Below are positions 1 to 64,000 of a stretch of 64,000 nt of DNA, piece by piece. The stretch comes from Deltaproteobacteria bacterium. GTDB lineage: Bacteria; Desulfobacterota; Desulfomonilia; UBA1062. The DNA is taken from assembly GCA_029552245.1 (NCBI GenBank), contig JAKPDW010000025.1, positions 62,001 through 126,000 of the forward strand. The letters run 5' to 3'. Positions within the stretch are counted from its first letter, which is position 1. Each line of letters starts with the position of its first letter. The position numbers were made by a program, and so were the translations under genes. Below the pieces are notes generated by a model, which saw only the letters and a list, made by a program, of their open reading frames with translations, was not told the DNA's origin and did no database searches.

Positions 1-555
1 TTGACGGTGCCGATGTGCGCCCCTGTGGGTGACGGTGCTGCGGCTGCGATCCTGTGCTCCGAGAGGTTCCTGAGAAAGCTCTCCGGCGCGCGCCCGGTGA
101 GGATCAGGGCCTCGGTGCTCGGATCCGGGACGCACCGTGACCTCGACGGCGAGGACATAGGAGAAAGGCTCTCCAAGAAGGCCTACGAGATCGCCGGCGT
201 CGGGCCGTCGGACATCGACGTGGCGGAGCTCCACGACGCCACGTCATACGGGGAGCTCCACCAGTACGAGGCCATGGGGTTCTGCAAGCCGGGCGAGGGC
301 GGGATCCTCGCCGAGTCGGGTGCCACGACGCTCGGCGGAAGGATACCAGTGAACACGAGCGGCGGCCTCGAGTGCAGGGGACACCCCATCGGCGCCTCCG
401 GCCTCGCGCAGATTCACGAGATCGTGGAGCAGCTCAGGGGAGAGGCCGGCAAGCGCCAGGTCGAAGGCGCACGCATCGGGCTCACCGAGAACGGCGGGGG
501 AAACCTCGGCGTGGAAGAGGCCGCCATGTGCATCCATATTCTGGAGAAGGCCTGA
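1..555 (+). CDS. Thiolase family protein, C-terminal part (5' end outside window)
   Basis: The frame is open from the window edge, so about 184 C-terminal residues of a thiolase-fold enzyme are present. The active-site His loop HDATSYGEL lies near residue 78 of the visible part. The C-terminal Cys/His motif CRGHPIGASG follows at about 125-134, then a GGGN segment. The HDA and CRGHPIGASG pattern is that of the SCP2/acetyl-CoA C-acyltransferase-like branch, which acts on acyl-CoA or related acyl transfer; the substrate cannot be told. The start and the nucleophilic Cys region lie upstream. The neighbouring nitroreductase and SDR genes suggest acyl or lipid redox metabolism, but that is inference. 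Confidence 0.85.
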   Translation: MTVPMCAPVGDGAAAAILCSERFLRKLSGARPVRIRASVLGSGTHRDLDGEDIGERLSKKAYEIAGVGPSDIDVAELHDATSYGELHQYEAMGFCKPGEGGILAESGATTLGGRIPVNTSGGLECRGHPIGASGLAQIHEIVEQLRGEAGKRQVEGARIGLTENGGGNLGVEEAAMCIHILEKA

Positions 556-570
556 GACAAAGTGCATGGG

Positions 571-606
571 GGGCCCGGAAGGCGCAAGATGCGCCTTTTC
601 GGGCCC
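571..606. terminator. Long near-perfect stem-loop between thiolase and nitroreductase
   Basis: Arms GGGCCCG (571-577) and CGGGCCC (600-606) enclose GGCGC/GCGCC (581-585/591-595), and the intervening GAA faces TTTT. The result is an almost continuous stem of about 15 bp with a five-base loop. It starts 15 nt after the thiolase stop. No T-tract follows, so it may be a factor-assisted terminator or an RNA processing or stability element. Confidence 0.45.
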
Positions 607-635
607 GATGACACAGGAAAGGAAAGGGGACGCGT

Positions 636-1682
636 ATGGGAGGATCTTTCCAGCCGAAGAAGTTCAGGTACCTGAGCGATCCGCCGGTGGAAACGAGGCC
701 GTTTTCCATCGAGGTCGACCAGGAGAAGTGCACGGGATGCGGCATGTGCGTGAGGCAGTGTCCGACGCAGTCCATCGAGCTCGTGGACAAGAAGCCCCGC
801 TTTACGGGTCTCCCCTACTTCGGGAAGATCTGCATCGCCTGCCACAACTGCGAGGCGGTCTGCCCCACGGGGGCCCTCGTCTTCAACCACTTCTACCGGG
901 TGGACAAGGGCAGGTGGGCCTATGACTTCGACTACCCGGAGGGCCACGGGGACGGCATGCCGAACCCGCTCATGACGGAGAGGCCAGCGGACTTCTCCGC
1001 TCTCGAGGACAAGCTCACCCCCGTGGAGAAGGTGATCTACACGAGGAGATCCGTCCGCGTGTACAAGGACAAGCCCGTCCCCAAGGAACTCATCCACCGG
1101 GTGCTTGAGGCCGGGAGGTTCGCGCCGTCGGCCGGCAACTGCCAGGGATGGAAGTTCACGGTGGTGACGAACAAGGAACTGTTGAACCAGATCAGCGCCT
1201 CCACGCTGAAGTTCCTGAACCTCTTCACGAAGCTCTACCAAGGCAAAGGCCCCGTGAGGACCTTCCTCAAGAAGACGCTCGCCATCGTGAAGCCCGAGGG
1301 GATAGACCAGAGGCCCATGGTGGCCATACAGGCCCTGCTCACGCCGAAGTTCAAGAAGCAGCCCCTGAGCGTGTTCTTCGACGCGCCGTGCGCCATCTTC
1401 CTCATTGCACACCACATGCACATCTCCGATGCCTCGCTGGACATCGGCATCTGTGCGCAGAACATGGTCCTGGCGGCGCACTCGCTCGGCCTCGGGACGT
1501 GTTACGTGGGGTTCGTCTCCACCGCCCTCAAGATGGACCCGGCGACGAAGAAGTTCTGGCCTGCGCTGGGAATCGGGTGGCCGTACGACAACCCCTGCAC
1601 CGTGTTGACGCTGGGCTACCCCGCGACCAGGGTGGACAAGGCCGTGGACAGGGAGAAGCCGAGGGTCATGTGGGTGGAGTGA
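636..1682 (+). CDS. Ferredoxin-nitroreductase fusion protein
   Basis: This 348-residue protein has two 4Fe-4S motifs at its N-terminus: C32-x2-C35-x2-C38-x3-C42 and C66-x2-C69-x2-C72-x3-C76. An FMN-dependent nitroreductase domain follows, starting with the RRSVR phosphate-binding motif and continuing through APSAGNCQGW. Such fusions take electrons from reduced ferredoxin-like partners and pass them to flavin; physiological substrates are generally unknown. A purine-rich ribosome-binding region (AGGAAAGGAAAGGGG) lies just before the ATG. The gene follows the thiolase in the same direction. There is no signal peptide, so it should be cytoplasmic. Confidence 0.88.
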   Translation: MGGSFQPKKFRYLSDPPVETRPFSIEVDQEKCTGCGMCVRQCPTQSIELVDKKPRFTGLPYFGKICIACHNCEAVCPTGALVFNHFYRVDKGRWAYDFDYPEGHGDGMPNPLMTERPADFSALEDKLTPVEKVIYTRRSVRVYKDKPVPKELIHRVLEAGRFAPSAGNCQGWKFTVVTNKELLNQISASTLKFLNLFTKLYQGKGPVRTFLKKTLAIVKPEGIDQRPMVAIQALLTPKFKKQPLSVFFDAPCAIFLIAHHMHISDASLDIGICAQNMVLAAHSLGLGTCYVGFVSTALKMDPATKKFWPALGIGWPYDNPCTVLTLGYPATRVDKAVDREKPRVMWVE

Positions 1683-1870
1683 GCCGCCCGGGGACCCGCA
1701 TGGGACAGGTCGGCCTTCGTCGACAAGGAGCGGGCGGGTTCAGGGTCATGGGCGGCTGCGACCCAGGCCCTGCGGGCGGCCGCTTCTCGATGGGCCCGTC
1801 GCCTCTCGGGCCCCATGGGGAAAGACACCGCCCCGTCCCCGTTCTCTCCGCGTTGCGTTAGGGGCCGTGC

Positions 1871-2815
1871 ATGAAGAATGTTCTCGTCACCGGCGTGTCG
1901 GGGTACTTCGGCAAAAAGCTCGTGGAACGCCTTGCTGCCGAGACCTGCGTCGAGAGCATCACCGGCGTCGACATCCGGCGGCCCGGGTTCTCTTCGCCCA
2001 GGCTCGAGTTCCTGGCCAGGGACGTGAGGGACCCGCTGGACCCTGTCTTCGAGGGGAGGAACATAGACACCGTTGTACACGCCGCCTACATCCTGCCACC
2101 CATCCACGACACGGCCCTCATGGAAGACATCAACGTGAACGGCACGAAGAACGTCTTTCAGACCGCCGTGCGCCATAACGTGGAGCAGGTCGTCGAGTGC
2201 TCGTCGGCCACCGCCTACGGGTTTCACCCCGACAACCCGCCGGTCCTGACCGAGGAAAGCCCGCTCAAGGGAAACGAGGACTTCACCTACGCGAAGAACA
2301 AGCGCGAGATCGAGGAGTGGCTTGAGGGGTTCTCAGCCGAGCACCCGGAAACGCTCTTCACGGTCATAAGGCCCTGTTTCGTGGTGGGCCCGGGGTTTGC
2401 GAACCCGCTCGCCAGGCACCTCTGCAGGAAGATCTGCATGCTGCCCGACAAGACGGCCCCCTTCCAGTTCATCCACGAGGACGATCTCGTGGAGATCATC
2501 TTCCTGCTCGCGAAAAACAGGAAGGGGGGGGTCTACAACCTCGCCGCAGACGGGACCATGACGTTCGACGAGATGCTCGCGATGCTCGGCTCCATCCCCC
2601 TGAGGCTCCCTCTATGGCTCCTGGGGCCGCTCAACGAGATCGCCTGGAAGCTCAGGATGAGGTTCCTCACGGAGTTCCCCAGCTCCAGCCTGAAGCTCAC
2701 CATATACCCGTGGATCGTGAGCAACGAAAAGGTCAAGCGGGAGCTGGGATACGCGTTCAGGTACACCACGAGGGAGGCGTTCGAGGATTTCGTGCGCTCC
2801 GTGAAGGGGCGCTGA
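1871..2815 (+). CDS. NAD-dependent epimerase/dehydratase (extended SDR)
   Basis: This 314-residue protein begins with a glycine-rich NAD-binding motif (VTGVSGYFGKKL), has an acidic residue after beta-2 (GVDIRR), and carries a YxxxK-type catalytic pair in YAKNKREIEEW. It is therefore an extended short-chain dehydrogenase/reductase of the GalE-like superfamily. Substrate class cannot be assigned; sugar-nucleotide, steroid-like and isoprenoid-modifying members look similar. The ATG is preceded by AGGGG. Its stop lies just before the next SDR gene, so the two are probably co-transcribed. Confidence 0.8.
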   Translation: MKNVLVTGVSGYFGKKLVERLAAETCVESITGVDIRRPGFSSPRLEFLARDVRDPLDPVFEGRNIDTVVHAAYILPPIHDTALMEDINVNGTKNVFQTAVRHNVEQVVECSSATAYGFHPDNPPVLTEESPLKGNEDFTYAKNKREIEEWLEGFSAEHPETLFTVIRPCFVVGPGFANPLARHLCRKICMLPDKTAPFQFIHEDDLVEIIFLLAKNRKGGVYNLAADGTMTFDEMLAMLGSIPLRLPLWLLGPLNEIAWKLRMRFLTEFPSSSLKLTIYPWIVSNEKVKRELGYAFRYTTREAFEDFVRSVKGR

Positions 2816-2831
2816 CATGCGAGGAGGTGAC

Positions 2832-3710
2832 ATGGATCCCAAGGGCAGGCATGTGCTGGTGACGGGCGCGGCCATGGGTATCGGCCGCGCGCTGGCTTCC
2901 CGGTTCGCGGAGAGGGGGGCGAACCTGGTTTTGGTGGATCTCTCCGCCCAGGAGGCGGCCCTTTCGGAGTTCGCAGCCCGGCTTGCGGCCAGGCACGGGA
3001 CGAGGACCCTGAAGTGCCTGTGCGACCTCACGGAGGACGACGGGCCTGAACGTGTGTATCAAAGCGTGGCTGCGGCAGGGATCGAGGTGAGCATCCTGGT
3101 GAACAACGCAGGCGTGTGCTGGTACGGAAGGTTCGGGGACATGCCGCCGGAGCGCCTGGAGTCGGTAATCCTGCTCAACTGCATGGCGTACGCGAAGATG
3201 TGCAGGCTCTTTCTCCCCCCCATGATCGCGAGGGACGAGGGGGGTGTCCTCAACGTATCCTCGGTCTCCGCCTTCCAGCCCGTGCCGATGCTCGCCCTCT
3301 ACGCGGCGACGAAGGCCTTCACCCAGAGCCTCACCGAGGCCGTACGCCTGGAGCTCCCACCGAGGAGCAAGGTGGTCGTCGCGACGCTCAACCCGCCCTT
3401 CACCAGGACGCATCTCATCGAGGATGCAGGCGTGCCGTCGGACTACGTCCCCGTGAAGATGTCCCTCATGGACGCAGACAAGGTGGCGTCTTTGGGGGTG
3501 GACGCCTTTCTCGGCGGACGTCCGCGCTACGTCCCGGGGGTGTTCAACAAGGTCCTCTACCTCTCGCTCGTCCGCATCACGCCCAGGCGCGTCATGGACC
3601 TCCTCCTGCGCGTCCTCACGAAGAGGCTCTCCGAGATCTTCCCCAAGAATGCCGCCGCGTTGTTGTCAGGTGGTGAAGGGGCAAAGGGGCAGGGCACACG
3701 GGCGAAGTGA
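2832..3710 (+). CDS. Short-chain dehydrogenase/reductase (classical SDR)
   Basis: This SDR of about 292 residues has the TGxxxGIG cofactor motif (VTGAAMGIGRAL), the NNAG motif and a YxxxK active site (YAATKAF). An earlier in-frame ATG exists at 2817, but the ribosome-binding site GAGGAGGTGA (2821-2830) sits between the two, so 2832 is chosen. The C-terminal tail beyond the fold is hydrophobic to basic (KVLYLSLVRITPRR), which may associate with membrane. It likely oxidises or reduces a hydrophobic alcohol/ketone; the substrate is unknown. It forms a pair with the preceding epimerase-like gene. Confidence 0.8.
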   Translation: MDPKGRHVLVTGAAMGIGRALASRFAERGANLVLVDLSAQEAALSEFAARLAARHGTRTLKCLCDLTEDDGPERVYQSVAAAGIEVSILVNNAGVCWYGRFGDMPPERLESVILLNCMAYAKMCRLFLPPMIARDEGGVLNVSSVSAFQPVPMLALYAATKAFTQSLTEAVRLELPPRSKVVVATLNPPFTRTHLIEDAGVPSDYVPVKMSLMDADKVASLGVDAFLGGRPRYVPGVFNKVLYLSLVRITPRRVMDLLLRVLTKRLSEIFPKNAAALLSGGEGAKGQGTRAK

Positions 3711-3935
3711 AAGGGGTGCACGCGAGCCCCTTGTCGCGTCGTCGATGAACATCGGGCATGTCTCGGTCCCCTCGGGGAGGTCCCCCGGCGGCCCCTGGTG
3801 AGATGCGCCAGAGGCCGTATTTTCCCCTTTTCTTTTCTCGAGGATTTGGATAAAAAACTGCTTTCCCGTGGGCGACGGTAAAGCCGCCCGCGGCGGACGT
3901 TGTACCGAGAGCTGTGCCGCAAGGGGTGCGAACCC

Positions 3936-4820
3936 ATGGAACATGCCATTCAGAGGGCGAAGGTCCTGGTGGAAGCGCTGCCTTACATCAGGGATTTGTG
4001 GGGCAGGAGGGTCGTGGTCAAGTACGGCGGCCACGCCATGGTGGACCCGGAGCTCAAGAGGCTCTTCGCCCGCCAGATCGTCCTGTTCCAGCACATCGGC
4101 ATCCAGGTGGTCGTCGTCCACGGAGGCGGGCCCCAGATCACCTCCATGCTCGACATGATGGGCATCGAGACGCGGTTCGTCGAGGGCAAGCGCGTCACCG
4201 ACGCCAAGACCATGGACGTGGTGGAGATGGTGCTCGCCGGTGGGATCAACAAGGAGATCGTCCACCTCATAAACGCCGAGGGGGGGAGGGCCGTGGGGCT
4301 GTCGGGCAAGGACGGGCGGCTCATCAGGGCGAGGAAGCTCTACTCCAGCCGCACCCACCCCGACGGGACGGTGACGAGGGACCTGGACATCGGCCACGTG
4401 GGAGAGGTCGAGGAGATAGACCCGTCGGTTATCGACGCGGTCGAGAAGGCCGGGTACGTCGCGGTGATCGCGCCCTCCGGGGTGGGTTCCGACGGGCTCA
4501 CCTACAACATCAACGCGGACACCGTCGCCTCGGGCATCGCGGCGCGCCTGAAGGTGGAGAAGCTCGTCATCCTCACCGACGAGGCCGGGGTGCTGGATGC
4601 GGACGGGCGGCTCATCTCGAGTCTCACCACGTCCGAGATCCCGGCGCTGGTCAAACGCGGCGTGGTCACGGGAGGGATGATCCCCAAGCTGGAGTGCTGC
4701 GTCGAGGCGCTGGAGGCGGGCGTCGTCAAGGCGCACATCGTGGACGGCCGCGTGCCGTACTCCATCATGCTCGAGCTCTTCACCGACTCGGGCATAGGCA
4801 CGCAGGTCGTGAAGGGGTGA
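3936..4820 (+). CDS. argB: Acetylglutamate kinase
   Basis: This 294-residue protein phosphorylates N-acetylglutamate, the second step of arginine synthesis. Family signatures are VVKYGGHAM at the N-terminus, VVHGGGPQI in the glycine-rich substrate loop, and the NINADTVASGIA and GGMIPKLE segments near the C-terminus. The frame also opens 36 nt earlier (3900), but the conserved sequence starts with MEHAIQRAKVLVEALPYI, as usual for the family. It heads the arg operon and ends 5 nt before the argD start. The 225-nt region upstream holds no other gene. Confidence 0.96.
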   Translation: MEHAIQRAKVLVEALPYIRDLWGRRVVVKYGGHAMVDPELKRLFARQIVLFQHIGIQVVVVHGGGPQITSMLDMMGIETRFVEGKRVTDAKTMDVVEMVLAGGINKEIVHLINAEGGRAVGLSGKDGRLIRARKLYSSRTHPDGTVTRDLDIGHVGEVEEIDPSVIDAVEKAGYVAVIAPSGVGSDGLTYNINADTVASGIAARLKVEKLVILTDEAGVLDADGRLISSLTTSEIPALVKRGVVTGGMIPKLECCVEALEAGVVKAHIVDGRVPYSIMLELFTDSGIGTQVVKG

Positions 4821-4825
4821 GAACC

Positions 4826-5989
4826 GTGGAACACGTGATGGGGACCTACGCCAGGCAGCCCGTCAGGTTCGTGAGGGGCCAGGGCTGCAGGCTCTACGAC
4901 GAAAGCGGCAGAGGGTACCTCGACCTCGTCTCGGGCATCGCGGTGTGCAACCTCGGACATGCGCACCCTGAAGTGGTCGCGGCGGTCAAGGACCAGGCGG
5001 AGAAGCTCTTCCACTGCTCGAACCTCTACGAGATCCCCCTTCAGGAGACGGTCGCGAAGATGTTGGCCGACAACGCCTTCGAGGCGAAGGTCTTCTTCTG
5101 CAACTCGGGAGCCGAGGCCAACGAGGGGGCGATCAAGCTCGTGAGGAGGGCGGCGCGCTCCAGGGGCAAGCCCAAGCCCCGCATCATCACCGCGCGGGAA
5201 TCCTTCCACGGCAGGACGTTGGCGACGCTCGCAGCCACTGGACAGGAAAAGTACCGGCAAGGGTTCGACCCGATCCCCGAAGGGTTCTCGACCGTCCCCT
5301 ACGGGGACATCGAGGCGCTGGAGGCCTCCATCGACGGCGATGTGGGCGGCGTCATGCTCGAGCCCATCCAGGGAGAGGGCGGCATCAGGGTGCCGCCGGG
5401 GGGGTATTTCGAGAAGGTCCGCAGGATATGCGACGCCGCGGGGATACTCCTCGTGCTCGACGAGGTGCAGACGGGCATGGGCCGCACGGGCAGGTTCTTC
5501 GCGCATCAGCACGAGGGGATCACGCCCGACGTCATGACCCTCGCAAAGGCTCTCGGGAACGGGTTCCCCGTCGGGGCCGTCCTCGCGAGGCCCGAGCTCG
5601 CAGACGTGATGACGCCCGGTTCGCATGCATCGACCTTCGGCGGGAACCCGCTGGCCATGGCGGCCGCGCACGCGACGCTTTCGGTCATGCTCAGAGAAGA
5701 CATCCCCGCGAGGGCTCATGAGCTCGGGGAGTATCTCATGGAGCGCCTGAACGGCCTCGCGCCGTCGCACCCGTCGATCGTAGAGGTCAGGGGCAGGGGG
5801 CTCATGACCGGGGTGGAGTTTTCGTGCGACGTTTCGTTCCTGCCGGCCGAGGGGCTCAGGCACGGGGTTCTCCTCAACGTCATCCAAGGCAGGGTGCTCA
5901 GGCTGACCCCGCCGCTGGTGGTGAGCCGGGAAGAGATAGACAAGGGCGTCGAGGCCATAGACGCCATCCTCGGAGAGAAGGGCTTGTGA
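4826..5989 (+). CDS. argD: Acetylornithine aminotransferase
   Basis: This class-III PLP aminotransferase of about 387 residues converts N-acetylglutamate semialdehyde to N-acetylornithine. The PLP lysine lies in TLAKALGNGFPVGA, preceded by LDEVQTGMGRTG, and the substrate-binding segment CNSGAEANE is present. GTG at 4826 is preferred because AAGGGG lies eight bases upstream; an in-frame ATG follows four codons later at 4838. The frame stays open far upstream into argB, which is only an overlapping shadow. The stop overlaps the argF start by one base (TGATG), showing tight operon coupling. Confidence 0.96.
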   Translation: MEHVMGTYARQPVRFVRGQGCRLYDESGRGYLDLVSGIAVCNLGHAHPEVVAAVKDQAEKLFHCSNLYEIPLQETVAKMLADNAFEAKVFFCNSGAEANEGAIKLVRRAARSRGKPKPRIITARESFHGRTLATLAATGQEKYRQGFDPIPEGFSTVPYGDIEALEASIDGDVGGVMLEPIQGEGGIRVPPGGYFEKVRRICDAAGILLVLDEVQTGMGRTGRFFAHQHEGITPDVMTLAKALGNGFPVGAVLARPELADVMTPGSHASTFGGNPLAMAAAHATLSVMLREDIPARAHELGEYLMERLNGLAPSHPSIVEVRGRGLMTGVEFSCDVSFLPAEGLRHGVLLNVIQGRVLRLTPPLVVSREEIDKGVEAIDAILGEKGL

Positions 5990-6891
5990 TGGAACACAGG
6001 GATTTTCTCACCATAAGGGACCTCCAGGCGGAGGAGATCGGGGAGATTTTCGACCGGGCGCGCAGGTTCAGGGACGCGATCCCTGCGGGGAGACTCTCCG
6101 GCAGGTCGGTGGTGCTCGTCTTCGAAAAGGCGTCGACACGGACCAGGGTGTCCTTCGAGGTCGGTGTGGCGAGGATGGGCGGACACCCCGTGGTGCTCGG
6201 GGTCGAGGGGTCGCAGATCGCCAGGGGGGAGCCCCTCAGCGACACGGCGAGGATCCTCTCCGGTTACTGCGACGCCATCGTCATGCGCACCTACGGGCAC
6301 GACCGCATCGAGGAAATGGCTAGGTGGGCCTCGGTGCCCGTGGTCAATGCGCTCACCGACCGGTTCCACCCCTGCCAGGTCCTGTCGGACTGCTTCACGC
6401 TCGAGGGGCGTTTCGGCGGTATCAGGGGCAGGAAGGTGGCCTGGATAGGTGACGGCAACAACATGGCGAACTCGTGGATAAACGCCGCCGCCGTGCTGGG
6501 ATTCGAGCTTGTGCTCGCCTGTCCCGAGGGGTACGATCCGGACGCGTACGTGGTGAGTTCGGCCGTCTCGGACGGCGCGAAGGTGCGTATCGTGAGAGAC
6601 CCCATGGAGGCGGCCGAAGGGGCGATCGCGGTGAACACGGACGTCTGGGCGAGCATGGGCAGGGAGGACGAGGCGCAAACAAGGGCACGGGTGTTCGAGC
6701 CCTTCCGCGTGGACGAACGGGTCATGTCCCGGGCCGATCCACGGGCCGTGTTCATGCACTGTCTGCCGGCGCACAGGGGCGAGGAGGTCACGGATGAGGT
6801 TCTCGAGGGCGGGCGTTCCATCGTGTGGGAGCAGGCCCTGAACAGGCTGTATGTCCAGGAAGCGATACTCGATTTCTTACTCAACGGCTGA
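5989..6891 (+). CDS. argF: Ornithine carbamoyltransferase
   Basis: This 300-residue enzyme makes citrulline from ornithine and carbamoyl phosphate. The carbamoyl-phosphate motif STRTRVSFE, the conserved FHPCQ loop and the catalytic Cys in [11 protein letters not shown] are all present. Length fits the family. The ATG shares a base with the argD stop, so translation is probably coupled. Fourth step of the arg block in this operon. Confidence 0.97.
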
Positions 6892-6902
6892 GGGGGCGAG
6901 AC

Positions 6903-8111
6903 ATGAAGAAGAACGGCAGGAAGGTGGTGCTGGCATACTCCGGTGGGCTGGACACGTCGGTCATCCTCAAGTGGCTTGTCGACGAGTTCGGCTACGAGGT
7001 GATCTGCTTCGTGGCCGACCTCGGCCAGGCCGAGGAGCTCGAGGGCATCGAGGAGAAGGCGAAGAAGACCGGCGCCAGGAAGGTCTACGTCGAGGACCTG
7101 AGAGAGGAGTTCGTGCGGGATTACGTGTTTCCCGCCTACAGGGCGGACGTGGCGTACGAGGGGACCTACCTCCTCGGGACGTCCCTGGCCAGGCCTCTCA
7201 TAGCCAAGAGGCTCGTGGAGATCGCCAGGAAGGAAAAGGCCTTCGCGGTTGCACACGGGGCGACGGGCAAGGGCAACGACCAGGTGCGGTTCGAGCTCGG
7301 CGTCTGGGCGCTCGAGCCGGATCTCAAGGTCATTGCGCCGTGGAAGATGGACGAGTGGACGCTCAGGTCCAGGGAGAAGATGATCGATTACGCCAAGAAG
7401 CACGGCATAGAGGTCCCTGTCACGAAGAAGAAGCCTTACAGCATGGACCGCAACCTGCTGCACATAAGCTTCGAGGGGGGGGTGCTCGAGGACCTCTGGA
7501 ACGAGCCCGCCGAGGACATGTTCGTGCTGACCCGCTCGCCCGAGAAGGCTCCCGACAGGCCGACCACCCTCGTCGTCTCCTTCAAGGACGGAGACCCGGT
7601 GGCCGTCGACGGGAAGAAGATGAGCCCAGCGAGGCTCCTGGCGCATCTCAACGCCGTGGGCGGGGCCAACGGCGTGGGCCGCGTGGACATCGTGGAGAAC
7701 CGTTACGTGGGCATGAAGTCCAGGGGCGTGTACGAGACACCCGGCGGGACCATCCTCAAGGTCGCGCACCGCGGGATCGAGCAGATCACCATGGACAGGG
7801 AGGTCATGCACCTGCGCGACGAGCTCATGCCCCGCTACGCAACCCTGGTGTACAATGGGTACTGGTTCTCGCCGGAGAGGGAGGTGCTCCAGAAGCTCAT
7901 CGACGAGACCCAGAAGGGGGTCACGGGAGACGTCCGCGTCAAGCTCTACAAGGGCTCCTGCATGGTGACCGGGAGGAGGGCGAAGGTCTCACTCTACGAC
8001 CCGGAGATCGCCACGTTCGGCGAGGACGAGGTGTACGACCAGAAGGACGCGGGAGGGTTCATCAGGATCAACGCGCTCAGGCTCAAGGTGAGGGCGAAGG
8101 TGAGAAAATGA
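6903..8111 (+). CDS. argG: Argininosuccinate synthase
   Basis: This 402-residue ATP-dependent ligase joins citrulline and aspartate. The PP-loop ATP motif [10 protein letters not shown] is at residues 10-19, and the conserved [14 protein letters not shown] segment for citrulline/aspartate binding follows. The ATG lies 11 nt after the argF stop behind GGGGCG. The stop overlaps the argH start in an ATGA arrangement. Length and sequence are typical of the bacterial enzyme. Confidence 0.98.
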
Positions 8112-9502
8112 AGGGGAAACCCTGGTCCGGCCGCTTCTCCCAGGAGACCGAGAAGCTTGTCGAGAGGTTCACGTCTTCGGTGGACGTGGACGCAAGGCTC
8201 TACCTCGAGGACATCGAGGCGAGCAAGGCGCACGCGAGGATGCTCGGCCGCCGCGGCATTCTCGGTGAGGCCGAGGTGGAGGCCATCCTCGGCGGGCTCG
8301 ACGCCATCAGGCAGGACATAGAGAGCGGCTCGTTCGTCTTCGATCCCGGCCTCGAGGACGTGCACATGAACATCGAGGTCGAGCTGACCAGGAGGATCGG
8401 GGAGGCGGGGAAGAAACTCCACACAGCGCGCAGCAGGAACGACCAGGTGGTCACCGATCTCAGGCTCTACACGCGCAAGGCGCTGGAAAGGATCGCATCG
8501 GGACTGGAGTCGTTCATGGACGCGGTCCTCGACAAGGCCGCAGAACACGTGGACACGATCATCCCGGGGATGACCCACCTGCAGCATGCGCAGCCCGTGA
8601 GCCTCGCCCATCACCTGCTGGCGTACTTCGAGATGGCGCTCAGGGACCGCGAGCGGGTGAGCCAGGTCATGGAGAGGGTCAACGTGATGCCGCTGGGCAG
8701 CGCTGCGCTGGCCGGCACACCCCATGGTATAGACAGGCTCTCGACCGCGTACGATCTCGGGTTCACGGCTGTGGCACGGAACTCGATCGATGCCGTGAGC
8801 GACAGGGACTTCGCCCTGGAGGCGACCTTTTTGTGCGCCGTGATCATGATGCACTTGAGCAGGCTCGCGGAGGAGATCGTCATCTGGAACTCCCAGCCCT
8901 TCTCCTTCGTGGAGCTGCCGGACGCCTACTGTACGGGCAGCTCCATCATGCCCCAGAAGAAGAACCCTGACGTGGCCGAGCTCGTCAGGGGCAAGACGGG
9001 CACCGTGTACGGAGATCTCGTGGCGCTGCTCACCATGATGAAAGGCCTTCCCCTGGCCTACAACCGGGACATGCAGGAGGACAAGGGGCCGCTCTTCAGG
9101 AGCCTCGACACCACCTGTGCGTGCCTCGACGTGATGGCCGGGCTCGTCAGGGGCATGGAGCCGAACGGGCCGGGCATCGAGCGGTCCCTGAAAGAGGGCT
9201 TCATCACGGCCACCGACCTCGCCGATTACCTGGCCTCGAGGGGGATGCCCTTCAGGGATGCGCACAGGGTGACGGGGGAGATCGTCTCGCACTGTCTGCG
9301 AACCTCCAAGGTGTTCTCCGACCTCACCCTGGAGGATCTCAAGGCGTTCTCCCCCCTCTTCGAGCCGGGCGTGTTCGAGGTGATCGACCCTCGGGTCTCG
9401 GTCGACAGGAGGACGAGCATGGGCGGGACGGCGAGGCCCAACGTCCGGGCGGCCCTCGACGAAGCCCGCGCGATCCTCGAGGGGATCCGTCGTGGCGCGT
9501 GA
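8108..9502 (+). CDS. argH: Argininosuccinate lyase
   Basis: This 464-residue fumarase/aspartase-superfamily enzyme splits argininosuccinate into arginine and fumarate. The superfamily signature [11 protein letters not shown] holds the catalytic serine loop, and [10 protein letters not shown] and TYLQHAQ-like ([10 protein letters not shown]) segments are in their usual places. It begins inside the argG stop codon and its 3' end overlaps the following lipoprotein gene by 11 nt. It closes the arginine part of the operon; only argC (48064-49092) and the first acetylation step lie elsewhere. Confidence 0.97.
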
Positions 9503-9884
9503 GGCCGTACTCGTCGTCTTGGCGATCTCGATCCTCGTTGCCTGCACCGGCTGCGGCAGGAAGCTCCCCCCCTTGCCCCCCGAACAGGTGGAGCCGGCCC
9601 GCATCTCGGATGCGTGGTACGAACGAGGCGAGGTCGTGGTGCGCGTCACGTGCACCGTGGCCGGGAAGGTGACCCTTCTCGGCAAGGCCGTGGGGGACTG
9701 CCCCCAATGCCTGGAGGGCCTGGCGCCAAAGGACGAGCAGACGGTCGATGCGCCGCGGTCGGTCGAGCTCAGGGACAGGGAACCGGCCGCCGGCCCCATG
9801 GTGTACAGGGTCAGGGTGGTCGCCGCTGGGGGAGCCTGGACGGGGCCGCCCCGTATCGTGGAGGGGCCCAGGGCGAATCCGTAG
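9492..9884 (+). CDS. Small lipoprotein, LptM-like N-terminus
   Basis: This 130-residue protein starts with GTG inside the argH 3' end. Its hydrophobic signal ends in a lipobox around LVAC (Cys18), followed by CGRKLPPLPPE. That short Cys-Gly-x-Lys/Pro-rich start resembles the LptM (YifL) family of small lipoproteins that help oxidative maturation of the LPS translocon. The rest (about 95 residues) looks like a fibronectin-like beta domain with a CPQC pair. Position between argH and lysA is common in related genomes. Lipoprotein export is well supported; the LptM link is inference. Confidence 0.7.
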   Translation: MAREAVLVVLAISILVACTGCGRKLPPLPPEQVEPARISDAWYERGEVVVRVTCTVAGKVTLLGKAVGDCPQCLEGLAPKDEQTVDAPRSVELRDREPAAGPMVYRVRVVAAGGAWTGPPRIVEGPRANP

Positions 9885-9905
9885 GAGGAAAGGGGAACGT
9901 CGTTC

Positions 9906-11198
9906 ATGCATGACTTCGAGTACAACGCCTCGGGAGAGCTGTGCTGCGGTGCGTTGCCTCTTCGAGCGATAGCAGAAGAGGTCGGCACCCCGTTCTACTG
10001 CTACAGCCTGCCGACGCTCAAGAGGCACATACGGGCCTTCGAGGAGCCTCTCGCCGGCATCGATCACCAGACGTGCTTCGCCATGAAGGCCAACTCGAAC
10101 ATGGCCGTGCTCGCCCTCATGGCGAAGGAGGGGCTCGGCGCCGATGTGGTCTCGGGCGGGGAGCTCTTCCGCGCGCTCAAGGCCGGGATCCCCGCAACGA
10201 AGATCGTGTACTCCGGGGTGGGCAAGACGACCGAGGAGATCGACATGGCGATCTCCTCGGGCATCATGATGTTCAACATAGAGAGCTCCGAGGAGCTCTC
10301 TGTCATCAACGAGCGGGCGGGCGTCCTGGGGAGAAAGGCGCCCGTCTCCATCAGGGTGAACCCTGACGTGGATCCGCAGACCCACCCGTACATCTCCACC
10401 GGCCTGAAGAAGAACAAGTTCGGCATAGACATCGAGGCATCCGTGAGGCAGTACCAGGCGGCCAGCCGCATGGCCAACATAGAGATCGTGGGCATAGACT
10501 GTCACATCGGCAGCCAGCTCACGGATATCGCACCCTTCATCGACGCCATAGAGCGCCTCAAGACCCTCATAAGCGACTTGAGGCGCCTCGGGATAGGGTT
10601 TTCCTACCTCGACCTGGGCGGCGGGCTCGGCATAACGTACTCGACGGAGCAGCCTCCGCACCCGCGGGAATACGGCGCCGCGGTGATCGAGGCGGTGAAG
10701 GGGCTGGACCTGAAGCTCGTGTTCGAGCCCGGCAGGGTGATCGTCGGCAACGCGGGCGTTCTCGTCACGCGCGTGCTGTACCGGAAGGAGACCGCTGAAA
10801 AGACCTTCATCATTGTCGATGCAGGAATGAACGACCTCATCAGGCCCGCGCTCTACAACGCCTGGCACGAGATCGTCCCCCTCGAGAAGAAGTCCGGTCC
10901 CAAGGAGAGGGTCGACGTGGTGGGGCCCATATGCGAGTCGAGCGATTTCCTGGCGAAAGACAGGGATCTCGTGCGGCTCGGCCGCGGGGACCTCATCGCG
11001 GTCATGAGCGCGGGGGCCTACGGATTCACCATGGCGTCGAACTACAACTCGAGGCCCAAGCCGCCCGAGGTTCTGGTGGATGGCGAGAGATCATGTGTGG
11101 TAGTAAGGAGGCAGTCTTACGAGGATCTCGTCGCCGGAGAGGTCATCCCGGACGAGATGTTCGAGAGGGGGGAAACTCGATGTTCTCAGGTGCGATAG
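9906..11198 (+). CDS. lysA: Diaminopimelate decarboxylase
   Basis: This 430-residue PLP enzyme of alanine-racemase fold catalyses the last step of lysine synthesis. The PLP lysine is in CFAMKANSN, the HIGSQ and GGGLGI phosphate/PLP motifs follow, and the C-terminal active-site motif CESSDF is present. The ATG sits behind GGAGGAAAGGGG. Its 3' end overlaps dapA by 19 nt. Placing the terminal enzyme before dapA and dapB is usual for this gene order in deltaproteobacteria. Confidence 0.97.
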   Translation: MHDFEYNASGELCCGALPLRAIAEEVGTPFYCYSLPTLKRHIRAFEEPLAGIDHQTCFAMKANSNMAVLALMAKEGLGADVVSGGELFRALKAGIPATKIVYSGVGKTTEEIDMAISSGIMMFNIESSEELSVINERAGVLGRKAPVSIRVNPDVDPQTHPYISTGLKKNKFGIDIEASVRQYQAASRMANIEIVGIDCHIGSQLTDIAPFIDAIERLKTLISDLRRLGIGFSYLDLGGGLGITYSTEQPPHPREYGAAVIEAVKGLDLKLVFEPGRVIVGNAGVLVTRVLYRKETAEKTFIIVDAGMNDLIRPALYNAWHEIVPLEKKSGPKERVDVVGPICESSDFLAKDRDLVRLGRGDLIAVMSAGAYGFTMASNYNSRPKPPEVLVDGERSCVVVRRQSYEDLVAGEVIPDEMFERGETRCSQVR

Positions 11199-12052
11199 TC
11201 GCCATCGTCACGCCCTTTGACGGCGGCGGGATAGACGAGCCTGCGTACGCGCGTCTGATAGAGGACGTGATCGCAGGCGGCGTCAGCGGGATAGTGCCGT
11301 GCGGGACCACCGGGGAGTCGGCGACGCTGACTCACGAGGAGCACGAACGCCTCATCGATCTCACGGTGGATCTCGTGGCGGGCCGCGTGAAGGTGATCGC
11401 GGGTACGGGCTCCAACTCGACGGACGAGGCCGTGAGGCTGACGAGGCACGCGATGAAGGCCGGGGCCGATGCCGCCCTCCTGATCACGCCCTACTACAAC
11501 AAGCCCACCCAGAAGGGGCTCTACGAGCACTACAAGCAGGTGGCGGCGTCCTGCGACATCCCCCTGATCCTCTACAACGTGCCCGGTCGGACGGGTGTGA
11601 ACCTCGCCGCGGAGACGACGATCGAGCTCTCGAAGATAGACACCATAGTCGGCATCAAGGAGGCGAGCGGCGACCTGGTGAAGTGTTCGCAGATCGTGCG
11701 CGACACCCCTGGAGACTTCGCCGTGCTCTCGGGCGACGACGCGCTCAACTACCCCATCCTCTGCCTGGGGGGCAAGGGCGCGATATCCGTGACCGCGAAC
11801 GTGCTGCCCTCGAAGGTCTCGACGCTCTGCGACGCCTGGCTGAAGGGGGACGCCGAGACGGCGCGCACGATCCACCTCGATCTGCTGGAGATCAACCAGG
11901 CACTGTTCATCGAGACCAACCCGATCCCCGTGAAGACCGCCCTGGCGATGATGGGAAAGGTCAGGGAGGAGTTCAGGCTCCCCCTGTGCCCCATGTCCGG
12001 GGCGAACCGCGAGAGGCTCGCGTCCGTGCTCGCCCGGTACGGATGCATCTGA
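11180..12052 (+). CDS. dapA: 4-hydroxy-tetrahydrodipicolinate synthase
   Basis: This 290-residue TIM-barrel aldolase condenses pyruvate with aspartate semialdehyde. The PCGTTGES motif, the YYNKPTQKG loop with catalytic Tyr and the Schiff-base lysine in IVGIKEASGD are all present. The start at 11180 lies inside the end of lysA, behind AGAGGGGGGAAA. Length is standard. It is 22 nt upstream of dapB. Confidence 0.97.
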   Translation: MFSGAIVAIVTPFDGGGIDEPAYARLIEDVIAGGVSGIVPCGTTGESATLTHEEHERLIDLTVDLVAGRVKVIAGTGSNSTDEAVRLTRHAMKAGADAALLITPYYNKPTQKGLYEHYKQVAASCDIPLILYNVPGRTGVNLAAETTIELSKIDTIVGIKEASGDLVKCSQIVRDTPGDFAVLSGDDALNYPILCLGGKGAISVTANVLPSKVSTLCDAWLKGDAETARTIHLDLLEINQALFIETNPIPVKTALAMMGKVREEFRLPLCPMSGANRERLASVLARYGCI

Positions 12053-12074
12053 AGGGGAAGGCCCGGAGAGACCC

Positions 12075-12890
12075 ATGACGAGGATAGGCGTGGTCGGCAT
12101 AGGCGGGAGGATGGGCTCCGCCGTCGGGAGGCTCGTTCTGGCCGAGCGTGACCTGGAACTTGCAGGCGCTCTCGAGGCGCCGTCCCACCCCTTCGTGGGC
12201 AGGGACGCGGGAGAGGTCCTCGGCGTGGGGGCCGTGGGCGTGAGGGTGAGCGGTCAGGTGGACGAGGCGTTCGGCCCGTGCGATTGCATCGTGGACTTCT
12301 CGTTGCCGGCCGTGACCCTCGGCGTTGCCCGGTACGCCAGCGGCGCGAGAAAGGCGATGGTCATCGGGACCACGGGGTTCACGGACGAGGAGAAAAGGGT
12401 CCTGGAGGCCTGCGCGCAGAGGGTCCCCATCGTGCTGTCCCCCAACATGAGCGTCGGGGTGAACGTCCTGTTGAGGGTCGTGGAGGAACTCGGCCGGGTG
12501 CTCGACGACACCTACGACGCGGAGATCGTGGAGGCCCACCACAGGATGAAGAAGGACGCACCCTCGGGGACGGCGCTGGCGCTGGCACAGGCCCTGGCAC
12601 AGGGCAGGGGCGTGGAACTCTCGCAGAGGGCCCGGTTTTCCCGCCAGGGGATCATCGGGGAGAGGCCGGTGGGAGAGATCGGCATCCAGACGGTTCGGGC
12701 CGGCGACATCGTGGGCGATCACACCGTGATCTTTGCAGGCCCGGGCGAGCGCATCGAGATCACCCACAGGGCGCACACCCGCGAAAACTTCGCGCGCGGG
12801 GCCGTCAGGGCCGCCCTGTGGATCACGTCCAGGCCCGCCGGGCTGTATACCATGAAGGACGTACTGGGTTTCGAGCATGGTCGTCGGTAG
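12075..12890 (+). CDS. dapB: 4-hydroxy-tetrahydrodipicolinate reductase
   Basis: This 271-residue NAD(P)H-dependent reductase makes tetrahydrodipicolinate. The nucleotide-binding motif GIGGRMGSAVGRL starts at residue 5, and the catalytic EAHHRMKKDAPSGTA signature is in the second half. Its 3' end overlaps the next gene by 14 nt. The later diaminopimelate step (dapL or the succinylase route) is not encoded in this window. Confidence 0.97.
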   Translation: MTRIGVVGIGGRMGSAVGRLVLAERDLELAGALEAPSHPFVGRDAGEVLGVGAVGVRVSGQVDEAFGPCDCIVDFSLPAVTLGVARYASGARKAMVIGTTGFTDEEKRVLEACAQRVPIVLSPNMSVGVNVLLRVVEELGRVLDDTYDAEIVEAHHRMKKDAPSGTALALAQALAQGRGVELSQRARFSRQGIIGERPVGEIGIQTVRAGDIVGDHTVIFAGPGERIEITHRAHTRENFARGAVRAALWITSRPAGLYTMKDVLGFEHGRR

Positions 12891-13620
12891 GTGCATCACC
12901 AGGACGGGGGAGAGGGCCTGGTTCTGCTCGGAAGACAGGGTGACCTTCCGTCGGTGGGACCCGGAGACCTTCGACAAGGGGGGGGAGCTCGCCGTGGAGA
13001 GGCTCCTGGCCCCTGTCGAGCCCGGGAAGATCGTGGCCGTGGGGCTCAATTACCGTGACCACGCAAGGGAACTGGGCCTGAGCCTCCCGGATGAGCCCAT
13101 CCTCTTCATGAAGCCGTCCACGAGCGTCATCGGCCCCGGGGACGCGATCGTCCACCCGCCCATGGCAGGCCGGCTCGACTACGAGGCGGAGCTCGCGATC
13201 GTCATCAAGAAGCGGTGCAGAAACGTGGACAGATCCAGCGCACCCGAGTACATCCTCGGGTACACGTGCTTCAACGACGTCACCGCGCGCGACCTCCAGG
13301 CAAAGGACGGCCAGTGGACACGCGCCAAGTCCTTCGACACGTTCGCACCCATCGGGCCGTGGGTGGATCTCTCGGTAGGGGATCCGCACGGTCTCGCCAT
13401 CACGGCGAGCCTGAACGGGAGGGTCGTGCAGGAGTCGAACACCAAGAACCTCGTGTTCGACTGTTTCGAGCTCGTGGCGTTCGTCTCGTCCGTCATGACG
13501 CTCATGCCCTTCGACGTGATCGCGACCGGCACGCCCTCGGGGATCGGCCCCATGAACAAGGGCGACGAGATCTGCGTCACTGTCGAACACATAGGCACGC
13601 TGAGAAACCACGTGGAATGA
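12877..13620 (+). CDS. Fumarylacetoacetate hydrolase-family protein
   Basis: This 247-residue protein has the FAH-family core: GLNYRDHA near the start of the catalytic domain, the metal-binding acidic residues in DYEAELAIVI, NDVTARDLQ, and the ending TGTPSGIGPM. Members act as hydrolases, decarboxylases or isomerases on beta-keto or hydroxymuconate-type compounds, including oxaloacetate decarboxylases/tautomerases. The substrate cannot be chosen from sequence alone. It is translationally coupled to dapB (overlap 14 nt) and folK (ATGA overlap), so it is part of the biosynthetic operon. Confidence 0.88.
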   Translation: MVVGRCITRTGERAWFCSEDRVTFRRWDPETFDKGGELAVERLLAPVEPGKIVAVGLNYRDHARELGLSLPDEPILFMKPSTSVIGPGDAIVHPPMAGRLDYEAELAIVIKKRCRNVDRSSAPEYILGYTCFNDVTARDLQAKDGQWTRAKSFDTFAPIGPWVDLSVGDPHGLAITASLNGRVVQESNTKNLVFDCFELVAFVSSVMTLMPFDVIATGTPSGIGPMNKGDEICVTVEHIGTLRNHVE

Positions 13621-14102
13621 TAAGAGGATACCTCGGCATCGGTTCCAACGAGGGCGACAGGGCCCTGCATCTCGCCCTTGCGAGAGAGGAGCTTCAGGCC
13701 AGGGGAGTGACCATCGGCCGCGTCTCGAGGGTGTACGAGACCGTGCCGGTTGAGGTGCCGGGCCCCCAGCGTCCATACTACAACATGGTTGCGGAATTCA
13801 CGTTTCGGGGAGGGCCGCTGGGACTCCTCGACGTGTGCCTGGAGGTGGAGAGGGCCCTGGGAAGGCGCAGGCCCTACAAGAACGCGCCGAGGACCGTGGA
13901 CATCGACATCCTGTTCATAGAGGGCAGGCGCATCAAGGGGCCCCGCCTCGAGGTCCCTCACCCGAGGATGGAAAAGCGGGCGTTCGTCGTCCATCCCCTT
14001 GCAGAGATCGCACCGGGCTTTATCCTTCCCAGTGGGAAGAAGGCCGAGGAGGTGAGGGACGAGCTCGGGGGGGCGGACATTGTCCGGGTGATCGGCGCCT
14101 AG
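13617..14102 (+). CDS. folK: 2-amino-4-hydroxy-6-hydroxymethyldihydropteridine pyrophosphokinase
   Basis: This 161-residue enzyme transfers pyrophosphate from ATP to the pterin in folate synthesis. Its signatures are GIGSNEGDR at the N-terminus, YYNMVAEF, and the ATP/Mg motif RTVDIDILFI with LEVPHPRM behind it. Length matches HPPK. The start overlaps the preceding stop (ATGA). It is the last small biosynthetic gene before the kinase gene 12 nt downstream. Confidence 0.95.
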   Translation: MIRGYLGIGSNEGDRALHLALAREELQARGVTIGRVSRVYETVPVEVPGPQRPYYNMVAEFTFRGGPLGLLDVCLEVERALGRRRPYKNAPRTVDIDILFIEGRRIKGPRLEVPHPRMEKRAFVVHPLAEIAPGFILPSGKKAEEVRDELGGADIVRVIGA

Positions 14103-14114
14103 TCCGGGAAAGAC

Positions 14115-15614
14115 ATGGAAGGTCAAACGACCAGAAAGTGGAAGATCCTGTTCGCGGACGACAACCGCGAGCTGAACGACGCCATGCGGCAGATCTTCGG
14201 CGAGCACGGCTTCGACGTGGTGCAGGCCTTCGACGGTGACGAGGCGTTCGAAGTCTACTGTTCGGAGAGGCCCGACCTGGTGTTCCTCGATTACCTCATG
14301 CCCAAGATGGACGGGGTGGACGTGCTCGAAGAGATCATGGCCGTTGACCCCCATGCCCTCGTCGTGTTCATCACGGGAGAGGGTTCCGAGGACACGGCGG
14401 TCCAGGCCATGAAGGCCGGGGCGAAGGATTACGTGACAAAGCCGTTCTCCATTCAGTACCTGATCCACATCGCCAGGAAGTTCATCAGGGAACACGAGCT
14501 CGTGATGGAGAACGCCAGGCTCAGGGAGAAGGCCGAATCCTACCGGGACAGCCTGGTCACCATCACGGAGACCATGGGTGAGGCGGTCATCACCATCGAC
14601 GCCCAGGGTAGGATCCAGTTCATGAACCTCATGGCCAAGAAGCTCTGGGGGCCTTCTGAAGAAATGCAGGGAAAGCCCGTCGACGTGCTGGTGCCTGACC
14701 CGAACGTGAACCTCTATGCCGAGATCAAGGAGTCGACGGGCGCGCAGGAAGGCCACTACCAGAACGAGTACACCTTCAGGAAGGCCGACGGCGGGATCTT
14801 CCTGGGTCTCTTGAGCGCCTCGTCGCTCAAGGGGGCGGGCGGCATGGGGGACATCGTGCTCGTGATAAGGGATCTCACCGACATCGAGATGATGCGCAGG
14901 CAGGTGATCAACGCGGAGAAGCTCGCTTCTCTGGGCAAGGTGGTGGAAGGCGTCGCGCACGAAATCAGGAACTCCCTGACGTCCCTGGGAGGGTTTTCAC
15001 GCCGCCTGAGCCGTTCCGTGGACGAGAACTCGGCCGAGAAGGTCTACGTGGACTACATCATCGAGGACGTCAAGAGGCTGGAATCCATGATCCTGGACAT
15101 CGAGGAATACGTCAACTACACGAAGATCCACCGTCCGAACTACGCGCCCACACACATTGAGGACGTGATCGAGAACGCACTCATAAAGACCTTCGGTTCC
15201 GGGAAGTTCAGCCAGGTGACCTACACCGTGAACATAGCCCCCGGCATTGAGGACATTTACGCCGACCACGACTTCCTGGTGGAGGCCTTCTGGCATCTCT
15301 TCGTGAACGCGTGCGAGTCGATGGACGGGAAGGGGACGCTGAAGGTGGACGTGACCTCGCATCCCAACTACGTGATCGTTGACGTCATCGACACCGGCAA
15401 GGGGATACCCAGCAGCGAGATCAAGGAGATCTTCAACCCGTTCTACACGAGCAAGGCAAGGGGCGCCGGGCTCGGGCTGTCGAAGGTGTACATGATCATC
15501 GAGGAACACGGCGGGTTCATAACGGTGAACAGCGTCGTCAACGAGGGCACGAGGATGAGGGTGTTCCTCTCGAAGCGCCGGGGACACGGGCCCGTGATCC
15601 CCAAGGGGGCCTGA
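14115..15614 (+). CDS. Receiver-PAS-histidine kinase signalling protein
   Basis: This 499-residue soluble kinase has an N-terminal receiver domain (phosphoacceptor Asp59 in LVFLDYLMPKMDG, Lys in VTKPF), then a PAS domain (about 140-260). A HisKA domain follows (H-box EGVAHEIRNSL, His282), then a HATPase_c domain with DTGKGIP and GAGLGLSKVY. The receiver-first order suggests that phosphorylation of the receiver by another kinase tunes activity. No transmembrane segment is seen. No separate output regulator lies beside it. The signal is unknown; it follows folK closely and may be co-transcribed. Confidence 0.92.
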   Translation: MEGQTTRKWKILFADDNRELNDAMRQIFGEHGFDVVQAFDGDEAFEVYCSERPDLVFLDYLMPKMDGVDVLEEIMAVDPHALVVFITGEGSEDTAVQAMKAGAKDYVTKPFSIQYLIHIARKFIREHELVMENARLREKAESYRDSLVTITETMGEAVITIDAQGRIQFMNLMAKKLWGPSEEMQGKPVDVLVPDPNVNLYAEIKESTGAQEGHYQNEYTFRKADGGIFLGLLSASSLKGAGGMGDIVLVIRDLTDIEMMRRQVINAEKLASLGKVVEGVAHEIRNSLTSLGGFSRRLSRSVDENSAEKVYVDYIIEDVKRLESMILDIEEYVNYTKIHRPNYAPTHIEDVIENALIKTFGSGKFSQVTYTVNIAPGIEDIYADHDFLVEAFWHLFVNACESMDGKGTLKVDVTSHPNYVIVDVIDTGKGIPSSEIKEIFNPFYTSKARGAGLGLSKVYMIIEEHGGFITVNSVVNEGTRMRVFLSKRRGHGPVIPKGA

Positions 15615-15626
15615 GGGGACTCGGGT

Positions 15627-16295
15627 ATGGGTACGATATTGAAATATTCAAAAAAATGCCCCCTGATGACGATATACCATGGTATGCAGAGGCTTAAGGT
15701 TTTCTTGGTGTGCATGGTTGCAGCCGCGACGTTGTATCCAGGGGCCGCCGAGGCGGACATTTACATGAGGCGGGGCCCGGACGGGACCCTTCACTTCAGC
15801 AACTGCCCCATGGGGACGGATTGGAAGCTCTACGCCCGGGAGAACAAGAAGCAGTACCGGTACGCCTCCTACCCTTCCCGAACGAGGAACCCGTACCCGC
15901 CCGCCGGGTACGAGGAGCTCATCACCAGCGCTGCAAGGACCTACGGGCTCAACCCGAGGATCATCAGGAGCGTCATCGAGGTGGAGTCGGGGTTCAATCC
16001 CTTTGCTCGATCGCCCAAGGGCGCGATGGGTCTCATGCAGATCATGCCGCAGACGGCCTACGACCTCGGCTTGAACGACCCCTGGGACCCGGCGGAGAAC
16101 ATAGCCGCGGGCACGAGGTACCTTTCGTGGCTGCTGAGGAAGTACAACGGGAACCTCCAGCTCGCTCTCGCGGCGTACAACGCGGGTCCGTCGGCCGTGG
16201 ACGCATACGGCGGAATTCCTCCCTACCAGGAAACCACGGAGTATGTTAAGAACGTCCTCGCGAGAATCTTCGAGGGGGGAAGTTCCTTTCAATGA
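15627..16295 (+). CDS. Soluble lytic murein transglycosylase (SLT, GH23)
   Basis: This protein of up to 222 residues is exported and cleaves peptidoglycan glycan strands. The catalytic Glu is in [11 protein letters not shown], followed by [19 protein letters not shown] and [13 protein letters not shown], all hallmarks of the SLT domain. After the signal peptide a short DUF4124-like segment ([17 protein letters not shown]) precedes it. Start is uncertain: ATG 15627 has GAGGGG upstream, while ATG 15684 would give a more compact signal peptide ([15 protein letters not shown]). The 3' end overlaps pgsA (ATGA). Confidence 0.93.
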
Positions 16296-16840
16296 ACATA
16301 TCGAATGCCTTGACCGTGTCCAGGATCGCGATGGTCCCGGTCATTGCGCTGGCCCTTGTACGTGACGATCCCATCCTGTCGTTCTTCGCGGCCGCCGTCT
16401 TCTCCGTGGCCATGGTCACCGACTACCTCGACGGCTTTTTCGCCAGGAAGCTCCACATAGAGTCGGATCTCGGCAAGCTCCTCGACCCCCTTGCAGACAA
16501 GTTCCTGATCGTCACGGTCCTCATCATGCTCATCCAGCTGGGGAGAGTGCCTGCGTGGATGGTCGCGGTGATCGTGGGCCGTGAGCTCGCGGTGACCGGG
16601 CTCAGGAGCATCGCCGCGGAGAAGCACATCGTCATCCCGGCGGACTGGCTGGGCAAGTACAAGACCGCCTTCCAGTGCGTCGCCCTCATCCCCCTGCTCG
16701 TGCATCACCCCATCCCCCTGCCTGTGCTCTCGAGGCTCCAGTTCCAGGAGGCGGGGGAGTTCTTCCTGTGGGTGGCCATGTTCTTCTCGATCTGGTCCGG
16801 CGTGGAGTACTTCGTCGGGTACGCGCGAGCAGGCTCGTAG
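16292..16840 (+). CDS. pgsA: CDP-diacylglycerol-glycerol-3-phosphate 3-phosphatidyltransferase
   Basis: This 182-residue polytopic membrane enzyme makes phosphatidylglycerol phosphate. The CDP-alcohol phosphotransferase signature D-x2-DG-x2-AR-x8-G-x3-D-x3-D is complete (starting [10 protein letters not shown] and ending [11 protein letters not shown]). It begins within the stop of the transglycosylase gene. Its last 100 nt or so have a degenerate copy at 20270-20380. Confidence 0.94.
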
Positions 16841-16851
16841 GCCTGCCTGTC
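16834..16851. terminator. Short stem-loop between convergent pgsA and C_GCAxxG gene
   Basis: A perfect 6-bp inverted repeat, GCAGGC and GCCTGC with the loop TCGTAG, overlaps the pgsA stop codon in the 18-nt space between the convergent genes. There is no T-tract, so a shared weak terminator is only a suggestion. Confidence 0.3.
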
Positions 16852-16858
16852 TCCGCGC

Positions 16859-17374
16859 TCAGCCCTCGGTGTCGGACGCTCTCTTCTCGAGGATGATCTC
16901 GACGGTCATGCGGGCGACCTCCCCGACCACGTCCGAGCACGTGTTCAGCATCCCGGCCTTGAAGGCGGCCTCGAGTTCCGCCGGCTCGTAGAGGTTGTAG
17001 AACCTGCCGAAGAACTTCTGCTGGAGATCGCGGCACCTCACCGTGCCGTATCTCTCCACGAACCGGTCGCGCAGCTTCTTGGCCAAGAGGTTGGCCTCCA
17101 CGAGTCTCATGATGTCCGCAAAATCCTTCTTTTCCCTTCCGTAGAGATAGCCGATCGCGAGGGTGCCGCCCGAGAGCGCACCGCAATGGCCGTCGCCGGT
17201 GAGCCCGACGCCGTCCGCAAGGGCAGTGGCCGCCTTGAACACCGCCTCGTCCTCGATCCCCAGCACCTCGAACACGGCCGCGAGCGTGCACTGTGGGCAG
17301 CCCCCGTTCGCCATCTCGTAGTTCTTCCCCAGCTCGAATGCCCTGTCCAGACTCTCTCGACGTCTCTCTTCCAT
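16859..17374 (-). CDS. C_GCAxxG_C_C family protein (redox-associated)
   Basis: This protein of 171 residues has the spaced-cysteine pattern of the C_GCAxxG_C_C family: NGGCPQCTLAAVFEVLG, then GDGHCGALSGGTLAIGYLYG, and further Cys residues in TVRCRDL and NTCSDVVGE. The family is common in anaerobes and is thought to bind metal or do redox chemistry, but its function is not established. ATG at 17374 follows a strong AGGGAGGGGG ribosome-binding site; the frame is open further upstream but that extension has no family similarity. It is divergent from the CoA-transferase gene. Confidence 0.82.
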   Translation of the reverse strand: MEERRRESLDRAFELGKNYEMANGGCPQCTLAAVFEVLGIEDEAVFKAATALADGVGLTGDGHCGALSGGTLAIGYLYGREKKDFADIMRLVEANLLAKKLRDRFVERYGTVRCRDLQQKFFGRFYNLYEPAELEAAFKAGMLNTCSDVVGEVARMTVEIILEKRASDTEG

Positions 17375-18174
17375 GGCCCCCTCCCTTTGCCGCTCGCACC
17401 GTGAAGGCGCAATCCTTCTCCCAGCGTCTCCCGCGAAGACAGGGATCCCGCCGCGCCGTGACGGGCCCCGCCACAGGCCGGGCGCGTCATCCCCCTCGAC
17501 CCAGCCACCCCCTTGCACAACTGTACCACAGGAAAGATAGGCCATGAAGACCGGGCTTCGGCACCGGTTTCCATGGGGAAGCAAGCGGCGGTCTCTCCTC
17601 CGGGATTGCACGAAGCCAGGGCGTACGTCCTTGGGCAGAGGTGCCGTGCGGACACCCTCGGACAAGCGGGGAAGGTCCCTTCAGCCGTGACGGCGGGGAT
17701 GCACGGACTTGGCGCGCGCAGGATACACCCGGGCCCACGACGGCCGAACCTGGCCCCACAAGGGCACGCGCACCATGCTTTGTCCTACCCGTACAGCATG
17801 GCCCGCGGTCTTGTCCCAGAGAGGGGGTACAGGAAGCGCCCCACCCTCCAGGCGTCCTGCCCGCCTTCGCCGCCTGTGTCCTCGTGACAGACCGAATCCC
17901 CTCCCGTCGCCACAGCACCGGGAGGCGCCGGGCAAGGAGCGAGCCGGGCACTTCCCCGGCCCCTTTGGGCCGTGATTTACCCGGGCGGGCCTCGTTGCCG
18001 CGGGATGCGCCGACGACCCGATCGGTGCATCCCGCTTCGCCACGGGCTCCTCGGTGCACGCCGGGTACAGGCCTTGCTTCTGTCACGATCGCCGTTATTT
18101 CAGAGGTGGAGGCGAGACATCCGCACGGTACCGCGCCTCCACCCTTCACGGACGCGACAGGCAGGGAAAGGATC
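17375..18174. other. 800-nt divergent intergenic region without a recognisable gene
   Basis: Frames crossing this stretch are long only because of high GC, and none shows family motifs or a convincing start. It contains an inverted repeat (18000-18035) and a smaller one, CCATGCT/AGCATGG, around 17775-17803. It must hold the promoters of the two divergent genes, but no consensus -35/-10 pair was found. Confidence 0.5.
18000..18035. repeat. Inverted repeat with internal palindrome
   Basis: GCGGGATGC (18000-18008) and GCATCCCGC (18027-18035) are perfect 9-nt arms. The 18-nt spacer contains the palindrome CCGATCGG. It lies about 140 nt before the CoA-transferase start and could be an operator or an RNA hairpin in its leader. 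Confidence 0.6.
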
Positions 18175-20052
18175 ATGATCTTCGACTGGAACGAGACCTA
18201 CAGGAAGCGCCTGACCGACGCGAGGACCGCCCTTTCCAGGATCAGGCGGGGCGCGCGCATATTCATCGGGTCGGCCTGCGGCGAACCCCAGCTCCTGGTC
18301 AAGACCCTCATAGAGGTCGCCTCAGACCTCGCCGACACCGAGGTCATCCACTTCCTCGACCTCGGGATCGAGCCCTACACGGACGAGAAGTTCACCGGCA
18401 GCTTCCGTCACAACGCCCTGTTCATCGGCGCCAGCTCCCGCGCGGCCATCAGGGAAGGCAGGGCGGACTATACGCCCGTCTTCCTGTCCGAGATCCCGCT
18501 GCTCATGCAGCGCGGCAGCATGCCGGTGGACGTGGCCCTCATCACGGTCTCGCCCCCGGACACCAACGGTTACGTGAGCCTGGGGATCTCAGTGGACATC
18601 ACCAAGACCGCGGCCGAGGTGGCGGACTACGTGGTGGCCGAGGTGAACCCGAACATGCCCCGGACCTTGGGCGACAGCTTCCTTCACGTCAGCGAGATCG
18701 ACGCGTTCGTGGAGAACGACGTTCCGCTTTTGGAGTTCGTGCAGAAGCCCTCGGGCGACATCGCCAAGGCCATAGGGGAGCAGATAGCCGACCTCATCGA
18801 GAACGAGGCCACCATCCAGACCGGGGTGGGCAGGATACCGAGCGCGATGATGCACTATCTCGCCGGCAAGAGGGACTTGGGCATCCACACGGAGACCTTC
18901 ACGGACGACATCATCGACCTCGTCGAGGCGGGCGTCGTCACGTGCAGGAAGAAGACCCTGCACCCAGGGAAGATCGTCGCGTCTTTCTGCATGGGGACCA
19001 GGCGCCTGTACGACTACGTGAACAACAATCCGCTGTTCGAGTTCAGGCCGTGCCAGTACGTGAACGACCCCTACGTCATCGCGCAGAACGACAAGATGGT
19101 ATCCATCAACTCGGCCCTCACGATCGACATTACCGGCCAGGTCTGTTCCGACTCCATCGGGTTCACGTTCTACAGCGGCATCGGAGGGCAGGTGGACTTC
19201 GTCCGTGGGGCTTCCCTGTCGAGGAGGGGCAAGTCGATCATGGTGCTGCCGTCCACCACGGACGACGGGAAGAAATCCCGGATCGTCGCGTTCCACGAGC
19301 CGGGCAGCGGGATCGTGGTGACGAGGGGGTCCATCCACTACGTGGTCACGGAGTTCGGGGTGGCGTACGTCCACGGCAAGTCCATCCGCGACCGGGCGAT
19401 GGCCCTCATCTCCATCGCCCACCCGAAGTTCCGCGACGAGCTGCTGGAGGCGGCCAAGGAACAGGGATACGTCTACAAGGACCAGATCCTGCCCGTGGTT
19501 CTGTACCCGAAGGAATACGAAACCTACTGGACCGACAAGAAGGGGACGGAGATCTTCTTCAGGCCGGTGAAGCCCACCGACGAGCGGGCCATCCAGGACA
19601 TGATCTACGCCCTGCCCGATCAGGATATCCAGACGAGGTTCTTCCATTCCCTCAAGTCCTTCCCCCACAAGGTCGCCATGCCCCTTGCGGCCATCGACTA
19701 CAACGACAGGATGGCCATCGCAGCGGTGATCGGCAAGGAGGAACCTGAGAGCAGGGAGCAGATCGTGGCCGTGGGCAGGTATATCCGAGACCCCCGCTCC
19801 AATCTCGCGGAAGTCGCCTTCACCACGCACCAGGATTGGCAGAACCGAGGTATCGGCACGTTTCTTCTCCGGTACCTGATGCGCATCGCAAGGGAGAAGA
19901 ACATCAAGGGGTTCACGGCCGATGTCCTGGCCAGGAACACGCCCATGATGAAGGTCTTTGCCAAGACCGGCTGCCCCATGAAAACCCGCCTGGAATACGG
20001 CGTTTATGAGCTCGAGATCGAGTTCGGCGAGGTGGAACAAGGAAAGGGGTGA
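18175..20052 (+). CDS. Acetyl-CoA hydrolase/CoA-transferase fused to a GNAT acetyltransferase
   Basis: This 625-residue protein has an acetyl-CoA hydrolase/4-hydroxybutyrate CoA-transferase-like part (about 1-440, with GSACGEPQLL, SPPDTNGYVSLG and QTGVGRIPSAM) followed by a GNAT domain (about 460-620, acetyl-CoA loop region QDWQNRGIGTFLL). It probably moves CoA between acetate and another acyl acid; the GNAT half may acetylate a protein or sense acetyl-CoA. ATG 18175 has GGAAAGG before it. The frame is open far upstream, but conserved sequence begins here. The same fusion is known in other deltaproteobacteria. Confidence 0.87.
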   Translation: MIFDWNETYRKRLTDARTALSRIRRGARIFIGSACGEPQLLVKTLIEVASDLADTEVIHFLDLGIEPYTDEKFTGSFRHNALFIGASSRAAIREGRADYTPVFLSEIPLLMQRGSMPVDVALITVSPPDTNGYVSLGISVDITKTAAEVADYVVAEVNPNMPRTLGDSFLHVSEIDAFVENDVPLLEFVQKPSGDIAKAIGEQIADLIENEATIQTGVGRIPSAMMHYLAGKRDLGIHTETFTDDIIDLVEAGVVTCRKKTLHPGKIVASFCMGTRRLYDYVNNNPLFEFRPCQYVNDPYVIAQNDKMVSINSALTIDITGQVCSDSIGFTFYSGIGGQVDFVRGASLSRRGKSIMVLPSTTDDGKKSRIVAFHEPGSGIVVTRGSIHYVVTEFGVAYVHGKSIRDRAMALISIAHPKFRDELLEAAKEQGYVYKDQILPVVLYPKEYETYWTDKKGTEIFFRPVKPTDERAIQDMIYALPDQDIQTRFFHSLKSFPHKVAMPLAAIDYNDRMAIAAVIGKEEPESREQIVAVGRYIRDPRSNLAEVAFTTHQDWQNRGIGTFLLRYLMRIAREKNIKGFTADVLARNTPMMKVFAKTGCPMKTRLEYGVYELEIEFGEVEQGKG

Positions 20053-20269
20053 GGGCGCATCGGCCCTTCTCGGAGAAAGACCCCTGCCCGATCCGCGGAA
20101 CCCATCGGGAGATCCTGTGCGCCCGTCCGACACGTCGCGGGTGACGGCACCGGCGGTCCTGCCATGTCGTGCCCGGTCCGTTCGCGAGGCGTTCGGACAC
20201 GAGGCGCCCCAGAGTGGGGCGTGATGCCTGCGGCGCGCAGGACCCCGGCCCGGCTCACCTCATGCCGCT
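20053..20269. other. Intergenic, nothing recognised
   Basis: The first part of a 727-nt gene-poor stretch downstream of the CoA-transferase gene. No gene, promoter or terminator with a T-tract was seen; short frames here lack family motifs. Confidence 0.4.
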
Positions 20270-20380
20270 TCCTGTTCTCTCGATGCACCGGTCCCGGGAG
20301 GCGGGGGAGTTCTTCCTGTGGGCGGCCATGGTCTTTCCGATCTCACCCGGCGTGGGGTGCTCTCGTATGTGGGCCTTTCC
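20270..20380 (+). pseudogene. Decayed duplicate of the pgsA 3' end
   Basis: The segment 20297-20330 matches 16747-16780 in pgsA at 33 of 34 positions. Weaker similarity extends at a constant offset of 3,550 nt on both sides. The reading frame still gives PLPVLS, then [20 protein letters not shown], against [20 protein letters not shown] in PgsA. The catalytic N-terminal part is absent. It is a remnant of a duplication, not a functional gene. Resemblance may continue into the DNA downstream of pgsA (GCTCGGCCCTTG against GCTCAGCCCTCG). Confidence 0.75.
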
Positions 20381-20480
20381 TCACGCTCGGCCCTTGTCAT
20401 GTGCGGCCCTCTCTCAAGAGTGACACGACCACCGGCTCGGAACGATTGCGAGAAAGAACGACAGCCCTCGGCATGGGCGG

Positions 20481-20494
20481 CCCTCTCGAGAGGG
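20481..20494. repeat. 14-nt perfect palindrome
   Basis: CCCTCTCGAGAGGG is self-complementary and lies in the gene-poor region between the pgsA remnant and the DUF2892 gene. Its role is unknown. Confidence 0.5.
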
Positions 20495-20700
20495 GCCAAG
20501 AGCTGCCGCTGACAGGTTCACCGGGGCTGATGCGAGCCGGAGAAGACGATCGGGGCCGGAAGGATCGAGGCCGTGCCCACGGCGCCCGTTCGACCCGAAG
20601 AGGGTGTCACCTGCAAGCCCGCTTTTGTTGAGCCTTGTTCGAGCGGCGACGCGGCTGCGGCCGATCCTGGGAAACACGGAAGGGCCCCTGCCGGGTACGG

Positions 20701-20744
20701 TCCCCTCGAGGGGGCTTGCAGTCGAGACTGCACCTCGAGGGGGA
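20701..20744. terminator. Large imperfect hairpin downstream of the DUF2892 gene
   Basis: The core TGCAGTC-GA-GACTGCA (20717-20732) is flanked by TCCCCTCGAGG and CCTCGAGGGGGA, which pair with one extra base and a small bulge. It lies about 40 nt beyond the end of the minus-strand DUF2892 gene and could end its transcript, although no T-tract follows. Confidence 0.4.
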
Positions 20745-20779
20745 GGCTCGAAGAGCCGTGAGGATTCCTACTTGCGGCC

Positions 20780-21004
20780 TCAGACCTTTTTGCGCTCTTC
20801 CTTCACGGTGCTGATGCCGAGCTCCGTGTAGAGCGAGCACACGCCTGATGCGGCGCTCGAGAGCAGCATTCCCCCCACGAGCAGGGACATGGCCGTCAGG
20901 AGAGGTACCTTGCCCCGCATCGTCAGGAATATGAGAATGCCCAGTGCAATCAACACGCGATTGACCCTGTCTATGGTCCCGACGTTCTGCTCTATGGGTT
21001 CCAT
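20780..21004 (-). CDS. YgaP-type DUF2892 small membrane protein
   Basis: This protein of 74 residues starts MEPIEQNVGTIDRVNRVLI and has two hydrophobic segments, matching the inner-membrane DUF2892 domain that in YgaP is fused to a rhodanese. Here it stands alone. The start at 21004 is supported by GGAGGTCACC directly upstream; an earlier ATG at 21064 lacks such a site. Function is unknown; a link to sulfur or thiol chemistry is suggested only by the family and by the redox genes next door. Confidence 0.8.
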   Translation of the reverse strand: MEPIEQNVGTIDRVNRVLIALGILIFLTMRGKVPLLTAMSLLVGGMLLSSAASGVCSLYTELGISTVKEERKKV

Positions 21005-21130
21005 GGGTGACCTCCACTGCTCTGTCGCCACCATGATGTCCGAAAAGCGTCGTTCTGTCAACACGCTGAGGGCTCACCGAGGGTGGGCCTCTTGGGTGCT
21101 GACGGCATGAGCCGAGCGGCGGTGCGGGTG

Positions 21131-21170
21131 CGTTCTCGTGGCGTCATGCACGTTCTCGTGGCGTCATGCA
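21131..21170. repeat. Two perfect tandem copies of a 20-nt unit
   Basis: The 20-nt unit starting CGTTCTCGTGG occurs twice head to tail (21131-21150 and 21151-21170) in the 280-nt gap between the DUF2892 gene and the glutaredoxin gene. It is probably a slippage product. Confidence 0.85.
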
Positions 21171-21344
21171 CATTCGGGGCCCTGGCTGCACGTACCAGCG
21201 AGCCGTGTGTGCCTGGCCGGTTGCGTGCACACCGCCTGCGCCCGGAGCGACGGGGTGCCGCGCTCTACCGAGTGAACGGGGACCGCACCGGCCTTGAAAC
21301 GCCCGATCATCGGCCTTATGGTGTATGCAAGACAAGGAGGATCC

Positions 21345-21599
21345 ATGAAGAAATCGGTCATGATGTTCACCCTGAGTACCTGCAGTCATTGCAAGGCGGC
21401 CAAGAGGTTCTTGAACGAGCACAACGTGGAGTTTTCCTTCAAGGATGTGGACCTGCTCGAGGCCGGGGAGAGGGAAGAAGCGCTCGACGAGGTGAGGGGA
21501 TACAACCCCAAGCTGACCTTTCCCACCATCGTCATCGACGGTCGGCAGGTGATCGTCGGGTTCCAGGACAGGGAGATCAAGGAGGCGCTCGGGCTATGA
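21345..21599 (+). CDS. Glutaredoxin-family thiol redox protein
   Basis: This 84-residue thioredoxin-fold protein has the active site TCSHC (Cys13, Cys16), the cis-proline segment TFPTIVIDG and a C-terminal GFQDREIKEAL. It resembles small NrdH/glutaredoxin-like proteins. The ATG follows AAGGAGGATCC. Its stop overlaps the ATG of the ferredoxin:thioredoxin reductase subunit, so the two are translated together. That suggests it is the disulfide partner reduced by that enzyme, which is inference from gene pairing. Confidence 0.88.
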   Translation: MKKSVMMFTLSTCSHCKAAKRFLNEHNVEFSFKDVDLLEAGEREEALDEVRGYNPKLTFPTIVIDGRQVIVGFQDREIKEALGL

Positions 21600-21928
21600 C
21601 CGAGGCCGAGAAGCTCTACGCGACGCTCAAGCCCGTGCAGGAGGCCAGGGGTTACGAGTTCAACGCGGATACCACCCTCGTCATGGAGCTTTTGGAAGGG
21701 CTCCTCTTCAACAAGAGGCGCTATGGATACATGAGCTGCCCGTGCAGGCTCGCCTCCGGCGACAGAGGGAGGGACCGGGACATCGAGTGTCCGTGCGCCT
21801 ACCGGGAGCAGGATGTGAGGGAATACGGGAGCTGCTATTGCGGTCTTTACGTCTCGAGGCAGTGGAACGAGGGCAAGATCCCCCGTCTCTACGTCCCGGA
21901 GCGAAGGCCCGTCCAGGAGACGGGGTGA
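21596..21928 (+). CDS. Ferredoxin:thioredoxin reductase, catalytic (beta) subunit
   Basis: This 110-residue protein carries three Cys-x-Cys pairs: CPC (48-50), CPC (65-67) and CYC (80-82). They bind a 4Fe-4S cluster next to the redox-active disulfide. The spacings (14 and 12 residues) differ from the plant enzyme (16 and 8) and are of the kind found in anaerobic bacteria, and no variable alpha subunit gene is next to it. It would use reduced ferredoxin to reduce a thioredoxin-like protein, most simply the glutaredoxin encoded just upstream. Confidence 0.88.
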   Translation: MTEAEKLYATLKPVQEARGYEFNADTTLVMELLEGLLFNKRRYGYMSCPCRLASGDRGRDRDIECPCAYREQDVREYGSCYCGLYVSRQWNEGKIPRLYVPERRPVQETG

Positions 21929-21949
21929 GACAAGCGGCCGGGTTCCTCC

Positions 21950-22258
21950 TCAGAAGTTGAGGAGGGAGGAGATGTCCTCGTCGTTGGCGTACGTGAACTG
22001 GATCGCCATCCCGCTCTCGTCGGTGCGCACCACGAGCCCTTGCACATAGACGGGTTTCCCGAGGTAACGCTCCGTGTGGATCCTCATGGTGACGTAGGAG
22101 TCCTTTTCCAGGGTCTCGTCGGTGAACATGTAGATGCCCCCGCCGCTGATATCGCCCACGAGACCCTTCGGGGCGTTCTTGAGGGCGTCGCAGTAGGTGA
22201 CGGTGGCCCCCACCTTCTCTGGGATACGAACCCTTCGCTGCCTTCGGCGGTTCTTCAT
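21950..22258 (-). CDS. PilZ-domain protein (c-di-GMP binding)
   Basis: This protein of 102 residues is essentially one PilZ domain. The arginine-rich motif RRRQRRVRIP and the D-x-S-x-x-G type motif in VGDISGGGIYM are the cyclic-di-GMP binding elements. ATG 22258 is chosen because GGAGG lies eight bases upstream. A consensus promoter at 22394-22421 places transcription start near 22387, so an earlier ATG at 22390 is excluded. Its output target is not evident. Confidence 0.85.
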   Translation of the reverse strand: MKNRRRQRRVRIPEKVGATVTYCDALKNAPKGLVGDISGGGIYMFTDETLEKDSYVTMRIHTERYLGKPVYVQGLVVRTDESGMAIQFTYANDEDISSLLNF

Positions 22259-22393
22259 GAGAACGTCCTCCCAGACTGTTTTTCCGCGACGAGCGGGGAT
22301 CTCGCTTCTGCCCCGAATGCCGGATTTCATCACACCGAAGCGCGTCTCGAGAAGACTTAGGGACGGCCGAACCGAGAATCGTCGCAGCATATC

Positions 22394-22421
22394 ATTATAG
22401 CATGTCGTCCGGAGATGTCAA
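22394..22421 (-). promoter_or_regulatory. Consensus sigma70 promoter for the PilZ gene
   Basis: On the minus strand TTGACA (22421-22416) and TATAAT (22399-22394) are both perfect and separated by 16 nt. The expected start is near 22387, giving a leader of about 130 nt before the PilZ ATG. Confidence 0.75.
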
Positions 22422-22480
22422 TCGACAATCAACGGGTCCCCCACGGCCGACGTGGTTGACCGGAAAAAGGCTTCGGCCTC

Positions 22481-24481
22481 TCACTCTGGCCGGGGTGAAG
22501 CCTCGAAGGTGCGCGGGCCTTTCATCACCCTCCACCAGGCTATGCCGTGGATGCCGTCGTGGAGGAGCTGCATGTCCTTCACGTCGAAGGGCAGGGGGAC
22601 GGCGGGGCCCACACCCTCAAGCGGTATGACGCGAGGTGCCTTGCGAAGGTCCACGAGCGCTTCCCTGGTGAGGAAGAGATCCCTGCCCACTGCATAGGCC
22701 GGGTAGGCACTATCCAGGAGGTCCTTGCCCATGGTGTGATAGGCGAACCCCTTGGGTGCCGTGAGCTCGACGACCGTCGGGACCACGTCGATGTGGCAGC
22801 CGGGTGTATGTATGACGTGGGGTGTGTCTCTGGGAAGGCACCGCCCGTACATGACGAACGGGATGAGGTGCCGCTCGAGGGGGTCCGGGTTCTCGGCGAG
22901 CCATCTCCTCCCGGGATGGTCGGCGGTCACGATGAACAAGCTTTCCTCGTACCGGGATGACGCCTCCTTGCAAAAGAGCAGGATGCATCTGTCCGCGTAC
23001 CAGATATGCCCGAGAAACCGCGCGTCATCGTCGTCGATGGGTATCCCGTCGATCGAGGAGGGGAGTCTTTCCCGATGGAACCCCTTGGATGGGAGGTCCA
23101 CGGTGTACGGGGGGTGGAGACTCGTGGTGAGGATGAGATTGAAGCTCGGCACCTCGTCTTTCACGGTCTTCAGCACGAAGGAGAAGATGTGCTCGTCGTC
23201 CACCCCCCACTCGTTCGCGGACAACCAGCTGCCCATCTCGCCGCCTCCGTAGACCTCGTCGAACCCCTGGTCCTTGAGAAAATCGCCCACGCGCTGCCAC
23301 GTCAGGTATCCCCCGTAGAACGCCCTGGTCCGGTAGCCAAGGCGTTCGAAGATGGTCGTGATCGATGTGGGGTAGGGCCTCTTGGAGCTCATGCGGTAGT
23401 TGGTCTGGATGTCGGCGTCGGGCAGGCCCGTCACGATGGTGTTGAGGCTCGACATGGTCCCCTGGGTGGAGGCTACGAAGGGGCGGCAGGAGATGCCCTC
23501 GTGTGCCAGCTCCTTGAGCCCGTCCGCCACGTGGAGGGAGGCATACTTCTCTTCGAGCGGCCACGCGCTGTAGCTCTCGGCCACGATCCAGAAGATGTGC
23601 GCCGGTGGTCGGGCAGAGGCGCCCTTTGCCGTCCTGAGGAGGCTCGCGTCGATGTCCCCGGGTACCGCCCGAGGGCCGTACACGCGCCTCAAGGCCTTGG
23701 CCACGTCGCCGTCGGGGAGGTACTCCCGGACCCCCTTCTCCCTCGAGATCTTGATGTGTCGCTGGATGGCGTAGCGCAGCGAGGAATAGGGGTTCAAAAC
23801 GGTCTTGTTCAGGAAGTCGTCCGTGGTTATCCCGGCATGCCGCTCCCGGGCCGGCATGGCGCCGATGGACCCTCGTAACCCGAACACGATGGCCGCCACG
23901 ATGAGGACGGTCACGGTTCTACGCAGGGCCGGGCGTGAGGCGATACGATCGCTGACGCCCTGCTCGAGCAGGGGGGTTTGAAGAACACGCCTGAGGAGGA
24001 TGCCTGCGAGGGTGACCGTGACGATGAAGACGACGAGGTGCGTGGAGGCATGGTAGGTCGAGAGGATCGTCTTGAAGATAGCCGCCCTGTCGTCGTAGAT
24101 CAGGCCGAAAAGGTAGTGGTTGAACTGGTCGTTGTACTCCCGGAAATACTCGATGGTGATCAGGCACAACGCGCTCGACAGGCACACGAAGACCAGCCCT
24201 GTGGCCGCTCGGACCCTGCCGGCGAGCACGCGCACGTTTTTGAAGATACAGGCCGTGCTGAAGCAGAATGGGACGAGCATGAAGGTGGTGGAAACCTTTG
24301 CGTCGTAACGCATGCCGTTCAAGAAGGCCGACAGGATGGTCGCGAAGGTGCTTGTCGGTTCCATCCGGTGGCGGAAGACGACGAGGAAGGCGATCCTGAA
24401 GCACGCGAAAAAGGCCATGCAGAAGACCCAGAGCACGAGGTCTTTCTGCCAGCTTTGAAAGAAGCGGGACCATCTCTCCAT
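22481..24481 (-). CDS. LtaS-like membrane phosphoglycerol transferase / sulfatase-fold enzyme
   Basis: This 666-residue protein has several N-terminal membrane segments (first about 210 residues) and a periplasmic alkaline-phosphatase-superfamily domain. The metal/nucleophile region reads VAESYS, then STQGTMSSLNTIVTG with the probable catalytic threonine. FIVTADHPG supplies the Asp-His metal pair. Lipoteichoic-acid synthase-like proteins in Gram-negatives usually add phosphoglycerol or phosphoethanolamine to envelope glycans. The substrate here is unknown. The gene appears monocistronic. Confidence 0.85.
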   Translation of the reverse strand: MERWSRFFQSWQKDLVLWVFCMAFFACFRIAFLVVFRHRMEPTSTFATILSAFLNGMRYDAKVSTTFMLVPFCFSTACIFKNVRVLAGRVRAATGLVFVCLSSALCLITIEYFREYNDQFNHYLFGLIYDDRAAIFKTILSTYHASTHLVVFIVTVTLAGILLRRVLQTPLLEQGVSDRIASRPALRRTVTVLIVAAIVFGLRGSIGAMPARERHAGITTDDFLNKTVLNPYSSLRYAIQRHIKISREKGVREYLPDGDVAKALRRVYGPRAVPGDIDASLLRTAKGASARPPAHIFWIVAESYSAWPLEEKYASLHVADGLKELAHEGISCRPFVASTQGTMSSLNTIVTGLPDADIQTNYRMSSKRPYPTSITTIFERLGYRTRAFYGGYLTWQRVGDFLKDQGFDEVYGGGEMGSWLSANEWGVDDEHIFSFVLKTVKDEVPSFNLILTTSLHPPYTVDLPSKGFHRERLPSSIDGIPIDDDDARFLGHIWYADRCILLFCKEASSRYEESLFIVTADHPGRRWLAENPDPLERHLIPFVMYGRCLPRDTPHVIHTPGCHIDVVPTVVELTAPKGFAYHTMGKDLLDSAYPAYAVGRDLFLTREALVDLRKAPRVIPLEGVGPAVPLPFDVKDMQLLHDGIHGIAWWRVMKGPRTFEASPRPE

Positions 24482-24507
24482 CGCCGACCTTCACGTGTGT
24501 TTCCCGC

Positions 24508-24546
24508 GATCGACCGGCACTCGCCAAGAGCGCCTGTCGGTCGATC
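24508..24546. repeat. Inverted repeat upstream of the LtaS-like gene
   Basis: GATCGACCG (24508-24516) and CGGTCGATC (24538-24546) are perfect 9-nt arms separated by 21 nt. The element sits 27 nt before the ATG of the minus-strand gene, so it could be an operator or a hairpin in its leader. The rest of the 24482-24792 gap shows no gene. Confidence 0.55.
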
Positions 24547-24792
24547 CCGACGTATCGTTAGTATGGCCTGTGCATACGGGTCAAGGGGTCAATGGGGTGA
24601 CGTCGACAGGGGGGGGCGGTGAGGGATGCCGGGTCCCGGCGACAAGGCGCTGTCCGTCTTCGACGGGGAAACGGTGCCCCATCCTGCAATCGCCGCGACG
24701 GATCGCGCTGTCGGTGACCGCACCCTGAGGCTTTCCGTGGGCCGCCGGGCACGCGCAGGCTCGTGCGGCTTCAAAAGAGGGCCGCTTTCATG

Positions 24793-25119
24793 CTACTTGC
24801 ACACGGGTTTCGACCCCGGCGCCAGGGTTGCCAGCAGCCCCGCCGCAGCCTGTATGTCCTCCGTGCCGAGGCTTGCGCCCTTCGCCACCATCCGCTTGAT
24901 GGTCCGCTCCCAACCGGCGGCGTCCCTCGTGCCGAGCGCCCTGCACACCCGGGCCGTGTCGTGGCACGCCGAGCAGGACCTCATGACCGTGGTCATCGTG
25001 TCCTTCGTGGCCGGAGCCTGCTGTGCTTGTGCGAACGAAAAGGCCAGGATCGTGCAGGCCAGGATCACTGCCCCGAACGAGATCCACGTGGTACGCAACC
25101 TCTCCTCTTTCTTGCCCAT
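24793..25119 (-). CDS. Small periplasmic monohaem cytochrome c-like protein
   Basis: This 108-residue protein has an N-terminal signal/anchor (TTWISFGAVILACTILAFSF), cut near AQA-QQ, and one c-haem motif CSACH. The rest (CRALGTRDAAGWERTIKRM) resembles small cytochromes in which a conserved Trp and a later residue complete the haem pocket. A strong GGAGGAGG precedes the ATG and a promoter lies at 25157-25185. It is probably a soluble periplasmic electron carrier; the partner is unknown. Confidence 0.8.
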   Translation of the reverse strand: MGKKEERLRTTWISFGAVILACTILAFSFAQAQQAPATKDTMTTVMRSCSACHDTARVCRALGTRDAAGWERTIKRMVAKGASLGTEDIQAAAGLLATLAPGSKPVCK

Positions 25120-25156
25120 GCGGCGCCTCCTCCAGGCGGTGTTGCGATATCCTCTT

Positions 25157-25185
25157 CATATAGCGGCGTCCTGGAGGACTTGCAA
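25157..25185 (-). promoter_or_regulatory. Sigma70-type promoter for the small cytochrome gene
   Basis: TTGCAA (25185-25180) and TATATG (25162-25157) on the minus strand are spaced by 17 nt. The predicted start is about 30 nt before the ATG at 25119. Confidence 0.6.
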
Positions 25186-25306
25186 ACGACGGGAAGGGAT
25201 TCCCCGTGCACGAGCATGCCGCCCTGCGTTTCCGCCCCTGTCAGGCTGCATGGGTGCCGGGGGTGACGTGCGGGACGGGACGGCGGCCTCAGTGGGTATC
25301 GTGGGA

Positions 25307-26953
25307 TCAAGGTCGAGACGATGCGCCCTCGAGTCTTACCGTGACGCAGGAGACGAAACGACTGTCCAGCGTCCGGGTGTCGAGGATCCCACCGAGCTCG
25401 TCCTCGATCCTCAGGCAGAGGGCCCGGGTCACGAGTTCCCGGATGCGCCGCTCTGCATCGGGCAAGAGTGAGGCCAGATAGACGCCGAGGTCTCGCTCGA
25501 AACGGTTTTTCACGGTCCTCTTGCCCCCGCGCACGTGCGTGGCCGAGGCGACAAAGGCGAGGAACTCGTCCTTTGTTAGCGGCCGGAACCCGGTTTCCCC
25601 GGTCACCGCGTTGAGGGCTGCGGCCGTGAGGATGACCGTCTCCAGGTCGAGGGCCGTACCCGTGTTGGTCCCGCCGAGAGAGGGTATGGCCCTCTCCCAT
25701 TCGAGGGTGTCCGACACGGATGCCATGGCCTCCAGGGTGTCCAGGACCCCGGTCACCTCGTCTATGTCCTCGGGGGAAGCGAATTCCCTGTCCTTGTACA
25801 GCGGCCTCTTCCTGAGGAGACCTTCCACGATCCCGTTCATGCGGGTCGGTATCATGGAGCGCTCCACGGAGTCGAGGATGCGCTTGAGACGATGCTGGAG
25901 CTGAAGGGCCTCGTTGTAGCCGATCGAGAAGAGGGTCTCGGCGTTGACGGTCTCGAGGATGACATGAGCAGGAAGCCCTTTCTCCCTCATCGCGACCTTC
26001 AGCCCCAGGGTGCACAGACAGCCCGCCTTGTCCATGCCCGCCCTCAGCTCGTCGCTGTCGTTGAGGGGCTTGTAGTCGGCCATGAGGATCTTGTTGGAGA
26101 GGTAAACCATCTCGTACACGAAGCGGTCGCGGGTGGCATCGCTGGCGCGTCCGAGGGCCTTCGCCAGGAGGCTTGTGCCTCCCGGGAAACTCTCGAGGTA
26201 CTCTGCCGGCAGCATGTGGAGATGCCTGGTCAAAAGCGGCGTCTTGTCCCTGTGGATCCCCAGGGACAAGAGCCTGTCGATGCTTGCGCGGCGGTATATC
26301 TCAACGGATTCTTCAGGGCTCGGGAAGCCCATCTCGACGAGCCTCAAGGTCCTTTTCTCGTACGACGCCTCCTCGAGCGAGCTCTTGAGCTCGTACATGA
26401 TCGCTTCGAGGAGGGTGACGTAGAGGTCGTGCCTCTGGGTGAACAGGGTGCTCAACACCTCCTTGAGGAACTGGGCGTGATCCTCGTCGCCCGTGATCCT
26501 GTAGAAGTAGACGTTGTCAATGCTCTCGAACCCCTCGTCGATGAGGTCCTGGATGTTTTCGTCGGTCGGCCTGGTGTGGACCACCTCGAAGCACTGCTGG
26601 AAGATCAAGACCAGGATCTCCATGTCGAGGGCCTCCACGGCCTGGAGGAAGGTTTCGGGGGAGGAGAGGGACAGTTCCTGGAGCCATTCCATGGCGGAGT
26701 CGACGGAGAAGGAGTCCCTCTGCCAGCAGTCGAGATCGATGAATCGGCAGACGGTCTCGGGTGGTACGTACTGGAGCAGGATCTGGCTGTCCATCCCCCA
26801 GGATTCCTTCATGATGAGGTACGCCTCCTGGGGAGGGAGCTGCTCGAGTATCTGCCTGGTGTACGGCGACTCGATGATGCCCCTGGCCCGCTGGGCCGGA
26901 GTACATGCCAGCACCCGGGCGATCTCGGCCTTCAGGGTGGGTCTCTGTGCCAT
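25307..26953 (-). CDS. DUF6178 family protein
   Basis: This protein of about 548 residues is mostly alpha-helical and has no signal peptide or catalytic motif I recognise. Sequence features such as LLQYVPPETVCRFIDLDCWQ and the long helical repeats match the DUF6178 family, found mainly in deltaproteobacteria. ATG 26953 begins MAQRPTLKAEIARVLA; another ATG lies 13 codons upstream and neither has a clear ribosome-binding site. It follows a TolC-like gene on the same strand 86 nt downstream. Function is unknown. Confidence 0.75.
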   Translation of the reverse strand: MAQRPTLKAEIARVLACTPAQRARGIIESPYTRQILEQLPPQEAYLIMKESWGMDSQILLQYVPPETVCRFIDLDCWQRDSFSVDSAMEWLQELSLSSPETFLQAVEALDMEILVLIFQQCFEVVHTRPTDENIQDLIDEGFESIDNVYFYRITGDEDHAQFLKEVLSTLFTQRHDLYVTLLEAIMYELKSSLEEASYEKRTLRLVEMGFPSPEESVEIYRRASIDRLLSLGIHRDKTPLLTRHLHMLPAEYLESFPGGTSLLAKALGRASDATRDRFVYEMVYLSNKILMADYKPLNDSDELRAGMDKAGCLCTLGLKVAMREKGLPAHVILETVNAETLFSIGYNEALQLQHRLKRILDSVERSMIPTRMNGIVEGLLRKRPLYKDREFASPEDIDEVTGVLDTLEAMASVSDTLEWERAIPSLGGTNTGTALDLETVILTAAALNAVTGETGFRPLTKDEFLAFVASATHVRGGKRTVKNRFERDLGVYLASLLPDAERRIRELVTRALCLRIEDELGGILDTRTLDSRFVSCVTVRLEGASSRP

Positions 26954-27039
26954 GGCGGTGTGGTTAGCACACCTGTGAGGGGCCTGCAACAAGCGGCGGG
27001 CTCCCTTTGCCAGGGGGATACAACCTGTCCGGTGCTTCG

Positions 27040-28335
27040 CTAGAGGGTGCCCATCGATGCGAGCAGCGATGCCATGGCCTTGGCCTGGTCAGCCCTCGCG
27101 GAGATGAGATTGTTGCGGGCCTGAGCGAGCAGCGTTTCAGCCCTGAGAACGTCCGTCGAGGTGGAAACCTGGAACGAGTAGCGTTCTTTCTCTATCCTGA
27201 AGTTTTCCTGGGCCTGGTCTATCGCCCTTTCCGCCACCTTGAGCCGGGCCTGCGCCTCGAGCGTGTTCAGGTATGCGCTCTTGACCTCGAGGGTGACCAT
27301 GTTCTTCAGGGACTCGAGGAGATATTCCGCCTTCGCTCTCGTGTAGGAGGCCTTGTTGTAGCCCCAGACACCCGCTCCACCCTCGAACAGGTTCCAGCTC
27401 AGGCCCAGGCCCACCTTCCAGGAATCCTCCTCCACGTCGGGGTCCTCGCCGGACCTGGTGTATGTGTAGGTGGCGGCGACGTTGGGCATGAACCGCGACC
27501 TCGCGATGGTCACGCCCTTGTGCGCACTGTCGAGCTGTGTCTTGGCCACCCTGATCTCCTGTCTGTTCTCGAACGCCTGTTCGATGGCCTGTTCGAGAGT
27601 CATGTCCACCTTTGCGACCGGGATTTCCTCCGCAATGGAAACCTCCTCGGAAGGGGCCCTCGCCAGGAGGAGGTTGAAGCCTGTCTCTGCGATCCGGACA
27701 GCGTTTTCCGCCGTTATGAGGCCCTGCTCCGTCTCCGCGTAGCGCACCTGCGCCTCGAGCAGGTTGTTCTTGGGGATCATCCCCTGGTCGAAGAATGCCT
27801 GTGACATGTCGAGCAGGGACTTGACGGACGCCATGCTCGATTTCGCCACCTCGAGCATCTGCCGCGCCTTGATCACGCCGTAATAGGCGTCTATGACCTG
27901 GAGCTTGAGCTGCCGGGAGGCCCGTTCCCTTTCGATCATGGAGGCATGGCGTTCGTTCTTCGACACGAGATAGGCGTTGTAGAGGGCGCCTCCCGCGAAC
28001 AGCACCTGCTTCGCCTGGAGGCTGAGCTCGTAGTTGTCCTTCGTCCCCATGGGTATGGTGAGCGGTTCGGCCAGGGGGACGGTTATGCTCGGCGCCTCGT
28101 TCAGGCGCACGTAGCCGTACGACACGTCCGCGCTCGGGAGCATGCGGGCAAGCTGAGAGCGCTCCTCCATCTCCTTGATCGAAACCTCCTGGTCCTGGGC
28201 CTTTATCTGCGGGTTGTTCTCCAAGGCCACCCGCAGTGCATCCTCGAGGGTCATCGAGCCGGCCTTGCAGTCCACCGGCGCCATGATCAAGACAGAGACG
28301 GCGAGGGCGATCGCTGAACGTATGGTATTTCTCAT
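27040..28335 (-). CDS. TolC-family outer membrane protein
   Basis: This 431-residue exported protein starts with a signal peptide (MRNTIRSAIALAVSVLIMA) and has the two repeated TolC halves, each beginning with a LEDALRVALENNPQI-like helix and continuing as long coiled coils. It should form the outer-membrane channel of an export system. The usual inner-membrane pump and adaptor genes are not adjacent; DUF6178 follows instead. The start at 28335 is fixed by GAGGAGAGGCAC just upstream rather than the earlier ATG at 28413. Confidence 0.9.
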   Translation of the reverse strand: MRNTIRSAIALAVSVLIMAPVDCKAGSMTLEDALRVALENNPQIKAQDQEVSIKEMEERSQLARMLPSADVSYGYVRLNEAPSITVPLAEPLTIPMGTKDNYELSLQAKQVLFAGGALYNAYLVSKNERHASMIERERASRQLKLQVIDAYYGVIKARQMLEVAKSSMASVKSLLDMSQAFFDQGMIPKNNLLEAQVRYAETEQGLITAENAVRIAETGFNLLLARAPSEEVSIAEEIPVAKVDMTLEQAIEQAFENRQEIRVAKTQLDSAHKGVTIARSRFMPNVAATYTYTRSGEDPDVEEDSWKVGLGLSWNLFEGGAGVWGYNKASYTRAKAEYLLESLKNMVTLEVKSAYLNTLEAQARLKVAERAIDQAQENFRIEKERYSFQVSTSTDVLRAETLLAQARNNLISARADQAKAMASLLASMGTL

Positions 28336-28415
28336 GTGCCTCTCCTCATGTCGGGATACACGCTTCCATGACATGGCACAGCCTTCGATGGTTCTCTTCG
28401 GGCTTGCTCGCAAAG

Positions 28416-28444
28416 AGGATATGACAAAGCGGTGCGCGAGTCAA
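28416..28444 (-). promoter_or_regulatory. Sigma70-type promoter for the TolC-like gene
   Basis: TTGACT (28444-28439) and TATCCT (28421-28416) on the minus strand are 17 nt apart, about 80 nt before the ATG. The remaining part of the gap to 28674 shows no gene. Confidence 0.6.
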
Positions 28445-28674
28445 ATGAACACGATCGCGACCAGGTCAAGCGTGTCGTGTCGTTCGTGCCCCGGGTCTCG
28501 TGACACGCCCTTCGTGCACGGCCCGGGATGAGGGCCCGGCGGGAGAGAAAAGCCTGTGCAGACCCCTATCCCTCCCGCCCAGGGGACCTTTCCTCGATCA
28601 CGATCGAGGGCAACGGGCGTGGCGCCCGAGAACCCCGTGGCGCCGTGAACCAGGACACCCCGTGCAGGAGGTCT

Positions 28675-29958
28675 CTACCCGATCGAATGGAAGACGAGAC
28701 CCGTTGGTACCTTGGGGTAGAAGTACGTCGAGTTGTGGGGCATCCTGAGGCCTGCCTCCGCGATCTCGAACACCTCCTCGATCGACGGCGGGTTGAGCAG
28801 AAAGGCTATGTCCGCCTGGCCCTTGCTCACCATGTCGAGGGCCTCCTCCGCCTTGCTCGTGTAAGAAATGCGCCTGTTCTCTATGTTCGCGTTGATGCCG
28901 AGGACCGGTTCGATGACGCAATCGTGGAGTATGGTGACATCGTTTTTCCTCAGCTGGTGGGGTATGTGCTGAGGCATCATCCTTTCGAGGTCTTCCTCGT
29001 GTGCGAGCTGCAGGAGGTAAAACCGGGGGATCCCCTTGACGAACAGCCCCACCGCCCCCTTGCCTGCCTTGTTGAGCGCGGAGATGAACCCCTTGCGGTT
29101 GTCGTAGGGGATCATGTTGTAGATCTCCTTGATACGGTACTCGAGGTCCACGAGGCCGACCCCCATGCTGTCGAGGATGACACGATGCATGGGAAGGATC
29201 TTGACCCCCTCATCCACGTTCACGAGGTACATCTGTATGTAGTCGAAGTTCTGGTTGCCGTCCGACTTGCCTGTGGCCGCCCTCATCCTGTCCCTGTATA
29301 TCTTGGCTGTTTCGTAGCGGTGTTGTCCGTCCGCCAGGACGATCTTCTTGTTCTGCATCAGGCGGGAGACCTTGTCTACGAGGGCGGTCTCGTCGATCAC
29401 CCAGAGCCGGTGCGTCTCGTCGCGGAAGGTGAACTCGACGTGCGGGTCCCCGAGCCTCGGTTTCACCTGGGTCTCGATGATCTTCTTGCTGTCTGCGTAG
29501 AGGCCGAGCACGCTGCTGAAGTTCATTCTCACCTCGTTCATGAGGCGGAGCCTGTCCAGCTTGGGACTCTTGACCGTGTGCTCGTGCGGCCTGATCACCT
29601 TCTTGTCGTCGTCGTCCAGGCGCACGGACGCGATGAACCCCTTTCGCGTGTAGGTCTTGTCGCCGAGCGTGAAGGTGTGCTCGTGGTAGTAGATCGCCGG
29701 CTTCTCGTCCTCGATGAGGACCCCCTCGGAGAGCCACTGGTGGAAGTAGTCCCTCGCCCGGGTATACCGGTTGTTGTCCTTGTCGTCCTTGGGGTGCTGC
29801 TTGCCCAGGACGAGCCTCACGGCATTGTAGGGGCTCCTTGCATAGAGCTCCTCAAGTTGCTGATTGGTGATGACGTCGTACGGCGGACAGATGACGCTGT
29901 CGAGGCCGATACGTTCTGGGTTGTACCTGATGCCCCGAAAGGAGCGGATCTTGGGCAT
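28675..29958 (-). CDS. DUF1015 family protein (SerC-associated type)
   Basis: This 427-residue cytoplasmic protein has the family's N-terminal RSFRGIRYN and VICPPYDVI motifs, then NAVRLVLGK, and the ADGQHRYETA segment in the middle. DUF1015 proteins are widespread in anaerobes and often sit beside serine biosynthesis genes. A role as a kinase or metabolite-repair enzyme has been suggested but is not settled. ATG 29958 is chosen over an in-frame GTG three codons upstream. It has its own promoter (30006-30034). Confidence 0.88.
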   Translation of the reverse strand: MPKIRSFRGIRYNPERIGLDSVICPPYDVITNQQLEELYARSPYNAVRLVLGKQHPKDDKDNNRYTRARDYFHQWLSEGVLIEDEKPAIYYHEHTFTLGDKTYTRKGFIASVRLDDDDKKVIRPHEHTVKSPKLDRLRLMNEVRMNFSSVLGLYADSKKIIETQVKPRLGDPHVEFTFRDETHRLWVIDETALVDKVSRLMQNKKIVLADGQHRYETAKIYRDRMRAATGKSDGNQNFDYIQMYLVNVDEGVKILPMHRVILDSMGVGLVDLEYRIKEIYNMIPYDNRKGFISALNKAGKGAVGLFVKGIPRFYLLQLAHEEDLERMMPQHIPHQLRKNDVTILHDCVIEPVLGINANIENRRISYTSKAEEALDMVSKGQADIAFLLNPPSIEEVFEIAEAGLRMPHNSTYFYPKVPTGLVFHSIG

Positions 29959-30005
29959 GTCCTGCACCTCTCACGGTAGGTCAGACTCGTAGATACAGAA
30001 TGCGC

Positions 30006-30034
30006 TATATATATGCGGTCTTGACAAATTTCAA
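30006..30034 (-). promoter_or_regulatory. Sigma70-type promoter for the DUF1015 gene
   Basis: TTGAAA (30034-30029) and TATATA (30011-30006) on the minus strand are spaced by exactly 17 nt; the expected start is about 40 nt before the ATG. Confidence 0.7.
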
Positions 30035-30209
30035 CAGGGAAATGCCGCCGTTGTTGTTCCCGCCTGCCGTTGTCCCTGGAAATGGGCACCGGCAGGCCGC
30101 TCTGCCGTATGGGCGGTCACGGCCCGGCCTTGCCGTGTATCGTGGTCGGCGCGATCGCCGGATGCCCTGGAGCTTGCCCCGCTCGAGGATGCCCGGGGGG
30201 TGAGGTCGC

Positions 30210-30572
30210 ATGGCCTCAGGGATTGCTATACAGTACCTGAAGGGGTATACGTGGTGCATGAGGTATGCAGGGCTGGCACTCTCGATGGGCGTGCTCCTGG
30301 CGTTCATCGTGTTCCTCGTGAACAATTCCCAGGAGTTCAGGCTCGGGTTCATGGGGTACGAACTCGAGGCGCCTCTTGCGCTCTGGATCCTCATGCTCGT
30401 GTTCTTCGCCGCGGGGACATTGCCTGTGCTCGCAACGGAGGTCTTCAGGTCCGTCCGCACGAGGGTGAGAAGGCGAGTCCTCGAGGCGGAGATCCGGTCT
30501 CTCGAGGAGGAACTCTCGAGCGGCTCAGGGCCTGCGAAGGATTCCCGAGAGCCATCCCCGGACAAACCGTAA
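30210..30572 (+). CDS. LapA-domain (DUF1049) small membrane protein
   Basis: This protein of up to 120 residues has two transmembrane helices (around LALSMGVLLAFIVFLVNN and LALWILMLVFFAAGTLPVL) with a short periplasmic segment, then a basic and coiled C-terminal tail (VRRRVLEAEIRSLEEEL). This is the layout of the LapA/YciS family, which in enterobacteria helps control LPS synthesis. A second ATG at 30258 (MRYAGLAL) would remove 16 residues and is equally possible, because neither has a strong ribosome-binding site. Its 3' end overlaps the convergent kinase-like gene by 48 nt. Confidence 0.75.
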   Translation: MASGIAIQYLKGYTWCMRYAGLALSMGVLLAFIVFLVNNSQEFRLGFMGYELEAPLALWILMLVFFAAGTLPVLATEVFRSVRTRVRRRVLEAEIRSLEEELSSGSGPAKDSREPSPDKP

Positions 30573-31190
30573 GACCCGCGGGGGTATCCACAGCCTGCTG
30601 AGCGTCCTGCCCAGCGCATGTGCACGGCGTTCCCCGGGCCTTATGAGAGCGGGGTTCACCTTCGCCTTGAGCTTTGCCAGACCCATGAGATCGATGTGCC
30701 TGAGGAGCCTCCAGAGGAGCCCCTTGTTCGGCAGGTAGAGGCTCGAGGCGAAATCGACGAGGTACGGCCTGCCCATATCGTCGATCCCGTAGTTCCTGCG
30801 GTTTCTCAGGTCAAGGTGGATCACCCCTCGCTCGTGGACGGCGTCGATGAGTCTCTCGAGCTCGTCGAAGTATCGACTGTCCGGCGTCCGGCGAGCACGG
30901 GCCCTGAGGTTGCCGCCGCCCATGAAGGTTGTCGTTATGGTGTACCTGTCCGGGCTCGTGGCGAGCACCGGGATGCCTGGGATCCCGGAGAGCTTGGAAT
31001 AGACGAAGGTCTCCCACCGTATGAGGAGACGTCCCGCGACCCTGACCGGAAGAGGTCTGTCGCGGTAGGTTTTCTCGACGAGGAGGATGCCGTCTTTCTC
31101 GATGAGGCGGACATCCGGGCCGTAGATACGTCTCCTCTTGAGGAAGATCTCCCCTTCAGAATGGTTCGGCGATGCCACGGGTTCCATCAT
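30525..31190 (-). CDS. Small kinase-like protein (RIO/LPS-kinase type fold)
   Basis: This protein of 221 residues has a protein-kinase-like core: a catalytic-loop motif VIHLDLRNRRNYGID (H-x-D with a downstream N) and a DF motif in YLVDFASS where the usual glycine is alanine. The N-lobe is short and the Lys is probably in LLVEKTYRD. Such small kinases in Gram-negatives phosphorylate lipid-A sugars or proteins; no target can be named. The basic C-terminal helices could touch the membrane. The gene lies tail to tail with the LapA gene. Confidence 0.65.
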   Translation of the reverse strand: MMEPVASPNHSEGEIFLKRRRIYGPDVRLIEKDGILLVEKTYRDRPLPVRVAGRLLIRWETFVYSKLSGIPGIPVLATSPDRYTITTTFMGGGNLRARARRTPDSRYFDELERLIDAVHERGVIHLDLRNRRNYGIDDMGRPYLVDFASSLYLPNKGLLWRLLRHIDLMGLAKLKAKVNPALIRPGERRAHALGRTLSRLWIPPRVLRFVRGWLSGILRRP

Positions 31191-31228
31191 TGCATGATTC
31201 TCGGGGCGGATGGTAGGGTTTTCTCGCG

Positions 31229-33253
31229 ATGAGAAGGGCTTCGAAGACCAGCATGAAGGGCAGGCTCGCCTGGAACCCGAGGGGATACGCCTTCGTCGAC
31301 GTGGACGGAATGGACACCGGCGTCTACGTGCCCCGTTCGGGACTGGGCGGCGCCCTGCCGGGGGATCTCGTGGAGGTCCAGGCCTGGCCTGGGAGGCTGG
31401 GTCTTCGGGGCAGGGTGACCTCGGTGGTGGAACGTGAATCGATCGTGGTGACCGGGCGTTACACGAGCCGGGTGGGGTTCGGCGTGCTCGAGCCGCACCA
31501 GGCGTTCCCCTACACGATCATCATCCCTGAGGGCGCCCACGGGAGCGCAAGAAGCGGCGACACGGTGAGCGCCCTCGTGGATCCGCCCCGGCGCCCTGGC
31601 CGCGTGGACGCAGTGACGGCGAGGGTGCTGAAGCCCATACGGTTTCCCGAAGGCATAGGGGAGGACCTCAGGCTCGTCTCTTCGAAGTACGCCCTGTCGT
31701 GGGCTTTCCCCCGGGAGGTGGAGCGCGAGGCGCGGGAGGTCTCCCTGATCGACATGGGCCGTGAGCTCTCCCGCAGGAGAGACCTGAGGGAGCGCATCCT
31801 GTTCACCATAGACCCCCCGGATGCGAGGGACCACGACGACGCCCTGGGCATCGAGGAAATGGGGGACGGGACCCTGCTCTTGACCGTCGCGATCGCGGAT
31901 GTCGCGCATGTGGTGAAGAGAGGGGGCGCCCTGGACAGGGAGGCGAGGAAGCGGGGATTCAGCGTGTATTTCCCGGGGGCGTGCATACCCATGCTCCCCG
32001 AGGTGCTCAGCTCCGACGCCATGAGCCTGAGCCCCGGCCAGGACAGGCTCGCCGTGTGCGTCGAGCTCGTCTTCGCCGAGAACGCGGAGCCCGTCTCGTG
32101 CCGGATATTCGAGGCGGTGGTGCGCTCGAGGGCGAGGCTCTCCTACGACGAGGTGGGCCCTTTCCTCGAGGGTGCACGGGGAGGTGACGAACGGTTCGGC
32201 CAGGAGGTCGCCTCGAGGCTGACAGCCCTGGACCGCATCTGCAGGAGGATCAGGGAGAAGAGGCTCGCTCTCGGGGGGCTCGACCTCGAGATCGCCGACA
32301 TCGCCGTCGGCCTGGCGCCTTCAGGGTGCGTCTCGACGCTGGAGAGGGCGTCGCAGAATGCGGCCCACAGGCTCGTGGAAGAGGCCATGCTCCTTGCGAA
32401 CAGGGCGGTCTGCAGGTTTTTAACGGAAAAGAAGAGGCACGCCCTCTTCAGGGTACACGAGCAGCCGGGACGCAAGGATCTCATGGATCTCGCGGAGGTG
32501 CTGGCGGAGATCCCCGGCATGCTGGGCCCCGCAAACCTCGTCATGCGCGGTGCCTCTTCCGGATCGAGGGTACGGGAGGCCCTCCAGGCGGCCTTGGACG
32601 CCGCGCGTTCCACCCCGCTCGAGTCCTTCGTCGCCAGGCAGGTCGTCAAGGCGCTCAAGAGGGCTCGATACAGCCCTGACGACATCGGGCACTTCGGCCT
32701 TGCCTTCGATGGATACCTCCACTTCACCTCGCCCATCAGGAGGTACCCCGACCTGGTGGTCCACAGGATCCTCAAGGGGGTGCTCCGGGGCGAGGGGGGC
32801 AGGCCGGAAAGGACCGACCGGAAAACGCTGGAGAGGCTGGCCCAGGAGATGTCCATGCGCGAGGAGCTCACGGACAATGCGATGAGGGAGGCGTTGAGGC
32901 TCAAGGCTGCATCCTTCATGGCGCAGCGGATGGGTGAGGATTTCGATGCGGTGGTTACCGCCCTCAGGCCCGGGGGGCTTTTCGTGGAGGTCCTCGACAT
33001 CCCCGTCGAGGGCGTGGTGCGGGGGGACTCGTTCGACGGCGGGGGTCGTGCCGTGCGCAGAAGGAGAGCTCGGCCTGGCCTCGGCGTGGGGGATGTCGCG
33101 CGGGTGCGCCTCGTGCGGGCCGACACCACGAGCGGACAGCTCGATTTCGTCCTCGTTCCGCCCGAAGGTCGAGACGCAGCCGAGGCCGGGATCGACGCGC
33201 GGCCGAGGCGAAGCGCGCGAGGAAGGCCCGGCCGGGGACGGAAAGACCGCTGA
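31229..33253 (+). CDS. RNase II/R-family exoribonuclease (RNB domain)
   Basis: This 674-residue protein degrades RNA from the 3' end. The RNB metal site DPPDARDHDDALG lies at about residues 195-207, and FGLAFDGYLHFTSPIRRYPDL near residue 500 is the other signature. N-terminal cold-shock-like OB folds precede the RNB domain and an S1-like domain with a very basic arginine-rich tail ends it. It is shorter than E. coli RNase R, with a reduced N-terminus. It is transcribed just ahead of tRNA-Gly. Confidence 0.92.
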   Translation: MRRASKTSMKGRLAWNPRGYAFVDVDGMDTGVYVPRSGLGGALPGDLVEVQAWPGRLGLRGRVTSVVERESIVVTGRYTSRVGFGVLEPHQAFPYTIIIPEGAHGSARSGDTVSALVDPPRRPGRVDAVTARVLKPIRFPEGIGEDLRLVSSKYALSWAFPREVEREAREVSLIDMGRELSRRRDLRERILFTIDPPDARDHDDALGIEEMGDGTLLLTVAIADVAHVVKRGGALDREARKRGFSVYFPGACIPMLPEVLSSDAMSLSPGQDRLAVCVELVFAENAEPVSCRIFEAVVRSRARLSYDEVGPFLEGARGGDERFGQEVASRLTALDRICRRIREKRLALGGLDLEIADIAVGLAPSGCVSTLERASQNAAHRLVEEAMLLANRAVCRFLTEKKRHALFRVHEQPGRKDLMDLAEVLAEIPGMLGPANLVMRGASSGSRVREALQAALDAARSTPLESFVARQVVKALKRARYSPDDIGHFGLAFDGYLHFTSPIRRYPDLVVHRILKGVLRGEGGRPERTDRKTLERLAQEMSMREELTDNAMREALRLKAASFMAQRMGEDFDAVVTALRPGGLFVEVLDIPVEGVVRGDSFDGGGRAVRRRRARPGLGVGDVARVRLVRADTTSGQLDFVLVPPEGRDAAEAGIDARPRRSARGRPGRGRKDR

Positions 33254-33268
33254 AGCCCGTTGAGGGGC

Positions 33269-33297
33269 TTGACAAACAGGAGGCGCTTTCCTATAAA
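33269..33297 (+). promoter_or_regulatory. Consensus promoter for tRNA-Gly
   Basis: TTGACA (33269-33274), a 17-nt spacer and TATAAA (33292-33297) lie just before the tRNA, leaving only a few bases of 5' leader. Confidence 0.85.
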
Positions 33298-33307
33298 AAT
33301 CGCTGGC

Positions 33308-33382
33308 GCGGGAATAACTCAGTGGTAGAGTGTAACCTTGCCAAGGTTAAAGTCGCGGGTTCGAATCCCGTTTCCCGCTCCA
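33308..33382 (+). tRNA. tRNA-Gly (anticodon GCC)
   Basis: The 75-nt sequence folds as a full cloverleaf: acceptor GCGGGAA/TTCCCGC, D arm with AGTGGTAGA, anticodon stem TAACC/GGTTA with loop TTGCCAA (anticodon GCC), and a T arm with GGTTCGAATCC. The 3' CCA is encoded. Confidence 0.97.
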
Positions 33383-33407
33383 GCACTCATCCATGTGCAT
33401 CGTCAAG

Positions 33408-33446
33408 AGGCGTCCCCCACTGGTCGTGGGGGACGCCTTCGTTTCG
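33408..33446. terminator. Strong hairpin between tRNA-Gly and asnS
   Basis: Thirteen-base perfect arms AGGCGTCCCCCAC (33408-33420) and GTGGGGGACGCCT (33426-33438) enclose TGGTC, followed by TCGTTTCGG. It lies between the tRNA and the convergent asnS and probably ends both transcripts. Confidence 0.8.
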
Positions 33447-33488
33447 GTCGGGCGACCGGCCGAGAGGGTCGGCGAGGGCTTCGAGGCC

Positions 33489-34781
33489 TCACGGGTAGGC
33501 CCTATACAGCATCCTCGGGAACGGTATGGTCTCGCGGACGTGCTTGAGGCCGCAGATCCAGGCGAGCGTCCGCTCGATGCCGAGCCCGAAGCCTGAGTGA
33601 GGGACGCTTCCGTACTTCCTCAGGTCGAAGTACCACCCGTAACGCTCCGGGTCGAGCCCGTTGTCGAGGATCGCCTTCATGAGGATCTCCGGGTCGTCCT
33701 CCCTTTCGGACCCCCCGATGATCTCGCCGTAGCCCTCAGGCGCCAGAAGGTCGGCGCACAGGACGAGCTCCGGGCGCTCGGGGTGCTGCTTCATGTAGAA
33801 CGCCTTGGCCTTCCTCGGGTAGCACTCGATGAAGACAGGCTTGTCGTAGAGCTGTGTCAGGATGGTCTCGTCGTCGCCGCCCAGATCGTCCCCCCACACG
33901 ATGTCCGAACCGTTCTTCCGGAGGACCTCGACGGCCTCGTCGTAGCTGAGCCTGTGGAACGGAGGCTCTATCTTCTTGAGGGGCTCGGTGTCCCTCTGGA
34001 GTTTCGCTAGCTCGGGGGAGCACTCTCGCACGGTGTTCTGCACGATGTACGACACGAAGTTCTCCTGGAGCTCGAGATTGTCCTGGTGCCTGGAGAACGC
34101 CGCCTCCGCCTCCACCATCCAGAACTCGGTCAGGTGGCGCCTCGTCTTGGATCTCTCGGCCCGGAAGGTGGGGCCGAGGCAGAAGACCTTGCCCAGTGCG
34201 AAGATCGCTGCCTCGAGGTACAGCTGGCCCGTCTGGGAAAGGTACGTCCTGCCCAGGTCGAAGTATTCGACCGAGAAGAGGTTCGACGAGTCCTCGCCGA
34301 CGGTGGTCGTGAAGATGGGGGTGTCGATGAGGGTGAAGCCGTTTTCGTGGAAGAAGTTTCTGACGTGACGGACCAGCGCGTCGCGGATCCTGAGGATGGC
34401 GACCTGCCTCGGGGAGCGGATCCAGAGGTGGCGCAGCCCCAGGAGGAAGTCCGGGCCGTGTTCCTTCTTGCCGATCGGGAACTCCTCCGACTTCTGGAAG
34501 ATCTTGATGCCGCTCGCGTGGAGCTCGACCCCCCCCTCGGACCTCGGTTCGGCGACCACGGTGCCCGTGAGTTCCACCGAGGATTCGAGCGGGAGCTTCC
34601 TCACCTCTTCGTAGTCCTCGCCCAGCGCCTCCCGCTCGACGACGGCCTGGCAGAAACCGGATCCGTCGCGGATGATGAGGAACGAGATCTTCCCGCTCGA
34701 CCTGCGGTTCGCAACCCAGCCCCTGATGGTCACCTGCTCTCCAACATGGGCGCCCATTTCAGAAACGAGGCAGACGTTCAT
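33489..34781 (-). CDS. asnS: Asparaginyl-tRNA synthetase
   Basis: This 430-residue class IIb synthetase charges tRNA-Asn. An N-terminal OB fold (EQVTIRGWVANRRSSGKI) is followed by the catalytic core: motif 2 FRAERSKTRRHLTEFWMVE and motif 3 SGFGLGIERTLAW. The residues around the amino-acid pocket fit AsnRS rather than AspRS. ATG 34781 (MNVCLVSEMG) is chosen because GGAG lies seven bases before it; two upstream in-frame ATGs lack this. Confidence 0.93.
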   Translation of the reverse strand: MNVCLVSEMGAHVGEQVTIRGWVANRRSSGKISFLIIRDGSGFCQAVVEREALGEDYEEVRKLPLESSVELTGTVVAEPRSEGGVELHASGIKIFQKSEEFPIGKKEHGPDFLLGLRHLWIRSPRQVAILRIRDALVRHVRNFFHENGFTLIDTPIFTTTVGEDSSNLFSVEYFDLGRTYLSQTGQLYLEAAIFALGKVFCLGPTFRAERSKTRRHLTEFWMVEAEAAFSRHQDNLELQENFVSYIVQNTVRECSPELAKLQRDTEPLKKIEPPFHRLSYDEAVEVLRKNGSDIVWGDDLGGDDETILTQLYDKPVFIECYPRKAKAFYMKQHPERPELVLCADLLAPEGYGEIIGGSEREDDPEILMKAILDNGLDPERYGWYFDLRKYGSVPHSGFGLGIERTLAWICGLKHVRETIPFPRMLYRAYP

Positions 34782-34983
34782 TGCACGCTCCATGGATGTG
34801 GGATCGGTCAAGACCATAGCTCATCACACCCTTGGTGGGCAACTCCCATGATGCGCACGGGTCGGGCGGCTTGGGAGTGCCCCCACGTCCGGCCCAGCAC
34901 TCGGCGATACCGGGTATCGAGCGCCGTGACCCCTCGGCGACCCTCCCTCCCCGCCGGGCCGGCACCCCCCGGGAAGGCCACGC

Positions 34984-36539
34984 TCACCCTTTGGATCCAA
35001 GCGTCTCCTTGAGCTCCCGCTTGAGGATCTTGCCCGATGGGTTTTTGGGGAGCCTGTCCGTGATGACCACCCTCTTGGGGCACTTGAAGCCGGCCAGGCG
35101 CTCCTTGCAATGGGCGATGACATCCTTCTCGGTGAAGGATGCGCCCTGCTTCGGGACGATCACCGCCGTGACGATCTCGATCCACTTGGGATCCGGCAGG
35201 CCGATGACAGCCGCCTCCTCGACCCCCTCGAACTGGGAGAGGACCTCCTCTACCTCCCTCGACGCGACGTTCTCACCGCCGGTCTTGATCATGTCCTTCT
35301 TGCGGTCGACCACGTAGAGGTAGCCGTCTTCGTCGAACCTGCCGAGATCCCCGCTGTGAAACCACCCGTAGGCGAAGGCCTCCGCCGTTTTCTCGGGGTC
35401 GTCAAGATACCCGCTCATGACGTGACCTGACCGGTGCACGATCTCCCCCACCGTCCCGAGGGGTACGAAGCGGCCCTCGTCGTCCATGATCCTCGTCTCC
35501 ACGTTGAGGACGGGCTTGCCTGCGGAACCCGGCTTGAGGAGCTGGTCCTCGGGTTTCAGGATGGTGGCCACCGGCCCCATCTCGGTCTGCCCGTAGTAGT
35601 TCCAGAGCTCTAGCCCCCTGAAGGCCACGCAGAGCTGCTTGATGATCTCCACGGGCATTATGCTGGCGCCGTATGCGGCCTTCTTGAGGCTCCTGAGATT
35701 GTGTTTCTTGAAGTCTGGGTGGTTGAGGATGCCGATCCACACCGTGGGGGGGGCGAACATGTGCGTGATCTGGTATTTCTCGATGTTCCTGATCATCTCG
35801 ACGGGGTCTGCCTTGTGCATGATGACGTTCGTCGCGCCCACGTAGAGGTAGGGCATGAGGAAGCAGTGGAGTTGCGCGCAGTGGAACAAGGGGAGCGCAT
35901 GGAGGCTCACGTCGTAGGTGTCGTACCTCCCGTCGAAGATGCAGCTGTGGTACTGGGACATGAGGGCCCGGTGGGAGAGCATGGCCCCCTTCGGTCTCGA
36001 CTCCGTGCCGCTCGTGTACGGGATCTGGACGATGTCCTCGGCCTCGACATCCACGTGCGGCTCTTCGTGCGGCATCCGTTTCATCTCGGACATGAGGTCG
36101 AAGAAGCCGTCCGGGACCATGGAGTCCCCGAGCGGGATGAACCCCCACCGCTGGACCGAGGGGAAAGACGCCTGGTGGCGTGCTATGACCGGGTAGAGGG
36201 AGTCTTCCACGATGAAGATCTTCGACCTCGAGTGGTTGACGATGTAGGCGATCTCCTCCGCGTTGAGCATGTAGTTGATGGGGACCTGCACCGCACCGAT
36301 CTTCGCCAGGCCGAGCAGCTTATGGGGTAGTAGTGCGAGTTGTAGGCGTAGATGGCCACCCGGTCACCCTTCCTGATGCCGTAGGAGCTCATGAGATGGG
36401 CGAAGCGCCTTGACTCGCGTTCCAGGTCGTAGAAAGAGAGCTGCACGTCACGGAAGATGATCGCCGTCTTGTCGCCGTACTTGGTCGCCGCCCTCCTCGC
36501 CATGTCGCCGACGGTGTCCCGGTTGATGATGTTGCTCAT
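34984..36539 (-). pseudogene. Acyl-CoA synthetase (AMP-binding), disrupted by a one-base frameshift
   Basis: The two reading frames together encode a full AMP-forming acyl-CoA ligase of about 518 residues. The N-terminal part starts at ATG 36539 (MSNIINRDTVGDMARRAA) behind GGGGAGGAACC. The C-terminal part covers the AMP-binding motif PYTSGTESRPKGA, NYYGQTEMGP, SGDLGRFDEDGYLY and the Lys of GKILKREL. The frame changes around 36318-36327, where restoring one base to a CCCC run on the coding strand would rejoin YNSHYYP with KLLGLAKIGAV. Everything else is intact, so either a recent mutation or a sequencing error is likely. Substrate is unknown. Confidence 0.85.
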
Positions 36540-36599
36540 CGCTGGTTCCTCCCCTGGTGTTTCGCTCGCGGCCGCGGCGCGGCCGGGTTGCGCATGGAC

Positions 36600-36628
36600 A
36601 GCATACCAAACATCGACTGAGATATCAA
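36600..36628 (-). promoter_or_regulatory. Sigma70-type promoter for the acyl-CoA ligase
   Basis: TTGATA (36628-36623) and TATGCT (36605-36600) on the minus strand are 17 nt apart, about 60 nt before the start codon. Confidence 0.65.
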
Positions 36629-36837
36629 TGTCGGCGATTCCGGGGGCCGACGTGTTCGGCGGGATCCTGCCTGGTGCAGGCATCCGGCGGAGTAGGCCTC
36701 CTTCCTTTCACTCCCGCCGGTGCCGAGGCGTTTCCCCGGGGTAACGCTCGGCGATGGTCATGGGGTGGCGGCCGGGTATGCGGCAAGGAGCCGGCGGTGG
36801 GGAGTGTCGCCCTGGCTGCTGTTTTCATGGCAGGGCA

Positions 36838-36866
36838 TTGACTGCGCCGGGTGAGCCTCTTATTGA
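36838..36866 (+). promoter_or_regulatory. Sigma70-type promoter for the cytochrome/rhodanese operon
   Basis: TTGACT (36838-36843), a 17-nt spacer and TATTGA (36861-36866) give a predicted start near 36873, leaving a leader of about 85 nt before the first cytochrome gene. Confidence 0.6.
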
Positions 36867-36958
36867 GAAGATACCGAGATGCTTTGCCTTGTCCTCGGCT
36901 GGCGCGAGCGGACAAGGCCGCTTCATCCGCGACAAGATATGCGAACGGGGGTGCTCGC

Positions 36959-38197
36959 TTGAGGCTGTTCGTTGCGTGGGCGGTGTGTGTGACGGTGTGT
37001 GCTCTTTCGCCTCTCGCGGCGTTGGCCGCAGAAAAGGGCACCTGTGCAGCCTGCCACACGAACCCCGAGACCCTCAGGGCCCTCGTTGTCGCACCGAAAC
37101 TCCAGGTCGAGGGGGAGGGGTGAGCGGGTTCGCCCCCGCCGGTCCGGGCGGAGGAATATTACAAGGGGTATCTCGTTGACCCATCCATCCTGGGCTCTGA
37201 CCCGCACCTCTCGAAGGGATGCGTGTTCTGCCACAAAGGCGACGGCACGGCAACGGAACGTGAGAGAGCCCATGCTTCCATGGTAAAGAGACCGTCGGAC
37301 AACCCCCTTTCCTGTGCACCGTGCCATGCGGGTATCGCTGCAGACTATGCGAAATCTCTCCACTTCACCTCGGCCGGACAGCGCCACGGGGTGATCCCCA
37401 GGTTCTCGGCCAAAGAGGTCGCTTTGTTCGACAAGAAGGTGTTCGAGCAGTCGTGCAGGAGTTGCCACGCATCCTGCGGATCGTGCCATGTCAAGTCTCC
37501 GCCCGTCATGGGGATCAGCCTCGGGCTCATCAAGGGCCACGCGTTCGTCAAGAAAGACGAAGGCAAGACGTGTGCATTCTGCCACGGGGGGAGGGTATAC
37601 CCGGAATATACGGGAGAGTACAGCGGGGTAACTGATGTCCATTACCAGAAGGGCATGATGTGCGTTGACTGCCACACGAAGACCGAGATGCACGGTGACG
37701 GCAGGCGATACCTCACCAAGCAGGACGTTCGGCAGAGACCGACGTGCACCACGTGCCACAAGGACATCTCGTCCGGCAAGAAGCTTCGCGTATCAGTGGC
37801 CCACGAGGAACACCGGGGCAAGGTGAGTTGCTACGGGTGCCATGCCGCCGGGCAATACAGGAACTGTTCGGACTGCCACGGCGGCGAGGCGAAGGCAAGC
37901 CCGGGGTTCATCCTGGGGAAGAACCCCAGGAACACGAAGGAGATAACCACCCTCAGGCTCATCCCGACCGTGAGGGACACGTTCGCCAAGGCGGGGATCG
38001 TGCAGGAGAGGTATGACAGGGTGCCCAACTACTGGAACACGCCTGCGCACACCATCAGAAAACGCACGGACAGGACGCAATCGTGCGATGCGTGCCATAC
38101 CGAAAAGAAGTACTTCCTCACCGTCGAGGGCTTGCCGAAGGACGGATCCAGGGCAAACAGGGGCTTGATCCATGCCCCCGGTCCCATAACGAAATAA
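36959..38197 (+). CDS. Multiheme (11-haem) c-type cytochrome with an in-frame TGA, probable selenocysteine
   Basis: Read through one TGA (37121-37123), the frame encodes 412 residues: a signal peptide (MRLFVAWAVCVTVCALSPLA), then eleven CxxCH motifs. They are CAACH, CVFCH, CAPCH, CRSCH, CGSCH, CAFCH, CVDCH, CTTCH, CYGCH, CSDCH and CDACH. TGA is codon 55, in the context VEGEG-TGA-AGSPPP, after haem 1. The 33 codons between it and haem 2 are open and cytochrome-like (AEEYYKGYLVDP). A hairpin fitting a SECIS lies right behind the TGA. The TTG start at 36959 is inferred from the signal peptide and a GGGGG eight bases upstream. A nonsense mutation is the alternative, but no other lesion is present. 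Confidence 0.8.
37121..37154 (+). promoter_or_regulatory. Putative bacterial SECIS hairpin after the in-frame TGA
   Basis: After TGA (37121-37123) the arms CCGCC (37136-37140) and GGCGG (37147-37151) enclose the apical loop GGTCCG (37141-37146). CC/GG pairs (37133-37134 with 37153-37154) extend the stem beyond one mismatch. The loop begins 17 nt after the TGA and starts with G, fitting the published bacterial SECIS rules (loop 16-37 nt from UGA, G in its first two bases). It resembles the GGUC loop of E. coli fdhF. Confidence 0.65.
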
Positions 38198-38211
38198 CCG
38201 AGGAGGAGCTT

Positions 38212-39105
38212 ATGGAAAGAACAGTCAGGATGGTGGTGTTGGCGGTCCTGGTGATCGGCCTGTCGATCCCCGTAACGCTGATGGCTCAGGACATCGGCCC
38301 CGTTGTCTCTGTGGATTGGCTCGAACAGAACCTGTCGAACCCGAAACTCGTCGTGGTGGACATCCGCAAGGTCGAGGAATACCGCTCGGGGCACATACCT
38401 GGTGCCGTCAACGTGTTCTACAACATCCTCGCCCCTTCGAAGGGGGAACTGAAGAACGAGTTGCCTGGAGACCAGGATCTTCGCGATACCCTGGGCGATG
38501 CCGGCATCTCGGCCGATTCGTGGGTCGTGGTGGCGGGCGTCAACGACACACCCGCCGACAGGTTCAGCATGACCCGCATAGCCATGACGCTCGCCTATGC
38601 GGGGGTGAAGAACGTCGCCGTGCTCGACGGCGGCACCACGTTGTGGGCCGCGAAGGGAAAGGCCCTGTCGACCGACGTTGTAAGGCCCAAGGCCGTGCAG
38701 TTCAAGGGCGTCTTCAACAAGGCGTTCATCGTGAAGAAGGACGAGCTCGCCCAGAAGCTGGGCAAGGCCGTGCTCGTCGACGTTCGTGAGCCCGAGTACT
38801 TCTCGGGGGCGAAGAAGCTCGATTTCGTCGCCCGGGCGGGTCACATCAAGGGGGCGGTCAACCTGCCGGCGGCCTCCCTGCTCTTCACCCCGGAAGGAAC
38901 CTACAAGCCGATGGACGAGCTCAAGGCCTTGGCCCTCAAGGCGGTGGGAGAGAACAAGGACGCCCAGATCGTCGTCTACTGTGACACGGGCAAGGTGGCG
39001 AGTGCATGGTGGATGCTGCTCAGGGCATTCGGCTACATGAACGTCGGCCTGTACGACGGTTCGAGCCAAGACTGGGCCGCAGACCCCAACCTGCCCATGG
39101 AATGA
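38212..39105 (+). CDS. Exported twin-rhodanese protein, active second domain
   Basis: This 297-residue protein has a signal peptide (VLAVLVIGLSIPVTLMA, then QDIGP) and two rhodanese domains. Domain 1 (LVVVDIRKVEEYRSGHIPGA) has no cysteine at the catalytic position. Domain 2 (VLVDVREPEYFSGA) has Cys257 in VVYCDTGKVAS. ATG 38212 follows AGGAGGAGCTT. It lies 14 nt after the first cytochrome gene. A periplasmic sulfur (or selenium) transfer role is plausible; rhodaneses also occur in the ext selenite/tellurite-reduction loci of Geobacter. Confidence 0.88.
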   Translation: MERTVRMVVLAVLVIGLSIPVTLMAQDIGPVVSVDWLEQNLSNPKLVVVDIRKVEEYRSGHIPGAVNVFYNILAPSKGELKNELPGDQDLRDTLGDAGISADSWVVVAGVNDTPADRFSMTRIAMTLAYAGVKNVAVLDGGTTLWAAKGKALSTDVVRPKAVQFKGVFNKAFIVKKDELAQKLGKAVLVDVREPEYFSGAKKLDFVARAGHIKGAVNLPAASLLFTPEGTYKPMDELKALALKAVGENKDAQIVVYCDTGKVASAWWMLLRAFGYMNVGLYDGSSQDWAADPNLPME

Positions 39106-39174
39106 TGGGACGGCAAGCCTTCGGGATCCCTGCTGCGCCAGGGTCCCGGCGGCTGTAACAAGGGTGACCCGGGC

Positions 39175-41034
39175 ATGCACATGACCATCGTGCGGGCGTT
39201 TCTGGCATGGTTTACGGCCTTGGTTGCGGTGGCCGGCGGGGCCGCCGCGGCCAAGTCCGTGCCCGAGTCCGTCCACATCGACGTGTGGATGAGAAACGAG
39301 AGCGGGCACGTCATCACCCCATGGGACAACGCCACGGACCCGTACAGCCCTCGAAGGACATGCGGTGCGTGCCACAACTACCCTACGGTCGTCAGTGGTG
39401 ACCATTTCCAGCGGGGAGCCGCACCGGAGGGGAAGCCCGCACCATTGAACCGTTTCCCGAAGGAAGGCGTTCTGGGATCGATAAGACCCGAGCCCTACGG
39501 CGGCAGGCATGCGTACGACTGGATCGCGCTCAACGCCCATCATCACCCGGGCGGCGGCCCGATGGAACAGCTGGCTATCGGGGGACAGGGATCATCCCGT
39601 CCCATGAGCTACGTGGATGCCGAGGTCGTCGCCGCGAACCCGAGGAACCCCCACTTCGCATCGAGGCTCACACCAAACGGGCACAGCCATTTCAGGGCGA
39701 GCGGAGCCCTGGAAGCGGACTGTCTCATGTGCCACAAGAACACCTACCACCTGGAGGCCCGCAACCGGCAGATCCTGTACAGGAACTACCGGTGGGCGCC
39801 CGTGGCCGGCGCCGGCCTCGGCGATGTACAGGGGAAGGTCTTCGACCCCGGGCCCAGTGGCGGGCAATGGAACTTCACGCATTACCCCACCGTGGCATAC
39901 AGGTGGAAAGACCCTGTCTTCACATCCGACGGAAAGCTCTCGGGGCGCGTCATCAGGGGCAGGGTGGCTGACGCCGCCTGCCTCATGTGCCACAGGGACG
40001 ACATGGCCGCACGAACCGGGGCGTTCTGTGTCCCGGGTTTCGATGTTCATGCACGCGGGGGCGTAAGGTGCGCGGACTGTCACGCGCCTTCTCCCGGTGC
40101 GAGGGGTGGCAGGCTCGCCCACATGATCGGGCGGGACACCGGTGGGCCTGGGCGGCCACCGGGTGGACAGGCGGTGTGCGTGAGCTGTCACATGGGGGGT
40201 GTTCCCATCGGGGCCGACCCGCGCGTCCGGGCCCGGGCGAAAGACCCGAGCGCCATGCACCTTTCGGTGTTCGCGGGGGCCACGTTCCACCTGAGGCTCA
40301 TTGCCTGCACCGCGTGCCACATCACCCGCCTGCCCGCGATGGGGGCCCACCTCCTGGACGTCTCCACAGGCAAGGCGAGGTGGTTCTCCTCGGACCTCGA
40401 TCGCCTTCTCCCGTCGTGGGTGGATGCATCCATGCCTTCATCCAGAAAGTGGAGCCCGTGGATCGACAGGGTGAACCTCGGCAAGGGATACGGAGAAAGG
40501 TACGTCCCCGTCTCCTTGACGACGGCCCAGTGGTTTGCCGCACAAGGCCCGGGGGGCGCGCTCGAACCCTTGGATGGCGGGGTCGTGGCCAGGGCGGCAA
40601 AGTCGGTGGTGGGCCTCGGCACGGTCGAGGTGGTCACGGTGGGCGGGGGGAAGACGCGAATACGTACGGTTGCGGAAGACAAGGATATCGCTGCGATGAT
40701 CAGGGCGCTCGGCGCACCGGGGGGTATACGACCCGTGTTCATCTCCGACTCGGTCTACGAGCTCGAGGGCGGGCGTCTTGCGGCGAGAGCCCTCCCCTTC
40801 CCGAATACCGTCGTCCGTCCCGTCTGGCACGGGGTGTCACCTGTGGGGGTAGGTCGGACATACGGCGCGTCGGGGTGCACGGATTGCCATAGCCCGCGCT
40901 CGGTGTTTTTCACCGCCTGGAGGATACGATCGGTGGGGAAATTCATAAAGGTGGACGGGTTCGAACACAAGCCGCCCAATTCTTTCCCCCAGATGACCTT
41001 GTGGGGGTTCGACGAGGTCCCCTCCCATGAATAG
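39175..41034 (+). CDS. Periplasmic or outer-surface multiheme cytochrome c (7 haems)
   Basis: This 619-residue protein has a signal peptide (AFLAWFTALVAVAGG) and seven CxxCH motifs: CGACH, CLMCH twice, CADCH, CVSCH, CTACH and CTDCH. Its long haem-free stretches (for example residues 360-570) give it few haems for its size, so it may carry a substrate-binding domain. The conserved NPHFASRL and NTYHLEARN segments are not from a family I can name. Its 3' end overlaps the second rhodanese gene by 8 nt. Confidence 0.85.
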   Translation: MHMTIVRAFLAWFTALVAVAGGAAAAKSVPESVHIDVWMRNESGHVITPWDNATDPYSPRRTCGACHNYPTVVSGDHFQRGAAPEGKPAPLNRFPKEGVLGSIRPEPYGGRHAYDWIALNAHHHPGGGPMEQLAIGGQGSSRPMSYVDAEVVAANPRNPHFASRLTPNGHSHFRASGALEADCLMCHKNTYHLEARNRQILYRNYRWAPVAGAGLGDVQGKVFDPGPSGGQWNFTHYPTVAYRWKDPVFTSDGKLSGRVIRGRVADAACLMCHRDDMAARTGAFCVPGFDVHARGGVRCADCHAPSPGARGGRLAHMIGRDTGGPGRPPGGQAVCVSCHMGGVPIGADPRVRARAKDPSAMHLSVFAGATFHLRLIACTACHITRLPAMGAHLLDVSTGKARWFSSDLDRLLPSWVDASMPSSRKWSPWIDRVNLGKGYGERYVPVSLTTAQWFAAQGPGGALEPLDGGVVARAAKSVVGLGTVEVVTVGGGKTRIRTVAEDKDIAAMIRALGAPGGIRPVFISDSVYELEGGRLAARALPFPNTVVRPVWHGVSPVGVGRTYGASGCTDCHSPRSVFFTAWRIRSVGKFIKVDGFEHKPPNSFPQMTLWGFDEVPSHE

Positions 41035-41770
41035 GTTCCTGGGAACGCCGAGCACGGTCCTGTTGGCCCTCGCCCTTTTCTGCCTGGTGCAGGCGCAGCC
41101 TGCCCAATCACGTCAGGGGTGGAGGTTCGTGTCCCCGGACACGCTCGAGGGGTGGATGAGGACGGATCAGGTAACCTTGGTGAACGTGATGAGCCGCATC
41201 GAGTGCCTGGATCACCGTATCGCTCGTTCGGTCTGCATCGCGTGCGAGCAGTTTGCAAGCTCCATGGAGACTCTCCGCAAGGATGTGAAGCTGGTCCTCT
41301 ATTGCGAAAGCGAGATGTGCCACAGAAGCTGCCTCGCCGCGGACGAGGCGGTGAAGGCCGGGTTCAGGGAGGTCTATGTTCTCAACGGCGGTCTGCCCGC
41401 GTGGAAGAGGGCGGGATACGCCACGGAGTCGGTGCAGAGGGTGAAGCGACGACCCATCCCGGCCGTCAAGGCGGAGGAGCTCAAGCGGTGGCTCATGCGG
41501 CACGGCCAGTACGCGGTGCTGGACATACGGTCGAGAGAACAGTACCGGCGGGAACACCTTGACGGTGCGGTGAACATCCCGTTTTCCGAACTCCACGAAC
41601 GCTATCACGAGCTCGCGAGGGACCGGGGGTACCTCGTGGTGGACGACCAAGGGTTCAGATCCTTTTTGGCATCGTGTTATTTGGCTGAGAAAGGCTTCCA
41701 GGTGGTCAGGCTGTACGGCGGGATGGCCAAGTGGCGTTCATACAAGCAGGCGCAGGAGAAGAGGAGATGA
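41027..41770 (+). CDS. Exported twin-rhodanese protein, active first domain
   Basis: This 247-residue protein has a signal peptide (VLLALALFCLVQA) and two rhodanese-like domains. Domain 1 has Cys93 in LVLYCESEMCHRSC, so it is the likely active one. Domain 2 (AVLDIRSREQYRREHLDGA) has Asp at the equivalent place (VVDDQGFRS). The active/inactive order is the reverse of the gene at 38212. It overlaps the cytochrome before it and the cytochrome after it (ATGA), so all are translated as one unit. Confidence 0.85.
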   Translation: MNRFLGTPSTVLLALALFCLVQAQPAQSRQGWRFVSPDTLEGWMRTDQVTLVNVMSRIECLDHRIARSVCIACEQFASSMETLRKDVKLVLYCESEMCHRSCLAADEAVKAGFREVYVLNGGLPAWKRAGYATESVQRVKRRPIPAVKAEELKRWLMRHGQYAVLDIRSREQYRREHLDGAVNIPFSELHERYHELARDRGYLVVDDQGFRSFLASCYLAEKGFQVVRLYGGMAKWRSYKQAQEKRR

Positions 41771-43629
41771 GCCGAGCAAGGACATGCCTGGCTTTTTTCC
41801 TGGTCGTGGCCTCGGCCTGGGCGGTCGAGGCCGGGATCTTCCGGGTGGATCTGTGGGCGCAGCAGGACCAGGGGTGTGAACGCTGCCACTACGATCAGAC
41901 CTACACGACGGGCTTCGCCGCCTCGGTGCACGCACGGAACTCATGCGCCAGCTGCCATGGGTTCATCAAAGATCTCGGCTCCCACATGAGAGGCGCAGAC
42001 AGACCGAAACCGGTCGACTGCACGACCTGCCACGAGAGGATCTCCCGGGAATACCTGCAGAACTTTCACTACCTGCAGGAGGATTTCAGGTGCGTTGACT
42101 GTCACGGAGACATCCACACGAGAACGGCGTCGAAGGTGCCGGTGAAGATCCGGGCCGTGAAGGCATGCACGAGATGCCATCTCAACGAGGAGTACGTGGC
42201 GTCCGGTCACGCAGAGGCTTTGCTCAGGGGGAACATGGACGCCGCCTCGTGCATGGACTGTCACGGCCTGCACGACACGCGCGTCTACCACACGGCTCTC
42301 CGGACGTACCCGGAAGAAGCCCGCATGTTCTACAACACCAGGTGCATAGCCTGCCACAGCGATGCGGCCATGATGGGACGCAACGCCCTCTCGGCGAAGA
42401 TCGTCGAGTATTACGAGGAAACCTATCACGGCAAGGTGCAGGACGTCGGGTTCGCCACCCTGGTGGCCGGGTGCGCGGATTGCCACACCACCCACAACAT
42501 CCTTCCCAAGACCGACCCAAGGTCCAGCATTCACCCCGACAACCTCGTGACCAACTGCGGCAGGTGCCATACGGGGTTCCACCCGCGTTTCGTGCTCTAC
42601 AAGGCTCACCCCGACTACAGAGACCGTCAGAACTATCCTGCCCTGTATTGGACCTTTGTCTTCATGTCCTCGCTCTTGGTCGTGACGTTCTTGTTCTTCT
42701 GGGTCCACACGGCGCTCTGGTGGAGAAAGAGCTACTGGGAAAAGCACAGGCGCGAGAAGGAAGGCATCGTGGAGGAGGGTTGCTTGATCACCGAAGGCGG
42801 ACATGTCCACGTGGAGCGGTTTTCGAGGTCCGAGCGCCTCATGCACCTGGTCCTCATCTGCTCCTTCTTTACCCTCGTCACCACGGGGTTCCCTTTGAAG
42901 TACCACCGGGAACCATGGGCGCCCCTCTTCCTCGATTTCTGGGGGGGTGCCCACATGGCGGGCGTAGCCCACCGCATCGCGGCGGCGGTCCTCATCCTGC
43001 TCTTCTCCATCGTGGCCTGGCGCTCCGTCCGGTTCGTGGTCGCTCCAGGTGCGGGATGGAAAGGGTGGAAGGAACGCCTTTTCGGCCCTGACTCGCTGTT
43101 CCCCAGATGGAAGGACTGGGAGGACCTGAAGGGCATGGTGCTGTGGTTTTTCGATCGAGGGGAGAAGCCCAGGTTCGATAGATGGACATACTGGGAAAAG
43201 TTCGATTTCTGGGCCGTCTTCTGGGGGATGTTCGCCATCGGGGGCTCGGGCGTCCTGCTGTGGAGCCCCGAGCTCTCTTCCTACATCGTGCCCGGGTGGG
43301 TGCTCAACGTCGCGTCCCTCGTCCACTCCGAGGAGGCGCTCCTTGCAGCCCTGTTCATCTTCACGGTCCATTTCTTCAACACGCACTTCGTGCCGGACAA
43401 GTTCCCCATGGACCGCCTCATATTCACGGGCACCTACTCCATCGACGAGCTCAAGAGGCACAGGCCCCAGGAGTACGAGAGGCTTGCGTCCCAGGGAAAG
43501 CTGGACGAGCTCAAGAGGCCCCACCCCGGCATCCCCCTCAAGCTGGCGGCCGCCGTCGTCGGGCTGGCGAGCCTGCTTTTCGGGTCGCTGCTCACGGTCC
43601 TGTTCATCGTGGCCCTTGTCGGACGGTGA
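41767..43629 (+). CDS. Nine-haem cytochrome c fused to a b-type cytochrome membrane domain (CbcL-like)
   Basis: This 620-residue protein has a signal segment, then nine CxxCH motifs (CERCH, CASCH, CTTCH, CVDCH, CTRCH, CMDCH, CIACH, CADCH, CGRCH). About six membrane helices of a b-type cytochrome follow (for example FVFMSSLLVVTFLFFWVH and HLVLICSFFTLVTTG). Histidines suited to binding b-haem are present (RLMHLVL, GVAHRIAA, TVHFFNTHF). The layout is that of inner-membrane quinol oxidases such as Geobacter CbcL, which feed periplasmic electron carriers. It would pass quinol electrons to the cytochromes of this operon. ATG 41767 has AGGAGAAGAGGAG upstream. Confidence 0.88.
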   Translation: MSRARTCLAFFLVVASAWAVEAGIFRVDLWAQQDQGCERCHYDQTYTTGFAASVHARNSCASCHGFIKDLGSHMRGADRPKPVDCTTCHERISREYLQNFHYLQEDFRCVDCHGDIHTRTASKVPVKIRAVKACTRCHLNEEYVASGHAEALLRGNMDAASCMDCHGLHDTRVYHTALRTYPEEARMFYNTRCIACHSDAAMMGRNALSAKIVEYYEETYHGKVQDVGFATLVAGCADCHTTHNILPKTDPRSSIHPDNLVTNCGRCHTGFHPRFVLYKAHPDYRDRQNYPALYWTFVFMSSLLVVTFLFFWVHTALWWRKSYWEKHRREKEGIVEEGCLITEGGHVHVERFSRSERLMHLVLICSFFTLVTTGFPLKYHREPWAPLFLDFWGGAHMAGVAHRIAAAVLILLFSIVAWRSVRFVVAPGAGWKGWKERLFGPDSLFPRWKDWEDLKGMVLWFFDRGEKPRFDRWTYWEKFDFWAVFWGMFAIGGSGVLLWSPELSSYIVPGWVLNVASLVHSEEALLAALFIFTVHFFNTHFVPDKFPMDRLIFTGTYSIDELKRHRPQEYERLASQGKLDELKRPHPGIPLKLAAAVVGLASLLFGSLLTVLFIVALVGR

Positions 43630-43675
43630 GCGGCATGGCGCTGCCGCTGTGGCTTCGGGGTTGCGGTTGCATGCG

Positions 43676-45235
43676 TCATTCCCTTGCGAGAGGGCCCGCG
43701 TCGCCTCCGCGCGGTGCGTGATCGCGAGAAGAGGGGCACTGTTCACCGGGGCTCTTGCCCGACAAGGCGTCGTCAAGGCGTGCACGTCTCCTCCCGAGGC
43801 GCCATGCCCTCAGGAACAAGGCCCAAGAGAGCCACAGGCACACCACGGCGAAGGGTACTGCCAGAAGTTTCGGCCAGACGAGGACGGCGGCCGCCAGGGC
43901 CAGGAGCACAACTCCGGAGGCGAGGGTGATGGTCGTCTCCACCGATCCCAGGGCGCGTCTCCCGCTGATCGCCGCCTCCACGACATTGCCGAGCCTCATG
44001 ACCCCAACGCCTGCCTTGCCTAGGGACCCCCGTCGCCTGCCCCTGATGCCCGCTCCGCCCAGCCTCCGGCGGGTGGGCCGTCGGCCTGCCAGGCAGACTT
44101 TCCTGCCCCCGGAGAGAACCACCTCGGTGGATCGCGACAGGTCCTCCACGTACATGCGCTCCATCGCCTGGGCGAAGGCCTCGTTCTCGACCGCGACATC
44201 GAGCTCGTAGTTGCCCACCCAGCTCGACACGTTGAGGTTCGACGACCCGATCCTCGCCCACCGGCCGTCCGCAACGGCGGTCTTCGCGTGGAGCATGGGG
44301 CCGTTCCACTCGAACACGCGCACCCCCGCCTCCAGGAGTGTCTGGTACCCCGCCCGGGAGAGGGCCCGAACGACTGGGATGTCCGTGGTGCCGGGGACGA
44401 GAAGCCTCACGTCCACACCGTCCATGGCCGCGGCCTTGAGCGCCTGGACGTAAGGGGGCAGGCCCAGGAAGTAGGCGTCGGTCAGCCACAGGGTCGAGCG
44501 CGCAAGAGCCGCCACGAGCTGGTCCAGCCTGTAGAGTCCCGTGGTGTACGGTGCGGTGGCGATGACCTGCAGGGTGACCTCTCCCGTGGGGTGGATGGAC
44601 GCCGGGTCGGGGATCTCCTCGTCGGGAAGGGGCGGCCCCATGGTCGCCCACACGTCGGCGAAGGCCTGGTCGATGTCCGCGACCGCCGGGCCGGTTATGG
44701 CGACGCCGGTGTCCCTCCATGGCTCTATGGCTCGAGACGGGTCACCCTGCCATGCGCTGCCGATGCACAGGCCCGAGACGAACCCTATGCGGCCGTCGAC
44801 GGAGAGCGACTTGCGGTGGTTGCGGACGACCCAGCCGAAGGGTTCGTCCAGGCGCGGCGGGTTGAAACACCGGACATCGACGCCCGCCTTTCTGAGGGTG
44901 TCCCAGAACCTGCCGGAAGCCCTTCCGAACGATCCCATCCAGTCGTAGACGAGGCGGACCTTCACCCCCTGCCTTGCCTTGTCGGCCATGACCTCCGCGA
45001 ACATCCTGCCCGCGGCGTCGTCCGTGATGAAGTAGTTCTCGAAGTGAACCCACAGGGATGCCGATGCAATGGCATCGATCCATGCAGGGTAGTTCTGCGT
45101 CGCGTCCTTGAGGAGGCGGATGCTGTTGCCCTCGACGAGTTGCGCGCCCGCCGCGCGCGAGAAGGCCTGCTCGGCCATGGCCCTCACCGAGGTGCTCGTC
45201 GAGGGGAAGGCGCGCAGGGGAAAGTGATGGCTCAT
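43676..45235 (-). CDS. Cardiolipin synthase-like phospholipase D protein
   Basis: This 519-residue protein has two HKD motifs: NHRKSLSVDGRIGFVSG (His140, Lys142, Asp147) and MLHAKTAVADG near residue 315. It is a PLD-superfamily phosphatidyltransferase, most likely making cardiolipin. The usual N-terminal helices are missing; instead two hydrophobic segments lie near the C-terminus (ITLASGVVLLALAAAVLVW and FAVVCLWLSWALFL). That reversed topology is uncommon. It lies convergent to the cytochrome operon. Confidence 0.88.
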   Translation of the reverse strand: MSHHFPLRAFPSTSTSVRAMAEQAFSRAAGAQLVEGNSIRLLKDATQNYPAWIDAIASASLWVHFENYFITDDAAGRMFAEVMADKARQGVKVRLVYDWMGSFGRASGRFWDTLRKAGVDVRCFNPPRLDEPFGWVVRNHRKSLSVDGRIGFVSGLCIGSAWQGDPSRAIEPWRDTGVAITGPAVADIDQAFADVWATMGPPLPDEEIPDPASIHPTGEVTLQVIATAPYTTGLYRLDQLVAALARSTLWLTDAYFLGLPPYVQALKAAAMDGVDVRLLVPGTTDIPVVRALSRAGYQTLLEAGVRVFEWNGPMLHAKTAVADGRWARIGSSNLNVSSWVGNYELDVAVENEAFAQAMERMYVEDLSRSTEVVLSGGRKVCLAGRRPTRRRLGGAGIRGRRRGSLGKAGVGVMRLGNVVEAAISGRRALGSVETTITLASGVVLLALAAAVLVWPKLLAVPFAVVCLWLSWALFLRAWRLGRRRARLDDALSGKSPGEQCPSSRDHAPRGGDAGPLARE

Positions 45236-45697
45236 GGTGGCGAGTCTACCAGCACCGGCGAGGTCGCGTCTACAGGTTCAAACGGCGAGGGATCCCGGGG
45301 CCGAAGGCGCGTCTCGGCCAGCTGCATGGATGCGACCTGTCGCGCGCGGCTCGATGGGGTGATGAAGGGGTGGTATGAACACGTGTTCTCCATGCCGACG
45401 AAGTGGATACGAGATCGTGACCTGCGAAGAGGGGGATCAAGGCCTGCTCGAGAGCCCTGAGCGGGAAGACCGAGGCGGACGAGAGCGTTAAAAGCGGGTG
45501 TCGATGCCTCACCTCATGCCCCATGCCGCCTCCCCTTTCGAACCACGCCATGGGGCCATCGTCACCCCGAAGGGGTTTCCCTGGGGGTCCGACAACGTGG
45601 TCCCCTCACGAGCCCATGCACAGGGTTCAGCTTCGGGGCGTCGATCAACCGTGATCGTCCGGTGTATTTCCCCCACCCGTTTTTCGATGGGCAGGGT
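45236..45697. other. 462-nt intergenic region; possible relic of a VOC-family gene
   Basis: No intact gene is seen. On the minus strand around 45560-45600 the translation contains TLSDPQGNPFGV, which resembles the last strand of glyoxalase/bleomycin-resistance (VOC) proteins, but the frame upstream of it has no support. It may be a decayed gene. Confidence 0.25.
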
Positions 45698-46624
45698 TCA
45701 CCTGGGGGGCTCGCCTTGATCCCCGGCATCCGGCGGTCCTTCCCGTGGGTCGCCGGGCGCTTCCCCGCCTTCGGGCTCTCCGTCTCGGGCTGCATCCTGT
45801 TCGCTTGGGCTGTCGAGCCCTGGTTCCTCCGTCGACCGGTCGGGAGAGGCCGCTCCCTGGGTGTCTTCCAGGGTGGGCTCGGCAAGGGGCTCCGGTTCTT
45901 GGGGTGCGGACATGACCTCCACGTACTCGGGGATCACGATACCCCGCGCGAGCATGATCCTGTATATCCTCCGGGCCCTGTTCTCCACGAAGCGCGAGCT
46001 CCCGGTGGGGCTGTATCTGATCGGATTCGGAAGCACCGCTGCGAGGCGTGCCGCCTCCATCGGCGTTATGCTCGAGGCCGGTTTCCCGAAATACCTTCTC
46101 GATGCGGCCTCGATCCCGAAGATGCCCGGCCCCCACTCTGCGTAATTGAGGTAGAGCTCCACGATGCGCCGCTTCTTGAGGGTGCGTTCCAGGCGCCAGG
46201 TGTATATGGCCTCCCGTATCTTCCGTACCGGGTTCTTGGAAGGCGACAGGAAGAGGTTCTTTGCGAGCTGCTGGCTTATGGTCGACCCCCCTGCCTTGAG
46301 CCTGCGTTCCCGGATATCCTTCTCGAGGGCGTTCTGCATGGCCTCGAAGTCGAACCCCTCGTGTCTCCAGAACTTGTCGTCTTCGGCGATGATCACCGCC
46401 TTGACGACATAGGGCGATATGGCCCTCAGGGGCACGTAGGTGTGCCTGATCTTCACGTCCACGCCCTGGCGCCGCCACTGGCGTTGCCTGTATTCCATGA
46501 AGGCGCTCTTTTCGGGGTGTCTCTTGGCGAGGGCTCCCACATCAGGGTACACGAAGGCGGAAAGGATATAGAGGATGGTGATGAGAAAGGCCGCGAGGAC
46601 GAGCTTGAACAGTCTGGTCGTCAT
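45698..46624 (-). CDS. mtgA: Monofunctional biosynthetic peptidoglycan transglycosylase (GT51)
   Basis: This 308-residue protein has one N-terminal membrane helix and a GT51 domain with catalytic Glu81 in AEDDKFWRHEGFD and the motifs GGSTISQQLAKNL, RIVELYLNYAEWG and AARLAAVLPNP. It polymerises lipid II. Unusually, about 70 residues after the domain form a low-complexity acidic and proline-rich tail (EPEPLAEPTLED). ATG 46624 is the only sensible start. Confidence 0.93.
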   Translation of the reverse strand: MTTRLFKLVLAAFLITILYILSAFVYPDVGALAKRHPEKSAFMEYRQRQWRRQGVDVKIRHTYVPLRAISPYVVKAVIIAEDDKFWRHEGFDFEAMQNALEKDIRERRLKAGGSTISQQLAKNLFLSPSKNPVRKIREAIYTWRLERTLKKRRIVELYLNYAEWGPGIFGIEAASRRYFGKPASSITPMEAARLAAVLPNPIRYSPTGSSRFVENRARRIYRIMLARGIVIPEYVEVMSAPQEPEPLAEPTLEDTQGAASPDRSTEEPGLDSPSEQDAARDGEPEGGEAPGDPREGPPDAGDQGEPPR

Positions 46625-46671
46625 GAAACACAGCTCCCCGAGGCAGGGTCTCGGCCTGCCGGACCTTACGA

Positions 46672-46701
46672 GTCATAGATCATGGCCTGCTCCCATGACA
46701 A
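46672..46701 (-). promoter_or_regulatory. Possible promoter for mtgA
   Basis: TTGTCA (46701-46696), 18 nt, and TATGAC (46677-46672) on the minus strand lie about 50 nt before the start. The match is moderate. Confidence 0.4.
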
Positions 46702-47115
46702 GGAAATCTTTCGAGGAGGCTCGCCATGGGGCCCCCTGTACATCCACGTGCATGCCCCTTTGGGTCTGTTCACTGCCTCTGCCTGCACGCCCCGGGGGTT
46801 CGATGACGTCGGCGGGGCGCGGCCAAGGGGAGCTCGAAGGCCCTTCCCGCCACGATCCCCGGGTGCCCGGCGGCGGCCCGGTCCCCATCGCACCGGATGT
46901 ATGCCGAGCTCGGTGCAAGAGGGCGGGCTCGGCATCGACGTCCCTCCACCCCTCGGGGGCCTGAGTGCACGTGCAGCCGTGTTGTCAGGCACGGCCATGC
47001 CCGGGTCTCGTCTCTCCGCTGAGGTGGCGTCCGAGATCGGGGATCGAGAGGGGCAGGTCGGGTGGGCTCAGGTGCGCCGGCGGTGTGCCCGGGAGAGGAT
47101 TGTCCGCTCCGGGTG
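46702..47115. other. Intergenic region with a stem-loop, no gene recognised
   Basis: The 414-nt stretch has no supported frame. It contains the inverted repeat TGCCGAGC (46902-46909) and GCTCGGCA (46927-46934) about 170 nt beyond the end of the minus-strand Memo-family gene. Confidence 0.4.
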
Positions 47116-47937
47116 TCAGCGTATGAGGGCTGCCAGGTATCCCACCACGGACGAGTTGTCCCCGGTCACGTGCCCCGAGTGGGCGTACCTGAGCACCCGA
47201 GATGTGGTCCTGCCCAGGAGTTTTGCATAGATCATGGCCGTAAGAATCGGCCCGCCGCCGCAGGCCTCGACCTCCGAGCGATCGAGCGCCTTGGAAAGGC
47301 TGGTGATGTCGAACGACTCTAGGTACTTGGCAACGGCGAGATCCATGCGCTCGGCCGTGGCCGATCGATGGAAGTGGGAAAGGTCAGAGCTTGCGACCAC
47401 CAGGGTGTCCTCGGGGGAAAGGACGGCCTCGTGCAGCGCCCTTGCCACGGATTCGCACACGTCTGCGTCCTGGCTGCCCATGATGAGCGGGCAGAGCTTG
47501 AAGCTGCCGAGCGTGACCTGGAGAAAGGGAAGCTGTATTTCGAGTGCGTGCTCCCGTGCGTGCGGCCGGGTGTCGTCGGTGAACACCGGCCATTCGAGCA
47601 GTTCGGAGCAGAGGGCCTCGTCCACCTCTATCCTCCCGAGCGGCGTCTCGTAGGCCCCGCTCGGCCACACCGACACCGAGGGGAACGCCACCCTGTGCGA
47701 GGGGCTTATGACCACCACCGTAGTGTAGGAAAGGCCTTCCACCGCCTTGTAGGCAAAGGCGGCGACCGGCCCGGAGTAGAGGTATCCCGCATGGGGCGAC
47801 ACGAGCGCGACCGGCTTGCCTTCGGGCGGCTCGACGCACGCGCTGTCGAGGTAGCGCCTGATGTCCCTCCTCAGGGACTCGGGATCGCCGGGGTACCAGC
47901 TCCCCGCGATCACGGCTTTCCGAACCGGTCCCTCCAT
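47116..47937 (-). CDS. amrB: AmmeMemoRadiSam system protein B (Memo family)
   Basis: This 273-residue protein is a Memo-family member: SPHAGYLYSG near the start, then SSDLSHFH and CGGGPI metal/active-site segments, and the ending RYAHSGHVTGD. AmrB is usually found with AmrA and a radical-SAM enzyme; neither partner is adjacent here. The fold is related to class III extradiol dioxygenases, and Memo reduces or oxidises copper/iron centres, but the bacterial reaction is not settled. It lies downstream of argC on the same strand. Confidence 0.88.
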   Translation of the reverse strand: MEGPVRKAVIAGSWYPGDPESLRRDIRRYLDSACVEPPEGKPVALVSPHAGYLYSGPVAAFAYKAVEGLSYTTVVVISPSHRVAFPSVSVWPSGAYETPLGRIEVDEALCSELLEWPVFTDDTRPHAREHALEIQLPFLQVTLGSFKLCPLIMGSQDADVCESVARALHEAVLSPEDTLVVASSDLSHFHRSATAERMDLAVAKYLESFDITSLSKALDRSEVEACGGGPILTAMIYAKLLGRTTSRVLRYAHSGHVTGDNSSVVGYLAALIR

Positions 47938-48063
47938 GGTGCGCCTCCGAGAGGCCGGGCCCTCGCAAGCAATCCCCGTTGTCGTGGGGCGTTCCTCAGG
48001 CCCCCGAATCGCCGTTGGTCCTCCTTGCGGAGCCTGGGCCCGTGATAGGTTGTGCCAGGAACA

Positions 48064-49092
48064 TTAAGGGTAGAGGGGAAGCGAGTCAAGGCCCAAGGTC
48101 TCCTCGAGGCCGAACATGAGGTTCATGCACTGTACGGCCTGGCCCGAGGCCCCCTTGGTCAGGTTGTCGATGACGCTCACGATGGTGGCGCGGGGTCTGG
48201 ACGGGTGCTTTGCGACGAAGATGAGACACCGGTTCGTGCCCCGCACGTCCTTGGTGGACGGAGGCTCGTCCACGACACTGACGAACGGCGACCCCAGGTA
48301 GAAACGCTCGAGGCAGCCCTTCAGCTCGGCTTCGTCCGCCGTCGTGCCCACGTAGATCGTGGAGAGCATCCCCCTGCTCATGGGCACGAGGTGCGGGGTG
48401 AACTCGATGGTCACCGGGGCGCCCGCGGCCATGGCCAGCTCCTGCTCTATCTCGGGGATGTGGCGGTGTGAGCGGCCCACCTTGTAGGCGGAGAACGATT
48501 CGCCGACCTCGCAGATGTGCGACCTGAGGCTCAGGCCCCTGCCGGCGCCGGACACCCCGCTCTTGCTGTCGACCACGATGCCGTCCTTGTCTATGAGACC
48601 TTCCCGCAAGAGGGGCACCAGGGGCAAAAGGACGCTCGTGGGGTAGCAACCCGGGTTCGCCACCAGACCTGCGTGCCTGATGAGATCCCGGTATATCTCG
48701 CAGAGGCCGTAGACGGCCTTTCCGAGGAGCTCGGGACAGGAATGCTCCTGGTACCATGCCCGGTAGACCGACACGTCTCTCAACCTGAAATCGGCGCTCA
48801 GATCCACGACCTTCACGAACGGCGCGATCCCGGCCACGAACTCCATGCTCGCGCCGTGAGGCAGGCAGCTGAACACGATGTCGCAGCGGTTCCTTACCGT
48901 TTCCTCGTCGAACTCCTCGAGAGGGATGTCGAGAGAGCCCCTGAAGAAGGTGAGGACGTCCGCAAGGGCTTTCCCGTTGTACTGCCTCGACGAGCAGTAG
49001 ACGATCCTTGCCTGCGGGTGCAGGTAAAGGATCCTCAGGAGTTCCGCACCGGTATATCCCGTTGCCCCCAGGATTCCGACGGAAAGAGACAA
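48064..49092 (-). CDS. argC: N-acetyl-gamma-glutamyl-phosphate reductase
   Basis: This 342-residue NADPH enzyme does the third arginine step, between ArgB and ArgD encoded 40 kb away. GILGATGYTGAELLR at the N-terminus binds the nucleotide, and the catalytic Cys is in NPGCYPTS. It starts 7 nt after the rpsI stop, so it belongs to the rplM-rpsI operon, a familiar arrangement in deltaproteobacteria. Confidence 0.95.
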   Translation of the reverse strand: MSLSVGILGATGYTGAELLRILYLHPQARIVYCSSRQYNGKALADVLTFFRGSLDIPLEEFDEETVRNRCDIVFSCLPHGASMEFVAGIAPFVKVVDLSADFRLRDVSVYRAWYQEHSCPELLGKAVYGLCEIYRDLIRHAGLVANPGCYPTSVLLPLVPLLREGLIDKDGIVVDSKSGVSGAGRGLSLRSHICEVGESFSAYKVGRSHRHIPEIEQELAMAAGAPVTIEFTPHLVPMSRGMLSTIYVGTTADEAELKGCLERFYLGSPFVSVVDEPPSTKDVRGTNRCLIFVAKHPSRPRATIVSVIDNLTKGASGQAVQCMNLMFGLEETLGLDSLPLYP

Positions 49093-49099
49093 GGAAGCG

Positions 49100-49492
49100 C
49101 TACCTCTTGGAGAACTGCGGTCTTTTGCGCGCCTTGTGGAGGCCGTACATCTTGCGTTCCACCATGCGGGGATCGCGGGTGAGGAAACCCGCGGCCTTGA
49201 GCTTGGGACGGAACCTGTCTATGTCGAACGCCGCGAGCGCCCGCGAGATCCCGTGGCGGATGGCTTCCGCCTGGCCGGAGATCCCTCCTCCGCTCACGGT
49301 GGCGTAGACGTCGAACTGGTCGACGGTGTCCGTGATCTCGAAGGGTTTCCTGATGTTGAGTTCCAGCGTCTTCCTGGTGAAATACTCGTCCACGGGCTTC
49401 CCGTTGACGATCATCTCGCCCTTGCCGAGAGAGAGCCAGACCCTGGCTGTTGCGTTCTTCCTGCGGCCTGTTGCGTAGGACTTCTCTGCCAT
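49100..49492 (-). CDS. rpsI: 30S ribosomal protein S9
   Basis: This 130-residue protein has the S9 signature sequence ([19 protein letters not shown]) and the conserved basic end RKRPQFSKR, whose tail reaches the P-site tRNA. It is complete and ends just before argC. Confidence 0.97.
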
Positions 49493-49503
49493 GGCGACCC
49501 CCC

Positions 49504-49932
49504 TCAGAGCGTGATCTGCCGAGGCTTCTGCGCCTCGTGCGGGTGTTCGGCGCCCGCGTAGACCTTGAGCTTCTTGAACATGGCCCTGCCGAGGTTGTTC
49601 TTGGGGAGCATGCCCCTCACCGCGTGCTTCACCACGTCTTCCGGCTTCTTCTGGAGGAGCTCTCGGGCCGTGGTGCTCTTGAGCCCTCCCATGTACCCGC
49701 TGTGCCGGTAGTACCGCTTCTGGTCCTGCTTGTTGCCGGTGAGCCTGACCTTGTCGGCGTTGATGATGATGACGAAGTCACCGACATCGCTGTGCATCGT
49801 GAACTCCGGCTTCGTCTTTCCCCTGAGGATGGATGCCGCTTTGACCGCGAGCTTTCCGAGCACCGCGTCCTTCGCGTCTATGAGCACCCACTCCCTTTCT
49901 ATCTCGCCCTTCTTCGCCTGAAAGGTTCCCAT
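49504..49932 (-). CDS. rplM: 50S ribosomal protein L13
   Basis: This 142-residue protein has ATG 49932 behind AAGGAG; an upstream in-frame TTG would leave no spacing. L13 motifs [28 protein letters not shown] and [13 protein letters not shown] are present. It leads the rplM-rpsI-argC operon. Confidence 0.97.
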
Positions 49933-49967
49933 TGAACGCAACTCCTTGGGTCGTCAAATAGGGCTCG

Positions 49968-49996
49968 GATATATCCGAAGACTTTCTCGATGTCAA
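49968..49996 (-). promoter_or_regulatory. Promoter of the rplM-rpsI-argC operon
   Basis: TTGACA (49996-49991), 17 nt, and TATATC (49973-49968) on the minus strand place the start about 30 nt before the L13 ATG. Confidence 0.75.
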
Positions 49997-50093
49997 GGGC
50001 CGATGCTGACGACCGTGAAGACCGGGCGAAGGGCGTACCGGAGAAGACGGTATCGCTTGACATGGTTGAGTGTTTTCAGTTCATTGTGTTCGT

Positions 50094-51044
50094 ATGGTCA
50101 TAGATGCGGTCGTGGTCGCGGGGGACGGCAAGGCCGCCCGCACGGTCTTCAAGAAGAACAAGGCCCTCCTGGATGTGGGCGGGAGGCCCATTCTCCGTCA
50201 CATCGTGGAGACCTTGAAGTCGTGCCGCGCCATTAGGCGCATCGTCGTGGTCGGGCCGAAGGATGCGTTCGACCCGATCATCGGCGACACGGGGGTCTTG
50301 GTGGTCCCCCAGAAGAGGAGCCTCGCAGAGAACGGGTGGGAGGGGTTCCTCCACACCTTGCCAGGCTATGCTTCCAAGCTCGATATCAGCGCCGAGCTCG
50401 TGGAGAGAAACTTCCACAAACAGGTCCTCTTCCTTTCAGGGGACATTCCCCTCCTCTGCAAGGAGGAGATAGAGGAGTTCCTCTCAGGGTGCGACTTCGA
50501 ACGGTACGACTACCTGGCGGGCATCACGTCGGAAGAGAGCCTGGAGGCGTTCGGGCCACGCAAGGGCAAACCGGGCATCAAGATGGCGACCTTCCACACG
50601 CGTGACGGGAACTTCAGGCAGAACAACCTGCACGTGGCAAGGCCGTTCGTTCTCCTCAACAGCATAGACCTCGTACTCAAGGCCTACGAGTACAGGTATC
50701 AGAAAAAGCTCGGCAACATCCTGCGCGCCCTCGTGGAGATCCTGCGCCTCGGCCCGGGGAAGGTGGGGGCCACGCTGCTGTTGTACCTGGTGCTCCAGCT
50801 GTCGGCGCTCTTTGGCGCCCTCGGGATGAACCGGGCCGCCCGGTGGGCGAGTTACCCCGTCACGAGGAATCAGATTGAAAGGGTCGTCTCCTCCCTCCTC
50901 GACGCCAGGTTCAAGCTCGTGGAGACGACCATCGGCGGTGCGGCCCTCGATGTAGACAACGAGAAGGATTACATGACGCTCTCGGTCATGTACCGGGACT
51001 GGGTGAACCTCATAAGGCAGAGGGCTCACCAGCGGGCGAAGTGA
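50094..51044 (+). CDS. MobA-like nucleotidyltransferase-fold protein
   Basis: This 316-residue protein has an N-terminal NTP-transferase signature (VIDAVVVAGDGKAARTVFKK) and FLSGDIPLLC, as in MobA and related enzymes. The C-terminal half contains a hydrophobic stretch (GATLLLYLVLQLSALFGALG), so it may sit at the membrane. The product is unknown. ATG 50094 matches the start of the conserved domain; the frame opens 24 nt earlier. It is divergent from rplM and overlaps the convergent DUF2804 gene by 19 nt. Confidence 0.75.
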   Translation: MVIDAVVVAGDGKAARTVFKKNKALLDVGGRPILRHIVETLKSCRAIRRIVVVGPKDAFDPIIGDTGVLVVPQKRSLAENGWEGFLHTLPGYASKLDISAELVERNFHKQVLFLSGDIPLLCKEEIEEFLSGCDFERYDYLAGITSEESLEAFGPRKGKPGIKMATFHTRDGNFRQNNLHVARPFVLLNSIDLVLKAYEYRYQKKLGNILRALVEILRLGPGKVGATLLLYLVLQLSALFGALGMNRAARWASYPVTRNQIERVVSSLLDARFKLVETTIGGAALDVDNEKDYMTLSVMYRDWVNLIRQRAHQRAK

Positions 51045-52021
51045 TCCTCGGCGAACCCGGGGCAGCCCGTTATGTCTATCGTTTCCCCTTGAGCGCTCGT
51101 GACGGTTCCAGAGAACGTCCCCACGAGCTGCGTGAACCGTGAGGCGACGAAGAAGGCGTTGACCTTCTCCCCCCTCTTGCCTTCGGGGAGGAACGAGAGG
51201 CGTACCCTGCCGTCGGACGAGCTGATTTCCCAGGGGGCCATGACGTCGTCGGGGTCGTACACGAAATCGACCGTGTCGACCTTGGTCATGGCGCCGTCTA
51301 TCCAGAAGGCGTTCTCGGTGAAGCTCGTCTCGTTGACCCCGCATGAGAGGTTCATGCCGTAGCTCCGCCCGTCGGGCAGGGTCCACGCGGTGGAAGCCCA
51401 GTTCCAGCACGTCTCCCTCCTCATGTAGCCGCACGTCCAGTCCTGGAGCGCGAGGCTCGACGGCGAGGAGAGCTCCGTGGTGCGACCCCCGAGCCTCAGC
51501 GTCCCCTTGACCCTCAGCGGGCTCGTCTTCTGGGTGTAGACCCACCTCGTGTAGCCCGCTCTGGTGCATATGCGCAGGGGAGCCGCGTGGGACGCTTCCA
51601 GTGAGAGCTCCACCTGGATGGCCCTGCTCGCGGCCTCGAACCTGTCCCGCGAGAGCCCTATGGACAGCCTGCCCGATGCATACCTGCTCGATGGGCTCTC
51701 AGGCGTGGGAGAGATGGACGCCCTCCGTGCACAACCGGGCGCGATGTCGCTCACCTCAACGAGTTCGTGGGTGCGCCTGTCGAAGACGTAGAGGAAGGCG
51801 CTCTCGAGGTACTTCAAGTCAACCACAGCCGCCGCCACGATGACCGACGGGTCGATCACGCCGAGGAAGTGGAACTGGTTCGCGATGAGACGCCTCAAGG
51901 GTCGTGGAATACGGAGGCCCATGGGTGTGCGCAGGTCATAGTCGAGGTAGTTGACCTCCTCGACCGGTTCAGCATAGATCCCCCACTGTATCCGGCCGTT
52001 GCCGTAGACGAGCCTCTCCAT
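51026..52021 (-). CDS. DUF2804 domain-containing protein
   Basis: This protein of 331 residues starts MERLVYGNGRIQWGIYAEPV and contains the family's central and C-terminal beta-rich segments (DWTCGYMRRETCWNWAS and GRSYGMNLSCGVNET). No signal peptide is seen. The family occurs in several proteobacterial and actinobacterial groups without an assigned function; a lipocalin-like or carotenoid-hydratase-like beta fold is possible. Confidence 0.78.
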   Translation of the reverse strand: MERLVYGNGRIQWGIYAEPVEEVNYLDYDLRTPMGLRIPRPLRRLIANQFHFLGVIDPSVIVAAAVVDLKYLESAFLYVFDRRTHELVEVSDIAPGCARRASISPTPESPSSRYASGRLSIGLSRDRFEAASRAIQVELSLEASHAAPLRICTRAGYTRWVYTQKTSPLRVKGTLRLGGRTTELSSPSSLALQDWTCGYMRRETCWNWASTAWTLPDGRSYGMNLSCGVNETSFTENAFWIDGAMTKVDTVDFVYDPDDVMAPWEISSSDGRVRLSFLPEGKRGEKVNAFFVASRFTQLVGTFSGTVTSAQGETIDITGCPGFAEDHFARW

Positions 52022-52317
52022 CTTCCGGACCTCCCCTCACGTGATCCCGGCGAGCACGGTACGCCCTCGGTGTCAGGTACCGAAACGCCGGTGAGCGACG
52101 CCCTTTCCCATCAATACGCGATGATGACCCGAGGATCAACCGGTTTGAAGAGCCCGGCCGGGCGGTCCAGCCTCATGCGACACGGGGGGTCGAGGCCTTT
52201 CGCGGGTGGTGAGGAGAAGCTCCGGGAAGGCCCACTTCCTGCCCTGATCCTTCCTGAAGCCCTGCACTCGTTCTGGGCTGCAGCCGAGTGCGCGGCAAGG
52301 CGCGCCGCGGCCGACTG

Positions 52318-54378
52318 TCACTTGTCGGTCAGGTCCTCGAAGCCGGGGGTGAGGGTGCCGTCGGTGTCCCTCTGTCCCTTGGGGGATGGCTGGTTTCCAG
52401 GCTTTTTGCCGCTGGTTGAGTCCTCGAGGAAATCCTCGAAGCCCGGCTTGTCATGATGCGGCAGGACCCCGGCCGACCGTTCCCCTCGATCGCTCCGGGA
52501 GGGCTTGTCTTCCAGGTAGTCCTCGAACCCGGGTATCTGGTCGAACGACACGGACTTCGCCTCTGGAGAAAGCACGGGACCTGACCGAGTGCTCGGGGGG
52601 CTCTCGAACCCGGCCTCGTCATGGACGGAGGCGGTCTCGCCCGGATGCTGCTGCCTGCCCTGGGCCGCACCCTGGGATGCCCTGAGGTCGAGCATCTTCT
52701 CGTTCCTTGCATACGTCGTGTCGATCACGTCGGAGATCTCGAGCATCCGTTTCACGACGTTCTTGATGGTTATGACCTCGTGCTTGATCTCCGCCAGGGA
52801 CCTCTTCACCGGCTCGGGGACCTGGCGCTCTCCCATGAGCATGTCGAGCTTGAGGAGGATGGTGGTCAGCGGCGAGTTGATCTCGTGGTTCGCGGCGATG
52901 GCGGCCTTGGTCACCGCGGCGAGACGCTGGGATTTCATGTGCTTCGATATGAGCATGGCGCGGTGGATCGCCTGGGAGGATACCTCTGCGATGGTCCTCA
53001 GGAGGAGGCCCTTCTGGGATACCTCGTCAGGGGCCACGGCCTCCTTGAGGAGCACCTCGAGTGCGCCGATGGTCTTCCCGTCCACCCTCAGCGGGGCCAT
53101 GACCACGCCTGGCAGCCTGGGGAAGACGCCCTGGGTCCTGTCGAGCAGTTCCTTGGTCGCGCTGGCGATGCCCGACTTCGTCTGGGGCGAGTCGCCCATC
53201 ATGAACGCCTCGGTCACCATGATGCGGAGGTTGTTGAGCCTGATGAGGCATCTCGTCTTCTTTGCATCGAGGATGGAGAGCATGTGGGAGACGATGGTGT
53301 TGGTTATCTCCGAGAGCTTCATCGAGGACTGGAGGTCGGAGCTCATCTGGTTGAGGCTCGCGAGCTCCATGGTCCTGCGCTCGAGGGCCATCTTCTTCTG
53401 CTCGAGGTCGAGGCTGAGCCTGCCGAGCTGGGCGTTGGCCGACTGGAGCACCTCGAAATACGTCTTCGGTTCAGCCCTGGGTATGCCGAGCTCGTCGCTG
53501 ATGCCGGATATGTTGTCCTTCAGGGACAGGGAGATGTCCTGGATATCCTGGCTGGTGAGCCCCAATTCGCCCAAGAGGGAAGGGTCGATGAACCCCGCCT
53601 GGGACCTGTAGACCCCGAGACCCAGGTGGTTGGAGATCATGTCCGCCACGTGGATGATGGAGCAGAGCTTCTTGGTCTGGGGTTCGTCGGTGAAATCCAC
53701 GAGACTGTGGTGGTACCCCACGGCCTTGCCGAGGTGAGACGGCAGGTTCCAGCGCTCGAGGAGAAACATGCCGATGGAGGCGTGGTCGATCCCGATGATC
53801 TCCTGTTCGACCTCCGTTATGTCCCTGCAGGCGGTGTTCATGGTCTCGAGCACCTCTGCATAGCCGCCCTCAGGGCAGATGATCTGGTCCGCTATCACCT
53901 TGCCGAGGTCGTGGAGAAGCCCGGCCACGAAGGCGTCCTCGGCGGACGCGGGTATGACGCGCGAGGCGATGGTCTTGGCGCATACCGCGCAGGCGATGCC
54001 GTGCTGCCAGAAGGAGTAGAAGTCGAGCGCGCCCTTGTCCTTCTTGTTGAACAGGTTGATCACGCTGATGCTGAGCACGATGCTCTTGAGAACGTTGAAA
54101 CCCAGGAGCACCACGGCGCTCCTGATCGTGGAGATCTCCTTGATCCTCCGGTAGAAGGGGGAGTTCGCCACCTTGAGCACCTTGAGGGCGAGGGCCTGGT
54201 CCTTTTCCACCAGGTCGGCCACCTGCTTGGCGTTCGCGTTCGGGTCGAGCGTCTTCTCCATGATGGCGGTGGCGATCGAGGGCAGCGTCGGCAGTTCTCC
54301 GATGTTGTTCAGGAGGGATTGAATGTAGTCATGTGACAGCTTCGCCATCTCTAGCCTTATCGATCGAATCTCTTCCAT
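52318..54378 (-). CDS. HDOD-GAF-DHp signalling protein with repeated C-terminal motif
   Basis: This protein of about 686 residues has an HDOD domain (about 1-220; LPTLPSIATAI, AGLLHDLGK, HHS), a GAF-like domain (about 340-480), and a histidine-kinase dimerisation helix with H-box AANHEINSPLTTILLKL. No ATPase domain follows, so it cannot be a complete kinase. The disordered C-terminus repeats PGFEDYLED, PGFEDFLED and PGFEDLTDK, with a degenerate copy AGFESPP earlier. The start is uncertain: 54378 is chosen here, with ATGs at 54411 and 54345 also in frame. It is divergent from ispG. Confidence 0.82.
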   Translation of the reverse strand: MEEIRSIRLEMAKLSHDYIQSLLNNIGELPTLPSIATAIMEKTLDPNANAKQVADLVEKDQALALKVLKVANSPFYRRIKEISTIRSAVVLLGFNVLKSIVLSISVINLFNKKDKGALDFYSFWQHGIACAVCAKTIASRVIPASAEDAFVAGLLHDLGKVIADQIICPEGGYAEVLETMNTACRDITEVEQEIIGIDHASIGMFLLERWNLPSHLGKAVGYHHSLVDFTDEPQTKKLCSIIHVADMISNHLGLGVYRSQAGFIDPSLLGELGLTSQDIQDISLSLKDNISGISDELGIPRAEPKTYFEVLQSANAQLGRLSLDLEQKKMALERRTMELASLNQMSSDLQSSMKLSEITNTIVSHMLSILDAKKTRCLIRLNNLRIMVTEAFMMGDSPQTKSGIASATKELLDRTQGVFPRLPGVVMAPLRVDGKTIGALEVLLKEAVAPDEVSQKGLLLRTIAEVSSQAIHRAMLISKHMKSQRLAAVTKAAIAANHEINSPLTTILLKLDMLMGERQVPEPVKRSLAEIKHEVITIKNVVKRMLEISDVIDTTYARNEKMLDLRASQGAAQGRQQHPGETASVHDEAGFESPPSTRSGPVLSPEAKSVSFDQIPGFEDYLEDKPSRSDRGERSAGVLPHHDKPGFEDFLEDSTSGKKPGNQPSPKGQRDTDGTLTPGFEDLTDK

Positions 54379-54416
54379 TCTTGAGTAGGGTTCCCCTCCT
54401 GTGATAGTCATGCGGA

Positions 54417-55481
54417 ATGGCCCTCCACAGGGAGAAAACGCGAAGGATCCAGGTGGGTGCGTGTGCCGTGGGCGGGGGGGCCCCGGTGAGCCTCCAGTCC
54501 ATGACCAACACGGTGACCAGGGATGTCGAGGCGACGGTCTCCCAGATCGAGGCGCTCGCCAGGGCAGGGTGCGACATCGTCCGCGTGAGCGTGCCTGACA
54601 TGGACAGCGCCGTTGCTTTCGGGGAGATCAAGAGGCGCTCGATGGTGCCCCTAGTGGCCGACATCCACTTCGACCACCGCCTTGCCATCGAGTCGATCGA
54701 GAGGGGCGCGGACGCGGTGAGGATCAACCCCGGCAACATCGGCTCGAGACAGGCGCTGAGGTCCGTCGCGATCGCGGCCCGCGAGAGGGGCGTCCCAATA
54801 AGGGTCGGGGTCAACCTCGGGTCGGTGAAACGGTCCGTGCTCGGTCGTCACGGGGACGACCACGTGGGCGCGATAGTGAAGAGCGCCGCGGATTACGTGC
54901 ACATGCTCGAGGACATGGGGCTCGACGCCATCAAGGTCTCGCTCAAGTCGTCTGACGTGCTGCAGACCATCGACGCATACCGCCGCTTCTCGAAAATCTC
55001 CCTCTGGCCGCTCCATCTGGGGGTGACCGAGGCGGGGCCCCTCCAGTCGGGCCTGGTGCGCTCGAGTGTGGGGATAGGCGTCCTCCTGGAGGAGGGTATT
55101 GGCGACACCATCAGGGTCTCCCTCTCGGCCGACCCTGTCCAGGAGGTCTTTGCGGGCAGGGTCCTGCTCGAGTGCCTCGGCCTGAGGGCCGAGGGGGTCA
55201 GGGTGATCGCGTGCCCGACATGCGCCAGGGCCTGCGCGGACGTCGCCGCCATCTCCTCAGAGCTCGAGGAGTCCCTCAGGGATGTGCGGAGGCACGCCGT
55301 GGTCGCTGTCATGGGCTGCGTGGTGAACGGCCCCGGGGAGGCGCGGATAGCCGACATCGGGGTGGCCTGCGACCGGAAGGGGGCGCTGCTCTTCAGGCAC
55401 GGCAAGCCGGTGCGACGAATAAGGACTGACGAGATAGTGACCGTCATTCGAGAAGAACTCGACAAGGAGACGCCCGCATGA
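54417..55481 (+). CDS. ispG: 4-hydroxy-3-methylbut-2-en-1-yl diphosphate synthase
   Basis: This 354-residue 4Fe-4S enzyme acts in the non-mevalonate isoprenoid pathway. The TIM-barrel start [18 protein letters not shown], the segment [14 protein letters not shown] and the C-terminal cluster domain with CPTCARAC and [11 protein letters not shown] are present. Length is short, as usual for the bacterial two-domain form. Its stop overlaps the proS start (ATGA). Confidence 0.96.
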
Positions 55482-57214
55482 AGATGACCTCGTTCTTCCT
55501 CCAAACCCTCAAGGAAGACCCGCGCGACGCCGAGGTGGCGAGCCACAGGCTCATGCTCCGTTCCGGCATGATCAAGAAACTGGCTTCAGGGATCTACTCG
55601 TACCTCCCCCTCGGGCTGAAGGCCATCAGGAAGGTGGAGAGGATCATCCGAGAGGAGATGGACGCCGCCGGCGCCCAGGAGTGCCTCATGCCGAGCGTGC
55701 AGCCCGCCGAGATCTGGAAGGAGAGCGGGAGATGGGAGGTGTACGGGAAGGAGCTCCTCAGGTTCGTGGATCGCAAGGGGGCCCAGTTCGCCCTCGGCCC
55801 CACGCACGAGGAGGTCATCACGGACATCGTGCGGGACGCGGTGCATTCCTACAAGGACCTGCCCCTCAACCTCTACCAGATCCAGACCAAGTTCAGGGAC
55901 GAGATCAGGCCCCGTTTCGGTGTGATGAGGGCGAGGGAATTCATCATGAAGGACGCCTACTCCTTCGACCGCGACGAAGAGGGGGCCCAGAAGAGCTACC
56001 TGGCCATGTACGACGCCTACGAGAGGATCTTCGCCAGGTGCGGTCTCAGGTTCAAGGCCGTCGAGGCCGACTCCGGGCCCATAGGCGGGAACTTCTCCCA
56101 CGAGTTCATGGTGCTGGCCGAGACCGGGGAGGACCTCATCCTCAGCTGCACGTCGTGCTCGTACGCGGCCAACCAGGAGCGTGCGGAGATCGGCGGTGCG
56201 GGCGGCGACTTTCCGGCCCCGCCCGTGGGAGCCCCCGAGAAGGTGCACACTCCCGGCATCAGGACCGTGGAAGAGGTGTGCGCCTTCCTGGGGGTTCAGC
56301 CTTCCAGCCTCATCAAGACGCTGATCTACTCCACGGATATCGGCCCGGTCGCGGCCCTGGTGAGGGGCGACCACGAGATCAGCGACGCCAAGCTCAGGAG
56401 GGCGCTGGGTTGCGAGGTGGTGGAGCTCGCCGACGAGGACCTCATCCGGAAGGTCACCTCCGCGCCGAGGGGTTTCGCCGGTCCCGTCGGCCTGAACGTG
56501 AAAAAGGTGGCCGATGCGGCCCTCGCGGCCTCCGGCCCGTACGTGACGGGCGCGAATTGCGAGGACTACCACGTGACGAACGTGTGGTTCGGAAGGGACG
56601 TCACTGTCGACATGGTCGCGGACATACGGGTCGCCGCCGGGGGTGAAGCGTGCCCGCGCTGTGGGAAAGGGGTCCTCGAGGTGATCCGGGGGATCGAGGT
56701 CGGGCACATCTTCAAGCTCGGACACAAGTACTCGAAGGCCATGAACGCGCTCTTCCTCGACGAGGACGGGACACTCAAGCCCCTGGTCATGGGGTGTTAC
56801 GGGATAGGGGTCGGCAGGACGGTCGCGGCCGCCATAGAGCAGAACCACGACGCGAACGGCATCGTGTTCCCGGCCTCCATCGCGCCGTTCCATGTCGTGG
56901 TGCTCCCGATCACCGTGAGCGACTCGGTGATCATGGACAAGGCCCAGGAGCTCTACCGCGCCCTGACGGCGCTCGGTTTCGACGTGCTCCTGGATGACCG
57001 GGACGTGAGGCCGGGCGTGAAGTTCAAGGATGCCGACCTGATAGGGGTGCCGCTCAGGATAACGGTGGGGGCGAAGGACCTCGCGAACAACGTCGTCGAG
57101 GTGAAGATGCGCAAGGGTTCGGGCGTCGAGAAGGTGGGCGTGGGACAGGCGGTGTCCCACTGCGTCGGGCTGCTCGAATCCGAGGGTGTGAGCGTTGCCC
57201 GTACGGATCAATGA
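55478..57214 (+). CDS. proS: Prolyl-tRNA synthetase, bacterial type with editing insert
   Basis: This 578-residue class II synthetase has motif 2 ([18 protein letters not shown]), an inserted editing domain (about 220-400) that clears Ala-tRNA-Pro, motif 3 ([17 protein letters not shown]) and the C-terminal anticodon domain. It is coupled to ispG upstream and overlaps the relA/spoT gene by 20 nt. Confidence 0.97.
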
Positions 57215-59321
57215 CATCATAGACGAGATATCCACCTACGTGCCTGACTCGGGGCTCAGGCTCGTCGAGAAGGCCTATGTCTTTTCCGCCAGGGTTCACC
57301 AGGGGCAGACGCGTCTCAACGGCGAACCATACCTCAACCACCCCCTGGAGGTGGCGTACATCGTGGCCCAGATGCGCCTGGACGTCGTGTCGGTCGCGGC
57401 GGCGCTCCTCCACGACACCATCGAGGACAGCCTCACCAAGAGGGAGGACATCAAGGCGGAGTTCGGCGAGGAGGTCGCCTCGGTGGTGGACGGCCTCACC
57501 AAGATAAGCCGGATCGACTTTCGGTCGGAGGAAGAGAAACAGGCAGAGAATTTCAGGAAGATGATCCTCGCGATGAGCAAGGACCTCAGGGTTCTGCTCA
57601 TCAAGCTCATAGACCGCCTTCACAACATGAGGACGCTCGCGTTCCACACCAGGCAGAACCAGTTGCGGATAGCGAGGGAGACGCTGGACATCTACGCGCC
57701 GCTCGCGAACAGGCTCGGCATACACTGGCTCCAGACCGAGCTCGAGAACCTGAGCTTCATGTATCTCGAGCCCGAGGATTACCGGATCCTCAAGGCGAAG
57801 ATGGACTCCATTGCCAGGGAGAAGGAGGATTACCTGAGGAACTTCATGGCAAGGGTCAGGCTCAAGCTGGAGGAGGCGGGGATAAAGTCGGACATCAAGA
57901 GCCGGATCAAACACATATACAGCGTCTACCAGAAGTTGAAGCGCCAGAACATATCGCTGTCCAACGTCTACGACGTGCTCGGGATCAGGATCATAGTGGA
58001 TACGGAGGCCGAGTGCTACGCGGCCCTGGGTGTCATTCACGGTTCATGGAAGCCGATACAGCAACGGATAAAAGACTTCATAGCCCAGCCCAAGCCGAAC
58101 GGGTACAAGTCGCTGCACACCACCGTGATAGGGCCCGGGGGCGACAGGATCGAGATCCAGATCAGGACCAGAGAAATGGACTCCGTGGCCAATGACGGCA
58201 TCGCGGCGCACTGGCTGTACAAGGACTACGCGAAGACCCACGACGATGCGAAGTTCGACCCGAGCAAGGAAACGCACGAACTTTCGTGGCTCAGGAGGCT
58301 CCTCGAAAGCCACAGGGAGCTCAAGAACCCGAGGGATTTCCTCCGGAGCGTAAAGCTCGACCTGTACCCCGAGGAGGTGTTCGTGTTCACCCCCAAGGGG
58401 GAGGTGTTCCAATTCCCGGTGGGCGCAACCCCCCTCGATTTCGCCTACAGCGTCCATACCCAGCTGGGACACCAGTGCATCGGCGCGAAGGTGAACGGCC
58501 AGATCGTCAAGCTCAACTACGAGCTCAAGAGCGGGGATGTGGTGGAGATCCTGCGCTCCTCCAAGCAGCACCCGAGCAAGGATTGGCTCAGGATCGCAAA
58601 GACGTCGAGGGCGAAGAACAAGATCCAGGCGTGGCTGAGGGCGCAGGAAAGGGAGCAGGGCATAGCGCTCGGGAGGGAGATGGTGGAAAAGAAGCTCAAG
58701 GCCGTGCATCCCGAGCAGGATGTAGACCTCGAGTCGATCGCGAAGGTGTTCGCCTACAAGAGTACGGACGATTTCCTGGCAGCCATAGGCTTCGGGAGGC
58801 TGTCGGTGAACCACGTCTTGAACAAGCTCTATCCCGATTACCAGAAAAAGAAGGCCAGGTCTCAGGCGGCGGAGAAGAAGGCGGAGGGGGCCAGCGTGGT
58901 CGTCAAGGGCGTGGACAACCTCCTCATCCGCTTCGCGAAGTGCTGCAGGCCGATACCCGGCGACGACATCGTGGGATTCATCACGAGGGGCAAGGGGATC
59001 ACCGTGCACAGATCCACCTGCCAGTACGCCTCGGAGATCGATTCTCAGCGGATGATCCCCGTCGAGTGGGACATGGGCGTGAATGAAAGTCACGAGGTCG
59101 AGATGTCGGTCGTGTGCGAGGACAGGCCCGGGATGCTCGGATCCATCACCGCTGCCATCGGGGCGAAGAACGTCAACATCTCGAGGCTCAAGGCGCTGCC
59201 GCTCGCGGACGGCAATTCCGCCTGCCAGTTTTTCGTCGCGATAAAGAACTTGGCCGAGTTGGAAAGGCTCACGGCGGACCTCAAAAGAATAAAAGGCGTG
59301 ATCAGGGTGGAGAGGCGCTAG
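57195..59321 (+). CDS. RelA/SpoT-type (p)ppGpp synthetase/hydrolase
   Basis: This 708-residue protein is the stringent-response enzyme. The HD hydrolase domain is intact ([24 protein letters not shown]). The synthetase domain follows ([32 protein letters not shown]), then TGS and C-terminal ACT domains. It is therefore bifunctional. TTG at 57195 is the first possible start after an in-frame stop at 57189 and lies inside proS, implying coupled translation. A 6-bp stem (59325-59346) follows the stop. Confidence 0.93.
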
Positions 59322-59324
59322 GGA

Positions 59325-59346
59325 CGCCTCGGACACGCGTGAGGCG
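59325..59346. terminator. Small stem-loop after relA/spoT
   Basis: CGCCTC (59325-59330) and GAGGCG (59341-59346) with a 10-nt loop lie four bases after the stop codon of the plus-strand gene. There is no T-tract. Confidence 0.3.
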
Positions 59347-59396
59347 GGTCCGTCACGACCCCAGGTTGATCAGCCCTTCATGGTGTTCCCGGGTGT

Positions 59397-59867
59397 TCAG
59401 ATGGACTTCCTGATGTCCTCGAGGATCTCCCGCTCGAGGACGCCCTTGGATCTGCAGGGATGCCATTTCTTGGTCGCGTTCGAGTCGTACGCCTCGATGT
59501 TGACCTTGATCTTCACCTGGGTGCTCATGTCGTTGACGGCCGTGAGCTTGACGGTGACCGCGTACCCCACCTGGGAGTAGAGGGCGAGCCGGATGTCGGG
59601 CCTGTCGGCGATCTTGTCGAGGTCGTGGTGCGCCTTCGGTCCTACGGAGAAGTTCGTGAACTTCGTGGAAATGGTCCCGTTCTCCTTGTCGATCTCCTTC
59701 AGCTCGAGAGATCTCCGCTCCAGTGTCTTGATGGTGACCTCCCATATCCTGTCGTACCTGCCGAGGAAGAACGAGGTGTCGCCCGCCGTTGGGCCTTGTG
59801 GTTTGGTCGTGGCGCATCCGTGCAGGGCAAAGATGGATGCGGCAAGAACAAGGATACTTCTCTTCAT
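59397..59867 (-). CDS. Uncharacterised lipoprotein
   Basis: This protein of 156 residues has a lipoprotein signal MKRSILVLAASIFALHGC (lipobox LHGC, Cys18). The mature part is an alpha/beta domain (FLGRYDRIWEVTIKTLERR, then DNDMSTQVKIKVNIEAYDS-like strands). The shape recalls small periplasmic BamC/NlpB-like domains, but similarity is too weak to name. ATG 59867 is preferred to earlier ATGs because GAGGAGATG precedes it and it gives the cleanest signal peptide. Confidence 0.72.
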   Translation of the reverse strand: MKRSILVLAASIFALHGCATTKPQGPTAGDTSFFLGRYDRIWEVTIKTLERRSLELKEIDKENGTISTKFTNFSVGPKAHHDLDKIADRPDIRLALYSQVGYAVTVKLTAVNDMSTQVKIKVNIEAYDSNATKKWHPCRSKGVLEREILEDIRKSI

Positions 59868-59948
59868 GGGCATCTCCTCAGTGGACGAATGCATTCCATT
59901 CAATACTTGGGCAATCCCTTTAACACGTATTTGCCAGGACGTGAACAC

Positions 59949-59985
59949 GAAAAAACACCTTGAAGCCCCGGTCGGGGATTCAAGG
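59949..59985 (-). terminator. Rho-independent terminator of the tRNA-Leu/rpmB unit
   Basis: Stem CCTTGAA/TTCAAGG plus CCCC/GGGG with loop GGTC, followed on the minus strand by a run of six T (59955-59950). It lies 50 nt past the rpmB stop. Confidence 0.9.
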
Positions 59986-60035
59986 CGTCCGGATATGGTC
60001 GATGTGTCGTCGCTTCGTGCAGCCAGGGCGTATCT

Positions 60036-60230
60036 TCAGGCCACGTGCTTGGTCACCTTGTTGGACCTGATGCATTGGGTGCATACCCTCATGCTGGTAA
60101 CACCCTGGGGTGTCTTCACCTTGATCTTCTGGAGGTTCGGAAGCCAGACCTTGACGGTCTTGTTCTGGGCGTGTGAGACGTTGTGCCCCACCTGCCTGCC
60201 CTTGCCACAGATCTCGCACCTTCTCGACAT
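60036..60230 (-). CDS. rpmB: 50S ribosomal protein L28, zinc-ribbon type
   Basis: This 64-residue protein starts [11 protein letters not shown], with two cysteine pairs (C5/C8 and CTQC) for zinc, then [13 protein letters not shown]. The start is set at ATG 60230; an upstream in-frame ATG would extend the frame by 11 residues without similarity. It lies 43 nt beyond tRNA-Leu and shares its promoter. Confidence 0.95.
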
Positions 60231-60273
60231 GACTCGTTTCCCTTTCGTGATGAAGACGCACAATGAGTTCGTC

Positions 60274-60359
60274 TGGTGCCGAAGCCGGGATTTGAACCCG
60301 GACGGGAGTTACCCACCACCCCCTCAAGATGGCGTGTCTGCCAATTCCACCACTTCGGC
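60274..60359 (-). tRNA. tRNA-Leu (anticodon GAG)
   Basis: This 86-nt class II tRNA has a long variable arm. The acceptor GCCGAAG/CTTCGGC, D arm TGGTGGAATTGGCAGA, anticodon stem CCATC/GGTGG with loop TTGAGGG, and T arm GGTTCAAATCC are all present. CCA is encoded. Confidence 0.96.
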
Positions 60360-60375
60360 GTTATGACGGAAGATC

Positions 60376-60404
60376 TATCTAGCAACGCGGCTCGGTGCTG
60401 TCAA
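60376..60404 (-). promoter_or_regulatory. Promoter for tRNA-Leu and rpmB
   Basis: TTGACA (60404-60399), 17 nt, and TAGATA (60381-60376) on the minus strand, about 17 nt before the tRNA. Confidence 0.8.
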
Positions 60405-60533
60405 TATGAAAAAAGGGGGGCGGGGTGTGCGGGGGGAACGCGGTTCCGACATGGACGTCGAGCGGGAAGCCCTCCCGAACCACCCCATGGAACACGCAGA
60501 CGGGCAAGGGGCGCCTTGATGGCAGGTGGCGCC

Positions 60534-60637
60534 ATCCCCTGGGTCGGAAACGATTCTTGTCCCCAGTCGATCCGAATCAAATCGTGGGATCCTGACGTCC
60601 GCGGCGAAATCCCCTGGGTCGGAAGCCATTCTTGTCC
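60534..60637. repeat. Two copies of a 29-nt direct repeat, 75 nt apart
   Basis: Units at 60534-60562 and 60609-60637 share 27 of 29 bases (each starts ATCCCCTGGGTCGGAA and ends ATTCTTGTCC). They lie in the 60405-60721 gap, which has no gene. They may be a dispersed repeat or the trace of a mobile element. Confidence 0.7.
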
Positions 60638-60721
60638 GGTTCTACCCTGTTGATCGGCCCGCCCCGATCTCGGCTTGGCTTTCTCCGCTTCAGGGAAAAG
60701 TACGGGGGGTGGCCTTTGCTC

Positions 60722-60750
60722 TTGACATGTGACGCAGGATAACATAGTAA
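60722..60750 (+). promoter_or_regulatory. Promoter for the superoxide reductase/ferritin genes
   Basis: TTGACA (60722-60727), a 17-nt spacer and TAGTAA (60745-60750). A Fur/PerR-like box overlaps the -10 region. Confidence 0.75.
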
Positions 60751-60764
60751 TGATTATCGATACT
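60746..60764 (+). promoter_or_regulatory. Possible Fur/PerR-family operator
   Basis: The segment contains TAATGATTATC followed by GATAC. It agrees at about 13 of 19 positions with the Fur box consensus and covers the -10 element and expected start site, where repressor binding would block transcription. Confidence 0.45.
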
Positions 60765-60780
60765 GATAAAGGAGGCGATC

Positions 60781-61155
60781 ATGACGGCAAGGCTCGAGGT
60801 GTACAAGTGCGAAGTTTGCGGAAACATTGTGGAAGTGCTGCACGAGGGAAAGGGCGAGCTCGTGTGTTGCGGTGAACCCATGAGACGTCTCGAGGAGAAC
60901 ACCGTCGATGCGGCGCGCGAGAAGCATGTCCCGGTGATCGAGAAGGCCCCAGGGGGGTATGTGGTGAAGGTGGGGTCGGTTGCGCACCCCATGGAGGAAA
61001 GGCACTATATCGAGTGGATAGAGCTCGTGGCCGACGGCGTGGCGCTCAGGAAGTTCCTGAGGCCCGGCGATGAGCCCGTCGCTCGGTTCCACACCGATGC
61101 AGAGAGCGTCCACGCCCGGGAGTACTGCAATCTCCACGGGTTGTGGAAGGCGTGA
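60781..61155 (+). CDS. dfx: Desulfoferrodoxin (2Fe superoxide reductase)
   Basis: This 124-residue protein has the desulforedoxin centre at the N-terminus (C10, C13, C29, C30) and the catalytic domain with the REKHVPV Glu-Lys-His motif, [11 protein letters not shown] and the C-terminal iron ligands CNLHGLW. It reduces superoxide to peroxide without making oxygen, the usual anaerobe strategy. AAAGGAGGCGATC lies before the ATG. It is followed within 16 nt by ferritin. Confidence 0.95.
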
Positions 61156-61171
61156 AAGGGAGGGTGACGCC

Positions 61172-61687
61172 ATGCTCAGCGAACGGCTTGAGGAGGCATT
61201 GAACAGGCAGATCAACGCGGAACTCTACTCGGCGTACCTCTACCTGTCCATGGAAGCGTACTTCCGCTCGGTGAACCTCGAGGGGTTCGCCCGGTGGATG
61301 AGGGCCCAGGCTCTCGAGGAGATGACGCATGCGGACAGGTTCGCGAAGTACATCTCGAACCGGCAGGGCAGGGTCGTTCTCGACGGCATAGCCCGCCCTC
61401 CGGTGGACTGGGATTCCCCCCGGGATGTCTTCGAGAAGGTCCTCGAGCACGAGAGGAAGGTGACCGCGCTCATCTTCGATCTCGTGGCGCTCGCCGAGAA
61501 AGAGAAGGACTACTCGACAGGCTCCATGCTCCAGTGGTTCGTGAACGAGCAGGTGGAGGAAGAGGCGACCGCAGAGGGGATCCTCGGGCAGCTCAAGCTC
61601 GTGGGCGACAACGGGAACGGCCTGCTCATGATCGACCGGGAGCTCGGCACCCGCGTGTTTGCACCGGAGCCCCCGGCAGGCCGGTAA
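61172..61687 (+). CDS. ftnA: Ferritin (non-haem, FtnA type)
   Basis: This 171-residue protein forms a four-helix bundle iron-storage subunit. Ferroxidase ligands appear in NRQINAELYSAYLY, EEMTHADRF, the helix-C glutamate in EHERKVTAL, and WFVNEQVEEEA. The frame is open upstream but family sequence begins MLSERLEEALN, behind AAAGGGAGGGTGACG. Storing iron beside superoxide reductase limits Fenton chemistry. Confidence 0.95.
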   Translation: MLSERLEEALNRQINAELYSAYLYLSMEAYFRSVNLEGFARWMRAQALEEMTHADRFAKYISNRQGRVVLDGIARPPVDWDSPRDVFEKVLEHERKVTALIFDLVALAEKEKDYSTGSMLQWFVNEQVEEEATAEGILGQLKLVGDNGNGLLMIDRELGTRVFAPEPPAGR

Positions 61688-62281
61688 GCTTGCGGGCAGG
61701 CCCTTGCCCCCTGACCGGAAACATGAGGCGGGCATGACCGAGGGGTCCGAGGAGCACTCCCGTCGTCTCTCGTGTTCCGGGAGGGGCCGGGTACAGGGCG
61801 GCACCCCGTGATCCCCGGGAAAAGGGTGGCGGCTCTGCCGTCTTTGGGTATCCCCTCGCGACTGAGACGAATCGGCGCGCGGTCGAACATGTTCGGCCGT
61901 CCACCCCTGGAGGCAGAGGGAACCAGGGGGATTCCGAGAGCGAGGCAGGCGTCAAAGGCAGGGCCCTGTCTCGTCGAACCTGTCCGCCGAGGCCTCGCCG
62001 CAAGCGGGCACAGGGGCGGCAGGTGGTGTCGCTACCGGGGAAAAGACATCCCATGTATGGCGTCATGAGGCAGGGGGAAGCCCGGGAGGCAGACGGGAGG
62101 CCGCTACGAGATGCGTTCTCTCATACGGGAAGGCGGGTGTGAAAGGTGGATTACCGTGCGTCCTTTTCATGCATGAAGCGGGCCTGGATTGACAATGAGC
62201 ATCCAGCTGTGGGACACTCCATGAGATCGATGCGCGGGGATCCGGTTCGTCTGAACAGCCGATGTATTCGGGGAGGTGATC
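61688..62281. other. 594-nt intergenic region, no gene recognised
   Basis: No frame has family similarity. A 12-nt palindrome CGAACATGTTCG lies at 61884-61895. A TTGACA at 62189-62194 lacks a matching -10. The flavodiiron gene promoter is presumably here but not identified. Confidence 0.4.
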
Positions 62282-63496
62282 ATGACTGACACGTTCAAAC
62301 CCATACGGGTAAGCGACAAGGTGTACTGGGTGGGTGCCGTCGATTGGACCATACGTGATTTTCACGGGTACACCACGAAGAGGGGGAGCACCTACAACGC
62401 GTACCTGATCCTCGCGGACAAGGTGACCCTCGTCGATACGGTCAAGGCGCCCTTCTTGCACGAGATGATGGCCCGCATCTCGAACCTCATCGATCCCAGG
62501 GACATCGACATCATCATCTCCAACCACTCGGAGATGGACCATTCCGGGTCGCTCAGGGAGGTGGTGGCCCAGGTGGCTCCCGAGCAGGTGATCGCCTCGG
62601 TCATGGGTGCCAAGGCGCTCAAGGAGCACCACCTGGCAGGCGACGGGATCGTCCCTGTCAAGGACGGCCAGGACTTGAGCCTCGGGAACATGCGGGTAAG
62701 GTTCATGGAGACGAGGATGCTCCACTGGCCGGACAGCATGTTCACCTACCTGGAGGACGAGCGGATCCTGTTCTCGCAGGATGCCTTCGGCATGCACCTC
62801 GCGACCGGGGAACGGTTCGCCGACGAGATCGACCGTGACATCCTGAGATACGAGGCGGCCACGTACTATGCCAATATCCTGCTCCCCTACTCGGGCCTCG
62901 TCCTCAAGCTGCTCGACCGGGTTGCGGCATCGGGCATGGACGTCTCCGTGATCGCGCCCGACCACGGGCCCATCTGGCGCACAGGCATCGATGCCGTGAT
63001 CGGCTGGTACCGTGCGTGGGCCCAGCAGAAGCCCACCGACAAGGCGGTGGTCGTCTATGGAACCATGTGGCACAGCACCGAGCTCATGGCCCGCGCCATC
63101 GAGGAGGGGCTCCTGGCGGGCGGCGCCAGGGTCAAGGTGATGTCCATGGAGGCCTTCCACAGGAGCGATGTGGCCTACGAGGTTCTCGACGCAGGGGCGC
63201 TGTTCGCCGGGTCCTCCACGTTGAACAACAACATGCTGCCCGCCATGGCCGACGTGCTCACCTACCTCAAGGGCCTGAGGCCCGCGAACCTCGTGGGAGC
63301 GGCGTTCGGCTCGTACGGGTGGAGCGGCGAGGCCGCAGGACATGTACAGGACATCCTCGCCGAGATGAAGGTCGAGCTCGTGGCCGAACCTGTGAAGTCC
63401 CTCTACGTGCCTGACGACCATGTCCTGAGGGAGTGCTTCGACCTGGGCATGAAGGCCGCGCAGATCGTCAGGCAAAAAAGCGGGCGGCACGGGTGA
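62282..63496 (+). CDS. Flavodiiron protein (rubredoxin:oxygen oxidoreductase type)
   Basis: This 404-residue protein has a metallo-beta-lactamase-like di-iron domain with H82-x-E84-x-D86-H87 (SNHSEMDHSG), Asp in SQDAFGMH and His in DHGPIW. A flavodoxin domain follows (from about 255; VVVYGTMWHSTELMA). It reduces oxygen or nitric oxide to water or nitrous oxide with electrons from rubredoxin. The ATG sits behind GGGGAGGTG. A rubredoxin gene follows 66 nt later. Confidence 0.95.
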   Translation: MTDTFKPIRVSDKVYWVGAVDWTIRDFHGYTTKRGSTYNAYLILADKVTLVDTVKAPFLHEMMARISNLIDPRDIDIIISNHSEMDHSGSLREVVAQVAPEQVIASVMGAKALKEHHLAGDGIVPVKDGQDLSLGNMRVRFMETRMLHWPDSMFTYLEDERILFSQDAFGMHLATGERFADEIDRDILRYEAATYYANILLPYSGLVLKLLDRVAASGMDVSVIAPDHGPIWRTGIDAVIGWYRAWAQQKPTDKAVVVYGTMWHSTELMARAIEEGLLAGGARVKVMSMEAFHRSDVAYEVLDAGALFAGSSTLNNNMLPAMADVLTYLKGLRPANLVGAAFGSYGWSGEAAGHVQDILAEMKVELVAEPVKSLYVPDDHVLRECFDLGMKAAQIVRQKSGRHG

Positions 63497-63562
63497 CCAC
63501 CGGGTCCTGCCGGGGATTCAGGGTCTTGTGTAAAGGACTGCATGATCAGAATGGAGGGCATG

Positions 63563-63721
63563 ATGAAGAGATATGTGTGCGGTGTGTGCGGTTACATCTA
63601 CGACCCCGAAAAGGGCGACCCCGAGGGGAACATCCCGGCCGGAACCCCCTTCGAGAAGCTCCCTGATGACTGGACGTGCCCTGTCTGCGGCGCCGAAAAG
63701 AGCGAGTTCTCGCCCGAGTGA
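63563..63721 (+). CDS. Rubredoxin
   Basis: This 52-residue protein has the classic iron site CGVC (Cys6, Cys9) and CPVCG (Cys39, Cys42), with [17 protein letters not shown] at the start. Three in-frame ATGs lie close together. GGAGGGC upstream and family length favour 63563. It supplies electrons to the flavodiiron protein just upstream. Confidence 0.95.
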
Positions 63722-63844
63722 CGCCTGCACCGGGTGCGGCCGGGTGAGGCCCGTGGCGCGTCCTCGAGGTGGAGCCCGCCGTCAAGAGCGGACCACAAGG
63801 CGGTATCCGTGCGTCCCCGTTGCGTAGGGGCCAACAAGGGCGTC

Positions 63845-64000
63845 GTGCGGGAATACCCCCTGAGATCGAGCCCTCCTGGACCTGAGCTGGGCTCGCTCCT
63901 GGAAGAGGTCTACGGGGTCTATCACAGGCCCGAATACATACACCCCGATCCCCTCGAGTTCCCCCGCATGTTCGACGACCCCCTCGACAGGGAGATTGCG
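63845..64000 (+). CDS. TIGR02757 (DUF2400) family protein, N-terminal fragment
   Basis: The frame runs off the window edge. After a GTG start behind AAGGGCG, the 52 residues include LGSLLEEVYGVYHRPEYIHP and DPLEFPRMFDDPLDREIA. These match the start of TIGR02757 proteins (KLEELYxxYxxPEFI, DPLEFxxxxxDPxDxEI). The function of that family is unknown. Confidence 0.65.
   Translation, partial: MREYPLRSSPPGPELGSLLEEVYGVYHRPEYIHPDPLEFPRMFDDPLDREIA

Follow-up and report, generated by a model that had tools for sequence, protein, structure and literature searches.

A probable selenocysteine-containing undecahaem cytochrome c encoded beside an exported rhodanese

The stretch of DNA analysed here (the window, 64,000 nucleotides) carries a gene for an eleven-haem c-type cytochrome whose frame is interrupted by a single TGA, and comparison with homologues makes it highly probable that this UGA, codon 55, encodes selenocysteine (Sec) and that the gene is a selenoprotein gene. 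The frame runs on the forward strand from a TTG start to a TAA stop (36959–38197, with the TAA at 38195–38197) and specifies 412 residues. The TGA lies at 37121–37123, within the motif GEG-U-AGS, and is the only one inside the frame.

The translation opens with a predicted N-terminal signal peptide (LRLFVAWAVCVTVCALSPLAALAA, 36959–37030; the cleavage site is approximate), for which the structural model has a helix spanning residues 2–23. Haem motif 1, CAACH (37043–37057), is the sole CXXCH motif before the TGA. Translation and alignment place ten more after it: motif 2, CVFCH (37220–37234), motif 3, CAPCH (37313–37327), motifs 4 and 5 (CRSCHASCGSCH, 37454–37489), motif 6, CAFCH (37571–37585), motif 7, CVDCH (37661–37675), motif 8, CTTCH (37745–37759), motifs 9 and 10, CYGCH and CSDCH (37829–37879), and motif 11, CDACH (38084–38098). 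All eleven, including motif 1 in 59 of 59 sequences, are invariant columns of our 59-sequence alignment (A2); in L121–L123 a simple CXXCH pattern counts ten motifs. The signal peptide and the conserved CXXCH motifs mark the product as a multihaem c-type cytochrome, and it matches Pfam Cytochrome_C7 over the cut-off. An earlier note on this DNA had described one TGA in an otherwise open frame, a signal peptide, one haem motif before the TGA and ten after it, and had quoted several peptides, all of which we re-read as given.

The same note had proposed aligning homologues at codon 55 as a check on its Sec reading. In alignment A2 a TGA occupies this column in 57 of 59 sequences, and the two exceptions, both non-Cys losses, carry Pro (L035) and Tyr (L116). 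The stop codon found there is always TGA, never TAA or TAG. The site is embedded in the motif GxGU[AG]G, or AGUGV in one clade, and the Gly preceding Sec is invariant across the 59 sequences. Cys was seen at the Sec column in none of the 59 aligned homologues, so that the usual argument from a Sec/Cys pair is unavailable among these sequences. Within a first homologue set (L009–L036 and others, 30–69% identity), 32 of the 33 members covering the site carry TGA at the exact column. When 395 genomes from the phylum were searched with a profile, 57 of them gave matches at E < 1e-20; 49 of the 50 matches that span the site contain exactly one TGA, and site-spanning members occur in about one in every eight to nine of the sampled genomes. 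Most homologue sequences come from MAGs, and sequencing error at the TGA, which the note had named as a refuting outcome, is excluded by the recurrence of the same TGA in independent genomes.

In our tree the two Sec-less sequences are placed apart, and L035 is nested within a Sec-bearing group. Judged from this topology, Sec appears to be ancestral, with two or more losses, the long branch of L116 calling for caution; its absence in these two lineages indicates that it is dispensable there. One genome holds a second copy of the gene (G353:C28:17421–18448) that is split over two frames and lacks the N-terminal region with Sec; it seems to be a paralogue that has decayed or been truncated.

Downstream of the TGA lies a candidate bacterial SECIS (bSECIS) hairpin (37134–37153, forward strand), with a core stem formed by 37136–37140 and 37147–37151 and the loop GGTCCG at 37141–37146, beginning 17 nt after the TGA. 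The coordinates given earlier for this element, with its 5-bp stem, loop and spacing, are correct. Taken alone, the window hairpin is unremarkable: its folding energy is not significant against 200 shuffles (z −1.16; 20/200), and an Rfam scan of it returned no match. The bSECIS check suggested in the earlier note thus finds its support in the comparison across clades, through pairing, synonymous constraint and compensatory changes, and not in the single fold.

When bases are numbered from 1 at the T of the TGA, the 39 sequences of the near clade pair positions 15–20 with 27–32 around a six-base loop (21–26), usually GGTC.. or AGTT.., and 93.6% of the pairs form, a value reached by 1 of 500 shuffles; these pairing figures and the codon counts below rest on related sequences and should not be read as probabilities. 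The third base of codon +8 is G in 39/39 near-clade sequences, where the codon use of the individual genes leads one to expect 15.8, and this codon specifies Arg, Lys, Pro, Ser or other residues yet always ends in G. Constraint of the same sort is seen at codon +9 (G in 39/39, 10.4 expected), codon +4 (T in 36/39, 7.3 expected) and codon +5 (G in 30/39, 11.6 expected), whereas the other nearby codons are mostly at expectation, the exceptions being the codon before the TGA, +1 and +6. The Gly codon immediately preceding the TGA (window 37118–37120), which is outside the stem, is GGG in 31/39 near-clade loci (9.2 expected), possibly reflecting an influence of context on the decoding of UGA.

Sequences of the far clade form another stem, GTGGCTCC-GTT-GGAGCCAT, whose loop likewise starts at position 21, so that the spacing from TGA to loop is constant between the two clades. 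Pairing there amounts to 94.2% of cells versus 83.8% in shuffles, none of 500 shuffles being as high; four of the eight pairs show two-sided (compensatory) changes, and shifting the partner by 1–3 bases lowers pairing to below 50%. As read from these alignments, the constraint pattern is located where a bacterial SECIS element needs it.

Each of the four genes for Sec synthesis and insertion that had been suggested as a further check is present in the genome: a tRNA-Sec (selC) with a TCA anticodon (74.5 bits, over the cut-off), selA (523.9 bits), selB (339.7 bits), located on the contig that also carries the window, and selD (390.1 bits), which itself contains one in-frame TGA, as expected of a Sec-type SelD. 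The sel genes, the conserved TGA and the comparative conservation of the hairpin together uphold the Sec reading first made from the window.

Two other explanations of the TGA were weighed against this evidence. The TGA could be a real stop, leaving either two conserved, translationally coupled genes (an alternative that was also raised for the ExtKL cytochrome in 2007, PMC1914089), a pseudogene or an assembly error. Decayed genes do show a single in-frame stop, and a neighbouring AMP-ligase gene in this MAG is apparently frameshifted, but the homologues show only TGA, which in 57 sequences falls in one and the same column, and none changes frame between haems 1 and 2. The codons of the stem are constrained, and no separate signal peptide precedes the portion encoded beyond the TGA. 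Attachment of haem in cytochrome c maturation follows export; the second part could therefore not be exported alone to receive its haems. We consider a real stop very improbable. Reassignment of TGA to Trp or Gly throughout the genome, in favour of which nothing was found, is more improbable still: Rho1, Rho2 and MHCb, three further genes of the operon that are described below, end normally in TGA, which indicates that the genome-wide code is standard, the Sec machinery is complete, and the TGA is common to relatives in many families.

The cytochrome gene is followed by four genes on the same strand. Rho1 (38212–39105) encodes an exported double rhodanese with the catalytic-type motif YCDTGKVA in domain 2 and ends with TGA. 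It is followed by MHC619 (39175–41034), an exported cytochrome with seven CXXCH motifs that is conserved in the operon, by Rho2 (41027–41770), a second exported double rhodanese ending with TGA, and by MHCb (41731–43629; the true start is probably an ATG near 41767, and the stop is TGA), which combines nine CXXCH motifs with a membrane cytochrome b561 domain and is presumed to be the quinone-side partner. The order Sec cytochrome–Rho1–MHC619–Rho2–MHCb recurs at ten loci (L009, L010, L014, L015, L017, L025, L028, L029, L034 and L036). Upstream, on the reverse strand, an AMP-binding acyl-CoA synthetase gene (34984–36683) is split into two overlapping frames (36183–36683 and 34984–36291) in a manner resembling a single-base frameshift near 36290–36300, by assembly error or decay.

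Rho1 lies directly 3′ of the Sec cytochrome gene in nearly all near-clade loci, where it is conserved beside the cytochrome and in most cases keeps the catalytic-type loop YCD[ST]G[KR]. In seven Smithella/Syntrophaceae-type loci, genes for NrfD, a 4Fe-4S protein and a c7 cytochrome precede the Sec cytochrome and Rho1, and in a third clade (L117–L120) two rhodaneses follow the Sec cytochrome. By gene order, the predicted Sec cytochrome and rhodanese behave as a module joined to alternative quinone-side partners. One homologue is fused to a double rhodanese (L116:267–2369, reverse strand); it is Sec-less, with GKGYMVRQ at the Sec site. The other Sec-less homologue, L035, with Pro for Sec, has no Rho1, L021 has Sec and no adjacent Rho1, and no rhodanese was seen in the flanks of the far-clade loci L121–L123 and L125–L128. 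Sec and rhodanese are therefore not strictly tied, since L116 has a rhodanese without Sec and L021 has Sec without an adjacent Rho1.

To view the protein in three dimensions we relied on a second AlphaFold model (mean pLDDT 81.8, pTM 0.77), a first model built on 27 sequences having been set aside as too poor (pLDDT 57). The linker that joins haems 1 and 2, rich in Gly and Pro, contains Sec and forms a loop with a pLDDT of only about 55. The best VIA-align match of the model is the octaheme tetrathionate reductase 1sp3 (Z 9.2, 248 aligned residues, r.m.s.d. 4.3, 17% identity), the next-best match scoring Z 3.9, whereas a Foldseek search of the model against the PDB gave no significant match. 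Comparison by hhalign of the Sec-cytochrome family with six octaheme sequences aligned residues 22–297 (E 5.6e-11, 97%). We take the model and the profiles as suggesting a distant kinship of the haem core, and not membership of that family. A group of smaller cytochromes (L053–L060, 355–394 residues) is similar to residues 130–308 only and lacks the Sec linker; the two that were read, L053 and L059, have eight CXXCH motifs each, and the group is possibly a sister family of the haem core.

The periplasmic rhodanese beside the cytochrome suggests sulphane sulphur as the substrate, and the neighbourhood points to sulphane-sulphur chemistry rather than to the reduction of chalcogen oxyanions or the haem ligation that the earlier note had put forward for the selenol. 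By analogy, we tentatively propose that the Sec cytochrome may be a periplasmic respiratory sulphane-sulphur oxidoreductase with polysulphide, thiosulphate or tetrathionate as its substrate, and that Sec receives the sulphur from the rhodanese; the reducing direction is the more probable one. UGA55 would be decoded by SelB and tRNA-Sec, directed by the hairpin whose loop lies 17 nt downstream, to give one exported eleven-haem c-type cytochrome. In the periplasm, Rho1 would hold sulphane sulphur in persulphide form, and the Sec55 selenol would accept sulphur from Rho1, or pass sulphur to it, as an Se–S adduct. The haem chain would supply or remove electrons and be connected for this exchange to the quinone pool via MHCb (cytochrome b561) in the window and via NrfD, the FeS protein and c7 in Smithella-type operons. 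We infer the substrate, the direction, the Se–S chemistry and the decoding in the cell.

Sec55 could instead have a structural or electronic role, for instance as an unusual distal ligand to a haem or as a redox switch, the protein being a mere carrier of electrons and the rhodanese acting elsewhere. Nine non-motif His residues are near-invariant (83, 105, 135, 194, 228, 245, 282, 285 and 364) for eleven haems, which leaves two haems without a conserved His partner, and Sec55, Met233 and Tyr300 are other highly conserved residues that could serve. For a ligand, however, it would be odd that Sec was lost twice with no Cys, His or Met in its place; the Sec linker is flexible and of low confidence in the model, and the association with rhodanese, including the natural fusion, speaks for sulphur chemistry and against a pure carrier. 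We regard this role as doubtful. A part for Sec in selenite or tellurite reduction, as in the Geobacter ext cluster, appears less likely than that. It would account for the general list of parts shared with extHIJKLMNOPQS (PMC5877670) and for profile matches to ExtM, ExtN, ExtO and ExtH, weak and far below the cut-offs as these are, but no gene for an ExtI porin was seen among the scanned neighbours of the window gene, ExtKL (NF040886) has no match in the genome, and both the position of Sec and the architecture differ from those of ExtKL. Moreover, the link to selenite in Geobacter was shown by deletion of ExtI and not for the Sec residue (PMC5877670). What probability these readings and the sulphane-sulphur proposal leave between them falls to other substrates.

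The sulphane-sulphur proposal, extended to the whole family, describes what might, still more tentatively, be a new respiratory selenoenzyme class of many uncultured Syntrophales and their relatives, in which an Se–S intermediate is formed with sulphur from a dedicated rhodanese, the haem chain reduces or oxidises it and electrons are exchanged with quinone. To our knowledge, few respiratory acceptors are known for syntrophic bacteria. The conserved partnership with rhodanese and the one natural fusion make sulphur or chalcogen respiration in these organisms a testable proposal. A rare selenoprotein for which no Cys homologue was seen also bears on what selenium does beyond sulphur, and annotation pipelines would split such genes at the TGA.

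The earlier note knew of no experimentally described Sec multihaem cytochrome; two predicted or annotated kinds are already on record. ExtKL of Geobacter (GSU2937 plus GSU2936) was predicted to be a Sec cytochrome in 2007 (PMC1914089) and appears as NF040886 in a selenoprotein inventory of 2026, which also lists an octaheme cytochrome (TIGR04315) annotated in GenBank as containing Sec (PMC13188914). Like ExtKL, the window protein is a multihaem c-type cytochrome with an in-frame TGA, encoded in a cluster with a rhodanese (ExtH in Geobacter) and further cytochromes. ExtKL, however, has five haems, all before Sec, which in the members read is in a C-terminal, haem-free domain with the motif GHxIPDGUPTPNR, whereas the window cytochrome has eleven haems, with Sec in a Gly/Pro linker that follows haem 1. 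The window protein has no NF040886 match at E values up to 1 (the cut-off is 250 bits), and with its different architecture it was rejected as a member. Another genome has a tandem pair of ExtKL-type genes (G068:C12:96118–98740) that exceed the cut-off of NF040886 and contain no internal TGA; they are Sec-less forms. The ext cluster as a whole resembles the operon in combining a rhodanese, a Sec cytochrome, other multihaem cytochromes and a membrane cytochrome b. The rhodanese scores only 56 bits against ExtH, for which the cut-off is 200, and the matches to ExtH, ExtM, ExtN and ExtO are all far below their NCBIfam cut-offs; membership of the ext operon was rejected on this ground, because no porin was seen among the scanned neighbours and because the Sec protein is a different one.

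In Sec-bearing members of the octaheme family Sec likewise lies between haem motifs 1 and 2, and the fold and profile comparisons suggest a distant similarity. The octaheme family has eight haems and a motif NNF[C/U] in which other members have Cys; the Sec residues of the two families do not align by hhalign, and the window protein scores 15.6 to 18 bits against a TIGR04315 cut-off of 375, so that membership was again rejected. Among octaheme matches over the cut-off, 14 of 34 carry one TGA. In the two TGA members that were read (L138 and L141), Sec replaces the Cys of NNFC and aligns to residue 64 of 1sp3, a number counted from the alignment; the octaheme family thus offers a natural Sec/Cys pair with a solved structure.

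For the chemistry proposed here, TsdA and probably SoxXA provide a precedent, as there a Cys at the haem binds the sulphane sulphur of thiosulphate covalently in an adduct (PMC5146829). With far fewer haems and a Cys-ligated haem, they serve as a model of the chemistry and are not claimed as homologues. No NCBIfam model covers the Sec-cytochrome family, none of the entries in the 2026 inventory of 119 selenoprotein families was matched to it (PMC13188914), and no prior report of a Sec undecahaem family was found in the open-licence literature. NF049953 ('hypothetical protein DG', motif GUxG), with no over-cut-off match in six genomes that bear the family, is a different protein. Judged by these comparisons, the predicted eleven-haem Sec cytochromes are a family of selenoproteins that, though of a known kind, had not been listed before.
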